From contig JQID01000047.1 in assembly GCA_000770645.1 (NCBI GenBank), positions 1-42,858 on the forward strand: a stretch of 42,858 nt of DNA, given 5' to 3'. The notes below the pieces were generated by a model that worked only from the letters and a program-made list of their open reading frames with translations, did not search any database and was not told the origin of the DNA. The stretch is from Desulfosporosinus sp. Tol-M (GTDB lineage Bacteria; Bacillota; Desulfitobacteriia; Desulfitobacteriales; Desulfitobacteriaceae). This document shows positions 1 through 42,858 of this stretch, in pieces (positions within the stretch are counted from its first letter, which is position 1; each line of letters begins with the position of its first letter). A program made the translations under genes and the position numbers.

Positions 1-44
1 TGGAATTTAACAATCATCAGGAAAATGATAAAAAGAATGTAGTA

Positions 45-73
45 TTGCTTATATATCGTTTTATTGATATAAT
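45..73 (+). promoter_or_regulatory. Sigma-A promoter of the toxin-antitoxin pair
   Basis: TTGCTT at 45-50 and a perfect TATAAT at 68-73 are separated by exactly 17 bases. They lie 31 bases before the antitoxin start, so transcription should begin near 80 and leave a short leader carrying the ribosome site. Phd/YefM-type antitoxins usually repress their own promoter, but no clear operator palindrome is visible here. Confidence 0.7.
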
Positions 74-103
74 ATGCATATAATAGATGTGGAGGTGAGC
101 AAA

Positions 104-364
104 ATGCCTAACATCAGACCGAGTTCGGACTTGAGAAATAAATACAACGAAATTTCTGAGTTCTGCCATAAATACAAGGAACCTGTTTATATCACAAAGA
201 ATGGGCAGGGTGATTTAGCAGTGATGAGTATTGAAACCTATGAGAAGCTTGCCGGGAAATTCGAACTTTATAAGTTGCTGGACGATGGACTGAAAGCGGC
301 TGAACAGGGTAAAACAAGCCCCTTCCGCGAGGCGTTGGAGGATATTCGGAAAGGGTTGGTTTAA
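104..364 (+). CDS. Phd/YefM-family antitoxin of a type II toxin-antitoxin pair
   Basis: This 86-residue protein begins MPNIRPSSDLRNKYNEI, the usual N-terminal DNA-binding segment of Phd/YefM antitoxins, followed by VYITKNGQGDLAVMSIETYEKL, whose 'TKNG...AVM...YE' pattern is the family hallmark. An upstream ATG at 74 is in frame, but it overlaps the -10 box, whereas the ATG at 104 has GGAGGTG at 91-97, so 104 is chosen. The C-terminal tail after about residue 55 is where such antitoxins wrap the toxin. Its stop is followed directly by the toxin start codon, so the two are translationally coupled. It is expected to neutralise the toxin and repress the operon. Confidence 0.85.
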   Translation: MPNIRPSSDLRNKYNEISEFCHKYKEPVYITKNGQGDLAVMSIETYEKLAGKFELYKLLDDGLKAAEQGKTSPFREALEDIRKGLV

Positions 365-679
365 TTGAGCATTTATACCATCCGCATTACCGAACCGGCG
401 AAAAACGATTTAATAGAAATAGGCCGTTATATCACGGGAGAGCTTTTAGAACCTGCTATTGCCATAAAGTTAGTGGATAAAATCGGTGGTGTCGTTCTAA
501 GTTTGGAGGAAATGCCGCACAGAAACACACCGGTATCGGATGAAAGGCTGGCTTCCTTAGGAATACGAAAGCAACTAGTAGAGAATTATATTATTTTTTA
601 TAAGATATCCGAAGCAAGAAAAATTGTCACGGTGATTCGGATACTCTACGCCAAACGGGATTGGCTGGCATTGTTGTAG
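365..679 (+). CDS. ParE/RelE-superfamily toxin
   Basis: A 104-residue basic protein starting at TTG directly after the antitoxin stop codon, with a purine-rich AAAGGG-like ribosome site inside the antitoxin gene. The order of elements (YTIRITEPAKNDLIEIGRYI, then central IGIRKQLVENYIIFYKI, then VIRILYAKRDW) matches the ParE/RelE toxin fold; the 'NYIIFYKI...VIRILYAKRDW' ending is typical. RelE members cleave mRNA on the ribosome and ParE members poison DNA gyrase. This one looks nearer ParE because the C-terminal catalytic residues of RelE mRNases are not evident, but the subfamily is not certain. The gene appears intact. Confidence 0.85.
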   Translation: MSIYTIRITEPAKNDLIEIGRYITGELLEPAIAIKLVDKIGGVVLSLEEMPHRNTPVSDERLASLGIRKQLVENYIIFYKISEARKIVTVIRILYAKRDWLALL

Positions 680-710
680 CCATCGAATTAAAATAAAATA
701 AACAATTCAA

Positions 711-738
711 AAGATCGCTACGGCGGTCTTTTTGTTTT
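711..738 (+). terminator. Rho-independent terminator after the toxin gene
   Basis: An 8-base stem (AAGATCGC at 711-718 with GCGGTCTT at 723-730, one G-U pair) has a four-base loop and runs into TTTGTTTT. It lies 31 bases after the toxin stop. Confidence 0.75.
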
Positions 739-820
739 GCGGCAAAGGGGACAATCACCTTCTGAATGGCATCTGAAACGGACCTGAAAGGACTATTCAA
801 ATTCATCATATTTACCCCGC

Positions 821-848
821 TTTTAGGGTATAACATATATAGTATAAT
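821..848 (+). promoter_or_regulatory. Possible promoter of the YyaL-like gene
   Basis: A perfect TATAAT lies at 843-848, with a poor -35 candidate (TTTTAG, 821-826) 16 bases upstream. The -10 is good, the -35 weak, so the call rests mainly on position. Confidence 0.35.
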
Positions 849-890
849 GAAACTATTAAAAATATACCTCAAAAAAGGAGGTGTTGCCCA

Positions 891-3048
891 ATGACTACTA
901 AAAATAAGCCCAATAGATTATCCAAGGAAAAATCACCCTATCTGCTTCAACATGCTGAAAATCCCGTAGATTGGTTTCCTTGGGGAGATGAAGCTTTTCA
1001 AAAAGCGAAAGCTGAGAACAAGCCTATTTTCTTATCTATTGGGTATTCGTAGTTGTCTGCTACAAGCGACTTGTCACTGGTGTCATGTCATGGAGCGTGA
1101 ATCCTTTGAAGACCAGGCTGCTGCTGCTGTACTTAATCGCTATTTTATCTCCATTAAGGTTGACCGCGAAGAACGCCCTGATGTTGACCATCTGTACATG
1201 GAATTCTGTCAGGCCCTTACCGGATCGGGTGGTTGGCCGCTCACTATCATTATGACACCTGCGAAAAAGCCCTTTTTCGCCGGAACCTACTTTCCAAAAA
1301 CGCAGCATTATGGACGTCCAGGACTTATGGAACTCTTGGAACAAGTGGGGACTCTCTGGAACACAAGCGAAGGTAAATTGCGGGAGTCTGCCGATAAAAT
1401 AGTTTCTGCAGTTCATTCCGGACGTACCGGTACAAATAAAGCAGCGATCCAATCCTCCCCTTTGGCTGGCGCTGTTTTACTGCAAAACGGCAAGGGTTCC
1501 GCTTCCGAAGCCATGCAAACATGGGGGGAACAAATTATCAAAAAAGCTTATGCGGACTTGACCCGCAGCTTTGATGCCCGTTACGGAGGATTCGGCCGTG
1601 CTCCGAAATTTCCTACGCCCCATACCCTAACCTTTCTCCTTCGCTATGCAGAGGACCACCCGCAGGACAAAGCCCGGGAAATGGTCCGTAAAACCCTTGA
1701 TGGAATGGCCCTCGGGGGAATCTATGATCATATCGGGTTCGGGTTTGCGAGGTACAGTACGGACGAGAAGTGGTTAATCCCTCACTTCGAAAAAATGCTC
1801 TATGATAATGCCCTGCTCGCCTTTGCCTACCTGGAAAGCTATCAGTTCGAGCACCGTCAAGAGGATGCTCGAATAGCACAAGAAATTTTTACATATATCC
1901 TTCGTGACATGACCTCCCCGGAAGGTGGTTTTTATTCCGCGGAAGATGCCGACGCTGAAGGAGTCGAAGGAAAATTCCATGTTTGGACTCCCGAAGAAAT
2001 TGAAGCCGTACTGGACAAGGAGACAGCCGCAAAGTACTGCGCTGTTTATGATATCTCCTCTGATGGTAACTTTGAAGGAAAAAATAACCCCAATTTATTA
2101 CTTGGAGCTTTAGCTAAAATCGCCCGGGACAATGCCCTGACCAAGGATCAGGTATTAAGTTCCCTGGAAAACGCACGCCAAAGCCTATTCGCCGCACGGG
2201 AGAAACGAATCCACCCTCATAAGGACGATAAAATTTTAACAGCCTGGAACGGACTTATGATCGCTGCCTTGGCGAGAGGAGCCCAAGTTCTTGGAAAAGG
2301 CATCTACCTGGAAGCCGCCGCCAAGGCCGCAGATTTTGTCCTCAGCCACCTTGTGCGAAATGATGGGCGACTCCTGGCCCGTTTCCGCGAAGGGGAAGCA
2401 GCCTACCTTGGGTACTTGGACGATTATGCCTTTTTCATTTGGGGGCTCCTGGAACTTTACTCCGCCAGTGGTCAACCTCAATATCTAAAAACCGCACTCC
2501 GCCTCCGAGAGGAACTGGAACGGCTCTTTATGGACGAAGAAGACGGAGGGTACTTTCTTACCGGCTCTGATTCTGATGCCGAAGAGCTTCTCTTCCGGCC
2601 TAAAGAAAGTTATGACGGAGCCCTCCCTTCCGGCAACTCGATCACTGCGCTCAACCTTCTGCGGCTGGCGCGCCTAACCGGTGATGAACGCTGGGAAAAG
2701 CAAGCCGAACAACAGCTTCTCTCTTTTCGCCCCGTTCTGGAGGAACATCCCTCAGGATATACAGCCTTTCTCCAAGCCCTACAGTTTGCTCTTCATCCAA
2801 GTCAGGAATTAATTCTGGCAGGTTCGCTCGAAAACGGAGAACTTCCTGAAATGCGTCAAATTTTCTTTGCCGAGTTTCGTCCTTACTCTTCAGTTCTTTA
2901 CCAGGAAGGAAGCCTGCCTGAAATTATTCCCTGGACTAAGGATTACCCCATTGAGCCAAGTCATGTTATAGCTTATCTGTGTCAAAACTTTACTTGTCAG
3001 CGCCCCGTCCGGAAAATCGAAGAATTCAAATCTCTTCTGAAAAAATAG
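891..3048 (+). pseudogene. YyaL/DUF255 thioredoxin-domain protein, frameshifted by a 19-base insertion
   Basis: The natural start is ATG 891 with AAGGAGGTG just upstream. The frame encodes the typical N-terminus of the YyaL/DUF255 family ([36 protein letters not shown]) and then hits TAG at 1050. The rest of the protein (TCHWCHVMERESFED onward to 3048) continues in another frame. The family reads GYS-TCHWCHVM without a break, so bases 1050-1068 are an extra 19 nt. Removing them restores a single frame of about 712 residues: thioredoxin-like domain with CHWC, then a six-hairpin glycosidase-like domain with conserved motifs such as GGFGRAPKFPTPHTL, IPHFEKMLYDNA and DDKILTAWNGLM. The remainder is well conserved, so the break is recent or an assembly error. 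Its physiological role is not well established. The 3' end converges on fbp with only 9 bases between the stops. Confidence 0.85.
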
Positions 3049-3057
3049 GGTTAGTCA

Positions 3058-5046
3058 TTAGATTTTTTCTTTGATAACACCTTTACGGAAAGCGCCTAAG
3101 AGCATCTCCAGATAATAGATCTGTTTTTTCAGCTTCTGGCCAATATCGGTATCCGCTATCTTCTTCCGTTCAACAACCTTCTCAACAACGCTTACTGTCG
3201 AGCGGATATCGATTCCGTCGTTTACCGATTTTTCCACGGATTCGAAAGGCTGATGGCTTACCAGCTGCAGACCGTAGGAATTAAAGATCAGAGTATATCC
3301 GGCGATCCCTGTTTCTCTTTGATAGGCTTTCGCAAATCCGCCGTCAATAACCAATAATCTACCATTGGCTTTTATTGGGCTCTCCCCTTTGCCGGTCTTT
3401 ACAGGGACATGTCCATTGATGATATGTCCCTTCTCCGGATCAAGTCCAAACTCCTTAAGGATCATCTTTGCAATATTTTCATCATTGACCAAAGTAAAAT
3501 AGGGGGTAAAGCGTTCCTTGTGGGGAGTTTTGTCATCAATGAAATACCTTTCCAAGGTTGCCATCTTGTCTTTGCCGAATAGCGGGGAATCCTGATGGCA
3601 CCATAGGTACCAGAAAAAATCTGTAGTGTTGTCCTTGGTTTCCCTGCCGAAATAAGCTTCCCTGACCCATTGCTCCATCTTGTCCAACAAGGCCATGCCT
3701 GAGTCTTCCTCACCGTTGAATTTTAATTTCTTCAGGGTCCCGTCAGGATTCATGGGAATAGATGCATGGAACAACAGGTTGGAGTTGTATTTTAGATACA
3801 TGCTGCCTTTGGCGAACATGAACCTGATATGTTGTTGGAGCTTTTCACTCTTCAGGAATGAATACCTTAGCTTGTCAATAACCAATTTTTCTTCTTCGGT
3901 CAGCTTCCAGGGTTCTTTTGGGTCGATGGTCGGGAAGGTTTGGATATTTAGTTTGTATACTACGTCTCCGACGTTGATGGTGTATTCCTCATAATTGATT
4001 TTATCCAGGAGCAACCGATCAAAAAGATCATATTCCGGGTGGTTTAAGGCAATTTCATGCTCGAGTTTGAACTGGATAATCGTGATAGCCTTATGCATTT
4101 TTGAGAGAAGATCAATATCCGAATCCGGTACGATATCGTTGGCGCTGATTTTTGGTTTGAATTTGCGGCAATCATCTCCCTTATAGGTAGTCAAGGCAAA
4201 TGTAGCAAGGGGGAAGAGATTGATCCCGTAGCCTTCTTCCAAAATATCCATGTTAGCGTATCTCAAGCAGATGCGGACTACGTTGGAAATGCAGGCGCTG
4301 TCACCTGCACCGGCACCCATCCAGAGAATGTCGTGGTTTCCCCACTGAATATCCACGGAATGATGTTTCATTAGGGTATCCATGATGTAATGCGGTCCCG
4401 GTCCCCTGTCGTAGACGTCGCCGATGATATGCAGATGGTCAACGGTGAGCTTCTGGATCACATTTGAGATATTTATAATAAAGTCTTCTGCACTATCCAG
4501 TTCTACAATAGTATCGATGATTTGATTGTAGTATTCTTTTCTATTGGACCGGTCCTCATCCTTATGCAACAGTTCCTGGATGATGTAAGCAAAATCCGGA
4601 GGAAGTGCTTTTCTGACCTTGGAACGGGTATATTTTGACGAAGCGTCCCTGCACACCTGAATCAGCCTGTAAATGGTGATCTTATACCAATCGGTAAGGT
4701 TAACCTCCCTCTCTTTGACCAGCTGAAGCTTTTCTTCAGGATAATAGATGAGTGAGGCAAGCTCATTGATATCATTTTGAGAGAGTGTTTTTCCCAGCAC
4801 ATCATTGATTTTTCTTTTTACAACGCCCGAGGCATTTTTCATCACATGGTTAAAGGCTCCATATTCTCCGTGAAGATCGGTAAGAAAATGCTCCGTACCT
4901 TTGGGAAGATTCAAAATGGATTTGAGGTTAATGACCTCAGATGCGGCTTGTGAGATAGTACGAAATTTTTGAGACAGGAGTTCAAGATAATCCTGCTGCT
5001 TCATCAGATCTTTGGTTTTGAAATTATTCAAATTACATCCCCCCAT
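3058..5046 (-). CDS. fbp: Fructose-1,6-bisphosphatase, class III
   Basis: This protein of about 660 residues hydrolyses fructose 1,6-bisphosphate to fructose 6-phosphate in gluconeogenesis. Class III enzymes belong to the metallophosphoesterase superfamily and are typical of Firmicutes. The metal-binding blocks are visible: TDLHGEYGAFNHV near residue 57, IIGDVYDRGPGPHYIMD near 210, WGNHDILWMGAGAGD near 240, and C-terminal INGHVPVKTGKGE near 540. Length fits the family. The start is uncertain. ATG 5046 has no good ribosome site. TTG at 5031 follows a GGGGGA and is a good candidate, and ATG 5004 begins the conserved MKQQDYLELL segment. The next gene upstream, a fructose-6-phosphate aldolase, is separated by a strong terminator, so fbp is probably transcribed alone. 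Confidence 0.95.
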   Translation of the reverse strand: MGGCNLNNFKTKDLMKQQDYLELLSQKFRTISQAASEVINLKSILNLPKGTEHFLTDLHGEYGAFNHVMKNASGVVKRKINDVLGKTLSQNDINELASLIYYPEEKLQLVKEREVNLTDWYKITIYRLIQVCRDASSKYTRSKVRKALPPDFAYIIQELLHKDEDRSNRKEYYNQIIDTIVELDSAEDFIINISNVIQKLTVDHLHIIGDVYDRGPGPHYIMDTLMKHHSVDIQWGNHDILWMGAGAGDSACISNVVRICLRYANMDILEEGYGINLFPLATFALTTYKGDDCRKFKPKISANDIVPDSDIDLLSKMHKAITIIQFKLEHEIALNHPEYDLFDRLLLDKINYEEYTINVGDVVYKLNIQTFPTIDPKEPWKLTEEEKLVIDKLRYSFLKSEKLQQHIRFMFAKGSMYLKYNSNLLFHASIPMNPDGTLKKLKFNGEEDSGMALLDKMEQWVREAYFGRETKDNTTDFFWYLWCHQDSPLFGKDKMATLERYFIDDKTPHKERFTPYFTLVNDENIAKMILKEFGLDPEKGHIINGHVPVKTGKGESPIKANGRLLVIDGGFAKAYQRETGIAGYTLIFNSYGLQLVSHQPFESVEKSVNDGIDIRSTVSVVEKVVERKKIADTDIGQKLKKQIYYLEMLLGAFRKGVIKEKI

Positions 5047-5164
5047 GCTCGATGCGAGTCTCGCTCACTCAGGATCTGTCCCTTCCAGTATTCGACAAAT
5101 TCCTTAGGAACTCAAATGCTGCACGCATTTATTATTATGTCATCACATTGGTCTTAATAACTTG

Positions 5165-5193
5165 ATTGTGACATACTTTTGACGCATTTTCAA
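5165..5193 (-). promoter_or_regulatory. Possible promoter of fbp
   Basis: On the minus strand TTGAAA (5188-5193) and CACAAT (5165-5170) are 17 bases apart, between the upstream terminator and fbp. The -10 is a poor match, so this is only a candidate. No catabolite-response (cre) element was recognised beside it. Confidence 0.3.
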
Positions 5194-5230
5194 CCGAAAT
5201 TAGAGTATAAATTGTATATAAACTGTATTA

Positions 5231-5279
5231 AAAAAGTTGGTATCCACTTATCTGTTGATTCAGATAGGAGGATACCAAC
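5231..5279 (-). terminator. Strong terminator after the aldolase operon
   Basis: Read on the minus strand, GTTGGTATCC (5270-5279) pairs perfectly with GGATACCAAC (5236-5245). An inner TATCTG/CAGATA stem extends the hairpin, and TTTTT follows at 5231-5235. It ends the operon whose last gene is the aldolase at 5324-5971. Confidence 0.85.
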
Positions 5280-5323
5280 CTGTCAATTATCCAACATCGT
5301 ATTTACTCCAACCAGTAGCACAA

Positions 5324-5971
5324 CTACAATTTACTAAGTTTTTGCCAATCGGCTAAAAACTTATCGATCCCAGCGTCTGTCAAAGGGTGACGAAATAACT
5401 GCCGCAAAACGCCAAATGGAACTGTTGCATAATCTGCTCCGATTTTCGCTGCTTCCGTGACATGCACAGGGTTTCGAATGCTTGCCGCAATAATTTTTGT
5501 TTCAAGTCTATGCACTTGAAAAATCTCGCACATATCTTCCAGCGAGTTCAGCCCATTTTCACCGATGTCATCCAGACGACCCAGAAATGGACTGACATAA
5601 GTGGCGCCCGCTCGTGCTGCCAGCAGCGCTTGGTTCGCTGTAAACACAAGCGTTACATTCGTCTTGATTTTATCTGCCCTTAAGGCTTTGACTGTTTTGA
5701 GACCGGCTTCAGTCATCGGAATCTTGACCACAATATTCTCATGAATTGCTGCTAACACCCTTGCTTCTTGCAGCATTCCCTGATGATCAAGCGCAATAAC
5801 TTCTGCGCTTATTGGTCCATCCACGATCCCTGTCACAATGTTAAGGAGTTCGTGAAAATCCTTACCTTCCTTAGCCACTAAACTGGGATTCGTCGTAAGA
5901 CCGGCAATCACGCCCATATCCCAAGCTTGTTTTATTTCATCAATATTCGCCGTGTCTAAGAAAAACTCCAT
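5324..5971 (-). CDS. fsa: Fructose-6-phosphate aldolase / transaldolase (TalC/FSA subfamily)
   Basis: This 215-residue protein has the length and motifs of the small transaldolase/FSA subfamily: [15 protein letters not shown] at the N-terminus, GLTTNPSL near 24-31, and the Schiff-base lysine in [10 protein letters not shown] (Lys83). A C-terminal [21 protein letters not shown] also fits. It is a TIM-barrel enzyme that either transfers dihydroxyacetone units (transaldolase, non-oxidative pentose phosphate pathway) or cleaves fructose 6-phosphate. Sequence alone does not separate the two activities reliably. An AAGAAGG lies about 8 bases before the ATG. It is the last gene of the femAB-alr-spo0F-zinc-ribbon-fsa run and is followed by a strong terminator. 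A neighbouring fbp makes a sugar-phosphate context. Confidence 0.92.
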
Positions 5972-5992
5972 GAGGTTGCCTTCTTTCTAATG

Positions 5993-6673
5993 CTATTTTT
6001 TTACCTCCTCGTTAGTCTTGGAGAGATGCTGACCACGCAGTGGATTATTTATATGCAAAGTTTTATTCTCTTCCAGATACATCGAATTTATTCCTTCGAT
6101 TTGCCGGACATTATCCGAACTGTCCGCATAAATTACCCCCACTGCTTCACAGAATTCACAATAAAGTTCGATGCGATCCGGTAACAACTCGAAAGATAGC
6201 TGAAGGTTTCCGCAAGCACACCCTAAATCTCCTTGCTTGGCCAGATGATGGAGATAATCTAAAATCCTTAGCATCACTTCAGGATTTTCGAAATCTTCCT
6301 CATAACCTAGCCCTGCTGCCAATTCCCCAATGGATTGTTCTTGTTCATGACAGGCTTGGGTAACTTTCTGTCGAGGCCCAATATATCCGACAGGAGCTTC
6401 CACGGCAGGACAAATAAGCGGCAGCTTGTTATAACCCCATAGGGTATGCCGATTTAATCGTAAATAATGGGTCTCCCCACAGTAAGCGCAAGCATAAGTG
6501 ACGTTAAACTGCTGAAGGTTACCGCTGGTTACGGACATATGCTGAAGACCGCAACCACATAGCAGGTTCTTTCGACCTCGCCGAGAAAATGCAAAGAGAG
6601 AGAGGGCATGGAATTCTAACTTACCGCATTGGGAACATTGAATAGCGATCGTCGTATTTGTTGTTAGAATCAT
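5993..6673 (-). CDS. Unknown protein with several zinc-ribbon-like Cys pairs
   Basis: I do not recognise a named family for this 226-residue protein. It has Cys pairs spread along its length: CSQCGK near residue 13, CGCG near 39, CAYCGE near 62, CACG near 154 and CEFCE near 172, suggesting two or more zinc-binding knuckles. A helical, acidic middle section lies between about 110 and 150. No signal peptide or membrane segment is seen, so it is probably cytoplasmic. It sits between the Spo0F-like regulator and the aldolase in the same direction. The 122 bases upstream hold a perfect inverted repeat. It has good codon-level coherence and a GAGGAGAG-like ribosome site before the ATG. Confidence 0.75.
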   Translation of the reverse strand: MILTTNTTIAIQCSQCGKLEFHALSLFAFSRRGRKNLLCGCGLQHMSVTSGNLQQFNVTYACAYCGETHYLRLNRHTLWGYNKLPLICPAVEAPVGYIGPRQKVTQACHEQEQSIGELAAGLGYEEDFENPEVMLRILDYLHHLAKQGDLGCACGNLQLSFELLPDRIELYCEFCEAVGVIYADSSDNVRQIEGINSMYLEENKTLHINNPLRGQHLSKTNEEVKK

Positions 6674-6748
6674 AATTCTCTCCTCTTCCTACAGCATATA
6701 CTTCATTCACTTTATACTTCGTCATACAAGAGGATTTTCCTGCCTTTA

Positions 6749-6777
6749 GCCTAACAAAATAGTATATATTGTTAGGC
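6749..6777. repeat. Inverted repeat between the spo0F-like and zinc-ribbon genes
   Basis: GCCTAACAA (6749-6757) and TTGTTAGGC (6769-6777) are a perfect 9-base inverted repeat around an 11-base AT-rich centre. There is no T-run after it on either strand, so it is not an ordinary terminator. It may be an operator or an RNA-processing hairpin. Confidence 0.45.
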
Positions 6778-6795
6778 GATCACCTGTGTTTACTA

Positions 6796-7167
6796 TTAGG
6801 ACACCGGTAAAATTTCCCTCACCCGTGCTCTCAGCTCAAACAAATCAAAGGGCTTAGCCAAATAAAAGAGAATCCCAAGGTCCTTTGCTTGCTCCAAGTT
6901 CTGAGAATCACCATAGGCCGTCATCATAATCACACCAACTTGATATTCTAAGGCACGAATTTGTTTTAATGTTTCCATCCCGTTCATTCTTGGCATTTTC
7001 ATATCCATCAATATAAGATCTGGCTTAAAGTCACTCAGTAACTGCAGTGCTTCCTCTCCGTTCTCCGCCATTGCAACTTCATGTTTATCCTCCTGGAAGG
7101 TCTCGAAGAGCAGGCGCCGCACACCAAATTGGTCATCTACAACAAGAATTTTACCCACTTCCTTCAT
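6796..7167 (-). CDS. spo0F: Spo0F-like single-domain response regulator
   Basis: This 123-residue receiver domain has no output domain. The acidic pocket is Asp11-Asp12 in ILVVDDQFGVR, the phosphoacceptor is Asp55 in LILMDMKMPRMNG, and Thr83 (VIMMTAYG) and Lys105 (YLAKPFD) complete the switch. The long match to Bacillus Spo0F in the first block, at MMTAYG and at AKPFD makes it the likely phosphorelay intermediate that carries phosphate from sensor kinases toward Spo0A. Many clostridial lineages lack a full relay, so the role here is inferred. The start at 7167 has AAGGG six bases upstream and overlaps the end of the alr-like gene by 17 bases, indicating translational coupling. A GTG at 7158 is an alternative. 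Confidence 0.85.
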   Translation of the reverse strand: MKEVGKILVVDDQFGVRRLLFETFQEDKHEVAMAENGEEALQLLSDFKPDLILMDMKMPRMNGMETLKQIRALEYQVGVIMMTAYGDSQNLEQAKDLGILFYLAKPFDLFELRARVREILPVS

Positions 7168-8386
7168 TCCTTTCCCTTATGTTTATCTCATATAGAATAT
7201 TCTGTGAAAATGGTAAAACTCCTTCTTTTATAACCCATTCTGAGAACATTTGTCCATCTTGTCTATATCTCCTGGGGATTCGAGGGTTTGCCACAGTCCG
7301 GCGTAAAGGGATTCTAACCTCATCCCCCAGGGCGCAATCCTGCATTCCCACATCAATCACAGTTAGCTGCATACCTATTTTTCCGGCAACGCGAACCGTC
7401 TTCCCCTTAAGTTCCACCCGTTCCAGCCCGAGGAAAAAACCAAACAATGCCGCAAGATTTTTAATCACTATTTTAAGGAAATCAATCCATCCCTGGGGTG
7501 TGAAACGCGGTTCCAACCCAAATCCATCCGCATACCCCACAGGGATCACAGCAAGCTGAGTCTCAGCCTTCGTACGATAGATACTTTGATACCCTACATA
7601 AGTGCCTTTGGGGACTTTACGCAGATGAACTATCCTGCTTTTAGCAACCCAGGGGTCGCTTAACTTTAATTTTCCTTTGAATCCTTGCCCCGGATAATGT
7701 CCGATCAACAATGTCCCGATTCGCACAAAGTCATGGTGCCACTCGGAGTAATCGAGAAATGCCGCACTGTTGCAGACATGTTTCCAAGTCGGATGAATTC
7801 CCAATTCTCCCAGACGGGTCGTAAAGGAAATAAAGCGTTCATATTGCCTTAATGTATAGACCCTATCCCTACGGGCTGCACGAGCGAAGTGAGTATAGAC
7901 TCCTGCAACCTGAAGATGGGGCGCTTTTTCCAGGACATAAGAAAGCGCTTCCAGTTCGGAGAACTGAAAACCTGTTCTCCCCATGCCAGTTTCTACCTTG
8001 AGATGCACCTGGACTAGCGGAGAATTTTCCGATTCCAGAGCCGAACAAACCTTATTCAACTCCACAATCGAAGATAGTTCGGAAAGCGTTAACTGTAACC
8101 GTGCCGCAATGGCCGCAGACCAATCTTCCTGTGTGGTTGGCCCCAGCACCAGGATTAGCCCCTCTATGCCATGCTCCCGCAAGATCAGCCCTTCTTCAAC
8201 TCTTGTGACCGCAAACGCTTCACATCCGGCTCGCGCCAAGGCACGCGCGACTTCTACCGCACCTAAGCCATAGGCATCTGCTTTCACAACTGCCATACAC
8301 TTAGCTTCAGGACTAAGGTGCTTAATTATTTCTTGATAATTCCCCACTACGGCATCAAGGTCAACTTCAATCCAGGTTCCAGCCAT
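7151..8386 (-). CDS. alr: Alanine racemase family protein (PLP-dependent), divergent C-terminus
   Basis: This 411-residue protein has the N-terminal PLP barrel of alanine racemases. The PLP lysine is Lys35 in VVKADAYGLG, with KVETGMGRTGF near 128, HVCNSAA near 203 and the phosphate-region FVRIGTLLIG near 220. The second catalytic base region reads VGYQSIY where the family has VSYG, so the tyrosine is kept. The C-terminal block normally written GRxCMDQ reads GKIGMQL here, losing the Cys and Asp, and about 25 residues of hydrophobic sequence (IVIKNLAALFGFFLGL) are inserted before it. It probably racemises alanine for peptidoglycan, but a different amino-acid substrate is possible. A GGAGGGGAT site precedes the ATG. 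The femAB-like gene ends 4 bases upstream. Confidence 0.85.
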   Translation of the reverse strand: MAGTWIEVDLDAVVGNYQEIIKHLSPEAKCMAVVKADAYGLGAVEVARALARAGCEAFAVTRVEEGLILREHGIEGLILVLGPTTQEDWSAAIAARLQLTLSELSSIVELNKVCSALESENSPLVQVHLKVETGMGRTGFQFSELEALSYVLEKAPHLQVAGVYTHFARAARRDRVYTLRQYERFISFTTRLGELGIHPTWKHVCNSAAFLDYSEWHHDFVRIGTLLIGHYPGQGFKGKLKLSDPWVAKSRIVHLRKVPKGTYVGYQSIYRTKAETQLAVIPVGYADGFGLEPRFTPQGWIDFLKIVIKNLAALFGFFLGLERVELKGKTVRVAGKIGMQLTVIDVGMQDCALGDEVRIPLRRTVANPRIPRRYRQDGQMFSEWVIKEGVLPFSQNILYEINIRERNEGSG

Positions 8387-8390
8387 GGTC

Positions 8391-9473
8391 TTATCCCCTC
8401 CGTATTTGCCGCAGCTTACCGATTATTCCCTTTAATACGTCCGAATAGATCGGTTCCAAGTGGTTCCAGAGAAAATAAATTACCGGGCGATACACTATGT
8501 CCCATTCTCCGATAAATTCCGTGTACTCTCCGTTAAACCCCTTCTTAAATCGATAAAGACCGTAAAGCGGATTATCTTCCGTCAAATGCCCGGGAACCCC
8601 TCGGAAATCATAGAGCGTACAGCCCAGCGACTTTGCCCAACGAATCATTTCCCACTGAATTAAGTAATTAGGCATGACATTACGATGTGAATTTGACGAA
8701 GCTCCATAGATATACCAGGCTTTATCTCCAATGACAAAGGCCAAAGTACCCGCTATGATTTTTCCTTCATACTCGGCAATAAATAATTCTCCCATGCCTA
8801 CAGGGACCAAGGAATCATAGAGGTCTTCAAAATAAGAATAGGCCCGCACCAAGAAGCGATCGCGCTCGGTCGTTTCCTTTAAAACCCGATAAAACTCCGG
8901 TAAATCTTCTCGAGTGCCGCGTCGGATCTGCACCCCTTTTTTCTGTGCCAGGCGGATATTATAACGTGTTTTTTGTTGCATATTTGCCAGTAAAGTCAAC
9001 TCATCCGGAGAAATATCCAAACGAAACACGTACTTTGGTTGAACCCCTTCAAAGCCCTTACCACTCTCGGCAGAGCGAAATCCTCTGGAAAGCAGATATT
9101 GCTCCAGTTCTTTTTCTGAAGACGGCAGATCAGGGTCCACCTTTAAAAAAATTGCCCCGCGGGCTTTCGCTAACTTGCGAATCTCCGCGAGTACCAAATC
9201 TAATAGCTCGATATTCTTCCAGTCCAGCACCGGTCCGCGGGAAATGTAAAAAATGGGAATACCCACTACCGGGATTTTGCGTTCAAGAATAGAGGCTGCC
9301 GCAACAATCTCTTTGTTTTCTTCAATAACCAACCGCCAGGGTAACCATCCTGTCCGGCTCTTAATCTCTCCCCACTCCCAAGACTGGAGCACATGCCCTT
9401 TTGGATGCTTGGCCAAAAAAGCATTAAAGCGTGTCTGTCCACTTTTATCGAGCCACCTTGCAACATAGGCCAC
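8391..9473 (-). CDS. FemAB/FmhB-like peptidoglycan bridge aminoacyltransferase
   Basis: This 360-residue protein has the FemAB layout: an N-terminal HVLQSWEWGEIKSRTGW block, PIFYISRGPVLDW near 92, a central QQKTRYNIRLAQKKGVQI block near 168, and a C-terminal GCTLYDFRGVPG ... GLYRFKKGFNGEYTEFIG block. Members add amino acids from aminoacyl-tRNA to lipid II to build the interpeptide bridge. The GTG start at 9473 is chosen because GAGGAAGGGGA lies about 9 bases upstream and the reading frame reaches no better codon. It is the first gene of the run ending with fsa, and its neighbour is a racemase family gene, which fits a cell-wall role. Which amino acid it adds cannot be told. Confidence 0.85.
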   Translation of the reverse strand: MAYVARWLDKSGQTRFNAFLAKHPKGHVLQSWEWGEIKSRTGWLPWRLVIEENKEIVAAASILERKIPVVGIPIFYISRGPVLDWKNIELLDLVLAEIRKLAKARGAIFLKVDPDLPSSEKELEQYLLSRGFRSAESGKGFEGVQPKYVFRLDISPDELTLLANMQQKTRYNIRLAQKKGVQIRRGTREDLPEFYRVLKETTERDRFLVRAYSYFEDLYDSLVPVGMGELFIAEYEGKIIAGTLAFVIGDKAWYIYGASSNSHRNVMPNYLIQWEMIRWAKSLGCTLYDFRGVPGHLTEDNPLYGLYRFKKGFNGEYTEFIGEWDIVYRPVIYFLWNHLEPIYSDVLKGIIGKLRQIRRG

Positions 9474-9732
9474 CGGTTCAGTCCCCTTCCTCTTGCCATT
9501 CTTTCCAAGATTTTGCTCTACTAATCAGCGACTCACTATTATACAGAGAAGAGTTCGTGCCAAACTCTTAAGCCAAGGTTTAGCAGAACTCTCCTAAGGC
9601 GAGGTGCGAAGCGCGAGGTCCGATATTCAAAGTTCGTACATCGTCCCGTGTGTTCCCGAAGTCTGGTTATTACATTCATATTCTCTCAGATTTTGAGAAC
9701 ACTCTGTTGTACGCCCTCTTCCATACAAAACC
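9474..9732. other. Upstream region of the femAB-alr operon
   Basis: No gene is supported here. On the minus strand a perfect -10 (TATAAT, 9538-9543) is present without a good -35. Directly upstream of it AAGAGTT (9549-9555) and AACTCTT (9563-9569) form an inverted repeat covering where a -35 would be, as an operator would. The rest (9570-9732) is GC-rich in patches and unexplained. Confidence 0.35.
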
Positions 9733-10116
9733 TTATGTTTTTAAATTAATTCTCTTATACAAAATAGCTGCGCATATTAAGAAAATAATTATATGAGGTA
9801 TACCATATCCCCAATGAGCAATAAAACTACTTGAAGGTGTATTATCAGATATTCCATATCCATGAAAAGTAAACCACAGAATAATTGGTGGTATCTGTAT
9901 TAATCCAACTATAACAAAGCCTATATATGTAACTATCTTTTCATACATGGAAATAGATAAAAACAGAAGTATAATACCCCAAGCTAATGAAAACACACCC
10001 CAGATTACAACCTCTCTTTCTGTTGGACCATATGCATGTATAATGTATGGTATTGATACGATAATTGAGCATATTGCTCCAATAATCTTATAGAACTTTG
10101 AACTGCTGCATTGCAT
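9733..10116 (-). CDS. Unknown small integral membrane protein
   Basis: This 127-residue protein has four hydrophobic segments, at about residues 9-28, 35-57, 62-84 and 102-121, so it should be a four-helix membrane protein. I do not recognise a family. GGGGG lies about 10 bases before the ATG, which supports translation. It is AT-richer than the surrounding pyrG and femAB genes, and this plus its lack of functional link to them suggests a later insertion. It lies downstream of pyrG on the same strand but beyond a weak hairpin at the pyrG stop. Confidence 0.6.
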   Translation of the reverse strand: MQCSSSKFYKIIGAICSIIVSIPYIIHAYGPTEREVVIWGVFSLAWGIILLFLSISMYEKIVTYIGFVIVGLIQIPPIILWFTFHGYGISDNTPSSSFIAHWGYGIPHIIIFLICAAILYKRINLKT

Positions 10117-10165
10117 GGCCTATAACCCCCATAACAGGTAATCACCCAAAGTATAAATCAAAGTA

Positions 10166-10190
10166 AGTGTTACACAAGCGCAGTGTCACA

Positions 10191-10192
<2 letters not shown>
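10166..10192 (-). terminator. Weak hairpin at the pyrG stop
   Basis: AGTGTTACAC (10166-10175) and GTGTCACACT (10183-10192) pair with one mismatch, and the minus-strand sequence after it is T-rich but interrupted. The hairpin overlaps the pyrG stop codon. It may slow or end transcription. Confidence 0.35.
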
Positions 10193-11804
<1,612 letters not shown>

Positions 11805-11888
11805 TCAGGCCTTAAAATGTATACCCAGTTTCTCAATCTAAGCAGTAGAAATATATCTTACCGGACAATCTATTTTCTCAACAAAGCA

Positions 11889-11923
11889 CATAAATAAAGC
11901 TAGTTCAAGAGCCGCACTAGCTT
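11889..11923 (-). terminator. Hairpin with T-rich tail in the pyrG leader (possible attenuator)
   Basis: On the minus strand AAGCTAGT (11916-11923) pairs perfectly with ACTAGCTT (11897-11904) around an 11-base loop, followed by TTTATTTAT. It lies about 40 bases downstream of the predicted pyrG start site and about 100 bases before the gene. This placement fits transcription attenuation. The GGGC start of the known Bacillus CTP-sensing leader is absent. Confidence 0.5.
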
Positions 11924-11966
11924 CATTTCTAATGTCAGAAAGAATATATTTTAATCCCACTGTTCT

Positions 11967-11995
11967 ATTTTAGCTAGACTCGAAAAGGATGTCAA
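11967..11995 (-). promoter_or_regulatory. Sigma-A promoter of pyrG
   Basis: Consensus TTGACA (11990-11995) is 17 bases from TAAAAT (11967-11972) on the minus strand. Transcription should begin near 11960. The -35 lies inside an inverted repeat (11986-12010). Confidence 0.75.
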
Positions 11996-12010
11996 GATAA
12001 AGGACATCCT
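11986..12010. repeat. Inverted repeat over the pyrG -35 box
   Basis: AGGATGTC (11986-11993) and GACATCCT (12003-12010) form a perfect 8-base inverted repeat with a 9-base centre that covers the -35. On the minus strand it is followed by TTTTCG, so it could also be a weak terminator protecting pyrG from the upstream operon. Confidence 0.45.
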
Positions 12011-12062
12011 TTCTCAGCCGGCACATAATTTTTTCATGCACTGACGTTGAGGTGGGCTGTCA

Positions 12063-12094
12063 AAATAGAAACCCTGCACCGAGGTGCAGGGTTT
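12063..12094 (-). terminator. Strong terminator of the CoA-transferase/acyl-CoA operon
   Basis: AAACCCTGCACC (12069-12080) and GGTGCAGGGTTT (12083-12094) form a perfect 12-base stem, and the minus strand continues into TTTCTATTTT. It lies 33 bases after the crotonase stop. Confidence 0.9.
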
Positions 12095-12126
12095 ACTCTT
12101 GCGACTCAAAAGTTTAGTCGCTGTCT

Positions 12127-12894
12127 TTATCTACCCTTGTAGACAGGAGGTCTTTTTTCAGCAAAGGCTACGCGTCCTTCAATCCTATCTTCGGTATCAC
12201 GCAATATGCCCCAAAGTAAATATTCCATTTGGGAAGCTTGTTTGACCGGTAAATCTCCTCCGACTACAACAGCCATTTTTGCCGCTTTAACGGATAAAGG
12301 AGCATTAGAGGCAATCTTTTCAGCTATGGCTTTAGCAGTCTCCATTAACTTATCGGCGGGAACAATATCGCTGATTAAACCGACGCGGTAAGCCTCAGCC
12401 GCAGTAATTCTATCAGCTGTCAGGAGCATCCGCATAGCAATGGCCTTCGGGATAAACCTAATTAAGCGCTGGGTACCTCCCAATCCTGGCAAGCTGCCCA
12501 CCTTAACTTCCGCTAGACCGAAAGAAGCCTTTTCCGAGGCAATACGAATATCACAAGCCAAAGCCATCTCCAGCCCGCCACCGATAGCAAAGCCGTTAAT
12601 TGCGCAAATAATCGGCTTCCACATTTCCATTGGCGCCAGCAAATTTTCCTCCTCAAAATAAGTTGAGGCAAAATTAGTTGCCGGCGGCATACTCTTTTTG
12701 AGATCCGATCCGGTACAGAATGCCTTCTCGCCGGCACCTGTCAAAATCAGAACGCGAATTTCCGGATCGACTTTTGCCGACCGAAGGATCTCATGAAATT
12801 CCTTCCAGGAATCAGGGTCTAAGGCATTCAATTGTTCTGGCCTGTTTAACGTAATAGTAGCAACATGTCCTTCTTTGGTAAAAAGCACACCCAT
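12127..12894 (-). CDS. Enoyl-CoA hydratase/isomerase (crotonase) family protein, BbsH-like by context
   Basis: This protein of about 255 residues has the crotonase signatures: the first oxyanion segment AFCTGSDLKK near 61, the second in INGFAIGGGLEMALACDIRIAS near 102, and SLPGLGGTQRL near 137. Numbered from the ATG at 12903, the first catalytic acid is kept (Glu132 in AEVKVG), but the second, which is the Glu of the AMEMVL motif in mitochondrial enoyl-CoA hydratase, is Arg158 (AMRMLLT). It may therefore not be a classical hydratase, or may hydrate an unusual substrate. In context it would act on the product of the adjacent acyl-CoA dehydrogenase. The start is ambiguous: ATG 12903 almost touches GGAG, while ATG 12894 is 10 bases from it. 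It is the last gene of the operon, 33 bases before a strong terminator. Confidence 0.88.
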   Translation of the reverse strand: MGVLFTKEGHVATITLNRPEQLNALDPDSWKEFHEILRSAKVDPEIRVLILTGAGEKAFCTGSDLKKSMPPATNFASTYFEEENLLAPMEMWKPIICAINGFAIGGGLEMALACDIRIASEKASFGLAEVKVGSLPGLGGTQRLIRFIPKAIAMRMLLTADRITAAEAYRVGLISDIVPADKLMETAKAIAEKIASNAPLSVKAAKMAVVVGGDLPVKQASQMEYLLWGILRDTEDRIEGRVAFAEKRPPVYKGR

Positions 12895-12927
12895 TTTGCT
12901 CATACTCCTTTCATTTAGCCAATGAGA

Positions 12928-14124
12928 TTATTTAAATGTCTCGTAGGGTTTACCATCTTTTAATATTTCTCTGGCAAGTAACCACCTATGGATTTCCGAA
13001 GGACCCTCAACAATCCGGAAAATGCGGACTAGACGATAAATATACTCGATGGGCATTTCTTTGGAAAGCCCCAGACCACCGTGAACCTGAATAGCACGGT
13101 CAGCAATTTTGGAAAGCATTTCTGTACAATACACCTTTAACATGGCTGCTTCTTTACGCATATCCTTATGACCCTGATCAACTTTCCATGCAGCATGATA
13201 GACCATGAGACGAGCGGCGTGCAGTTCCATCATTGAGTCTGAGATCCACCACTGGACTGCCTGCCGTTCCGCCAAAGTTTTCCCAAAGGTTACTCTAATG
13301 TTTGCTTGATCGATCATCAGCTGAATGAGACGGTCTGCATAACCACAGCACCGGGCAGCAAGCTCTATTCTCCGTACTCCAAAACGGTTTTGTAACGGAA
13401 TAAAAGCATAACCTACCTCACCTAAGACCTGGCTTGGTTCTAACTCCATGTCTTCAAGAACGAGTTCGTAAGCAAACATATCCCCAATAGTATTAACATT
13501 GCGTTCAATCTTCAATCCAGGTGTTCCTTTATCAACCAAAAATGCTGAAAATCCGCCCTTTTTACCCTTCGCCTTATCATTTATGGCAATCAGGATAAAG
13601 AAATCTACTTTGGGAGCATAACTGATCCAGGCCTTGGTTCCGTTTATAACCCACTTGCCATTTTTAAAATCAGCCCGTGTAGAGATAGCACTGGCGTCCG
13701 ACCCGGCATTCGGCTCCGTCATAGCCAGAGCAGAACGTTTTTTACCTGTGGCATAGGGCACCAGATATTTTTCGTATTGTTCCGGATTGCAGCACTCCTT
13801 TAAGAAATTAAGGTTTGGAGCATCTGGAGGCAAAGTATATTGAACAATTGAGCGGTTCATTTGTTCAACAACAACAATCTTCGCCAAGGCGCCTAGATCT
13901 TGTCCGCCAAATTCTTCGGGAACCTCAAGTCCCCATAAGCCTAATTCCTCAGTTCTCTGCATTAAATGCTTTTCTACTTCCGGTGATATGGAGGGCATAT
14001 CGGTTGTGCCCCTTGCTGACTCACGGTTGATTATTTCCTGTTCTAATGGAAATAACTCACTTTCGACAAATTTACGCACCATCTTTTTTAGTTCTAGATA
14101 CTCGTCTGGTATTTGGAAATCCAT
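12928..14124 (-). CDS. Acyl-CoA dehydrogenase, BbsG-like by context
   Basis: This 398-residue flavoprotein shows the acyl-CoA dehydrogenase layout: an N-terminal helical domain, FAD/substrate motifs ALAMTEPNAGSDAS near 136 and WVINGTKAWISYA near 157, then the C-terminal helical domain. The catalytic base is Glu373 in RIVEGPSEIHR, in the position of the YEG glutamate of medium-chain enzymes. GGGAGGACAAGTAA precedes the ATG. It oxidises an acyl-CoA to the 2,3-enoyl-CoA. Placed between a CoA-transferase pair and a crotonase, the likely substrate is a CoA ester made by that pair. The bbs operon for benzylsuccinate oxidation has this order (BbsG between BbsEF and BbsH). Carnitine- or other dicarboxylate-type substrates cannot be excluded. 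Confidence 0.92.
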   Translation of the reverse strand: MDFQIPDEYLELKKMVRKFVESELFPLEQEIINRESARGTTDMPSISPEVEKHLMQRTEELGLWGLEVPEEFGGQDLGALAKIVVVEQMNRSIVQYTLPPDAPNLNFLKECCNPEQYEKYLVPYATGKKRSALAMTEPNAGSDASAISTRADFKNGKWVINGTKAWISYAPKVDFFILIAINDKAKGKKGGFSAFLVDKGTPGLKIERNVNTIGDMFAYELVLEDMELEPSQVLGEVGYAFIPLQNRFGVRRIELAARCCGYADRLIQLMIDQANIRVTFGKTLAERQAVQWWISDSMMELHAARLMVYHAAWKVDQGHKDMRKEAAMLKVYCTEMLSKIADRAIQVHGGLGLSKEMPIEYIYRLVRIFRIVEGPSEIHRWLLAREILKDGKPYETFK

Positions 14125-14151
14125 TTACTTGTCCTCCCTTATTCTTAGCTC

Positions 14152-15372
14152 TTAACCAATGACTTTTTTTTCCCTGAACTTCGAAATCTCCGCCTCGCTT
14201 AATCCCAGGACTTCCTTCAGAACCTTATCCGTATGCTCCCCCAATAATGGCGCGGATGAATCTAATTGAGCGGGCGTTTTGGACAGATGCGCCGGTGAAA
14301 CATCATATACATGCCTGCGCATTTCCCGATGGTTTAGATATGTCCAAAAACCCCTCTCATTCAGCTGTGGATCTTCCAGCAAATCCTTGGAATTTTGCAC
14401 AACTCCGGCTCTCACCCCAGCCTGGACCAATCGTTCCATTAGATGATAAGCTTTATGTTGTTTAGTCCACTCTTCAATCATCCGATCAAGTTCATCTTGA
14501 TTAGCCAAACGATTAGCCGTAGAAGAGAACTTTTTGCTGTCCGCCCATTCGGGGTTCCCCATCACATTTAGTAAGGCTTCCCATTCCGATTGATTAGAAA
14601 CAGCAATAGCAATCCACCTTCTGTCGCCTTGAGTGGCATAAACCCCATGGGGAGCTACATTTAGGTCACGGTTGCCCAGTCGCTCCTGAACCTTACCATT
14701 TGCCGCATAATTCATGACTGCCGTAGGTAAAACAGCCAAAGTCGCCTCAGTTTGAGAAACATCTACGAACTGGCCCTGACCTGTTTTCCGCCGGTGCAAT
14801 AGAGCTACCATAATAGCAAAAGCAGTATGGACCGGGTTCGGTACATGGTCAGGATAGTTAGTTCCCATGCCAAAAGGTATCTTATCGGGAAAACCGGTGA
14901 GATAATTAATACCCACCAAAGCATTCATGGCTACCCCGAAACCCATATAGCTCTTGTGGGGACCAGTTGAACCCTGAGCAGGCATAGCAACATAAATAAT
15001 ATCAGGTTTTATCTCTTTTACCTCTTCGTAGCCCAGATTCCATTTTTCCATGACCCCCATGGTAAAATTGTTAATGATAATATCACTTTCTTTAATCAGT
15101 TTAACGACTAAGTCCCGTGCTTGAGGTTTTTTCATATTGATATCTATACTTTTTTTGTTAACATTACGATTACTAAAATAACCACTACGCTCAATACCGG
15201 CAATACCGTCTTTATACGGCCCCATCAGACGAAGGATATCTACTCTCGTCTTGCTTTCAAGTCGTATTACATCTGCTCCATATACTGACAATAGCCGGGT
15301 AGTGGACGGGCCGGCGCCAACCCAGGAAAAATCGCAAACCCTGATACCTTCTAAAGGTTGCTTATTTGACAT
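14152..15372 (-). CDS. Class III (CaiB/BaiF) CoA-transferase subunit carrying the catalytic Asp
   Basis: This protein of about 406 residues begins with the family segment LEGIRVCDFSWVGAGPS and GADVIRLES, and contains the RRKTGQGQFVDVSQTEA block. Just before that block NYPDHVPNP carries an Asp (about residue 175) at the position of the catalytic aspartate that forms the acyl anhydride in family III CoA-transferases. An in-frame GTG at 15381 overlaps its own GGGGTG ribosome site, so ATG 15372 is chosen. It overlaps the end of the preceding CoA-transferase gene by 11 bases, so the two are translationally coupled and probably form a heteromer. By order and by retention of the Asp it would match BbsF of succinyl-CoA:benzylsuccinate CoA-transferase. 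That assignment is inference. Confidence 0.9.
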   Translation of the reverse strand: MSNKQPLEGIRVCDFSWVGAGPSTTRLLSVYGADVIRLESKTRVDILRLMGPYKDGIAGIERSGYFSNRNVNKKSIDINMKKPQARDLVVKLIKESDIIINNFTMGVMEKWNLGYEEVKEIKPDIIYVAMPAQGSTGPHKSYMGFGVAMNALVGINYLTGFPDKIPFGMGTNYPDHVPNPVHTAFAIMVALLHRRKTGQGQFVDVSQTEATLAVLPTAVMNYAANGKVQERLGNRDLNVAPHGVYATQGDRRWIAIAVSNQSEWEALLNVMGNPEWADSKKFSSTANRLANQDELDRMIEEWTKQHKAYHLMERLVQAGVRAGVVQNSKDLLEDPQLNERGFWTYLNHREMRRHVYDVSPAHLSKTPAQLDSSAPLLGEHTDKVLKEVLGLSEAEISKFREKKVIG

Positions 15373-16606
15373 AGCTGACACCCCGTTTTACAAAGGATTT
15401 AATATCGTCTGCCGAGTAACCCAAGTGTTTTAACACTTCGGCGGTGTGTTGCCCGAAAGCAGGAGCTCCACTCCTTAATTCCCAAGGTATCTTCTCTAAA
15501 TAGTAAGGAGGCCCTGGATAAGTAATTGTACCGTTCACTGACTCCGAATACATTTCTCTGAAAAAATTTCTATATGAGAATTGAGGATTTTCTAACACGT
15601 CTTTTGGCGTATTAACTGGATAAATCACTACTTTACGCTTCTGACCTTCTTGATAAAGATTTTGTTTAGTGTATTTTGCTAAGAATTGCTCAACAACTGT
15701 TTTAAAATAATTAATTGACTCTTTTTTTTTCCGATGCCCCGGTGTTCCCCATTCTTTGCCCCGTAGAACTTCAGCACCCGGTATTTTTTCTTCAATCATC
15801 CAGTCTACTAAGGGGTACCATAAATAAGCATTGCTTCCCATCGATGCTACGATATATACAAAACCGTCCTGACATTTGTAGGTTCCATTACCAGCTTCCA
15901 CCAAGCCTATTCCGCGGCGAATCCGTCCTTCCAAATCATATCCTTGAATCGCGTTCTCTTGTGCCGTGACAACACTCTCTTGAATGGACACATCAACATA
16001 TTGCCCTTCTGAGGTCATGTCGGCGTTAATTAATGCAACCATACTTCCATAGGCAGCATACAAATCCGCCTGAAAAAAGGATTGTTTATCGGGAGCCAGA
16101 ACCGGCTTCTCGTCCCCATTACCAGCTAGATATAACATACCGCCCATTGCCAAACAAGTCAGGTCAGAAAAAGGATAGTCCTTATACGGACCGAACTGAC
16201 CATAAGGTGTAATAGCAGTATGCACAAGTTTGGGATTAATCACAGAAAGTAATTCATACCCCAAGCCCAGACTTTCAAGATGCCCAGGAGGAAAGCTCTC
16301 AATCAACAAATCGGCTGTTTTTATTAGCTTTAGAAAGACCTCTTTCCCTTCGGGAGATGCTATATCCAGAACAATCCCTTTTTTATTGGTATTTAGATAT
16401 TGATACCTAAGACTGTTTTCTATTCCGGCAACTTCTTTAAAAAAGGGTTTTTCTAACCGAGTAGGATCTCCCTCCATAGGTTCAATACGAATTACGTCGG
16501 CCCCCAGGTCCGCAAAGAGCTTACCCGTATAAGCTCCTAATTCACCCGCAAGTTCGACTATCCGCATGTTATTAATAACGTTCCCCTCCGATATGTTCTT
16601 CTGCAT
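15362..16606 (-). CDS. Class III CoA-transferase-like subunit lacking the catalytic Asp
   Basis: This protein of about 414 residues has the CaiB/BaiF fold signatures (MRIVELAGELGAYTGKLFADLGADVIRIEP near the start, NTNKKGIVLDI near 73, GQYVDVSIQES near 203). Aligned by the ALLHRRKTG-type block with its partner, the catalytic Asp position is Ser179 (in DKQSFFQAD), and the RRKTG loop is replaced by NADMTSEG. It is therefore probably a non-catalytic partner subunit. In the BbsEF heteromer, as I recall, only one subunit keeps the Asp, and this gene lies in the BbsE position. ATG 16606 is chosen, with GGGGGGTG eight bases before it. The SDR remnant ends 24 bases upstream. Confidence 0.88.
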   Translation of the reverse strand: MQKNISEGNVINNMRIVELAGELGAYTGKLFADLGADVIRIEPMEGDPTRLEKPFFKEVAGIENSLRYQYLNTNKKGIVLDIASPEGKEVFLKLIKTADLLIESFPPGHLESLGLGYELLSVINPKLVHTAITPYGQFGPYKDYPFSDLTCLAMGGMLYLAGNGDEKPVLAPDKQSFFQADLYAAYGSMVALINADMTSEGQYVDVSIQESVVTAQENAIQGYDLEGRIRRGIGLVEAGNGTYKCQDGFVYIVASMGSNAYLWYPLVDWMIEEKIPGAEVLRGKEWGTPGHRKKKESINYFKTVVEQFLAKYTKQNLYQEGQKRKVVIYPVNTPKDVLENPQFSYRNFFREMYSESVNGTITYPGPPYYLEKIPWELRSGAPAFGQHTAEVLKHLGYSADDIKSFVKRGVSYVK

Positions 16607-16639
16607 TAGTAGCACACCCCCCCTCGCATGTCTACTTGC

Positions 16640-16918
16640 TTAAGCGATATTAGCAAACAGACTTTTACATCTACAAAAATAAAAAGTCTGTCCGGTAACA
16701 TAGCTCGTATCATCCGAAGCAAAGAACACTGCTACAGGGGCTATATCTTTTGGGGAACTAATTTTGCCTGTGGGTTGTGCTTTTACCACAAGATCTATTT
16801 TTGCCTGGTCGTCATCGATAATAACAACGCTACCTCCTAATTCATTTAGTTTTTTGGCCGCGCCCTCACCGATTCCGCCGCCTGAATCGGCTATCATGGC
16901 CACACGTTTAAAAAGCAC
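16640..16918 (-). pseudogene. Short-chain dehydrogenase/reductase remnant with an internal deletion
   Basis: The frame encodes only about 92 residues. It starts with a Rossmann nucleotide-binding segment (ADSGGGIGEGAAKKL, then VVIIDDDQAKIDL) and jumps directly to the usual SDR C-terminus (TGKISSPKDIAPVAVFFASDD, then SYVTGQTFY). About 150 residues, including the Ser and the YxxxK active site, are missing, yet the frame is preserved. Translation signals are intact: GGAGGTG sits five bases before the GTG at 16918, and a good promoter lies just upstream. It is the first gene of the operon. In bbs operons the SDR genes bbsC/bbsD sit immediately before bbsE, the position seen here. The remnant should be catalytically dead. 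Confidence 0.8.
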
Positions 16919-16941
16919 GCTCCCACCTCCCTCATTGTCCA

Positions 16942-16970
16942 ATTATACTATACTGAATGTGAACTGTAAA
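16942..16970 (-). promoter_or_regulatory. Sigma-A promoter of the CoA-transferase operon
   Basis: TTTACA (16965-16970) and perfect TATAAT (16942-16947) are 17 bases apart on the minus strand, 24 bases before the GTG of the SDR remnant. The promoter is intact although the first gene is broken. Confidence 0.75.
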
Positions 16971-17034
16971 TGCTTTAACCGCCGCAAATATAGATAACCT
17001 GGCCGGTAAATCCGGGCAAATAATCAGCTTTAGA

Positions 17035-17061
17035 ATGGGAAAACCCGCTACTTTGGCGGGT
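17035..17061 (-). terminator. Probable terminator after rpoE
   Basis: ACCCGC (17043-17048) pairs with GCGGGT (17056-17061), and on the minus strand GGGTTTTCCC follows. It is short but well placed 70 bases after rpoE. Confidence 0.5.
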
Positions 17062-17130
17062 CAAAATCTGCAAATATTCATTTTGAAGACGTTTTGCTGT
17101 CAAGGATGAGCCACATTTCAAGGAACCTTC

Positions 17131-17547
17131 CTACCATTTTTCTCCGTGCTGACCCTCATCCGTCTCATCAAAAACTTCATCTGTTTCCAAGATATCTTCA
17201 TCTAAAGCATCTAAGGCATCTTCATCCAATTCTTCCGGATCTGATTTATCTTCCTCCTCAGATGATGCTTTGTTCATCATGGAGACAGGCACCAGCCGCC
17301 TTGGAATTTTAGCGGGCTCCCATACCTTCAGACCCCATTCACCCCGTCCGAGGAACGAAAATCGAGTGTCCAGGTTGATCTGGGTGAGTGCCGCCGCAAT
17401 CCGAATGGCCTCCTGGGAAATATCCAAGCGCCGGAGTACTTCTTCGATTAAGTTATGATAATGCATGGGGTTCCCATGAGCTTTCAGTACCTCATAAGCT
17501 ATATCTGCTTCTGTTGGCTTATCTTTTCTGGTTAAAGAGTGGGTCAC
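17131..17547 (-). CDS. rpoE: DNA-directed RNA polymerase delta subunit
   Basis: This 138-residue protein has the two-part delta layout: an N-terminal HARE-HTH winged-helix domain (ADIAYEVLKAHGNPMHYHNLIEEV, ALTQINLDTRFSFLGRGEWGLKVWEP) and a very acidic, disordered C-terminal tail with repeated Asp/Glu. Delta increases RNA polymerase recycling and selectivity in Firmicutes. The start is set at GTG 17547 because the conserved MTHSLTRKDKPTEADIAY begins there, with GGTGGAG upstream. A longer frame opens at TTG 17580. The order argS-rpoE-(pyrG nearby) is usual in this group, though here a five-gene catabolic operon separates rpoE from pyrG. Confidence 0.92.
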   Translation of the reverse strand: MTHSLTRKDKPTEADIAYEVLKAHGNPMHYHNLIEEVLRRLDISQEAIRIAAALTQINLDTRFSFLGRGEWGLKVWEPAKIPRRLVPVSMMNKASSEEEDKSDPEELDEDALDALDEDILETDEVFDETDEGQHGEKW

Positions 17548-17645
17548 AGCTCCACCGCCCTTCGTCGTTTTGAATATCAATATATTCGGCCCACCCCTAA
17601 ATATTTCCTGCTTGTCGTTTCTTTAAACATAAAAAAATTTCCAAG

Positions 17646-19328
17646 TTACATCCTTTCCGGAGTTGATACGCCTAGAATTCCCAACACATTGCTAACAATT
17701 TGTTTCACGGCCCCCACTAAGCTCAAACGAGCCCTGCGCAGACCCTCGTCGTCAACGAGCACACGCTGGCTGTTATAGAAAGTATGGAAGAGAGCGGCCA
17801 AATCAAGTACATAACGGGCCAGGCGATGGGGTTCCATAAGACGTGCAGCAATACTAACCTCACTCGGCAAGTCAGCCATCTTCTTGAGCAGATCCCGTTC
17901 CTCTGTGCTGTCCAGGCGTTTTAAGTCTTCTTCACTCGGAGGGGTTCCAGGATCTCCAAATTCTTCGGCTTGCCGCAAAATACTGCACATTCGAGCATGC
18001 GCATATTGCACATAGTAAACAGGGTTATCTGAGGACTGCGCTTTCGCCAAATCGAGATCAAAGTCCACGGTAGAGTCAGGATCCCGCAAATTAAAGAAGA
18101 AGCGCGCTGCATCTTTGCCAACCTCGTCCATCAGCTCGCGTAACGTGATGTACTGACCAGAACGTTTGGACATTTTTACCACTTCTCCGTTTTGAATGAG
18201 CCGCACAAGTTGCATCAAGATAACTTGAAGATTATCTTTGTCATACCCAAAGGCGGATATCGCTCCTTTCAACCGGGCCACATGTCCATGATGATCAGCA
18301 CCCCAAATATTGATTACCCGCGTGAATCCACGTTCAAATTTGTTGCGATGGTAGGCAATATCCGCAGCAAAATAGGTCGGCGTTCCATTGCTTCTAACCA
18401 CTACTTCGTCTTTTTCGTCTCCAAACAAAGTGGATTTAAGCCAAAGCGCGCCTTCCTTTTCGTAAATGTACCCTTTTTTCTCGAGTTCTTCCAAGGTTGA
18501 CCGTACAGCGCCCGAGTCATGCAGGGATTGTTCGTTAAACCAAACATCATATTCGACTCCAAAATCCTGAAGAGTTTTCTTGATGTCCTGCATCTTTTCT
18601 TCCAAAGCATACCTCACCAGAAACTCGCGCCGTAGTCCCGGTTCCACTGAAAGGTACTTATCCCCTACTTTAGCAATTAATCCCTTTACTGTTTCAATCA
18701 AGTCCTCGCCATGATAGCCCCCTTCGGGGAAAGGAGAATCCTGGCCCAGGCGTTGCAGATACCTTGATTCCAGGGACAAGGCAAAATTATGAATTTGATT
18801 CCCTGTATCATTAATATAGAATTCGCGGGAGACTTCATACCCGGCTATAGAGAGTAACGAAGCGAGGCTGTCACCCAGTGCCGCACCGCGGGCATTGCCC
18901 ATATGTAGCAACCCAGTGGGGTTTGCGCTTACAAACTCGACCTGGACCTTTTGACCCTTTCCAATATCCACTTGGCCATAGCGTTCTCCGGCTTTTATCA
19001 CCTCGTTAATGACATCCGAAAGCCAGATGGGATCTAAGCGGAAATTAATAAAACCAGCCCCGGCAATTTCAGAGGATTCTATCCATGTCCCTGTCGTGTC
19101 CAGGTGTTTAATCAGTGTGGAGGCTATATCCCGCGGCGAACGTTTCGCTTGTTTGGCTAACACCATAGCCAAATTTGTTGCCAGATCTCCGTGTTGCCTT
19201 TCCCTTGGTTCCTCCAAAACAAAACCCGGCAATTCTATATAATTTAACTCTCCGACCGCTTTCGCAGTTTGGGCGGCTTCCGCCAGCTGATTCGTAATTC
19301 TTACTTTTATACCCTCATAGAGACTCAT
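17646..19328 (-). CDS. argS: Arginyl-tRNA synthetase
   Basis: This 560-residue class I synthetase charges tRNA-Arg. An N-terminal Add1 domain (ELPGFVLEEPRERQHGDLATNLAM) is followed by the catalytic domain with the HIGH-type motif in NPTGLLHMGNARGA near 135 and the KMSKS-type motif VVKMSKRSGQYITLREL near 365. The C-terminal DALR anticodon-binding domain ends in GILGVSTPERM. Length is normal. GGAGGATTTCCCCC precedes the ATG. The gene upstream in the usual order is DUF1934, of which only the 3' end remains here. No T-box leader was seen. Confidence 0.97.
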   Translation of the reverse strand: MSLYEGIKVRITNQLAEAAQTAKAVGELNYIELPGFVLEEPRERQHGDLATNLAMVLAKQAKRSPRDIASTLIKHLDTTGTWIESSEIAGAGFINFRLDPIWLSDVINEVIKAGERYGQVDIGKGQKVQVEFVSANPTGLLHMGNARGAALGDSLASLLSIAGYEVSREFYINDTGNQIHNFALSLESRYLQRLGQDSPFPEGGYHGEDLIETVKGLIAKVGDKYLSVEPGLRREFLVRYALEEKMQDIKKTLQDFGVEYDVWFNEQSLHDSGAVRSTLEELEKKGYIYEKEGALWLKSTLFGDEKDEVVVRSNGTPTYFAADIAYHRNKFERGFTRVINIWGADHHGHVARLKGAISAFGYDKDNLQVILMQLVRLIQNGEVVKMSKRSGQYITLRELMDEVGKDAARFFFNLRDPDSTVDFDLDLAKAQSSDNPVYYVQYAHARMCSILRQAEEFGDPGTPPSEEDLKRLDSTEERDLLKKMADLPSEVSIAARLMEPHRLARYVLDLAALFHTFYNSQRVLVDDEGLRRARLSLVGAVKQIVSNVLGILGVSTPERM

Positions 19329-19344
19329 TGGGGGAAATCCTCCT

Positions 19345-19545
19345 TTATATTAGCAACAGCCCATTATATCCGACCAGATGATCATCGACAAACAGATCAT
19401 ATTCTAGACTAATACGTCCCCCCTGGGCTGTCAAGTCACATTCTACCGGAAGATCCCTTCTCTTTGCATTGGCCCGCTCTTTTTTGAGGAAGTTGGAGGA
19501 AGTGTCTTGGCACGGCCGCAACCGCTTCAGGGTTAAATTAAATAG
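19345..19545 (-). pseudogene. DUF1934 (YwiB-like) 3' remnant
   Basis: An open frame without a start codon runs to a TAA at 19345-19347, directly before the argS ribosome site. It encodes LPVECDLTAQGGRISLEYDLF followed by VDDHLVGYNGLLLI, matching the C-terminal end of DUF1934 proteins, small calycin-like barrels of unknown function. In Firmicutes this gene usually sits immediately before argS. The N-terminal two thirds are missing, and sequence before about residue 25 of the remnant no longer resembles the family. The loss coincides with the membrane-protein gene ending at 19547. Confidence 0.55.
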
Positions 19546-19546
19546 G

Positions 19547-20131
19547 TCATAACAGGCTACTTAATGGAAGTTTAAAGATAACCATAAATATAAGAAACAA
19601 TAAAACCGATATGGGCCAGGCAAGTAGCGGATTTTCATAATGAAGTCTTATCATGGAAAACGCTATAACATTGAACCCGACGGACCACCAAAAATTCCAG
19701 CCGTTATAGTAACTTATATTATGTGTAGTAATAGCGATGCCTTCAAGTAGGGAGAATAGCAATGTCCAAAAAGCAATCTGAAGGATTTGTTTGACGATAG
19801 ATTCCTTGGGGACATATGGCAGATACAGAAGAATTGAACTGGGATAGTAAACAAACGCTATTATTAATTCACTGAATGTCTGTTTAAGTATCGGATGATC
19901 CAACCTCCATAATGGGTAATTAACAGTGAAAAAATTATTAAGCAAATCCCAAACAACAGCATAAAGCATGGTAGGGTAATATTTTCTCCAGTTTTTCCAG
20001 TCGCCCCATTTTAAACAAAAAAGAAAAAACATAATTGCAAGTATCGGTCGGTAAATTAGTTGAAAAGTGATAACCATTATAAACACCATCCTTATAAGAA
20101 GGGCAGCCCCCAAAAGCAGCTCATCCTGCAT
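19547..20131 (-). CDS. CBO0543-type integral membrane protein
   Basis: About 195 residues with five or six hydrophobic segments. The segment WGDWKNWRKYYPTMLYAVVWD, then LLNNFFTVNYPLW, and late NGWNFWWSVGFN resemble the CBO0543 family of clostridial membrane proteins of unknown function. The start is uncertain: a TTG at 20161 extends it by ten residues, ATG 20131 is the first ATG, and neither has a good ribosome site. A second family member starts 190 bases away on the opposite strand, so this is a divergent pair. Function is unknown. Confidence 0.7.
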   Translation of the reverse strand: MQDELLLGAALLIRMVFIMVITFQLIYRPILAIMFFLFCLKWGDWKNWRKYYPTMLYAVVWDLLNNFFTVNYPLWRLDHPILKQTFSELIIAFVYYPSSILLYLPYVPKESIVKQILQIAFWTLLFSLLEGIAITTHNISYYNGWNFWWSVGFNVIAFSMIRLHYENPLLAWPISVLLFLIFMVIFKLPLSSLL

Positions 20132-20320
20132 AACTAATGTACTTAAACTTACTATCCCCAAAATGCGTACTAAACTATGTTAAATTCTACTTAGTTACAG
20201 ACCCAACCTACGATTTTCTAACGGTCAGCTGCAGGGGAATTTTCTTGGTATGTTCTAAGGTTAATAAGGGCAATCTAAGCAAAATTAGCAATTTTGCAGA
20301 AGACGGATGTGGTATTGTTT

Positions 20321-20908
20321 ATGAGTAACCTGGACAAAATGAGAGCCCTCGATGACTCATTTCAAATACTTTTCCGAGAGGTTTACCACTATTGGTTGAA
20401 CAATGTTTTTTTAACCTGGCGTTGGTGGTTAGTAGTAATTCTCACCATAGTACCATGGATCCTCTGGGTGCTGTTTCGAAAAAAGGATAGCACCTACCGA
20501 TTGTTGTCAGCCGGTCTTTTCGTAGCCTTAATCACCTCTCATTTTGATAAATATGGCTATTGGCTATCTTTGTGGAGCTATCCTATTATGCCGGTACCCA
20601 TAATACCTGCTCATTTTCCTTGGAATCTTACCCTCTTTCCTGTATCCGTAATGGCGACAATCCAATTCAAGCCAAATATCAACCCTTTTTTTAAGTCACT
20701 CGCTTATTCATTATTCGGCTCTTTTGTTATCCAACCGCTAAGTGTATTTTTAGGAATATATGACCACAAAATATGGCAACATTATTATTCTGTGCCGTTT
20801 TTTATTGTTATCTATTTGATCGCCCATTACCTTGCGACCAGACGAGAATTTAGCCCGCTAGACTCAAAAAGCGAAGCTGCAAACGCCAAGTCGAATAGAC
20901 AAAAGTGA
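20321..20908 (+). CDS. CBO0543-type integral membrane protein
   Basis: A 195-residue membrane protein with about six hydrophobic segments. YHYWLNNVFLTWRWWLVV near the start, LSLWSYPIMPVPIIP in the middle and FLGIYDHKIWQHYYSVPFF near the end follow the CBO0543 pattern. The first good start is ATG 20321, with only a weak ribosome site (GGATGTGG). A TTG at 20294 is an alternative. The soluble C-terminal tail is polar and basic. It lies divergent from another member of the same family and is followed by a hairpin terminator. No function is known for the family. Confidence 0.75.
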   Translation: MSNLDKMRALDDSFQILFREVYHYWLNNVFLTWRWWLVVILTIVPWILWVLFRKKDSTYRLLSAGLFVALITSHFDKYGYWLSLWSYPIMPVPIIPAHFPWNLTLFPVSVMATIQFKPNINPFFKSLAYSLFGSFVIQPLSVFLGIYDHKIWQHYYSVPFFIVIYLIAHYLATRREFSPLDSKSEAANAKSNRQK

Positions 20909-20954
20909 AGCTGAAAGGTTTTAACTAAAATTAATACTATTCAAATACTAAAAG

Positions 20955-20996
20955 TGGGGCTGTTTTCATAAGGAATTCACTTATGACACAGCCCCA
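20955..20996. terminator. Hairpin terminator between convergent genes
   Basis: TGGGGCTGT (20955-20963) pairs with ACAGCCCCA (20988-20996), and an inner CATAAG/CTTATG stem extends it. On the minus strand it is followed by CTTTTAGTATTT, fitting the end of sleB-ypeB, and it can also serve the gene on the plus strand. Confidence 0.8.
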
Positions 20997-21029
20997 TATT
21001 CTTAGGCTCTTATTTTTAGATTCCTATTA

Positions 21030-22394
21030 TTACTGGAGAAATTCGCCGCGTGGAGTCTTGAGAATCCTTTGGATTTTCTCTTCGGCACCCGTTGCCGCAT
21101 TTAGGTATAAGAGGTATTCCTCTCCCTGATACTTACCGCGGAATTCATAACAATACGCCTCTTGATTCCCACTTTTAACGATAAACGCCAAGCGGCTCTC
21201 TGCTACCTGGAAATCAGAACGCAATTTCCGAAGCGCCTGATCCAGCGTGATTTTAGCTGGGAAGGTTCGCGACTGATGGAACGCGTAATATGGTACAGCA
21301 TCAAATCCCACAAGCTGGCCGTTGTCTAAAGCGATCAGCAGCCTTACTTTATCCGGATAAATCCTTACCCCCTCTTTTTCGGCAACAAAATCGAATTGAA
21401 CATAGGCCCCAAAGTCCTCACTTGAAGTTAACACCAGCTGCCAGCCCAATGCTTGCATGATCATCTTCGCTTTGCCGGCGGCTGCTTCCTGACTCAGCGT
21501 CCGGGGTTCAATAGAACGCTGATCCCGGTAAAATGTTACAACCCCGCCCTGCTGGCTGACTTCTAAATATGCTTCTTTATATTTCCAGGTATACCCGACT
21601 AAATCGCCCTGTGACTCCCCCGCAAATTCCGGAGTAATATTGGTATAACCCACCTTGCTTAAAAAATCCTGTGCTGTAACTTGTGCTTGATCCTTGGTTA
21701 CATTTCCAGTTGGCAGCCCAAGTGGCTTGGGCACAACACGTGTGGCATATTCTCCTGTATATGAAAACGGCGGAAGTTTTTGAAGACTCGCATCCAATTG
21801 GTCAAGACCGGATCTTACAGATTTTGCTGGGGCTTCAGACCCATCTGCGGCTGCTTCTGCAATTTGAGTGCCGCCAAGCCCCAGCCGTTGTCTAATGGTT
21901 GGAGTAGGATCTGTCCAGACTATATTATCCGTATCCATTCGAACGATTAAATCTTGAACTTTCTGATTTACCGGTATGAGCCGCTCATGCATGTCTCTTA
22001 ACATCTTTTCTTCTTCTTCAGAAACCTTTCCTCCACCGGCGATTCGTTGGGTCAATGTCTGAGAAAAATCACCGGCTTGGACTAAAAACTGACCAATATA
22101 ACTAAGTCCGGTCTGCTCGGCAGGGATTTGGGCAAAATCCTTGAGCGCCGCATTACTTATACTTGAGACTTTGCTAAAGTAGAGAACCTTTTGAGCGGGA
22201 TTACTGGCGACGTCTCCTTTAGCCAAATCAGTCTCCAACTGATCAAGATGACTGGCAAAATCGGTCAAGGCCCGATGGCTATTATTCTCCGCTGCCAGGC
22301 GATAATCTCCTGCCAGACGGTATTCATAGAATCCCCAGCCCAGGGAGATCAAAAAAGCCGCTGTTAAGGCCCCTATCCACAATTTCCTGTGCAT
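21030..22394 (-). CDS. ypeB: Germination protein YpeB
   Basis: This protein of about 454 residues has an N-terminal membrane anchor (LWIGALTAAFLISLGWGFY), a helical N-terminal region and C-terminal PepSY-type repeats (ITLDQALRKLRSDFQVAESRLAFI; ...GEEYLLYLNAATGAEEKI). YpeB is co-expressed with SleB in the forespore, and the two depend on each other for stability and localisation in the spore's inner membrane. ATG 22394 is chosen, with GGGGG six bases before it; ATG 22400 abuts that site. It follows sleB by about 10 bases in one operon, the classical arrangement. Confidence 0.92.
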   Translation of the reverse strand: MHRKLWIGALTAAFLISLGWGFYEYRLAGDYRLAAENNSHRALTDFASHLDQLETDLAKGDVASNPAQKVLYFSKVSSISNAALKDFAQIPAEQTGLSYIGQFLVQAGDFSQTLTQRIAGGGKVSEEEEKMLRDMHERLIPVNQKVQDLIVRMDTDNIVWTDPTPTIRQRLGLGGTQIAEAAADGSEAPAKSVRSGLDQLDASLQKLPPFSYTGEYATRVVPKPLGLPTGNVTKDQAQVTAQDFLSKVGYTNITPEFAGESQGDLVGYTWKYKEAYLEVSQQGGVVTFYRDQRSIEPRTLSQEAAAGKAKMIMQALGWQLVLTSSEDFGAYVQFDFVAEKEGVRIYPDKVRLLIALDNGQLVGFDAVPYYAFHQSRTFPAKITLDQALRKLRSDFQVAESRLAFIVKSGNQEAYCYEFRGKYQGEEYLLYLNAATGAEEKIQRILKTPRGEFLQ

Positions 22395-22404
22395 ACTCAT
22401 CCCC

Positions 22405-23094
22405 CTATTTCGTAAAGATATGGTTTCCGATCGTGATAATCTGTGGCCGCGACCAAATGAATTTATTATTTGTCTTGGCTGGATTAAAAAAGAAGACGGC
22501 CCCCTTTGAAGGGTCTGAACCGTTTACCGCTTCCTGGGCAGCACGTATAGCGGATGCAGAAGGCGGTAAATATATTTGACCGTCAGCCACGCATGAAAAG
22601 GCTTGGGGCTGATAGACTATATCAGCTATCGTTTTCGGGAAGGCAGGATCTGCAATCCGATTAAGTATAACGGCCGCGACCGCAACTTGCCCCACGTAGG
22701 GTTCTCCCCGTGCCTCACCATATACGCAACGTGCTAAGAGGTTAATGTCAACGTTCTTATTGCCAACTGCCTTTCCACTCGAATTGGTACTCTCCCCGGT
22801 TAAGAGCTTTAATTCATTGATGGTTTGCGTTCCGGCCAATCCATCCACTCTAAGTCCGCGTTCCTTTTGAAAACGCCGTACTGCTGCTTCTGTTTTTGAG
22901 CCGAACTTGCCATCAACCGTTCCGACAACATAACCCAACTGTACCAATTTTTTTTGCAGTTCGATGACTTCGGGTCCTTTGCTCCCCCTGCCTAGCAGAC
23001 GATCACCAAAGGCCCCATAGGCTATCCCTGATAGGGCTATACAGAGAATCAGTCCGATGGTCAGAACCCACCAGGGTCTATTGCGCAGTTTCAT
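22405..23094 (-). CDS. sleB: Spore cortex-lytic enzyme SleB
   Basis: A 229-residue protein with a signal peptide (residues 1-28, ending ...IAYGAFG), a peptidoglycan-binding domain ([21 protein letters not shown] ... [12 protein letters not shown], about 37-97) and a C-terminal SleB/hydrolase-2 domain. The catalytic Glu is in [24 protein letters not shown], and AFSCV ... [17 protein letters not shown] completes the domain. SleB is a lytic transglycosylase that degrades the muramic-lactam-containing cortex during germination. GAGGTGAGGG precedes the ATG. A sigma-G-like promoter lies just upstream, which fits forespore expression. Confidence 0.95.
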
Positions 23095-23123
23095 ACCCTC
23101 ACCTCACTATGTTTAATAGTCTT

Positions 23124-23154
23124 TAGTGTGGCAAAAGCTAAGGATAATTATTCA
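23124..23154 (-). promoter_or_regulatory. Sigma-G-like promoter of sleB-ypeB
   Basis: On the minus strand TGAATA (23149-23154) and CACACTA (23124-23130) are 18 bases apart, matching the sigma-G pattern (TGHATR, then CATNNTA) at all but one base of the -10. Bacillus sleB-ypeB is sigma-G dependent, so position and function agree. Confidence 0.6.
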
Positions 23155-23172
23155 ACATTATCTTAAATTAAC

Positions 23173-23212
23173 CAAAAAATAGGGCCCTCATCCGGCATAT
23201 ACCAGTGGGCCC
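23173..23212 (-). terminator. Terminator after the YheC/D remnant
   Basis: GGGCCC at 23207-23212 pairs with GGGCCC at 23182-23187, with a partly paired interior. The minus strand then reads TATTTTTTGG. It lies about 125 bases after the remnant stop and separates it from sleB. Confidence 0.65.
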
Positions 23213-23337
23213 CCTTGGGCAGTTATTTAACATGGTAAAATATCTTCCGGATTCGGAGGTATATTCCTGGCATTCTTTTGCAAACTAAATCAGGTTCATT
23301 AATTGTGGATATTGGATATAGTAGATATTTAAGTCAA

Positions 23338-23601
23338 TTATTCTGCCAGGTACGTTAAAATAGTTCGATACATTGTCTTATCTTCTAAGCAATAAAATAG
23401 TTGAATATCCGGTTTAAAATTTGCTTCGATAATCCATATGTTTGCTTTTTCGTCTAATCCGATATCGAAACCTATATAACGCGATCGAGAATAAAACTTC
23501 TCGAGTTGTGTTGCTGTTATCAAAGCAACCCTATTAATTTCGGATAATATTTTTGTTATTGTAAATTGATTTATACAATCAATTATTTTGTAAAGCTTTT
23601 T
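23338..23601 (-). pseudogene. YheC/YheD-type ATP-grasp spore protein, C-terminal remnant
   Basis: An open frame of about 87 codons, bounded upstream by a stop at 23602-23604 and without a convincing start, encodes ILSEINRVALITATQLEKFY, then SRSRYIGFDIGLDEKANIWIIEANFKPD. This matches the C-terminal ATP-grasp end of YheC/D proteins, where the IGFDIGLD and WIIEANFKP motifs carry metal-binding residues. Full-length proteins are roughly 350-450 residues, so most is missing. YheC/YheD are associated with the endospore coat in Bacillus. Its old terminator is still present at 23173-23212. The break falls within 20 bases of another remnant on the other strand. Confidence 0.7.
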
Positions 23602-23621
23602 CTATTGGCAAAATATATTGA

Positions 23622-23888
23622 GTTGGAATTACTATTGCCGGCACCTATAACATTAATTTTTCAGCATTCACTCAAAACGGTAATCCTCAAGATTGGGGAA
23701 TAGCGGTTAATAATGTAGTTCAAGCAGAGTTTAATGCAGCAGGTCAGTCTATGACTGCTACTGTTAAACTAGTTCTTAAAGCTGGTGATATTGTAACACT
23801 CCGCAGTATTCTGTCTACACCAAATCCTGTTCCCCTCAGAAACACAAATACTATTTCTGCCTTTGTATCAATTGATCTAATTGGATAA
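23622..23888 (+). pseudogene. BclA/C1q-like C-terminal domain remnant
   Basis: A plus-strand frame with no start codon, preceded in frame by a TGA at 23619-23621, encodes about 88 residues up to TAA 23886-23888: GTYNINFSAFTQNG, then VVQAEFNAAGQSMTATVKLV, LKAGDIVTLRSILSTP and TISAFVSIDLIG. The GTY.I.F start, the LKAGDIV turn and the last AFVSIDLIG strand are typical of the C-terminal trimerising domain of collagen-like spore surface proteins such as BclA. No Gly-X-Y repeats precede it, so the body of the gene has been lost. Confidence 0.55.
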
Positions 23889-24410
23889 TATTGACTCATA
23901 ATAGTGCGGTCCGGTTAAAGCATATTGACAAAGATCTATCCATCTCTGTCAATGTGCAATGTATATACGATTCCCCTGCAAAAGCCCCTTCAAAGCTGCT
24001 CAAATAAACAGGTAAAAAGATCTTAAAGTTGAAATAAGAAGCATGACGAAGAAATAAACAGAATGCTAGAGATAAATTCAACTTTTCGGGGGTATATGCA
24101 GATGTTTCGCAAAACATTGGAAACTTACAAAATAGTATATTCAATAGTCTTAATGGCATACAAGAGATACCTGTCTCAATTTGATAGGAAAATAACATAA
24201 GCGTCCTAGTAGATAGGGTTTTTAAACTCTCGATACCTATCAATATCCACCCTGTCATAGAGGGCTTTCGAGGATGGAAGTACTCGGGTCCTACAATTTA
24301 CCAGATTTGGCGAGTCAGAAAAGGAAATTTTAGTGCTTTCAGCACTGGAATCATAGATGGTAGATTATTTGGCTAAAGTACAGTATATTGATACATTGGC
24401 ACAATACATT
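23889..24410. other. Non-coding or decayed region
   Basis: No intact gene is supported. A start-less plus-strand frame at 24188-24376 (63 codons) contains the coherent stretch IEGFRGWKYSGPTIYQIW followed by GNFSAFSTGIIDGRLFG, which may be a decayed gene that I do not recognise. A minus-strand frame of 120 codons at 23896-24258 has no coding character. The region continues the string of remnants begun at 23338. Confidence 0.35.
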
Positions 24411-25259
24411 TTATAAATCAACTCTCTTTATTTCAACACCGATATCAACAGGCTTTCCAAAATAAACCGATGACGTATTAATTACATCAACACCTGCAGC
24501 GGCATATGCTTCGATGTTCTCCGCGTTGATTCCGCCGGTGCTAATTAAAGTTATCCCGAAATTAATCTTTCGGATATCATTGACGATTTCCTTTAACTTT
24601 TCCGGTGGAATTTTATCGAATTGAAGCGCATTAATCCTGGCATGACATAATTTAATCGCATCTTCTCGACATTCAACCTCAACCACTACCTTTTTTTCAC
24701 ATACTCTCTCTTTGATCTTTTCCAGTTCGCCTAATAATCCGTCCACTCCGCCCAAGAAAACAGCATGCTGTTTGAAAATCAAAATCGTTTCAGATAAACC
24801 GAGTCTGTGCGGCAAAGCGCCTCCGTCTAAGATAGCCTTAATGGAGAGTTCTTTCGTGCCAGGAAAGACTTTCCGCGTTGTAACCACTTCTATTTTAGGG
24901 TTAATTTTTTTTGCACTGTCAACCAACGTTCTTGTCCTGGTGGCAATCCCCGAGCAATATTCCAGGATATTTATGCTCACTTTCCAAGCCATATGGAGGC
25001 TTTGCGCCGTACCTTGCGCTTCAATAAAGATTTCTCCGGCTTCGACTCCCGTACCCGAAGGAATGATGTTGATGATCCTGATCCCCAGTTTTTCAAAAAT
25101 CCTTGCCACAATATCCGTCCCACTGATCACTGCTTTTTGCCTGGAAGTAAACCGGATGGTCCCTTTTCGTTCTCTGATATTCAATATATGTGTCGTTAAA
25201 TCCAGATAGGGAATATCCTCTCTAATTAATCTATCAATCGTTTCATCGGTGATATACAT
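24411..25259 (-). CDS. modD: ModD-type quinolinate phosphoribosyltransferase-like protein
   Basis: This 282-residue protein resembles NadC, quinolinate phosphoribosyltransferase, of the ModD subgroup that is usually encoded with molybdate transport genes. Visible motifs: MYITDETIDRLIREDIPYLDLTT at the N-terminus, ILEYCSGIATRTRTLVD near 98, TTRKVFPGTKELSIKAILDGGALPHRLGLSETILI near 128, and C-terminal ISTGGINAENIEAYAAAGVDVINTSSVYF. The start at 25259 has GGAGA eight bases upstream; an ATG 36 bases earlier lacks a site. No modABC genes adjoin it. It lies downstream of the MFS/FmdE/TrmO operon, after 163 bases containing a degenerate repeat. The molybdenum link is known by genome association; the exact reaction in the ModD subgroup is not settled. 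Confidence 0.85.
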   Translation of the reverse strand: MYITDETIDRLIREDIPYLDLTTHILNIRERKGTIRFTSRQKAVISGTDIVARIFEKLGIRIINIIPSGTGVEAGEIFIEAQGTAQSLHMAWKVSINILEYCSGIATRTRTLVDSAKKINPKIEVVTTRKVFPGTKELSIKAILDGGALPHRLGLSETILIFKQHAVFLGGVDGLLGELEKIKERVCEKKVVVEVECREDAIKLCHARINALQFDKIPPEKLKEIVNDIRKINFGITLISTGGINAENIEAYAAAGVDVINTSSVYFGKPVDIGVEIKRVDL

Positions 25260-25400
25260 GTTCTGTGTCTCCTTTTCATATAGAATCATCTTCAAAATAT
25301 TATCATCTTTCGTTGATACAGCAATTAAATATACAAAATATTATTAACCGTTTTCGTGGTCCTGTGTTTTTTGTTGGGCAGCAAGCCTAAGCTTATTAAA

Positions 25401-25446
25401 GTTAAAGTTTAGGGTTAAGAGTTTAGTGTCTAGTGTTTAGTGTTTT
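25401..25446. repeat. Degenerate heptamer-like repeat tract
   Basis: The tract consists of GTTTAG/GTGTCTA/GTGTTTA-type units repeated four to five times over about 46 bases. It supplies the last codons of the MFS gene (C-terminal RKTLNTRH), so the normal MFS stop may have been lost there. Confidence 0.5.
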
Positions 25447-26607
25447 CCTGCTGCTAAAAGGTACTTTTTTAACGAATTTCACGGTGATGATTAATGCAAG
25501 GACGCCGAATCCGTAAACAGTAAACATTGTCAGGAAATCGGAAACGCGCAGGATATTGCTTCCCATTAAAATCCCTAAACCGCCCCCGCCCATAAAACAG
25601 AAGGCGGCAAGAGACATCGCCACGCCCCTGGATTTAGCGGCAAATTCCGAAATAAGGGTCAAAAAGGTCGAATGGGCCAACGTAAAAGCTGATCCCAGCA
25701 AGGCGATGCCGATGATCAGCGCGATGAGTTTATTTCCGAATAAGATAAAGAGAAAATCCGCTGCAAGACCACAGCTTAAACCCAGGATTATTGTGTTTTT
25801 CTTTCCGGTTTTAGCGGCGATTTTCCCAGAAAAACGGCCGGTGATCATTGCGGCAATGGCATACGCTGTCATCACCATTCCAATGAGCAAATTATTGTAA
25901 TCATAGGCAGCCTTGATATATCCGCCCATGAAGCTAAAGGGTCCAACCAGAAACAGCCCCTCGAGCAATACCAACGAATAGATTTTTCTGCTTTGGTGAT
26001 TCTTTAACAGCTGCCGGTAGAGCGAGAAAACTTTGCTGTCGGGATTGCCAACCGACGGGATCTTCCTGCCGACGGTCAATAACATCACGGTGACCACGAT
26101 GGAAAAAAGGGCATAAATCGCAAATACGCCGCGCCAATGAAAAAAATAGGCGATTGAACCACCGATGATTAAGCTTAATCCCTGCCCCATATTGGTTATA
26201 CCCAGAAAAGTGCCAATGGCTGACTGGCGATGCTCCAACGGGAAAACATCCCCAATAAGCGCCATGGAAATCGGCATCACCGATCCGGCGAAAACCCCTG
26301 TCAAAAAGCGGTATATTGCTAAATCGGTTAATCCGGCCGCCATAGAACATAAGGCTGTCCCGATGGTAAAAAAAACCATCGCAAGGCTCATAACCTGCCT
26401 TTTACCGAACCGATCGGAGAGATAGCCAAAAACAAGCTGAAACAGGCCAAAAGGGATCATATATGCGGCAATGAGCAGAGAGGTGCCGGCAATGCTGACG
26501 CCCATATCCTGGGCAATGGCAGGAAGTATCGGTGAAACAACCCAGTTATCCGCGATGACGATAAATCCGGCAAAGCTAAGCGCAAACAGGATGTTTCTCG
26601 GATTCAT
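25423..26607 (-). CDS. MFS transporter
   Basis: This 394-residue protein has about twelve hydrophobic segments and the MFS motif A in the loop after helix 2 (FGYLSDRFGKRQVMS, near residue 60). The first half also shows YRFLTGVFAGSVMPISMALIGDVFPLEHR near 103. It looks like a drug:H+ antiporter-type exporter (DHA-like). Its start overlaps the stop of fmdE by four bases (ATGA), so it is co-translated with a molybdenum-linked gene and is the last gene of the ABC/TrmO/FmdE operon. Substrate unknown; the context suggests export of a small molecule or metal-related compound. The last eight codons come from a repeat tract and are unlike family ends. Confidence 0.85.
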   Translation of the reverse strand: MNPRNILFALSFAGFIVIADNWVVSPILPAIAQDMGVSIAGTSLLIAAYMIPFGLFQLVFGYLSDRFGKRQVMSLAMVFFTIGTALCSMAAGLTDLAIYRFLTGVFAGSVMPISMALIGDVFPLEHRQSAIGTFLGITNMGQGLSLIIGGSIAYFFHWRGVFAIYALFSIVVTVMLLTVGRKIPSVGNPDSKVFSLYRQLLKNHQSRKIYSLVLLEGLFLVGPFSFMGGYIKAAYDYNNLLIGMVMTAYAIAAMITGRFSGKIAAKTGKKNTIILGLSCGLAADFLFILFGNKLIALIIGIALLGSAFTLAHSTFLTLISEFAAKSRGVAMSLAAFCFMGGGGLGILMGSNILRVSDFLTMFTVYGFGVLALIITVKFVKKVPFSSRKTLNTRH

Positions 26608-27188
26608 TTCTCACACGACTGGCATAGATATTTGCCTTTAACTTCCTTGATCAAGGGAGACATAACCGCTTCCCCGCATTGGTCACAGGTTTTGAATGGA
26701 AATAAGCGTATTTTTTCAGTATAAGGATAGCTTGCTGTGAAAACCTTCAACAGTTCGTCATCGGTCATTGACAGGATCTCTTGCCCCCGTTTAGTGCGCA
26801 ACGCGAAGAATTCCTTCTTCTCCTCCGGTGTCGCTGTCTTGCTTTTCACTTTAGCATGGAGCATCAGCGGATGCTCACTGTCCCATAAAGGCACATCGAG
26901 AAGAACCCTTAGCCCGTGACCGTCTTTCTTGGCGATGATAATAAACGCTTGTTTTCCGATATTCTGGATCAGCAGACCATCATTGCCTACCGTGCATCCT
27001 GTCATGATCTGGATTCCATCCAGACCGCAGACCTCATTTTCGGCAATGACAATATGCGTATCCCGCAAAGTACCTTGCGCCGCGCCGAATTCCTTCAAGG
27101 CATAGAGTCCGGCCCGATAACCGAAAGCGACACCCGGACAGAGGTGTCCATGAAAACGAAGGACATTTTCCAAATGTTCATGATTCAT
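26604..27188 (-). CDS. fmdE: FmdE family protein (formylmethanofuran dehydrogenase subunit E-like) with a zinc ribbon
   Basis: This 194-residue protein has the FmdE domain (FHGHLCPGVAFGYRAGLYAL with Cys17, ENEVCGLDGIQIMTGCTVGND with Cys54 and Cys65, GKQAFIII) and a C-terminal zinc ribbon (CDQCGEAVMSP ... GKYLCQSCEK). FmdE was named from the molybdenum formylmethanofuran dehydrogenase locus of methanogens, but bacteria without methanogenesis carry it widely near molybdenum- or metal-related genes. The role is unproven; binding or delivery of a metal or cofactor is the usual suggestion. AGGAGG precedes the ATG. It follows the TrmO-FmdE fusion by 18 bases and overlaps the MFS gene. Confidence 0.92.
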   Translation of the reverse strand: MNHEHLENVLRFHGHLCPGVAFGYRAGLYALKEFGAAQGTLRDTHIVIAENEVCGLDGIQIMTGCTVGNDGLLIQNIGKQAFIIIAKKDGHGLRVLLDVPLWDSEHPLMLHAKVKSKTATPEEKKEFFALRTKRGQEILSMTDDELLKVFTASYPYTEKIRLFPFKTCDQCGEAVMSPLIKEVKGKYLCQSCEK

Positions 27189-27206
27189 AAAAAACCTCCT
27201 AAATCT

Positions 27207-28010
27207 TTATCCTAAAAACACAACGATGAACAGCTCATCATCGGAAATATTCCTGGCATCCTCAACTTCAATCTCTGGTTTCCGCTGTTTAATAGTCAGG
27301 GTCTTGCCGCCCTTATACCATACCGAGCTTGAAACACTGTCAGAAGATGTGATAGAGAACCGCGGCGGATTGGCAAGCCGGGCCCGCGTTAAGCCCTGCA
27401 GCACATCGCCCAAACACAGCGGACCGGTTACGGCAACCCTTAAATCATCTGAATTCAGCTTGCCGAAATATTCCTCGGCAATCAGGGCCATGTGTATGCC
27501 GATATGAAGATCAGCGCAGTCTTCCTGGTGCTGATTGATCGCTTCTTTCATTAGTAGCGGATATTTTCTTTCCCGTTTCCCAGGACTGATATAAGGTGCT
27601 TTAGGTGAAAAAATTATATCCTGTTCAAAATAGGGTTTAATATCGATAATCGGCGTACCGTCGAGCGCATCGAGTCCAGCTACATAAAGCCTGTTTTCTT
27701 CGACCTTTTCCAGTTTGACCAGGGTAAGGCCGATCGGATTGGGTCTGAAAGGGGTCCTGATGCCGAAGACGCCATATTCCGGCAGGTCCGGATTCACCCG
27801 TTCCGGTCTTTTCCGCAATACAGACCGGTCAGCCTGATTAAACCAGGACAATATCCAAAAATGTGAATGTTCCTGGATCTTCAACAAGGCCGGTGCGTAT
27901 TCAGGGTATATTTCTATGATCGAGAGTTCCTCCCCCCATAAGGGCATTGTCGAAAGGGTATGCTCTGTTGTCCTCACTTCACCCACGGGTTTAAGTACAA
28001 TATCTTCCAT
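27207..28010 (-). CDS. TrmO-FmdE fusion protein, copy A
   Basis: This 267-residue protein has an N-terminal TrmO/TsaA (COG1720) beta-barrel: VLKPVGEVRTTEH, EEYPEYAPALLKIQEHSHFWILSWF-like segment, and the hallmark YGVFGIRTPFRPNPIGLTLVKLE followed by DALDGTPIIDIKPY. TrmO methylates N6 of t6A37 in certain tRNAs using SAM. After about residue 160 a second domain resembles FmdE: DCADLHIGIHMALIAEEYFGKL, then VTGPLCLGDVLQGLTRARLANPPRF, keeping one Cys and the D-Q pair. The start is ATG 28010, with GGAGGAAGCT just before it. It lies 16 bases after an ABC permease gene and 18 bases before fmdE. A second copy with the same architecture is at 33254-34063. Confidence 0.85.
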   Translation of the reverse strand: MEDIVLKPVGEVRTTEHTLSTMPLWGEELSIIEIYPEYAPALLKIQEHSHFWILSWFNQADRSVLRKRPERVNPDLPEYGVFGIRTPFRPNPIGLTLVKLEKVEENRLYVAGLDALDGTPIIDIKPYFEQDIIFSPKAPYISPGKRERKYPLLMKEAINQHQEDCADLHIGIHMALIAEEYFGKLNSDDLRVAVTGPLCLGDVLQGLTRARLANPPRFSITSSDSVSSSVWYKGGKTLTIKQRKPEIEVEDARNISDDELFIVVFLG

Positions 28011-28026
28011 AGCTTCCTCCATACCA

Positions 28027-28794
28027 TTAAGCGTTTGTGCGTTTATTAATGAATTTTTCAATAGGTCGCAGGATAAACAATTCAATAACCACGACCAAAA
28101 GAATTAAGATGATCGCCCAGGCAAAAAGCTTGTCTGTTTCCAGGTAATTGCGCGCTTGTGTTATGGCAGGTCCGACCCCGTTCTGTCCGGCGAACACTTC
28201 GGCAAAGACGGCCAGACGAATCGCTGAAGCCGCGCTGAGCGTGAATCCGGCGATGAAGCCGTTCAAGATGCCTGGCAGATAGAGTTTGCGCATTTTATAC
28301 TTCCAGGGAATCCGGTAGACCTGCGCCATCTGCAGCAGGGACCCGTCAATCGTATGGATAGCTTTGACGGTGTTCATATACATGATCGGAAAAACGAGCA
28401 GGCCGACAATAAAGATCACCAGCGTACTGCCAACTCCAAACCAAACCATGGCGATGATCACAAAAATTACGCTGGGTGTCGCCAGAATCGTATTGATGGA
28501 CGGCATAAACATCCCGTTGAATGTCCGGCTTAATCCTCCCAAACTCCCTAAAACAACACCCAGGACAACCCCAATCGCCAGTCCGGTTAACATTTTCTGA
28601 ATGGTTAACCATAAAGTACCGGCGATTTCTCCGCTGACAGCCATTGTATAGAGTGCACTACCGGTGCGCTGTATATTGGGAACAATTAACGGGTGGGAAA
28701 ATGCTGCGATAATCTCCCAGATGGCCAGCAGCAAAAGCACGCCGGTGATTTTCCAGAGGATTGTCTTATTTACCTTGATAATAGAAGCCCGCAT
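28027..28794 (-). CDS. ABC transporter permease, SsuC/TauC type
   Basis: A 255-residue inner-membrane protein with about six helices and the binding-protein-dependent transport motif (MAQVYRIPWKYKMRKLYLPG, the EAA loop, near residue 150-170). This family serves importers for sulfonates, taurine, nitrate, bicarbonate and thiamine precursors; the substrate here is unknown. ATG 28794 is chosen, with GGAGG 11 bases upstream; the frame could begin at TTG 28812 but that overlaps the site. It overlaps the end of the binding-protein gene by 29 bases. The TrmO-FmdE gene starts 16 bases after its stop. Confidence 0.88.
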   Translation of the reverse strand: MRASIIKVNKTILWKITGVLLLLAIWEIIAAFSHPLIVPNIQRTGSALYTMAVSGEIAGTLWLTIQKMLTGLAIGVVLGVVLGSLGGLSRTFNGMFMPSINTILATPSVIFVIIAMVWFGVGSTLVIFIVGLLVFPIMYMNTVKAIHTIDGSLLQMAQVYRIPWKYKMRKLYLPGILNGFIAGFTLSAASAIRLAVFAEVFAGQNGVGPAITQARNYLETDKLFAWAIILILLVVVIELFILRPIEKFINKRTNA

Positions 28795-29758
28795 CAGGCA
28801 GCTTTCCTCCAATGGATTGGGGTGAGGCTGTTTTCAGTAATTCATTGTAGAATTCTTCCACCAGTTCCTGGCTTTGAGCGGCGGATTGGGGCTCAAGCCT
28901 GGAAAAAGGAATGGAATTGGTCACTGCCGGCGCTTTCATCGTCGGGAAATATTTGACGGTAATGTCTCCGACCGCAGCGGGATTTTCGTTGACCCATTTG
29001 GCGCTATTATTATACTGGGTCAGGACGGTCTTGATCAGCACGTCATTTTTGGCGCTGTCACCGACAACGATCAAGCCGGCCCAGGGAATCCTGGCATCCG
29101 CTTTACCCGTTATTTCAGCCCATTCCGCCTGAAGATCGATACTGCGATATAACGCAACATTATTTTGTTTGGCATTCATTAAAGCGATGCTGGAATTGGG
29201 TTCATTTAAGATCGCGTATTGAATCTCTTTGGAAATCAGCTTCGTGGCTGCTAAGGTTTGGTCCGTGTCCACAATCGTCAAGTCTTTGTCCGGATTAATA
29301 TTATTTTTAATCAGTAAATGGCGGAAAACCGAAGCGTGCAGTCCCGTCTGCCCTCCCACGACCGCAACGGTCTTCCCTTTCAGCTGGTCAAGGCTCTTAA
29401 GCTGCTGATCGGAACTGATCACATACAGCATTCCCCACACCGATACGTTAATCAACTTGACTTTAACCCCTTTATTGTAGAGCATCATCGCGTTCGTCAG
29501 CGGAGATGCGGCAAATTGCACCTGGTTCGACGTCACCATGGCCGTCAGTTGATCGCCAGTCGCCCAGGCGTTAATGGTTGTTTTATCGGCGATATTGGAA
29601 AGCAGGTTATCTTCCTTCATTTTGGCAAGCGGATAGGTAATGGGACCGGGTGATGTAGCAATTGTCAGTTCTGATAATTTTGGTGGTTGCTGTGCGCAAC
29701 CGCCCAGCATAGTCAACACAACAAACAATGCTGTAATAATAATTAGTACTTTCTTCAA
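28766..29758 (-). CDS. ABC transporter substrate-binding lipoprotein, NMT1/SsuA type
   Basis: A 330-residue lipoprotein: signal peptide with lipobox LTMLGGC (Cys21), then a two-lobe periplasmic binding fold of the NMT1/SsuA kind (ELTIATSPGPITYPLAKMKED, FAASPLTNAMMLYNKGVKV, LDQLKGKTVAVVGGQTGLHAS, AILNEPNSSIALMNA). It starts at TTG 29758, with GAGGGG nine bases upstream. It would capture the ligand outside the membrane and hand it to the permease at 28027-28794 and ATPase at 29841-30557. The ligand cannot be read from sequence. The modD, FmdE and TrmO-FmdE neighbours suggest a metal oxyanion or metal-binding small molecule rather than sulfonate, but this is inference. Confidence 0.88.
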   Translation of the reverse strand: MKKVLIIITALFVVLTMLGGCAQQPPKLSELTIATSPGPITYPLAKMKEDNLLSNIADKTTINAWATGDQLTAMVTSNQVQFAASPLTNAMMLYNKGVKVKLINVSVWGMLYVISSDQQLKSLDQLKGKTVAVVGGQTGLHASVFRHLLIKNNINPDKDLTIVDTDQTLAATKLISKEIQYAILNEPNSSIALMNAKQNNVALYRSIDLQAEWAEITGKADARIPWAGLIVVGDSAKNDVLIKTVLTQYNNSAKWVNENPAAVGDITVKYFPTMKAPAVTNSIPFSRLEPQSAAQSQELVEEFYNELLKTASPQSIGGKLPDAGFYYQGK

Positions 29759-29840
29759 GATTTTTCCCCTCTTTCTCCATTTCCTTTATTCCTGAATATA
29801 TTTATCTCCTTTAGCTCCTTAATCCTTCATCTTTATTAGC

Positions 29841-30557
29841 TTAAGTAAAGTAGTATTGACTGAGTTGAGATTGAATTTGGGTTTTCTGGGTAAAGACAAA
29901 TCGCTCATTTCTTTGCCTCTGGGGAACTTTCAGTATGTATTCATATTTGATTTGACAAGGCCTGTCTTTCAGGAAGAATATTCGGTCAGCCATACGGATT
30001 GCGTCATCCAGATCGTGCGTGATAAAAACAGTCGTACAAGGCTTCCATGAGAGCAAATCCAATAAATAGGCACACAGCGTGTCCTTTAACTTAAAGTCCA
30101 GGGAGCTGAAAGGTTCATCCAATAGTAAAAGGTCCGGTTGAACAGCAAACGCTCTGGCCAAAGAAACCCGCTGTTTCATGCCGCCGCTCAATTGTGAAGG
30201 ATAATATTGCGCAAAATGATCCAAATCAACTTTTTGCAGCAAGGTACGAATCAGTTCAGCGCGCTTCTCTTTGGAATCGGAAGAGATACCAAACAAGACC
30301 AGTTCGATATTGTCGAAAACGCTGCACCATGGGATAAGTCTTGGTTCCTGGAAGACATAGCCGATTTTTTTCGCCATATTTTCCAATTTACCGCTGTCCG
30401 GATGGCTCAATCCGGCAAGAATATTCAACAGGGTTGTTTTTCCTATGCCTGAAGGGCCATAGAAACAAATGAACTCTCCTTTCGCAATCGTGCAGCTAAA
30501 GGCGTACAGTACCCCTAATTTATTAAAACTTTTGGAAATATTCTCTAATTTAATCAA
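29841..30557 (-). CDS. ABC transporter ATP-binding protein, SsuB/TauB type
   Basis: A 238-residue ATPase with Walker A GPSGIGKTT (near 34), Q-loop YVFQEPRLIPWCSV, signature QLSGGMKQRVSLARA and Walker B LLLLDEPFSSLD, then the switch His in VFITHDLDDAI. The Q-loop and spacing place it with SsuB/TauB-type importers. It starts at TTG 30557 with AGGAT eight bases upstream, and the next gene, the binding protein, begins 82 bases downstream. It is the first gene of the operon and lies divergent from a Crp-family regulator. Confidence 0.92.
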   Translation of the reverse strand: MIKLENISKSFNKLGVLYAFSCTIAKGEFICFYGPSGIGKTTLLNILAGLSHPDSGKLENMAKKIGYVFQEPRLIPWCSVFDNIELVLFGISSDSKEKRAELIRTLLQKVDLDHFAQYYPSQLSGGMKQRVSLARAFAVQPDLLLLDEPFSSLDFKLKDTLCAYLLDLLSWKPCTTVFITHDLDDAIRMADRIFFLKDRPCQIKYEYILKVPQRQRNERFVFTQKTQIQSQLSQYYFT

Positions 30558-30819
30558 GGCTTTATCCTATCTCTATCAGTATTAAAATGTTAATGAAGAT
30601 GGTGCCGGAAATATGGGATTAATAACTTTATCCCATCTGTTGTCAGTATTATAAATGTTAATGGGATAAATAGGAATATAGCTAACTAACAATCCTAGTA
30701 TATAATCTATATATAATCAATTTTAGCGATGTATATCAATCCATAATAGTTCATTTAATACTTAACCATCCCCCTTATACCTAAAATAAACTATATACTA
30801 CATTATACTACATTGACTA
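30558..30819. promoter_or_regulatory. Divergent regulatory region between the ABC operon and the crp-like gene
   Basis: No gene is present. Three elements are visible. First, two near-identical copies of TCAGTATT(A/T)AAATGTTAATG at 30576-30595 and 30643-30663, which on the minus strand include TATAAT or TTTAAT -10-like sequences. Second, ATGGGAT (30613-30619) and ATCCCAT (30630-30636), an inverted repeat between the copies. Third, TATACTACAT exactly repeated in tandem at 30794-30813. No strong minus-strand -35 is seen, so the ABC operon may need an activator. Confidence 0.5.
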
Positions 30820-30848
30820 TTACATATTATAATCGTTTGCCTTATAAT
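30820..30848 (+). promoter_or_regulatory. Promoter of the crp-like gene
   Basis: TTACAT (30820-30825) and a perfect TATAAT (30843-30848) are 17 bases apart. The start site would fall within the TGTAAC/GTTACA palindrome at 30853-30868. Confidence 0.65.
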
Positions 30849-30852
30849 ATTA

Positions 30853-30868
30853 TGTAACCGCAGTTACA
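30853..30868. promoter_or_regulatory. Crp-like operator palindrome
   Basis: TGTAAC and GTTACA are separated by CGCA, a perfect 6-base inverted repeat with the half-site spacing typical of Crp/Fnr dimers. It lies at the predicted start site of the crp-like gene, so autorepression is likely. Confidence 0.55.
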
Positions 30869-30883
30869 CTTTAGGGGGTAAAT

Positions 30884-31549
30884 ATGTTTCCATATATGAA
30901 TAAATTACTTAAGACTGATCTATTCGATGGTTTTACAGCTTCTGATTTAGAAAAACTGATTGATTTTGATGCGTGTAAAGTAGATCAATATAAAAAAAAT
31001 TCCTTGATTATTCAGGAATACAATACGTGCAATGCGATAGGCTTTATCCTCGAAGGAGTTTTATCACTCAAAAAATCCTTACCCTCTGGAGAGAGCTTCA
31101 ATTTTGGGTTTTTAAAGGAAGGAGATTCCTTTGGAGAAGGGCTTTTATATGCCGAAGAATCCAATTATTTATTCAGTATAACGACCATATCGGAAGTTAT
31201 CATCTTGTATATCCCCTTTGAACAAATTGAAAAGCTGTTAAACGCAAGTCCCCACTTTAGTAGAAATTATATTGCTTTTATATCAAACCGGCTCCTGCTA
31301 TTCAGCCGCAAAATTAATTTGCTTAATCAAAAAAGCGTCAAATCACGATTGATCCTTTACTTGAGTGAACAAACTAAAACCGCGAACCGGCTGTCATTTA
31401 AGCTCGCTCATAAAAAGACTGAAATCGCCGAGTTAATCGGCGTGACACGGCCGTCCGTATCTCGGGAATTATCCCAAATGCAAAAAGATCAATTAATCTT
31501 GATTGACCGTGCCAATATTACAATTCTCAAACCGGAAATTTTCTATTGA
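30884..31549 (+). CDS. Crp/Fnr-family transcriptional regulator
   Basis: A 221-residue protein with an N-terminal cyclic-nucleotide-binding-type beta-barrel (IIQEYNTCNAIGFILEGVLSLKK, FLKEGDSFGEGLLY), a dimerisation helix and a C-terminal winged helix (KKTEIAELIGVTRPSVSRELSQMQKDQLI). The N-terminus lacks the four-Cys cluster of Fnr, and the barrel lacks an obvious cAMP pocket arginine-serine pair, so the effector is unknown. Clostridial relatives such as CprK or NtcA-like proteins sense small organic ligands or redox. It starts at ATG 30884 with AGGGGG upstream. It lies divergent to the ABC/TrmO-FmdE operon and probably controls it. Confidence 0.9.
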   Translation: MFPYMNKLLKTDLFDGFTASDLEKLIDFDACKVDQYKKNSLIIQEYNTCNAIGFILEGVLSLKKSLPSGESFNFGFLKEGDSFGEGLLYAEESNYLFSITTISEVIILYIPFEQIEKLLNASPHFSRNYIAFISNRLLLFSRKINLLNQKSVKSRLILYLSEQTKTANRLSFKLAHKKTEIAELIGVTRPSVSRELSQMQKDQLILIDRANITILKPEIFY

Positions 31550-31655
31550 ATAAATTCTCCATATTCAACCTTGTCATAACATAAAAACTTGGTGTGGTCT
31601 AATTGAACCTTTCCTTGTTCAAAACGCCTTCTGATGCCCCAGGTTGAATTTCATT

Positions 31656-33023
31656 TTATTCATTATGATTACTAATGTTTTTCTCCTTATAATTTATGTT
31701 TTTAATTTCAAAATAGATTAGTACAGAAGTTAAGGTACAGGCCAGTGCATCTGAGATTGGAACAGCTCTCCAAACCCCGTTAATACCCCAAATATGCGGT
31801 AAGATTAGCAAAAGCGGTATGAATATCAGGACTTGGCGTGACAGGCTGAGAATGGTAGCCTGAACAGGCTTGCCGGTTGCTTGAAAATAGCTCGTGGATA
31901 CAATTTGGAACCCCAAATAAGGAATCAAAGCGAAATAGTACTTCATGGCATGAGATGTCATTTTCGTTAGCTCAACGTCACCATTACTGAAAAGCCTGAG
32001 AATAGGATCTGCTGCAACAATAATAATGACCCAACTAGCCAAAGCTATACCCGTTCCAGAAATAATCGCAAGCTTTAGGGTCCTTTTGACACGTTTAAAA
32101 GCACGTGCACCATAATTGAAACCTAAAATTGGTTGGGCTCCTTGCCCAAGACCCATAATTGGCATATAAATCAGAGCTGACAATGAGATTAGAATCCCAA
32201 TGGTCGATAAAGCCAAGTCACCGCCGTAGTGTCTCACCGTTTGGTTTAGAATCGTTTGTTGAATCACACCAGCAATTTGCATCGAGAACGGTGCAAAACC
32301 AATCGCAAAGATACCAGCGGTAATTCGCTGGCGCGGGAAAAGATACTTGATTCTTATCTTAACTAAACTTCGGCCAGATAGGTAATAGGCTAGAACAAAA
32401 AGCGCAGTAATGCTTTGGGCAACAACGACCGCAAGTGCAGACCCCCGAATGCCCATACCGAGAGGAAAGATAAAAATATAATTGAAAAAAATGTTTAGTA
32501 AAGAAACCATAATTTGCGTTGCCATCGCAATTCTGGGATTCCCTTCCGCCCTGATAAAATTATTCATACCGAAGGAAATCGAACTCGTAATTGAACCAAG
32601 CATGATCAAATCAGTATAACTCCTTGCATACGGCAATACTTCCGGGCTTGCCCCAAATAGAGTTAATATTTGATTGGCAAAAAGGAAATAGATAACTGTA
32701 AGCAAAGAAGGGATCAGGATTAGAATCGTCGTGCCGCTGCTAATTATTTTTTCCGCTTCGTCTATCTTTTTTTCCCCAAGGCGTATGGATATTAGCGATG
32801 TCGTGCCGATAGCAACCAGCATCATTACGGCCCATAGAAGGGTTTGCATCGGTAAAGCGATGGTAATCGCTGCAATCGCTACAGTTCCAACTCCTTTACC
32901 AAGAAACGCCCGGGATGTAACATTATATAAGGCCCCCACCAACATGCCAATAATGGCAGGTAGAGAAAATTCAAACATCAATAAGCCGATTTTCTTTTGC
33001 TCCAAATCCAACATATTTTTCAT
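31656..33023 (-). CDS. MATE family efflux transporter
   Basis: A protein of 455 residues with twelve hydrophobic segments in two homologous halves, as in Na+/H+-driven multidrug and toxic compound extruders. Conserved features include FEFSLPAIIGMLVGALYNVTSRAFLGK near the start and MGLGQGAQPILGFNYGA in the second half. It is a NorM/DinF-type transporter; the substrate is not known. ATG 33023 is chosen (GAGGG nearby); an upstream in-frame ATG at 33053 has none. It lies 230 bases downstream of the second TrmO-FmdE gene in the same direction, mirroring the MFS exporter of locus A. A hairpin sits in its leader. Confidence 0.9.
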   Translation of the reverse strand: MKNMLDLEQKKIGLLMFEFSLPAIIGMLVGALYNVTSRAFLGKGVGTVAIAAITIALPMQTLLWAVMMLVAIGTTSLISIRLGEKKIDEAEKIISSGTTILILIPSLLTVIYFLFANQILTLFGASPEVLPYARSYTDLIMLGSITSSISFGMNNFIRAEGNPRIAMATQIMVSLLNIFFNYIFIFPLGMGIRGSALAVVVAQSITALFVLAYYLSGRSLVKIRIKYLFPRQRITAGIFAIGFAPFSMQIAGVIQQTILNQTVRHYGGDLALSTIGILISLSALIYMPIMGLGQGAQPILGFNYGARAFKRVKRTLKLAIISGTGIALASWVIIIVAADPILRLFSNGDVELTKMTSHAMKYYFALIPYLGFQIVSTSYFQATGKPVQATILSLSRQVLIFIPLLLILPHIWGINGVWRAVPISDALACTLTSVLIYFEIKNINYKEKNISNHNE

Positions 33024-33058
33024 TATTTCCCTCTTTCGAAAGTCCAATATCACACAAG

Positions 33059-33098
33059 AAGTGCCTCAAAACCTTATGGCCAAAGGATAGAGGCACTT
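33059..33098 (-). promoter_or_regulatory. Leader hairpin upstream of the MATE gene
   Basis: AAGTGCCTC (33059-33067) and GAGGCACTT (33090-33098) form a perfect 9-base stem with a CCTT/AAGG inner stem. The minus strand after it reads CTTGTGTG, without a T-run. A terminator is therefore unlikely, and an RNA element controlling the MATE gene or a protein-binding site is more likely. I do not recognise a known riboswitch. Confidence 0.4.
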
Positions 33099-33253
33099 GC
33101 CTGGATAAATTGCCGTGTGTCTGCGTTTTAACTCCCGAAAAGATAAATATCCAGTATTTTAGCGGATTCCGGAATTTTAGGTAAAGGAAAATTCTATTTG
33201 ACCTCTGGTTATCACCATTCTTTAGTAACCTTTCCGTCCCAATTCGTGGTATA

Positions 33254-34063
33254 TTACTTCAATTCAGTGTCCGTTATATCGAAGAGATCTTCAACGGATA
33301 GATTACTAATATCATCTTTAGTCACATTTTTGATCTTTAATGCAGTTTTTACTTGTCGGGTATAATTGTCCCACAAAACATAACTTTCTTCTGCAGATTC
33401 AATAAATTTGAATCTTGGCGGATTGGCAACTCTGGCCCTTGTAAGCCCCTGAACGGTATCTGCAATGCAAGGTGAGCCCACGACCGTTACCAACAGCTCC
33501 GGGTCATGCAGCTTGCCGAGCTTCTCTTCGGCTATCATCGCCATGCGTAACGCCAGATAAAAACCTTCACACTCCTCCTGGTGATGACGCAAAGCTTCGA
33601 CATAGAACATTTGATAAAGCATCTCTTTTTTATGAGGCCTTATATAAGGAGCCAAGGGAGAGAAAATAATATCCTGCTCAAAATATGGTTTAATGTCCAA
33701 AATTGGAGAACCATCAACGGTATCTATACCTTGGACAAGCAAATTTCTTCCTTGAACCTGCTCCAGTTTTACCAGAGATAAACCAATAGGATTGGGACGT
33801 GCAGCTGTTCTTAAGCCAAAAACTCCAAAGACAGGTGCATAAGGATCTACTGACTTGGGAGATGTTTCAAGCAATTCCCGGTTTGCCAGATGAAACCAGG
33901 ATAATATCCAGAGATGGGAATGTTTATCAATATTTTTTAAGGCCCCGGCATATTCAGGAAAAATTTCTATCCTCGCCGTTTGCCCGTGAAATGGTATCAC
34001 TGATGCAAGATCAACCTGAGATGAATGCACCACACCAACAGGCCTTATTCTAATCTCATCCAT
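33254..34063 (-). CDS. TrmO-FmdE fusion protein, copy B
   Basis: This 269-residue protein has the same two domains as the copy at 27207-28010. The TrmO/TsaA domain has IRIRPVGVVHSS, HSHLWILSWFHLANREL, FGVFGLRTAARPNPIGLSLVKLEQ and DTVDGSPILDIKPY. The FmdE-like domain has EECEGFYLALRMAMIAEEKLGKL and VVGSPCIADTVQGLTRARVANPPRF. Copies A and B are diverged paralogues rather than a fresh duplication. The first copy has the PFRPNPIG form and this one AARPNPIG. ATG 34063 is chosen (AAGG five bases upstream). It lies at the end of the FecBDE/radical SAM operon, 90 bases after a small Cys-rich gene. Confidence 0.85.
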   Translation of the reverse strand: MDEIRIRPVGVVHSSQVDLASVIPFHGQTARIEIFPEYAGALKNIDKHSHLWILSWFHLANRELLETSPKSVDPYAPVFGVFGLRTAARPNPIGLSLVKLEQVQGRNLLVQGIDTVDGSPILDIKPYFEQDIIFSPLAPYIRPHKKEMLYQMFYVEALRHHQEECEGFYLALRMAMIAEEKLGKLHDPELLVTVVGSPCIADTVQGLTRARVANPPRFKFIESAEESYVLWDNYTRQVKTALKIKNVTKDDISNLSVEDLFDITDTELK

Positions 34064-34152
34064 TAGCACCTTTCTCCTTGTCTATTATTAATATCAGAAA
34101 TAAATACGGTTTGACTGCCGTATCTATTTCTAATACTACCTCGCGTTTAATT

Positions 34153-34302
34153 TTACTTTTCCTTTTCTTTTTCCTGAAAACAAGAGCATACATTTTCTTC
34201 ACCATGACACTCTTTAATTTGTTTGGGACTACATTCTCCCGGCTTACCTACAAGTTTTTCCGGTTGCTGACAAGCACAGGAATTGTTGTCTTGTTGACAC
34301 AT
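34153..34302 (-). CDS. Small Cys-rich protein (49 residues)
   Basis: A gene too short for standard ORF filters. ATG 34302 follows an excellent GGAGGAGGG site, and the frame runs to TAA at 34153-34155. The 49-residue product has seven Cys: MCQQDNNSCACQQPEKLVG, then GKPGECSPKQIKECHGEENV and CSCFQEKEKEK. The KPGECSPKQIKECHG motif is one I have seen in small proteins of sulfate reducers and clostridia near metal and molybdenum genes, but I know no assigned function. It sits between the 379-residue protein and the TrmO-FmdE copy, so it belongs to the same operon. It is probably metal-binding. Confidence 0.7.
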   Translation of the reverse strand: MCQQDNNSCACQQPEKLVGKPGECSPKQIKECHGEENVCSCFQEKEKEK

Positions 34303-34332
34303 AAATTATCCCTCCTCCCTAAACCTATTTGA

Positions 34333-34464
34333 TCACTGCCATGCACCCTGATTAAAGAGATTCCTGGCAAAGCATTCTATAGTATGAGGAAACTTGCTTC
34401 TGCTACCGACTGCTATTCGTTTAATCCCCATTTGTGCTCCGGTAGTATCCGTAGTAATATCCCT
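34333..34464 (-). pseudogene. Duplicated C-terminal fragment of the 379-residue protein
   Basis: The frame encodes RDITTDTTGAQMGIKRIAVG, then SRSKFPHTIECFARNLFNQGAWQ and a stop. The C-terminus of the gene at 34481-35620 reads RDIPTDTIGVNMRLKRIAVG, then SRSMFPHTTTGAD and CIECFARNLFNQGVM. About 40 codons are therefore repeated in tandem directly after the gene, with about ten residues lost in the copy. There is no start for the fragment. Confidence 0.75.
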
Positions 34465-34480
34465 GGAGTGGATTAAAGTC

Positions 34481-35620
34481 CTAACAAAGAATAACATCGT
34501 TGATCGTCGCCATAACACCTTGATTAAATAAATTTCTGGCAAAACACTCAATGCAAATGTCCGCACCGGTAGTCGTATGTGGAAACATGCTTCTGCTGCC
34601 AACTGCTATTCTTTTAAGTCTCATATTTACGCCAATGGTATCTGTGGGAATATCCCGAAAATAACCGGAAAAAGGATACGGTTGATTCTCATCATCATCT
34701 TCATAATAACGGTACCCCTGGGGATATGCCAAGAAATGATGTCTTCCCATATACATTGCAAAAAACTGCAATTCCCCTTGTTCATAGTGGTACCAGCCGA
34801 TTGAGTTAATACAGCGCCTGTACGGTAAAGGAAAGTCTTCTTCTCCAAGTCCCTCAATAACAATCAGCGCGATCTTCTTATTAGGGAGATGATTTTCAAT
34901 CAATCTGCGAATGTCAATAATGCTGCTTACTTTTCCCAGATCGGTCGATATCGGAATGAAATAGTTTTTCCCTGGAATTTGGACAGCCTTCCTGAGTGTT
35001 GTGCCGGCAGACTTATAGGTATACCCTTCCTTGGCAACCACTAAATATTCCGGCAGCCGGAACCCCTCTTCGGGTTTTCCATCAAAGAGGTTTAACAGCT
35101 CGAATTTATTCACAATACGCTCTATCTGAGGCAAGCTATTTAGGTAGTCTAAATCTCTTGCGCTTGCATCATGTATACCTGCATAGCTGGCTGACCAGTT
35201 ACTGGCTATAGCCAACCCGTCCAGGCGGCTTATATCAATATATCCTTTTAGCGGGACAAGGCCTCCTGAACCAACAATAACCGGGGTAAAACCTGAATCC
35301 CGGACAAACCGGTCAACTTCTGCAAAAACTGATTGAATTATATTTTGTCTTTCATCTGCCGTTTTATCATGGAACCGAAGCGTAAAATACGGCAAGCCGT
35401 AGCTGATAAAAGCAAATTGCGGCTGGTATTTTTCGATCAGTTCCAATGCCGTATCGGTTACCCAGGCATTGGTTGCCATCTCTACATCCCCAGGAAAAGA
35501 ATGCTTGGCAATGATCCCTTTGACCATGTCAACCGTTGGATGTTCGATATCCGCTTTTTGCCCGGTTTTCAAATCAAAAACTCTTTGCCATTCTCTGGCA
35601 TCGATAATTCCCACACTCAT
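34481..35620 (-). CDS. Unknown 379-residue protein coupled to a radical SAM gene
   Basis: I do not recognise a family. Visible blocks are GIIDAREWQRVFD at the N-terminus, ATNAWVTDTALELIEKYQP then FAFISYGLPYF near 50-75, FTPVIVGSGGLVPLKGYIDI near 110, and ASNWSASYAGIHDAS near 138. The alternating strand/helix pattern and the GLPYF and GSGG turns recall alkaline-phosphatase-superfamily or nucleotide-pyrophosphatase folds, but catalytic metal ligands are not clearly assignable. The C-terminal KRIAVGSRSMFPHT and CIECFARNLFNQG region is duplicated just downstream. No signal peptide. Its ATG directly follows the radical SAM stop, with GGAGGTG upstream, so the two are co-translated. Confidence 0.65.
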   Translation of the reverse strand: MSVGIIDAREWQRVFDLKTGQKADIEHPTVDMVKGIIAKHSFPGDVEMATNAWVTDTALELIEKYQPQFAFISYGLPYFTLRFHDKTADERQNIIQSVFAEVDRFVRDSGFTPVIVGSGGLVPLKGYIDISRLDGLAIASNWSASYAGIHDASARDLDYLNSLPQIERIVNKFELLNLFDGKPEEGFRLPEYLVVAKEGYTYKSAGTTLRKAVQIPGKNYFIPISTDLGKVSSIIDIRRLIENHLPNKKIALIVIEGLGEEDFPLPYRRCINSIGWYHYEQGELQFFAMYMGRHHFLAYPQGYRYYEDDDENQPYPFSGYFRDIPTDTIGVNMRLKRIAVGSRSMFPHTTTGADICIECFARNLFNQGVMATINDVILC

Positions 35621-36625
35621 TCAGGACACCTCCCGTGTATTCCAATTGACCTTCCTACCGTGAATCGGAATTTCTCTGCCACATACCTGGCATTGATTAT
35701 TCAGACAGGAGAATTTATACAGCCTGTCCCCACCGCAGCCGAGGCTTAATCTTTCAATTACATCCGATTTGCATTCAGGGCAGACCGTATTGACCCAGTC
35801 AGAACCAACAAAGTTATGGAAGTAGACATAATTCAGTTTCTCTCTGACCTGGTTCAGGGAATCATTGATCCGGTCAATATGCGGATACTCGGTATCTTTC
35901 ATCTTGTATTCGGGCAGCAGGCGGAAAACATGGAACGGGATATCTTTGTTGATTTCCGAAAGAAAATCGGCCATTTCATCCAGCTCGTGGTCATTGACCG
36001 TCTGGATCACCGGCGATGTTACTTCTATATGGTTGGTCCGGGCCAGCCGGCGGATATTGCGAAAGATAGGATCCCCATTTTTTATCCCGATATATTCACG
36101 GTAAAACTCCGGGACCATCCCTTTCAGGCTGATATTAATAAATGAAAATATATCGGCCATGATCTCGGTTGCCTCCTCAGTCATATAGGCATTTGTCAAA
36201 CATCCCATCGGCATTCCGATTTTCTTAGCTTCTTTACTGACATTGATCAGCGAAGGCAGGGATACAGTCGGTTCATTTACGTTAAAAACAATATTGTGGC
36301 AATTCTGTTTGACTGCCATTCCTATAAGCTCTTGCGGTGTAAACTCAAACATACCCCGCTGCTGTTTCGTCGGATCTTCCCTGGCGATATACGAGTTGGA
36401 GCAATATTTGCATTCAAAATTGCAGCTGCTTGTTCCGATAACCATACTTTTACTGCCGGGCCAGGCATGATAAAAAGGAATCGATTCTACCTTGGAAATG
36501 CCGCAGGTACACCATCTATCAGGAAAGCACTCTGCAATTTCTCCGTTATTTTCATAGTACATTTTACATACACCGAATTTATCATTCTTTAATTCACAAC
36601 GCCATTCACAGTAATTACACTGCAC
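35621..36625 (-). CDS. Radical SAM enzyme (PflA/AmmeMemoRadiSam-like)
   Basis: A 334-residue protein. The radical SAM cluster motif CNFECKYC lies near residue 80, with NIVFNVNEPTVSLPS (the GGEP-like block) near 122. An N-terminal Cys pair region (VQCNYCEWRCELKNDKFGVCK) and a C-terminal zinc ribbon (CPECKSDVIERL ... CQVCGREIPI) flank the barrel. This layout resembles PflA-related and AmmeMemoRadiSam radical SAM proteins; the substrate is unknown. GTG 36625 is chosen because AGGAGG lies nine bases before it; the 36727 start lacks one. It overlaps the FecE gene by 11 bases. Co-translation with the 379-residue protein suggests that protein is its substrate or partner. Confidence 0.88.
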   Translation of the reverse strand: MQCNYCEWRCELKNDKFGVCKMYYENNGEIAECFPDRWCTCGISKVESIPFYHAWPGSKSMVIGTSSCNFECKYCSNSYIAREDPTKQQRGMFEFTPQELIGMAVKQNCHNIVFNVNEPTVSLPSLINVSKEAKKIGMPMGCLTNAYMTEEATEIMADIFSFINISLKGMVPEFYREYIGIKNGDPIFRNIRRLARTNHIEVTSPVIQTVNDHELDEMADFLSEINKDIPFHVFRLLPEYKMKDTEYPHIDRINDSLNQVREKLNYVYFHNFVGSDWVNTVCPECKSDVIERLSLGCGGDRLYKFSCLNNQCQVCGREIPIHGRKVNWNTREVS

Positions 36626-37457
36626 TCCTTGTCGCCTCCTTTTCTGTCTCCCCTGTTTCTGCAGCGCAAATGGAGAGATGACGCGGTACAACCACCTGCA
36701 GCCCGCCCTTTGTTCCTTCAATAGCAATGTTCTCTCCGAGGGCTTGTCTTAAATTCACGTTGGTCAATACCTCTTCGGATGGCCCTTGGGCGATAACATA
36801 TCCGTTTTTAAGCATAATGATTTCATCACAGTAATAAAGCGCAAGATTTGGGTCATGTAAAGTCACCAGAGCCGTGACACCGCGCAGTTTAACAACCTCT
36901 TTCATAAGTTCCATCATTCGGTGCTGATTACAAAAATCCAGATGTGAATTTGGTTCATCCAAGAGCATCAGCGGTGTGTCCTGATATAAGGCTCGCGCTA
37001 ATAAAACCATTTGCTGCTGCCCACCCGAAAGCTCCGAATACAAGACATCGGCCAGATGATTAATTCCGACTTCTTTCATCGCATCATGCGCTCTATTTAT
37101 TTCTTTTTCTCCGGGAGCTGCCCAGGCTTTTAATCTTGCTGCGCTCCCCATCAAAATCATATCCAGCACCGGAAAGCTAAAAGAAGAATAACTGCTTTGC
37201 GGTACAACACTGACAAGCTGGGCAATGCGAACTCTGTCAAGTCTGCTGATTTCTTTGCCCATGATCGCAATATTGCCTTTGAAAGGTTTCAGCAGCGCAT
37301 TGATGCAATTCATGAGCGTCGTTTTCCCTGAGCCGTTATGCCCCAGCAAGGCACAAATTTTGCCTTCACTTACCCGAATATTAATACCTTTTAACACTGA
37401 CTTTTTACCATAGCCCGCAGTAAGGTCAGTTATTTCAATTGTCACCCTTTGCAACAC
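36615..37457 (-). CDS. ABC transporter ATP-binding protein, FecE/BtuD type
   Basis: A 280-residue ATPase with Walker A LLGHNGSGKTTLMNCINALL (near 33), Q-loop VSVVPQSSYSSFSFP, signature ELSGGQQQMVLLARAL and Walker B LMLLDEPNSHLDFCNQ. The C-terminal half GYVIAQGPSEEVLTNVNLRQALGE is typical of iron-siderophore, B12 and haem importers. The start is unclear, with GTG 37457 or in-frame TTG 37454 near a single AGGAAAGG. It overlaps fecD by 23 bases. Its stop overlaps the radical SAM start. Confidence 0.92.
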   Translation of the reverse strand: MLQRVTIEITDLTAGYGKKSVLKGINIRVSEGKICALLGHNGSGKTTLMNCINALLKPFKGNIAIMGKEISRLDRVRIAQLVSVVPQSSYSSFSFPVLDMILMGSAARLKAWAAPGEKEINRAHDAMKEVGINHLADVLYSELSGGQQQMVLLARALYQDTPLMLLDEPNSHLDFCNQHRMMELMKEVVKLRGVTALVTLHDPNLALYYCDEIIMLKNGYVIAQGPSEEVLTNVNLRQALGENIAIEGTKGGLQVVVPRHLSICAAETGETEKEATRSAV

Positions 37458-38457
37458 CGCCTTTCCTGCTTAATACCAGGTATCCTAAGAACGGAGCGCC
37501 GATAATCGACGTAATAATACTGATCGGTATTTCCGCGGACGTTGCGGTACGTGCCAGCGTGTCCATCAGGAGCATAAAACTCCCTCCTAAAAATGCGGCA
37601 ACCGGCACCAGTCTTCTGTGCTCAGTACCAACCAGATAACGGGCGATGTGCGGCATAATCAAACCGACCCATTTTATTTCCCCAACCGTAGATACAGCAG
37701 AGGCGACAATCAGGGTGCCGACACCAATATATAATACCCGCCACTTTTTGACATTGATCCCAAGGGAAAGAATCTGCTTCTCATCCTGCGTCATAATATT
37801 TAACCGCCAACTAAAAATGGTCAGGATCACAGTCCCTAAAATAATAATTGGCAGAGTAAGCTGCACTTTTTCCCAGGTGCTTGTCTGAAAGCTGCCCATG
37901 GTCCAAAACATGATTTTTGCCAGTTGGTCATAAGGATCGGAAAGATACTGGAGGATCGATAATCCCGCCTGGAAAAGTGCCCAGACAACAATCCCTGAAA
38001 TAACAAGGACGGACGTGGACTTATCAAGGCTCCGCGCTGCGAGTATATAGGTGATAAAGACAGCCAGAATGCCAAAGAAAAAAGCGAATCCTTGAATCCC
38101 CAGAGAAACTTCTGTTAAATAGACAATACAGAGAGCTGCCCCAAAAGCTGCTCCCCCTGATACCCCCAAAATATCAGGACTTGCAAGCGGATTTCGGAAG
38201 ATAGCTTGAAAAACAACGCCGGCCACAGATATACCGCTGCCCACAGCAATGGCCATAATAATCCTGGGTAGCCGGACATTCCAAAATACCATCTGCGCTT
38301 GCTCTGAGGGAGAGGGTAAAAACCCCTTTACCCCCAGACCATGTAAAACCATACTGCAAATATCCGTGATACTAACCGCAAATCGTCCCATACTCAGGGC
38401 AACTATGAGGGAAATTACAAATAACGCTGTCAGAATGATCCATGTCCGGTTTTTCAT
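37435..38457 (-). CDS. ABC transporter permease, FecCD/BtuC type
   Basis: A 340-residue permease with about ten helices. Family blocks: LPRIIMAIAVGSGISVAGVVFQAIFRNPLASPDILGVSGGAAFGAAL near 64-110, GEIKWVGLIMPHIARYLVGTEHRRLVPVAAFLGGSFMLLMDTLARTATSAEIPISIITSIIGAPFLGYLV near 262. Importers of this class carry iron-siderophore, cobalamin and haem, and a few carry molybdate or tungstate (MolB). GGAGGG precedes the ATG. It is the second gene of the fecB-fecD-fecE run. Confidence 0.93.
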   Translation of the reverse strand: MKNRTWIILTALFVISLIVALSMGRFAVSITDICSMVLHGLGVKGFLPSPSEQAQMVFWNVRLPRIIMAIAVGSGISVAGVVFQAIFRNPLASPDILGVSGGAAFGAALCIVYLTEVSLGIQGFAFFFGILAVFITYILAARSLDKSTSVLVISGIVVWALFQAGLSILQYLSDPYDQLAKIMFWTMGSFQTSTWEKVQLTLPIIILGTVILTIFSWRLNIMTQDEKQILSLGINVKKWRVLYIGVGTLIVASAVSTVGEIKWVGLIMPHIARYLVGTEHRRLVPVAAFLGGSFMLLMDTLARTATSAEIPISIITSIIGAPFLGYLVLSRKGGVAKGDN

Positions 38458-38487
38458 TTTTCCCTCCTACGCTTATGTGCGGCAAAA

Positions 38488-39516
38488 TTATAGCTTACCG
38501 CCCATTTCGGTAAAGGTATGCCCATAAAATTTCTTATAGAAATCATCGGCAACTTGGGTCATATCGATATCTGTAAATTTTTCGGGATAAAACATTTTAG
38601 CCATCCAAACTACCCCCAAAACACAATTCGGTGCAGGGAAATCCCACCAACCGATATTGGAAGGCATGCTATAAACCTTTTGATCTTTGATCGCCTTGAC
38701 AGTTTTGAAGTGGGAGTTTTTATAAATTGCATCATCACCGTAAGTATCTAATATAGAGCCAAGAATAATTACATCTGGGTTCCAGGTTGCTACCTGCTCC
38801 GGCGAGACTTCCGTCCAGTACCCTTTGATCGACTTGGAAACGCTGACTGCTCCGGCTAATTCCATCAGAGTCGTATCCAGCATATCGCCGCTGGTAACAG
38901 TGTAGACACTTTTCGGCCCGGCAAACATGACTCTGGGTTTCTGTGCCTCAGGAATATCCCCTACTCTGTCTTTGACCAATTTAAGTAATTTTTCACATTC
39001 GGCTATATAAGCTTCACCTTTATCTGTGCAATTCAGAACAGTCGCAATCAGTCTGATGGCTTCGTAACTTTCCGTCATCGTTTCGCCTTTAACGGCAACA
39101 ACTTTAATTCCGGCATTTTCGAATTGAGAGATCAGGTCTTTATCGGAAGAAGCATAAACAAATGACACTTGTGGTTGTAACGCAATCGCTGCTTCAATAT
39201 TGTAACTCGCTCCCTGGAAAACCACAGGTTTGGAAGCATACACTTTATCAACTCTCGCTAAAGCACTTCCGAGCTTTCCGGGTATGGCATAGTCCGTCAG
39301 TTTATCACCCTGGCCGAGTGCATAGACTACATTAGGTCCAAAATGATGTGTCCCGGTTACTTTCGTGATATTTGTGGGGACAGTTACTGTCCGGCCCAGT
39401 TGGTCTGTTACGGTAATCGTAGTCTCTTTAGTGGATGTCCGAGTAGCACATCCGCTGACCGTAAAGCTTAATATAAGCATTACAACAATAATTAATGAAA
39501 TATGTGTCTTTTTCAT
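38488..39516 (-). CDS. ABC transporter substrate-binding lipoprotein, FecB/BtuF type
   Basis: A 342-residue lipoprotein: lipobox LSFTVSGC, then the FecB-type domain (VTDQLGRTVTVPTNITKVTG, KPVVFQGASYNIEAAIALQPQVSFV, SPEQVATWNPDVIILGS, VYSMPSNIGWWDFPAPN). The ligand could be a siderophore, cobalamin or oxyanion; MolA in Haemophilus has this fold and binds molybdate. ATG 39516 is chosen because GGAG lies nine bases before it; the frame can extend to 39573 without one. It opens the operon, and its promoter is at 39709-39737. Confidence 0.9.
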   Translation of the reverse strand: MKKTHISLIIVVMLILSFTVSGCATRTSTKETTITVTDQLGRTVTVPTNITKVTGTHHFGPNVVYALGQGDKLTDYAIPGKLGSALARVDKVYASKPVVFQGASYNIEAAIALQPQVSFVYASSDKDLISQFENAGIKVVAVKGETMTESYEAIRLIATVLNCTDKGEAYIAECEKLLKLVKDRVGDIPEAQKPRVMFAGPKSVYTVTSGDMLDTTLMELAGAVSVSKSIKGYWTEVSPEQVATWNPDVIILGSILDTYGDDAIYKNSHFKTVKAIKDQKVYSMPSNIGWWDFPAPNCVLGVVWMAKMFYPEKFTDIDMTQVADDFYKKFYGHTFTEMGGKL

Positions 39517-39708
39517 ACCGCTAAACTCCTTTTCTTCTGATTTCAATTTTTCTGCTGGTTTCATTGGGCACAATCAGATATTACTGACCATAAATCCACC
39601 TGCCTCTTGTCAATTTAATAACTAATTATCCATACTACTCACTTTCGAAGCAAATTATTTTTTTATATATCAAACTATAACCAACTATATTAAACTACTT
39701 CTAGCTAT

Positions 39709-39737
39709 ATTGTACATATTAATGCAATATTGATCAA
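39709..39737 (-). promoter_or_regulatory. Promoter of the fecBDE operon
   Basis: TTGATC (39732-39737) and TACAAT (39709-39714) are 17 bases apart on the minus strand. The palindrome ATTGATCAAT (39730-39739) covers the -35, so a repressor could act here. AT-rich ACTATAT/ACTAC elements lie downstream of the start. Confidence 0.6.
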
Positions 39738-39968
39738 TGGTTATTTTCTCAAGTAATTATACGGCATCTTATATACCGAGCCTCGTTGCCTTCTCATTAG
39801 ACTCCGCACTACTGCAAAACGGTGCCGGCTTGATGCGGGGATCGCGGTATTTATATTGACACTCTATTCCTCCACCGTAGGTTGTGACGACAGGATGCTA
39901 TTGGCGAATACGCTCTAACGTTTAAAGGAATAGAACCAGATAACCCATGTGGTCACTAACTCCCAACC
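39738..39968. other. Intergenic region without a supported gene
   Basis: The two genes flanking this space diverge. No coding frame with a start and ribosome site was found. The patch at 39780-39905 is GC-richer than its surroundings and could be an old insertion or gene remnant, but I do not recognise it. Confidence 0.3.
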
Positions 39969-39998
39969 TTGCTGTCCATATTGATTATCAGATATAAT
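39969..39998 (+). promoter_or_regulatory. Promoter of the second radical SAM gene
   Basis: TTGCTG (39969-39974) and a perfect TATAAT (39993-39998) are 18 bases apart, about 80 bases before the gene at 40080. Confidence 0.5.
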
Positions 39999-40079
39999 AC
40001 TATCATCACCGTGCAGGTACTAACCCCGTCCTTGTAAGAATAGAAGTTTATAACCTAAAAACGACGAGGAGATGGTAAT

Positions 40080-40955
40080 GTGTTTTATGAAGGAAATATC
40101 TATCGTCCACCCAGCGAAGCAAATAGTCTTATTTTGCAAATCACGGTGGGATGCCGGCATAACGCCTGCACCTTTTGCACCATGTTTAAAGATAAAACCT
40201 TTCGCATAAAATCGCGCGCGGAAATCTTCGAGATTATCACCACAGCCCTGGCGCATGAGCCCGACGCCGAACAGATTTTTCTCGCGGACGGAGATGCGCT
40301 CGTCGTCGACTCCTTATTGCTGATTGAGATCCTTGATCGTCTTTACGAAAAGTTCCCCCGTCTTCAACGGGTAGGGATCTATGGGGGCCCTAAAGACATA
40401 CTCGCCAAGAACCCCGAAGAATTAGCGGCCCTGAAAGAACATGGGCTCACGCTCGTTTATTTAGGCGTTGAAAGCGGCAATCCCGGAATCCTAAGATCCG
40501 TCGGGAAAGGAGTCACTCCTGAGCAGATGGTAACTGCCGGGCAAAAAATTAGAGAGAGCGGTTTAGCTCTCTCCTGTACCGTCATAATTGGTCTGGGCGG
40601 TAAAGCTCATTCGCAGGAGCATGCTCTTGATACCGCACGGGTCATCAGCGCCATCGACCCTCCCTATCTGGGGGCCCTAACCTTGATGGTGGAGCCAAGC
40701 GCGCCCATAAACAAGGCGATCAAACGAGGAATCTTTCAACTTATTACCCCCCTCGAATCTTTGACTGAAATTCGAACCCTGCTTGAGCATCTTAACGTCA
40801 CCAACTGTGTTTTTCGTTGTAATCACGCTTCCAATTACCTGCCCCTCCGCGCCACACTCCCCGCTGACCGGGAAGCGATATTAGAGACTCTTGACAACGT
40901 CATCGAGAATCAATCCCTGGAACGTCTTCGTCCCGAATCCTGGCGGGGTCTTTAA
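40080..40955 (+). CDS. Radical SAM protein of unknown substrate
   Basis: A 291-residue protein with YEGNIYRPPSEANSLILQITVGCRHNACTFCTMF near the start; the three cluster Cys are in CRHNACTFC (C-x4-C-x2-C). IFLADGDALVVDS near 68 is the GGEP-equivalent and VYLGVESGNPGILRSVGKGVTPE near 125 is typical of the Elp3-like radical SAM superfamily. Annotation pipelines often label it coproporphyrinogen oxidase-like, but nothing here shows that. It starts at GTG 40080 with GAGGAG upstream. It stands alone between a promoter and a bidirectional terminator. Confidence 0.88.
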   Translation: MFYEGNIYRPPSEANSLILQITVGCRHNACTFCTMFKDKTFRIKSRAEIFEIITTALAHEPDAEQIFLADGDALVVDSLLLIEILDRLYEKFPRLQRVGIYGGPKDILAKNPEELAALKEHGLTLVYLGVESGNPGILRSVGKGVTPEQMVTAGQKIRESGLALSCTVIIGLGGKAHSQEHALDTARVISAIDPPYLGALTLMVEPSAPINKAIKRGIFQLITPLESLTEIRTLLEHLNVTNCVFRCNHASNYLPLRATLPADREAILETLDNVIENQSLERLRPESWRGL

Positions 40956-40970
40956 TAATTCTCAATAAAA

Positions 40971-41012
40971 AATGCGTTGGTGTGAGAACTTCTATCTCTC
41001 AACCAACGCATT
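40971..41012. terminator. Bidirectional terminator
   Basis: AATGCGTTGG (40971-40980) pairs with CCAACGCATT (41003-41012), and the GTGAGA/TCTCTC interior adds more pairs. AT-rich sequence flanks both sides, so it serves both convergent genes. Confidence 0.8.
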
Positions 41013-41050
41013 AAATATTTGTTCATACCAACACAACAACCTATGGTTAA

Positions 41051-41461
41051 TTACAATTTTTGTTCGATTTCGATAACACATTTACTTTTAATCTTTTCAA
41101 CCAGGAATTGCAAGGCATCAATAACATGTGGTCTAATGTCGCCGCCTATCAGCACGTACATTATGTCATCACCGATCTCGAGCTGGCCCTCATTAAGCCA
41201 AACCCTGACATGGAAGATGCCGGTCATCTTATAGGTTTCAGCAATCGCCGCATCTACTTTCATTGCATCATATGCAAATTCCATTCCTTTTACCAACGAA
41301 CCATCATCAAGCCCTTGGCGGACCTTGGCTTTGGGCGTCTGACGCACGACGCCATTATGGACTAAAAACATCCCTTCCTGTAAAGCCATTGAATCACCTT
41401 TTGCTTCTTTGAGCCAATCATCGATTGATGGTGAAGGTTTTTTCATTTTTCCATTATTCAT
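41051..41461 (-). CDS. Molybdopterin synthase catalytic subunit (MoaE)-like protein, atypical
   Basis: A 136-residue protein resembling MoaE: FLVHNGVVRQTPKAKVRQG near 32-50 (the VR motif), then GMEFAYDAMKVDAAIAETYKMTGIFHVRVWLNEGQLEIGDDIMYVLIGGDIRP, and ALQFLVEKIKSK near 116. MoaE with MoaD makes molybdopterin. Key differences: the HRxxAF motif reads DIRPHVIDAL, and the usual catalytic WKKE ending is replaced by CVIEIEQKL, keeping only the first Lys (VEKIKSK). It may therefore have lost synthase activity or act on another substrate. AGGAGCG lies about 10 bases before the ATG. It sits alone between a terminator and the glycosyltransferase gene. Confidence 0.72.
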   Translation of the reverse strand: MNNGKMKKPSPSIDDWLKEAKGDSMALQEGMFLVHNGVVRQTPKAKVRQGLDDGSLVKGMEFAYDAMKVDAAIAETYKMTGIFHVRVWLNEGQLEIGDDIMYVLIGGDIRPHVIDALQFLVEKIKSKCVIEIEQKL

Positions 41462-41523
41462 TAACTAAACGCTCCTTATTTATTTGCTAAAATGAAAAAC
41501 AATCCCGGACTCCGGACCTGAGT

Positions 41524-42657
41524 TCATAGAACGATTTTAACCAATTGAAATATTCCTTCCACGGCCCGTTCTGTGGAGTGGCCCGGCAAAGCGACGGCCG
41601 CTTTTTTGCGCATTTTCTCAATATCCTCGGGATACCTTAAGAAGCGGTTGAGAAGCTGTTCCAATTCCTGCTCGTTTTCTGCTATACAACCAGCACCTAT
41701 GCGCTGGACGAAAGATGCGTTTTCATCTTCCTGGCCGGGAATTGGTTTGTAAATAATAAGCGGCAAATGCTTCGTTAACGCTTCAGAAACCGTCAACCCA
41801 CCCGCTTTTGTGATAATCAAATCAGAAACCGACATTAACTCCTCTACATTATCCACGAACTCGAACCGGAGCATAGGGTTTCGGCCTTGGGCAATGACCT
41901 CTTCCAACGAGAGATACAATTTTTTATTTTTCCCACAAACAATAATTGCCTGGACCGGGACAGGAGAATCTGCGAGTTTTTTACAGATTCTTTTCGCGCT
42001 TTTCAAAACACCATACGATCCTCCCATCACTAAAAAGGTTGGCCGATCAGGCTTTAACCCTAACTTGGCGAAAATCTGCGCCTGATCAGTTTCCTCTTCA
42101 AATTTTAAGCTTACCGGGATCCCGGTCATAAAAATGCGCTCCGCTTTGATTCCCCAGGCTATTAAACTCTCCTTCACTTCATCACATGCTACAATATAAC
42201 CATCAACACCCTGATGGATCCAATGATAGTGAACCGAATAATCCGTGATTATAGTAAACACGGGGACCTGAAGAAGTTGCTCGCATCTCAGTTGCGCCAG
42301 AATCGAAGAAACGGTAGGGTATGTACAGAGGATGAAATCCGGTTTAAATTCATGAACGTATTTCAGGAACTTGCTTCGCCCCATTTTGCCTAAGAAATAT
42401 TGACCCTTGGGTTTTAGCTTCACCTTACTTGTTTTATGATAGATTCTCCCCCAAAGTTTTGGGATGTATTTAATAATTTCACTATAGCCGTATTTAATAA
42501 TGGAATTAATCCGTTGATTTAAGAAATCACCGAAATCCAAGTGGCTAATTTTTGCCGAAGGATGCTTGATCAGTATCTCTTCAATAACAGCTTCGGCTGC
42601 CCGTAAATGTCCGTTTCCAAATGCTGCAGAGAATACGAGAACCCTTAACTGTTTCAA
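41524..42657 (-). CDS. MGDG-synthase/UgtP-type diacylglycerol glycosyltransferase
   Basis: A 377-residue GT28-family enzyme. The N-terminal MGDG-synthase domain contains FSAAFGNGHLRAAEAV (the GNGH motif near 15), CTYPTVSSILAQLR and TIITDYSVHYHWIHQGVDGYIVA. The C-terminal half has FLVMGGSYGV near 211, DNVEELMSVSDLIITKAGGLTVSEAL near 270 and PIPGQEDENASF near 310, the sugar-nucleotide site. It transfers glucose or galactose to diacylglycerol in making glycolipids and lipoteichoic-acid anchors, or a similar acceptor. TTG 42657 is the start, with GGAGGG nearby. It precedes the MoaE-like gene in the same direction. Confidence 0.9.
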   Translation of the reverse strand: MKQLRVLVFSAAFGNGHLRAAEAVIEEILIKHPSAKISHLDFGDFLNQRINSIIKYGYSEIIKYIPKLWGRIYHKTSKVKLKPKGQYFLGKMGRSKFLKYVHEFKPDFILCTYPTVSSILAQLRCEQLLQVPVFTIITDYSVHYHWIHQGVDGYIVACDEVKESLIAWGIKAERIFMTGIPVSLKFEEETDQAQIFAKLGLKPDRPTFLVMGGSYGVLKSAKRICKKLADSPVPVQAIIVCGKNKKLYLSLEEVIAQGRNPMLRFEFVDNVEELMSVSDLIITKAGGLTVSEALTKHLPLIIYKPIPGQEDENASFVQRIGAGCIAENEQELEQLLNRFLRYPEDIEKMRKKAAVALPGHSTERAVEGIFQLVKIVL

Positions 42658-42769
42658 AGACCGGCCCTCCCTCTCACCTTAACAACTTAATCCGACTTAT
42701 CCTTAGTCAAGCAAGTTTGCTTAATATTACTAAAGACTTCCACTTCTATTATAAGGATATCCTTCTAAA
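42658..42769. other. Upstream region of the glycosyltransferase gene
   Basis: No gene. AAGGATATCCTT (42753-42764) is a perfect 12-base palindrome directly before the open frame at 42770. No clear promoter for the glycosyltransferase was identified. Confidence 0.35.
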
Positions 42770-42858
42770 ATGAAAAGGGAAGAAGGTGGGAGCACGAACT
42801 TTAGCTCAAACGCTTTGCAACACTCAGCGGAAGTGAATAAAATTAGAGGTTGTCCCCC
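42770..42858 (+). CDS. Possible gene start running off the right edge
   Basis: An ATG at 42770 opens a frame that stays open to the window end (at least 29 codons, MKREEGGSTNFSSNALQH at its start). AAGGAT of the palindrome lies about 14 bases upstream. No family is recognisable. It may be real or chance. Confidence 0.2.
   Translation, partial: MKREEGGSTNFSSNALQHSAEVNKIRGCP

Follow-up and report, generated by a model that had tools for sequence, protein, structure and literature searches.

A reduced bbs-type operon of Desulfosporosinus sp. Tol-M as the probable source of the BbsG and BbsH steps of toluene degradation

A bbs-type operon of Desulfosporosinus sp. Tol-M is probably the remnant of a second fumarate-adduct cluster and, as predicted from sequence, would supply the dehydrogenase BbsG and the hydratase BbsH in trans to the toluene cluster on another contig (C26). 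The operon lies on the minus strand (12127-16942) of a contig stretch of 42,858 nucleotides, hereafter the window, in which open reading frames and Pfam domains delineate what is left of bbsD and, after it, bbsE, bbsF, bbsG, and bbsH at full length. C26 is without exactly G and H, and the intact bbs genes in the window are precisely E, F, G, and H. In the bbs pathway, BbsEF activates benzylsuccinate, BbsG dehydrogenates and BbsH hydrates the CoA-ester, BbsCD oxidises, and BbsAB cleaves to yield benzoyl-CoA (PMC10818641). Tol-M is a methanogenic toluene degrader that was found by 13C-toluene DNA-SIP and whose published draft of about 3.0 Mb in 206 scaffolds names only bssABC and bbsBDEF, which left the dehydrogenase and hydratase steps without genes (PMC4299902). 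Because the draft genome stems from 13C-toluene-labelled DNA, something must carry out these two middle steps, and since 13C from toluene was taken up, the best candidates are the genes in the window. An earlier note on this DNA had invoked sulfate-reducing relatives; that description is off for Tol-M itself, for which dsrAB is reported missing (PMC4299902).

Organization of the operon

The gene order, an SDR remnant, CaiB-1, CaiB-2, an acyl-CoA dehydrogenase, and a crotonase, equals bbsD-E-F-G-H (Table 1), and the earlier proposal of an operon of this type is borne out by the order itself, by PDB matches, and by phylogenetic trees. bbsE and bbsF encode family III CoA-transferases and overlap by 20 bases; together with bbsG and bbsH they span 4.4 kb in which none of the four frames is interrupted by a stop or frameshift. 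The SDR had correctly been called broken: the bbsD relic joins the N-terminal 46 to the C-terminal 47 codons across an in-frame internal deletion of 471 bp (157 codons), whose junction near 16784 preserves the frame. Of bbsC only the tail is left, starting 88 bases beyond the end of the rpoE-type gene, so that the window operon holds no intact BbsCD alcohol dehydrogenase; it contains neither a BbsAB thiolase nor a synthase.

Table 1. Positions of the operon genes, gene relics, putative signals, and flanking genes in the window
Feature	Position	Strand	Remarks
pyrG, downstream flanking gene	10191..11798	-	ORF; flanks the cluster in G027 (L043) too
Intrinsic-terminator-like hairpin 3' of bbsH	12069..12094	-	11 pairs
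bbsH-type enoyl-CoA hydratase (benzylidenesuccinyl-CoA hydratase)	12127..12903	-	258 aa, intact; Pfam ECH_1
bbsG-type acyl-CoA dehydrogenase (benzylsuccinyl-CoA dehydrogenase)	12928..14124	-	398 aa, intact; acyl-CoA dehydrogenase domains
bbsF, benzylsuccinate CoA-transferase subunit (CaiB-2)	14152..15381	-	409 aa, intact
bbsE, benzylsuccinate CoA-transferase subunit (CaiB-1)	15362..16615	-	417 aa, intact
bbsD relic (SDR remnant)	16640..16942	-	100-aa ORF; aligned with bbsD of L039 and L043
Promoter-like site TTTACA-N17-TATAAT	16942..16970	-	in bbsC/bbsD junction debris
bbsC relic, last ~31 codons	16951..17043	-	internal stop; tblastn with bbsC of L039, L043, and C26
rpoE-type (RNA polymerase delta-like) upstream flanking gene	17131..17580	-	ORF; at deletion edge

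Assignment of the window proteins to the Bbs families

The two CoA-transferase subunits match the solved benzylsuccinate CoA-transferase (PDB 9fn0, chains A and B) best. The bbsF product reaches 430 bits with 9fn0_B (next entry 204) and the bbsE product 360 bits with 9fn0_A (next entry 134). In maximum-likelihood trees, E falls into the BbsE clade (support 100/100), F into the separate BbsF clade (100/99), and H into the BbsH clade (100/100). G belongs to a 14-row BbsG group apart from other dehydrogenases, although this fork is less firm (87/95). These clades include proven as well as presumed toluene degraders. Among the named genomes scanned, bbs operons were detected in Aromatoleum buckelii, Desulfosarcina widdelii, D. 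cetonica, NaphS2, Desulfobulbus sp. Tol-SR, Peptococcaceae BRH_c4a, and others. The identity of G is based on such named operons: it is 54-57% identical to BbsG of the proteobacterial ones and at most 36% to other dehydrogenases of the same genome. H is 56-63% identical to BbsH of the named proteobacterial operons. PDB entry 7p98 had been considered as a BbsG structure and was dropped, as it is merely one among many dehydrogenases at ~160 bits.

Conserved residues were also inspected. Asp178-His179, invariant across all BbsF, is kept in window F, both crotonase glutamates (E112 and E132) are conserved in H, and E373 is kept in G; we take these residues to be catalytic. Departures from residues that are invariant in all other Bbs proteins number 0 in F, 1 in E, 2 in H, and 4 in G.

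An ordinary carnitine, bile-acid, or oxalate/formyl-CoA operon that acquired a bbs-like order by chance would show the same Pfam families. However, match scores and trees rule out a grouping with CaiB, BaiF, or Frc and assign each of the four proteins to a Bbs clade, and none of the curated NCBIfam models for carnitine, bile-acid, or formyl-CoA enzymes reaches its cut-off on the window proteins, so that this explanation is extremely improbable. The phylogeny that the earlier note had proposed as a check on the CoA-transferases and the dehydrogenase accordingly came out on the Bbs side. Family membership of E, F, G, and H confirms, at the level of sequence, a bbs-type operon for benzylsuccinate β-oxidation, and the enzymes are predicted to act on benzylsuccinate and benzylsuccinyl-CoA.

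The toluene cluster on contig C26

The assembly is a metagenome bin of 3,035,900 bases in 206 contigs with an estimated contamination of 8.27%. Contig C26 carries bssA, a bssB-like gene (80 aa), AAA and VWA genes, bssD, and bbsA-B-C-D-E-F, including an intact bbsD. The absence of a thiolase and a synthase stated in the earlier note thus holds for the window operon and does not extend to the genome, where a search for bssABC, bbsAB, and an intact SDR led to bssA, bssB, bssD, and bbsA-F on C26. The bssA product (862 aa, 1501 bits to TutD) is the only fumarate-adding glycyl radical enzyme in the assembly. The E and F proteins of C26 belong to the same pathway as the window pair and share just 51-55% identity with it.

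C26 encodes neither G nor H: the gap between bssD and bbsA is continuous without N, and tblastn detected no relics of bbsG or bbsH in it. On contig C17, which overlaps C26, G and H are missing at the same place, bbsC is intact, and bbsAB are present. Among the 206 contigs, no further BbsG-like dehydrogenase was found: the best remaining ones reach 36% and 29%, and one of them scores as glutaryl-CoA dehydrogenase type, below the cut-off. Likewise, no other BbsH-like hydratase was found on these contigs, the best one (42%) being of short-chain enoyl-CoA hydratase type and part of an hbd-crt-thl operon. bbsG and bbsH are hence single copies in the assembly, both in the window, as read directly from its sequence. 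One housekeeping gene each of C26 and the window contig has the same three nearest relatives and no second close copy, and the two contigs appear to belong to one species.

We considered whether assembly or binning created the C26 gap artificially, such that bbsG and bbsH really lie in the bss cluster, with the window operon as an additional copy. The genome is a draft metagenome bin, in which a second copy of bbsG or bbsH may have been missed given the contamination estimate and the number of contigs; C26 and C17 differ in bbsC, that is, by micro-variation or an assembly error in the same region; and Desulfosporosinus sp. BRH_c37 has G and H at the corresponding place. Against this, two contigs cross the gap without N, the housekeeping genes of C26 and the window contig agree in their relatives, and no further BbsG- or BbsH-like gene occurs on any contig. 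We regard the artefact as very unlikely.

The two versions of the toluene cluster, C17 (L138) and C26 (L036), are 99.95% identical over bbsA-D and differ by one 198-bp piece of bbsC, which is strain variation or an assembly fault inside the cluster. The bbsC of C26 had at first seemed truncated; as the intact C17 version differs from it by this piece, no claim is drawn from it.

Relatives and history of the locus

BRH_c37 (G014) possesses both clusters. Gene for gene, its copy 1 (L040) shares 68-88% identity with C26, and it has G and H between bssD and bbsA. In copy 2 (L039, contig C242), A-H precede a fumarase-like gene and a different synthase with its activase. The window E-F-G-H genes are orthologous to those of copy 2, with 84-87% identity, and 81-88% identical across copy 2, copy 3, and a further relative (G027). 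In the latter, an orthologous A-H cluster (L043) lies directly before pyrG, the neighbour shared with the window. Whereas these A-H clusters are complete, with synthase and activase in BRH_c37, the window locus is cut on both sides: it is without everything before the last 31 codons of bbsC, the 157 bbsD codons, and the fumarase-like gene after bbsH. The same homologous genes occur in the same order, with agreeing trees, in the bbsABCDEFGH operons of the toluene degraders Thauera, Aromatoleum, and Geobacter metallireducens. Unlike these, the window operon has no A, B, or C, retains D as a relic, and is not linked to a synthase, the missing steps being encoded on another contig.

These comparisons suggest that a complete second bss/bbs-type cluster once lay between rpoE and pyrG. 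It would have lost the synthase genes, bbsA and bbsB, almost the whole of bbsC, the central part of bbsD, and the fumarase-like gene after bbsH, while bbsE, bbsF, bbsG, and bbsH were retained and are now probably transcribed from a promoter born in the debris. The bracketing of the genes by a putative promoter and terminator, already described in the earlier note, was recovered. The strong promoter-like site has 11 of 12 matches, as opposed to 8-9 of 12 at best at the homologous positions of relatives. Its -35 element is part of the former bbsC coding end; where the -10 element sits, TGTGAT is found in BRH_c37 copy 3 and a short deletion in G027. Across both strands of the whole window, a score of 11 of 12 is attained at only three sites, one being that of the operon and another lying just upstream of pyrG, and the overall count of promoter-like sites in the region equals the shuffled expectation. 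The terminator-like hairpin is not found at the homologous place in relatives. The simplest reading would be that the promoter newly arose in the debris once the native one was cut off.

The sequences bordering the gap on C26 align with those on either side of the G-H block in BRH_c37, a pattern in which deletion and insertion are indistinguishable. Two readings stand, namely that C26 lost G and H or that its lineage never had them. G and H of BRH_c37 copy 1 are 72 and 76% identical to those of the window, compared to 53 and 55% for E and F; such unusual closeness of G and H to the cluster-2 type, with E and F far, would fit a later insertion. In UBA7919 and UBA4049 (L057, L055), a bbs cluster with its own synthase is likewise without G and H, which lie on another contig, and sharing of G and H in trans may therefore recur across genomes. 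The G and H of UBA7919 differ from those of the window in being part of a complete A-H operon rather than of a remnant.

Several further rearrangements were seen in the relatives. BRH_c37 harbours four BssA-like synthases and three bbs copies (L039, L040, L161, L162; contigs C242, C288, C58, C205), and in its copy 3 (L038) most of bbsD is gone, with breakpoints that differ from those of the window. In G027 (C24), bbsE is broken by a ~120 bp frameshift/deletion (L043:7593-8748), and F, G, and H are intact. In a genome of the same order (G039, 99% complete), all of bbsA-H are present along with an MFS-type transporter and sigma-54-type regulators (L044, G039:C8:18001-38000); a fumarate-adding glycyl radical enzyme was not found in this genome at E<=1e-100, and the organism is possibly a user of benzylsuccinate made by others.

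The operon might also serve another arylalkylsuccinate, for example from xylene or cresol, provided by a second synthase or by uptake. The full-length relative indeed has a different synthase, 63-64% identical to BssA of C26, and the bbsA-H set of G039, for which no synthase was found, indicates that adduct uptake by some bacteria may occur. The Tol-M assembly, however, has just the one glycyl radical enzyme of this kind, BssA, and offers no support for the other succinate-type adduct considered in the earlier note. In addition, a window locus that lacks its own thiolase and SDR needs bbsA-D of C26 in any case, which counts against this reading. Overall, service to another adduct is unlikely.

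Selection on the relic and the retained genes

Selection was assessed with codon models on the window, BRH_c37 copy 2, and G027, with omega estimated for the window branch. When the distant outgroup G039 was included, the fits suffered from saturation and gave unstable results for bbsE; those without it were used. The bbsD relic, which is short (93 codons), has an omega of 0.997 on the window branch (background 0.108). The values of the retained genes are 0.267 for E, 0.162 for F, 0.204 for G, and 0.142 for H, and omega = 1 is rejected for each of them (2dlnL of 16, 46, 50, and 44, respectively). Where the two relatives agree, amino acids changed on the window branch at 27% of relic positions versus 8, 7, 12, and 10% in E, F, G, and H (Fisher p 0.00001 to 0.0014). 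Over roughly the entire branch, the relic has evolved neutrally and the four retained genes were constrained, and the locus is not simply decaying.

The reading of the operon as non-functional and in the course of being lost, as suggested before by the words "may be decaying", is in line with the pseudogenes of bbsD and bbsC and with the loss of the synthase genes of the locus. Moreover, omega is raised in all four genes and most in bbsE, for which the estimate depends on rooting and model (0.27 to above 1). Compared with the background, G and H show a 2-4 fold increase, compatible with relaxed selection and also with adaptation. That bbsE is the least constrained of the four is to be expected if the function of its E/F pair overlaps with that of the C26 pair. 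On the other hand, purifying selection acts on E, F, G, and H next to a relic at neutrality, the four frames are open over their whole length, and Bbs-invariant residues are nearly all kept. Disintegration of the operon as a whole is consequently quite unlikely.

A toluene pathway completed from two loci

In the pathway that we propose, the BssA cluster on C26 would produce (R)-benzylsuccinate, which would be activated by BbsEF from C26, the window, or both. Window BbsG would then catalyse the oxidation and window BbsH the hydration step, before BbsCD and BbsAB from C26 complete the conversion to benzoyl-CoA. Expression, enzyme activity, and cooperation with C26 in trans are what we infer from gene content, selection, and physiology. 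The stricter version, an obligate hybrid in which both paralogous clusters lost genes, the toluene pathway is complete only as their sum, and the E-F-G-H remnant was rescued by a promoter born in its own pseudogene debris and now provides the other cluster with BbsG and BbsH, is put forward tentatively, its probability being slightly less than even. The kinds of genes involved are already known, and the split of the pathway over two reduced paralogous clusters is new.

With the window genes, the upper part of toluene degradation would be complete in this syntrophic bacterium of the Peptococcaceae. The case also illustrates that annotation cluster by cluster can mislabel a working pathway as incomplete or a working remnant as decayed. 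A neutral relic beside constrained genes provides both an internal clock and a control for the rescue of a partial operon.

As a further observation on C26, a 1417-aa protein is encoded beside the bss cluster (L037:5034-9287). By eye, it resembles a 2-hydroxyacyl-CoA dehydratase activator fusion, and it adjoins a sigma-54-type regulator.
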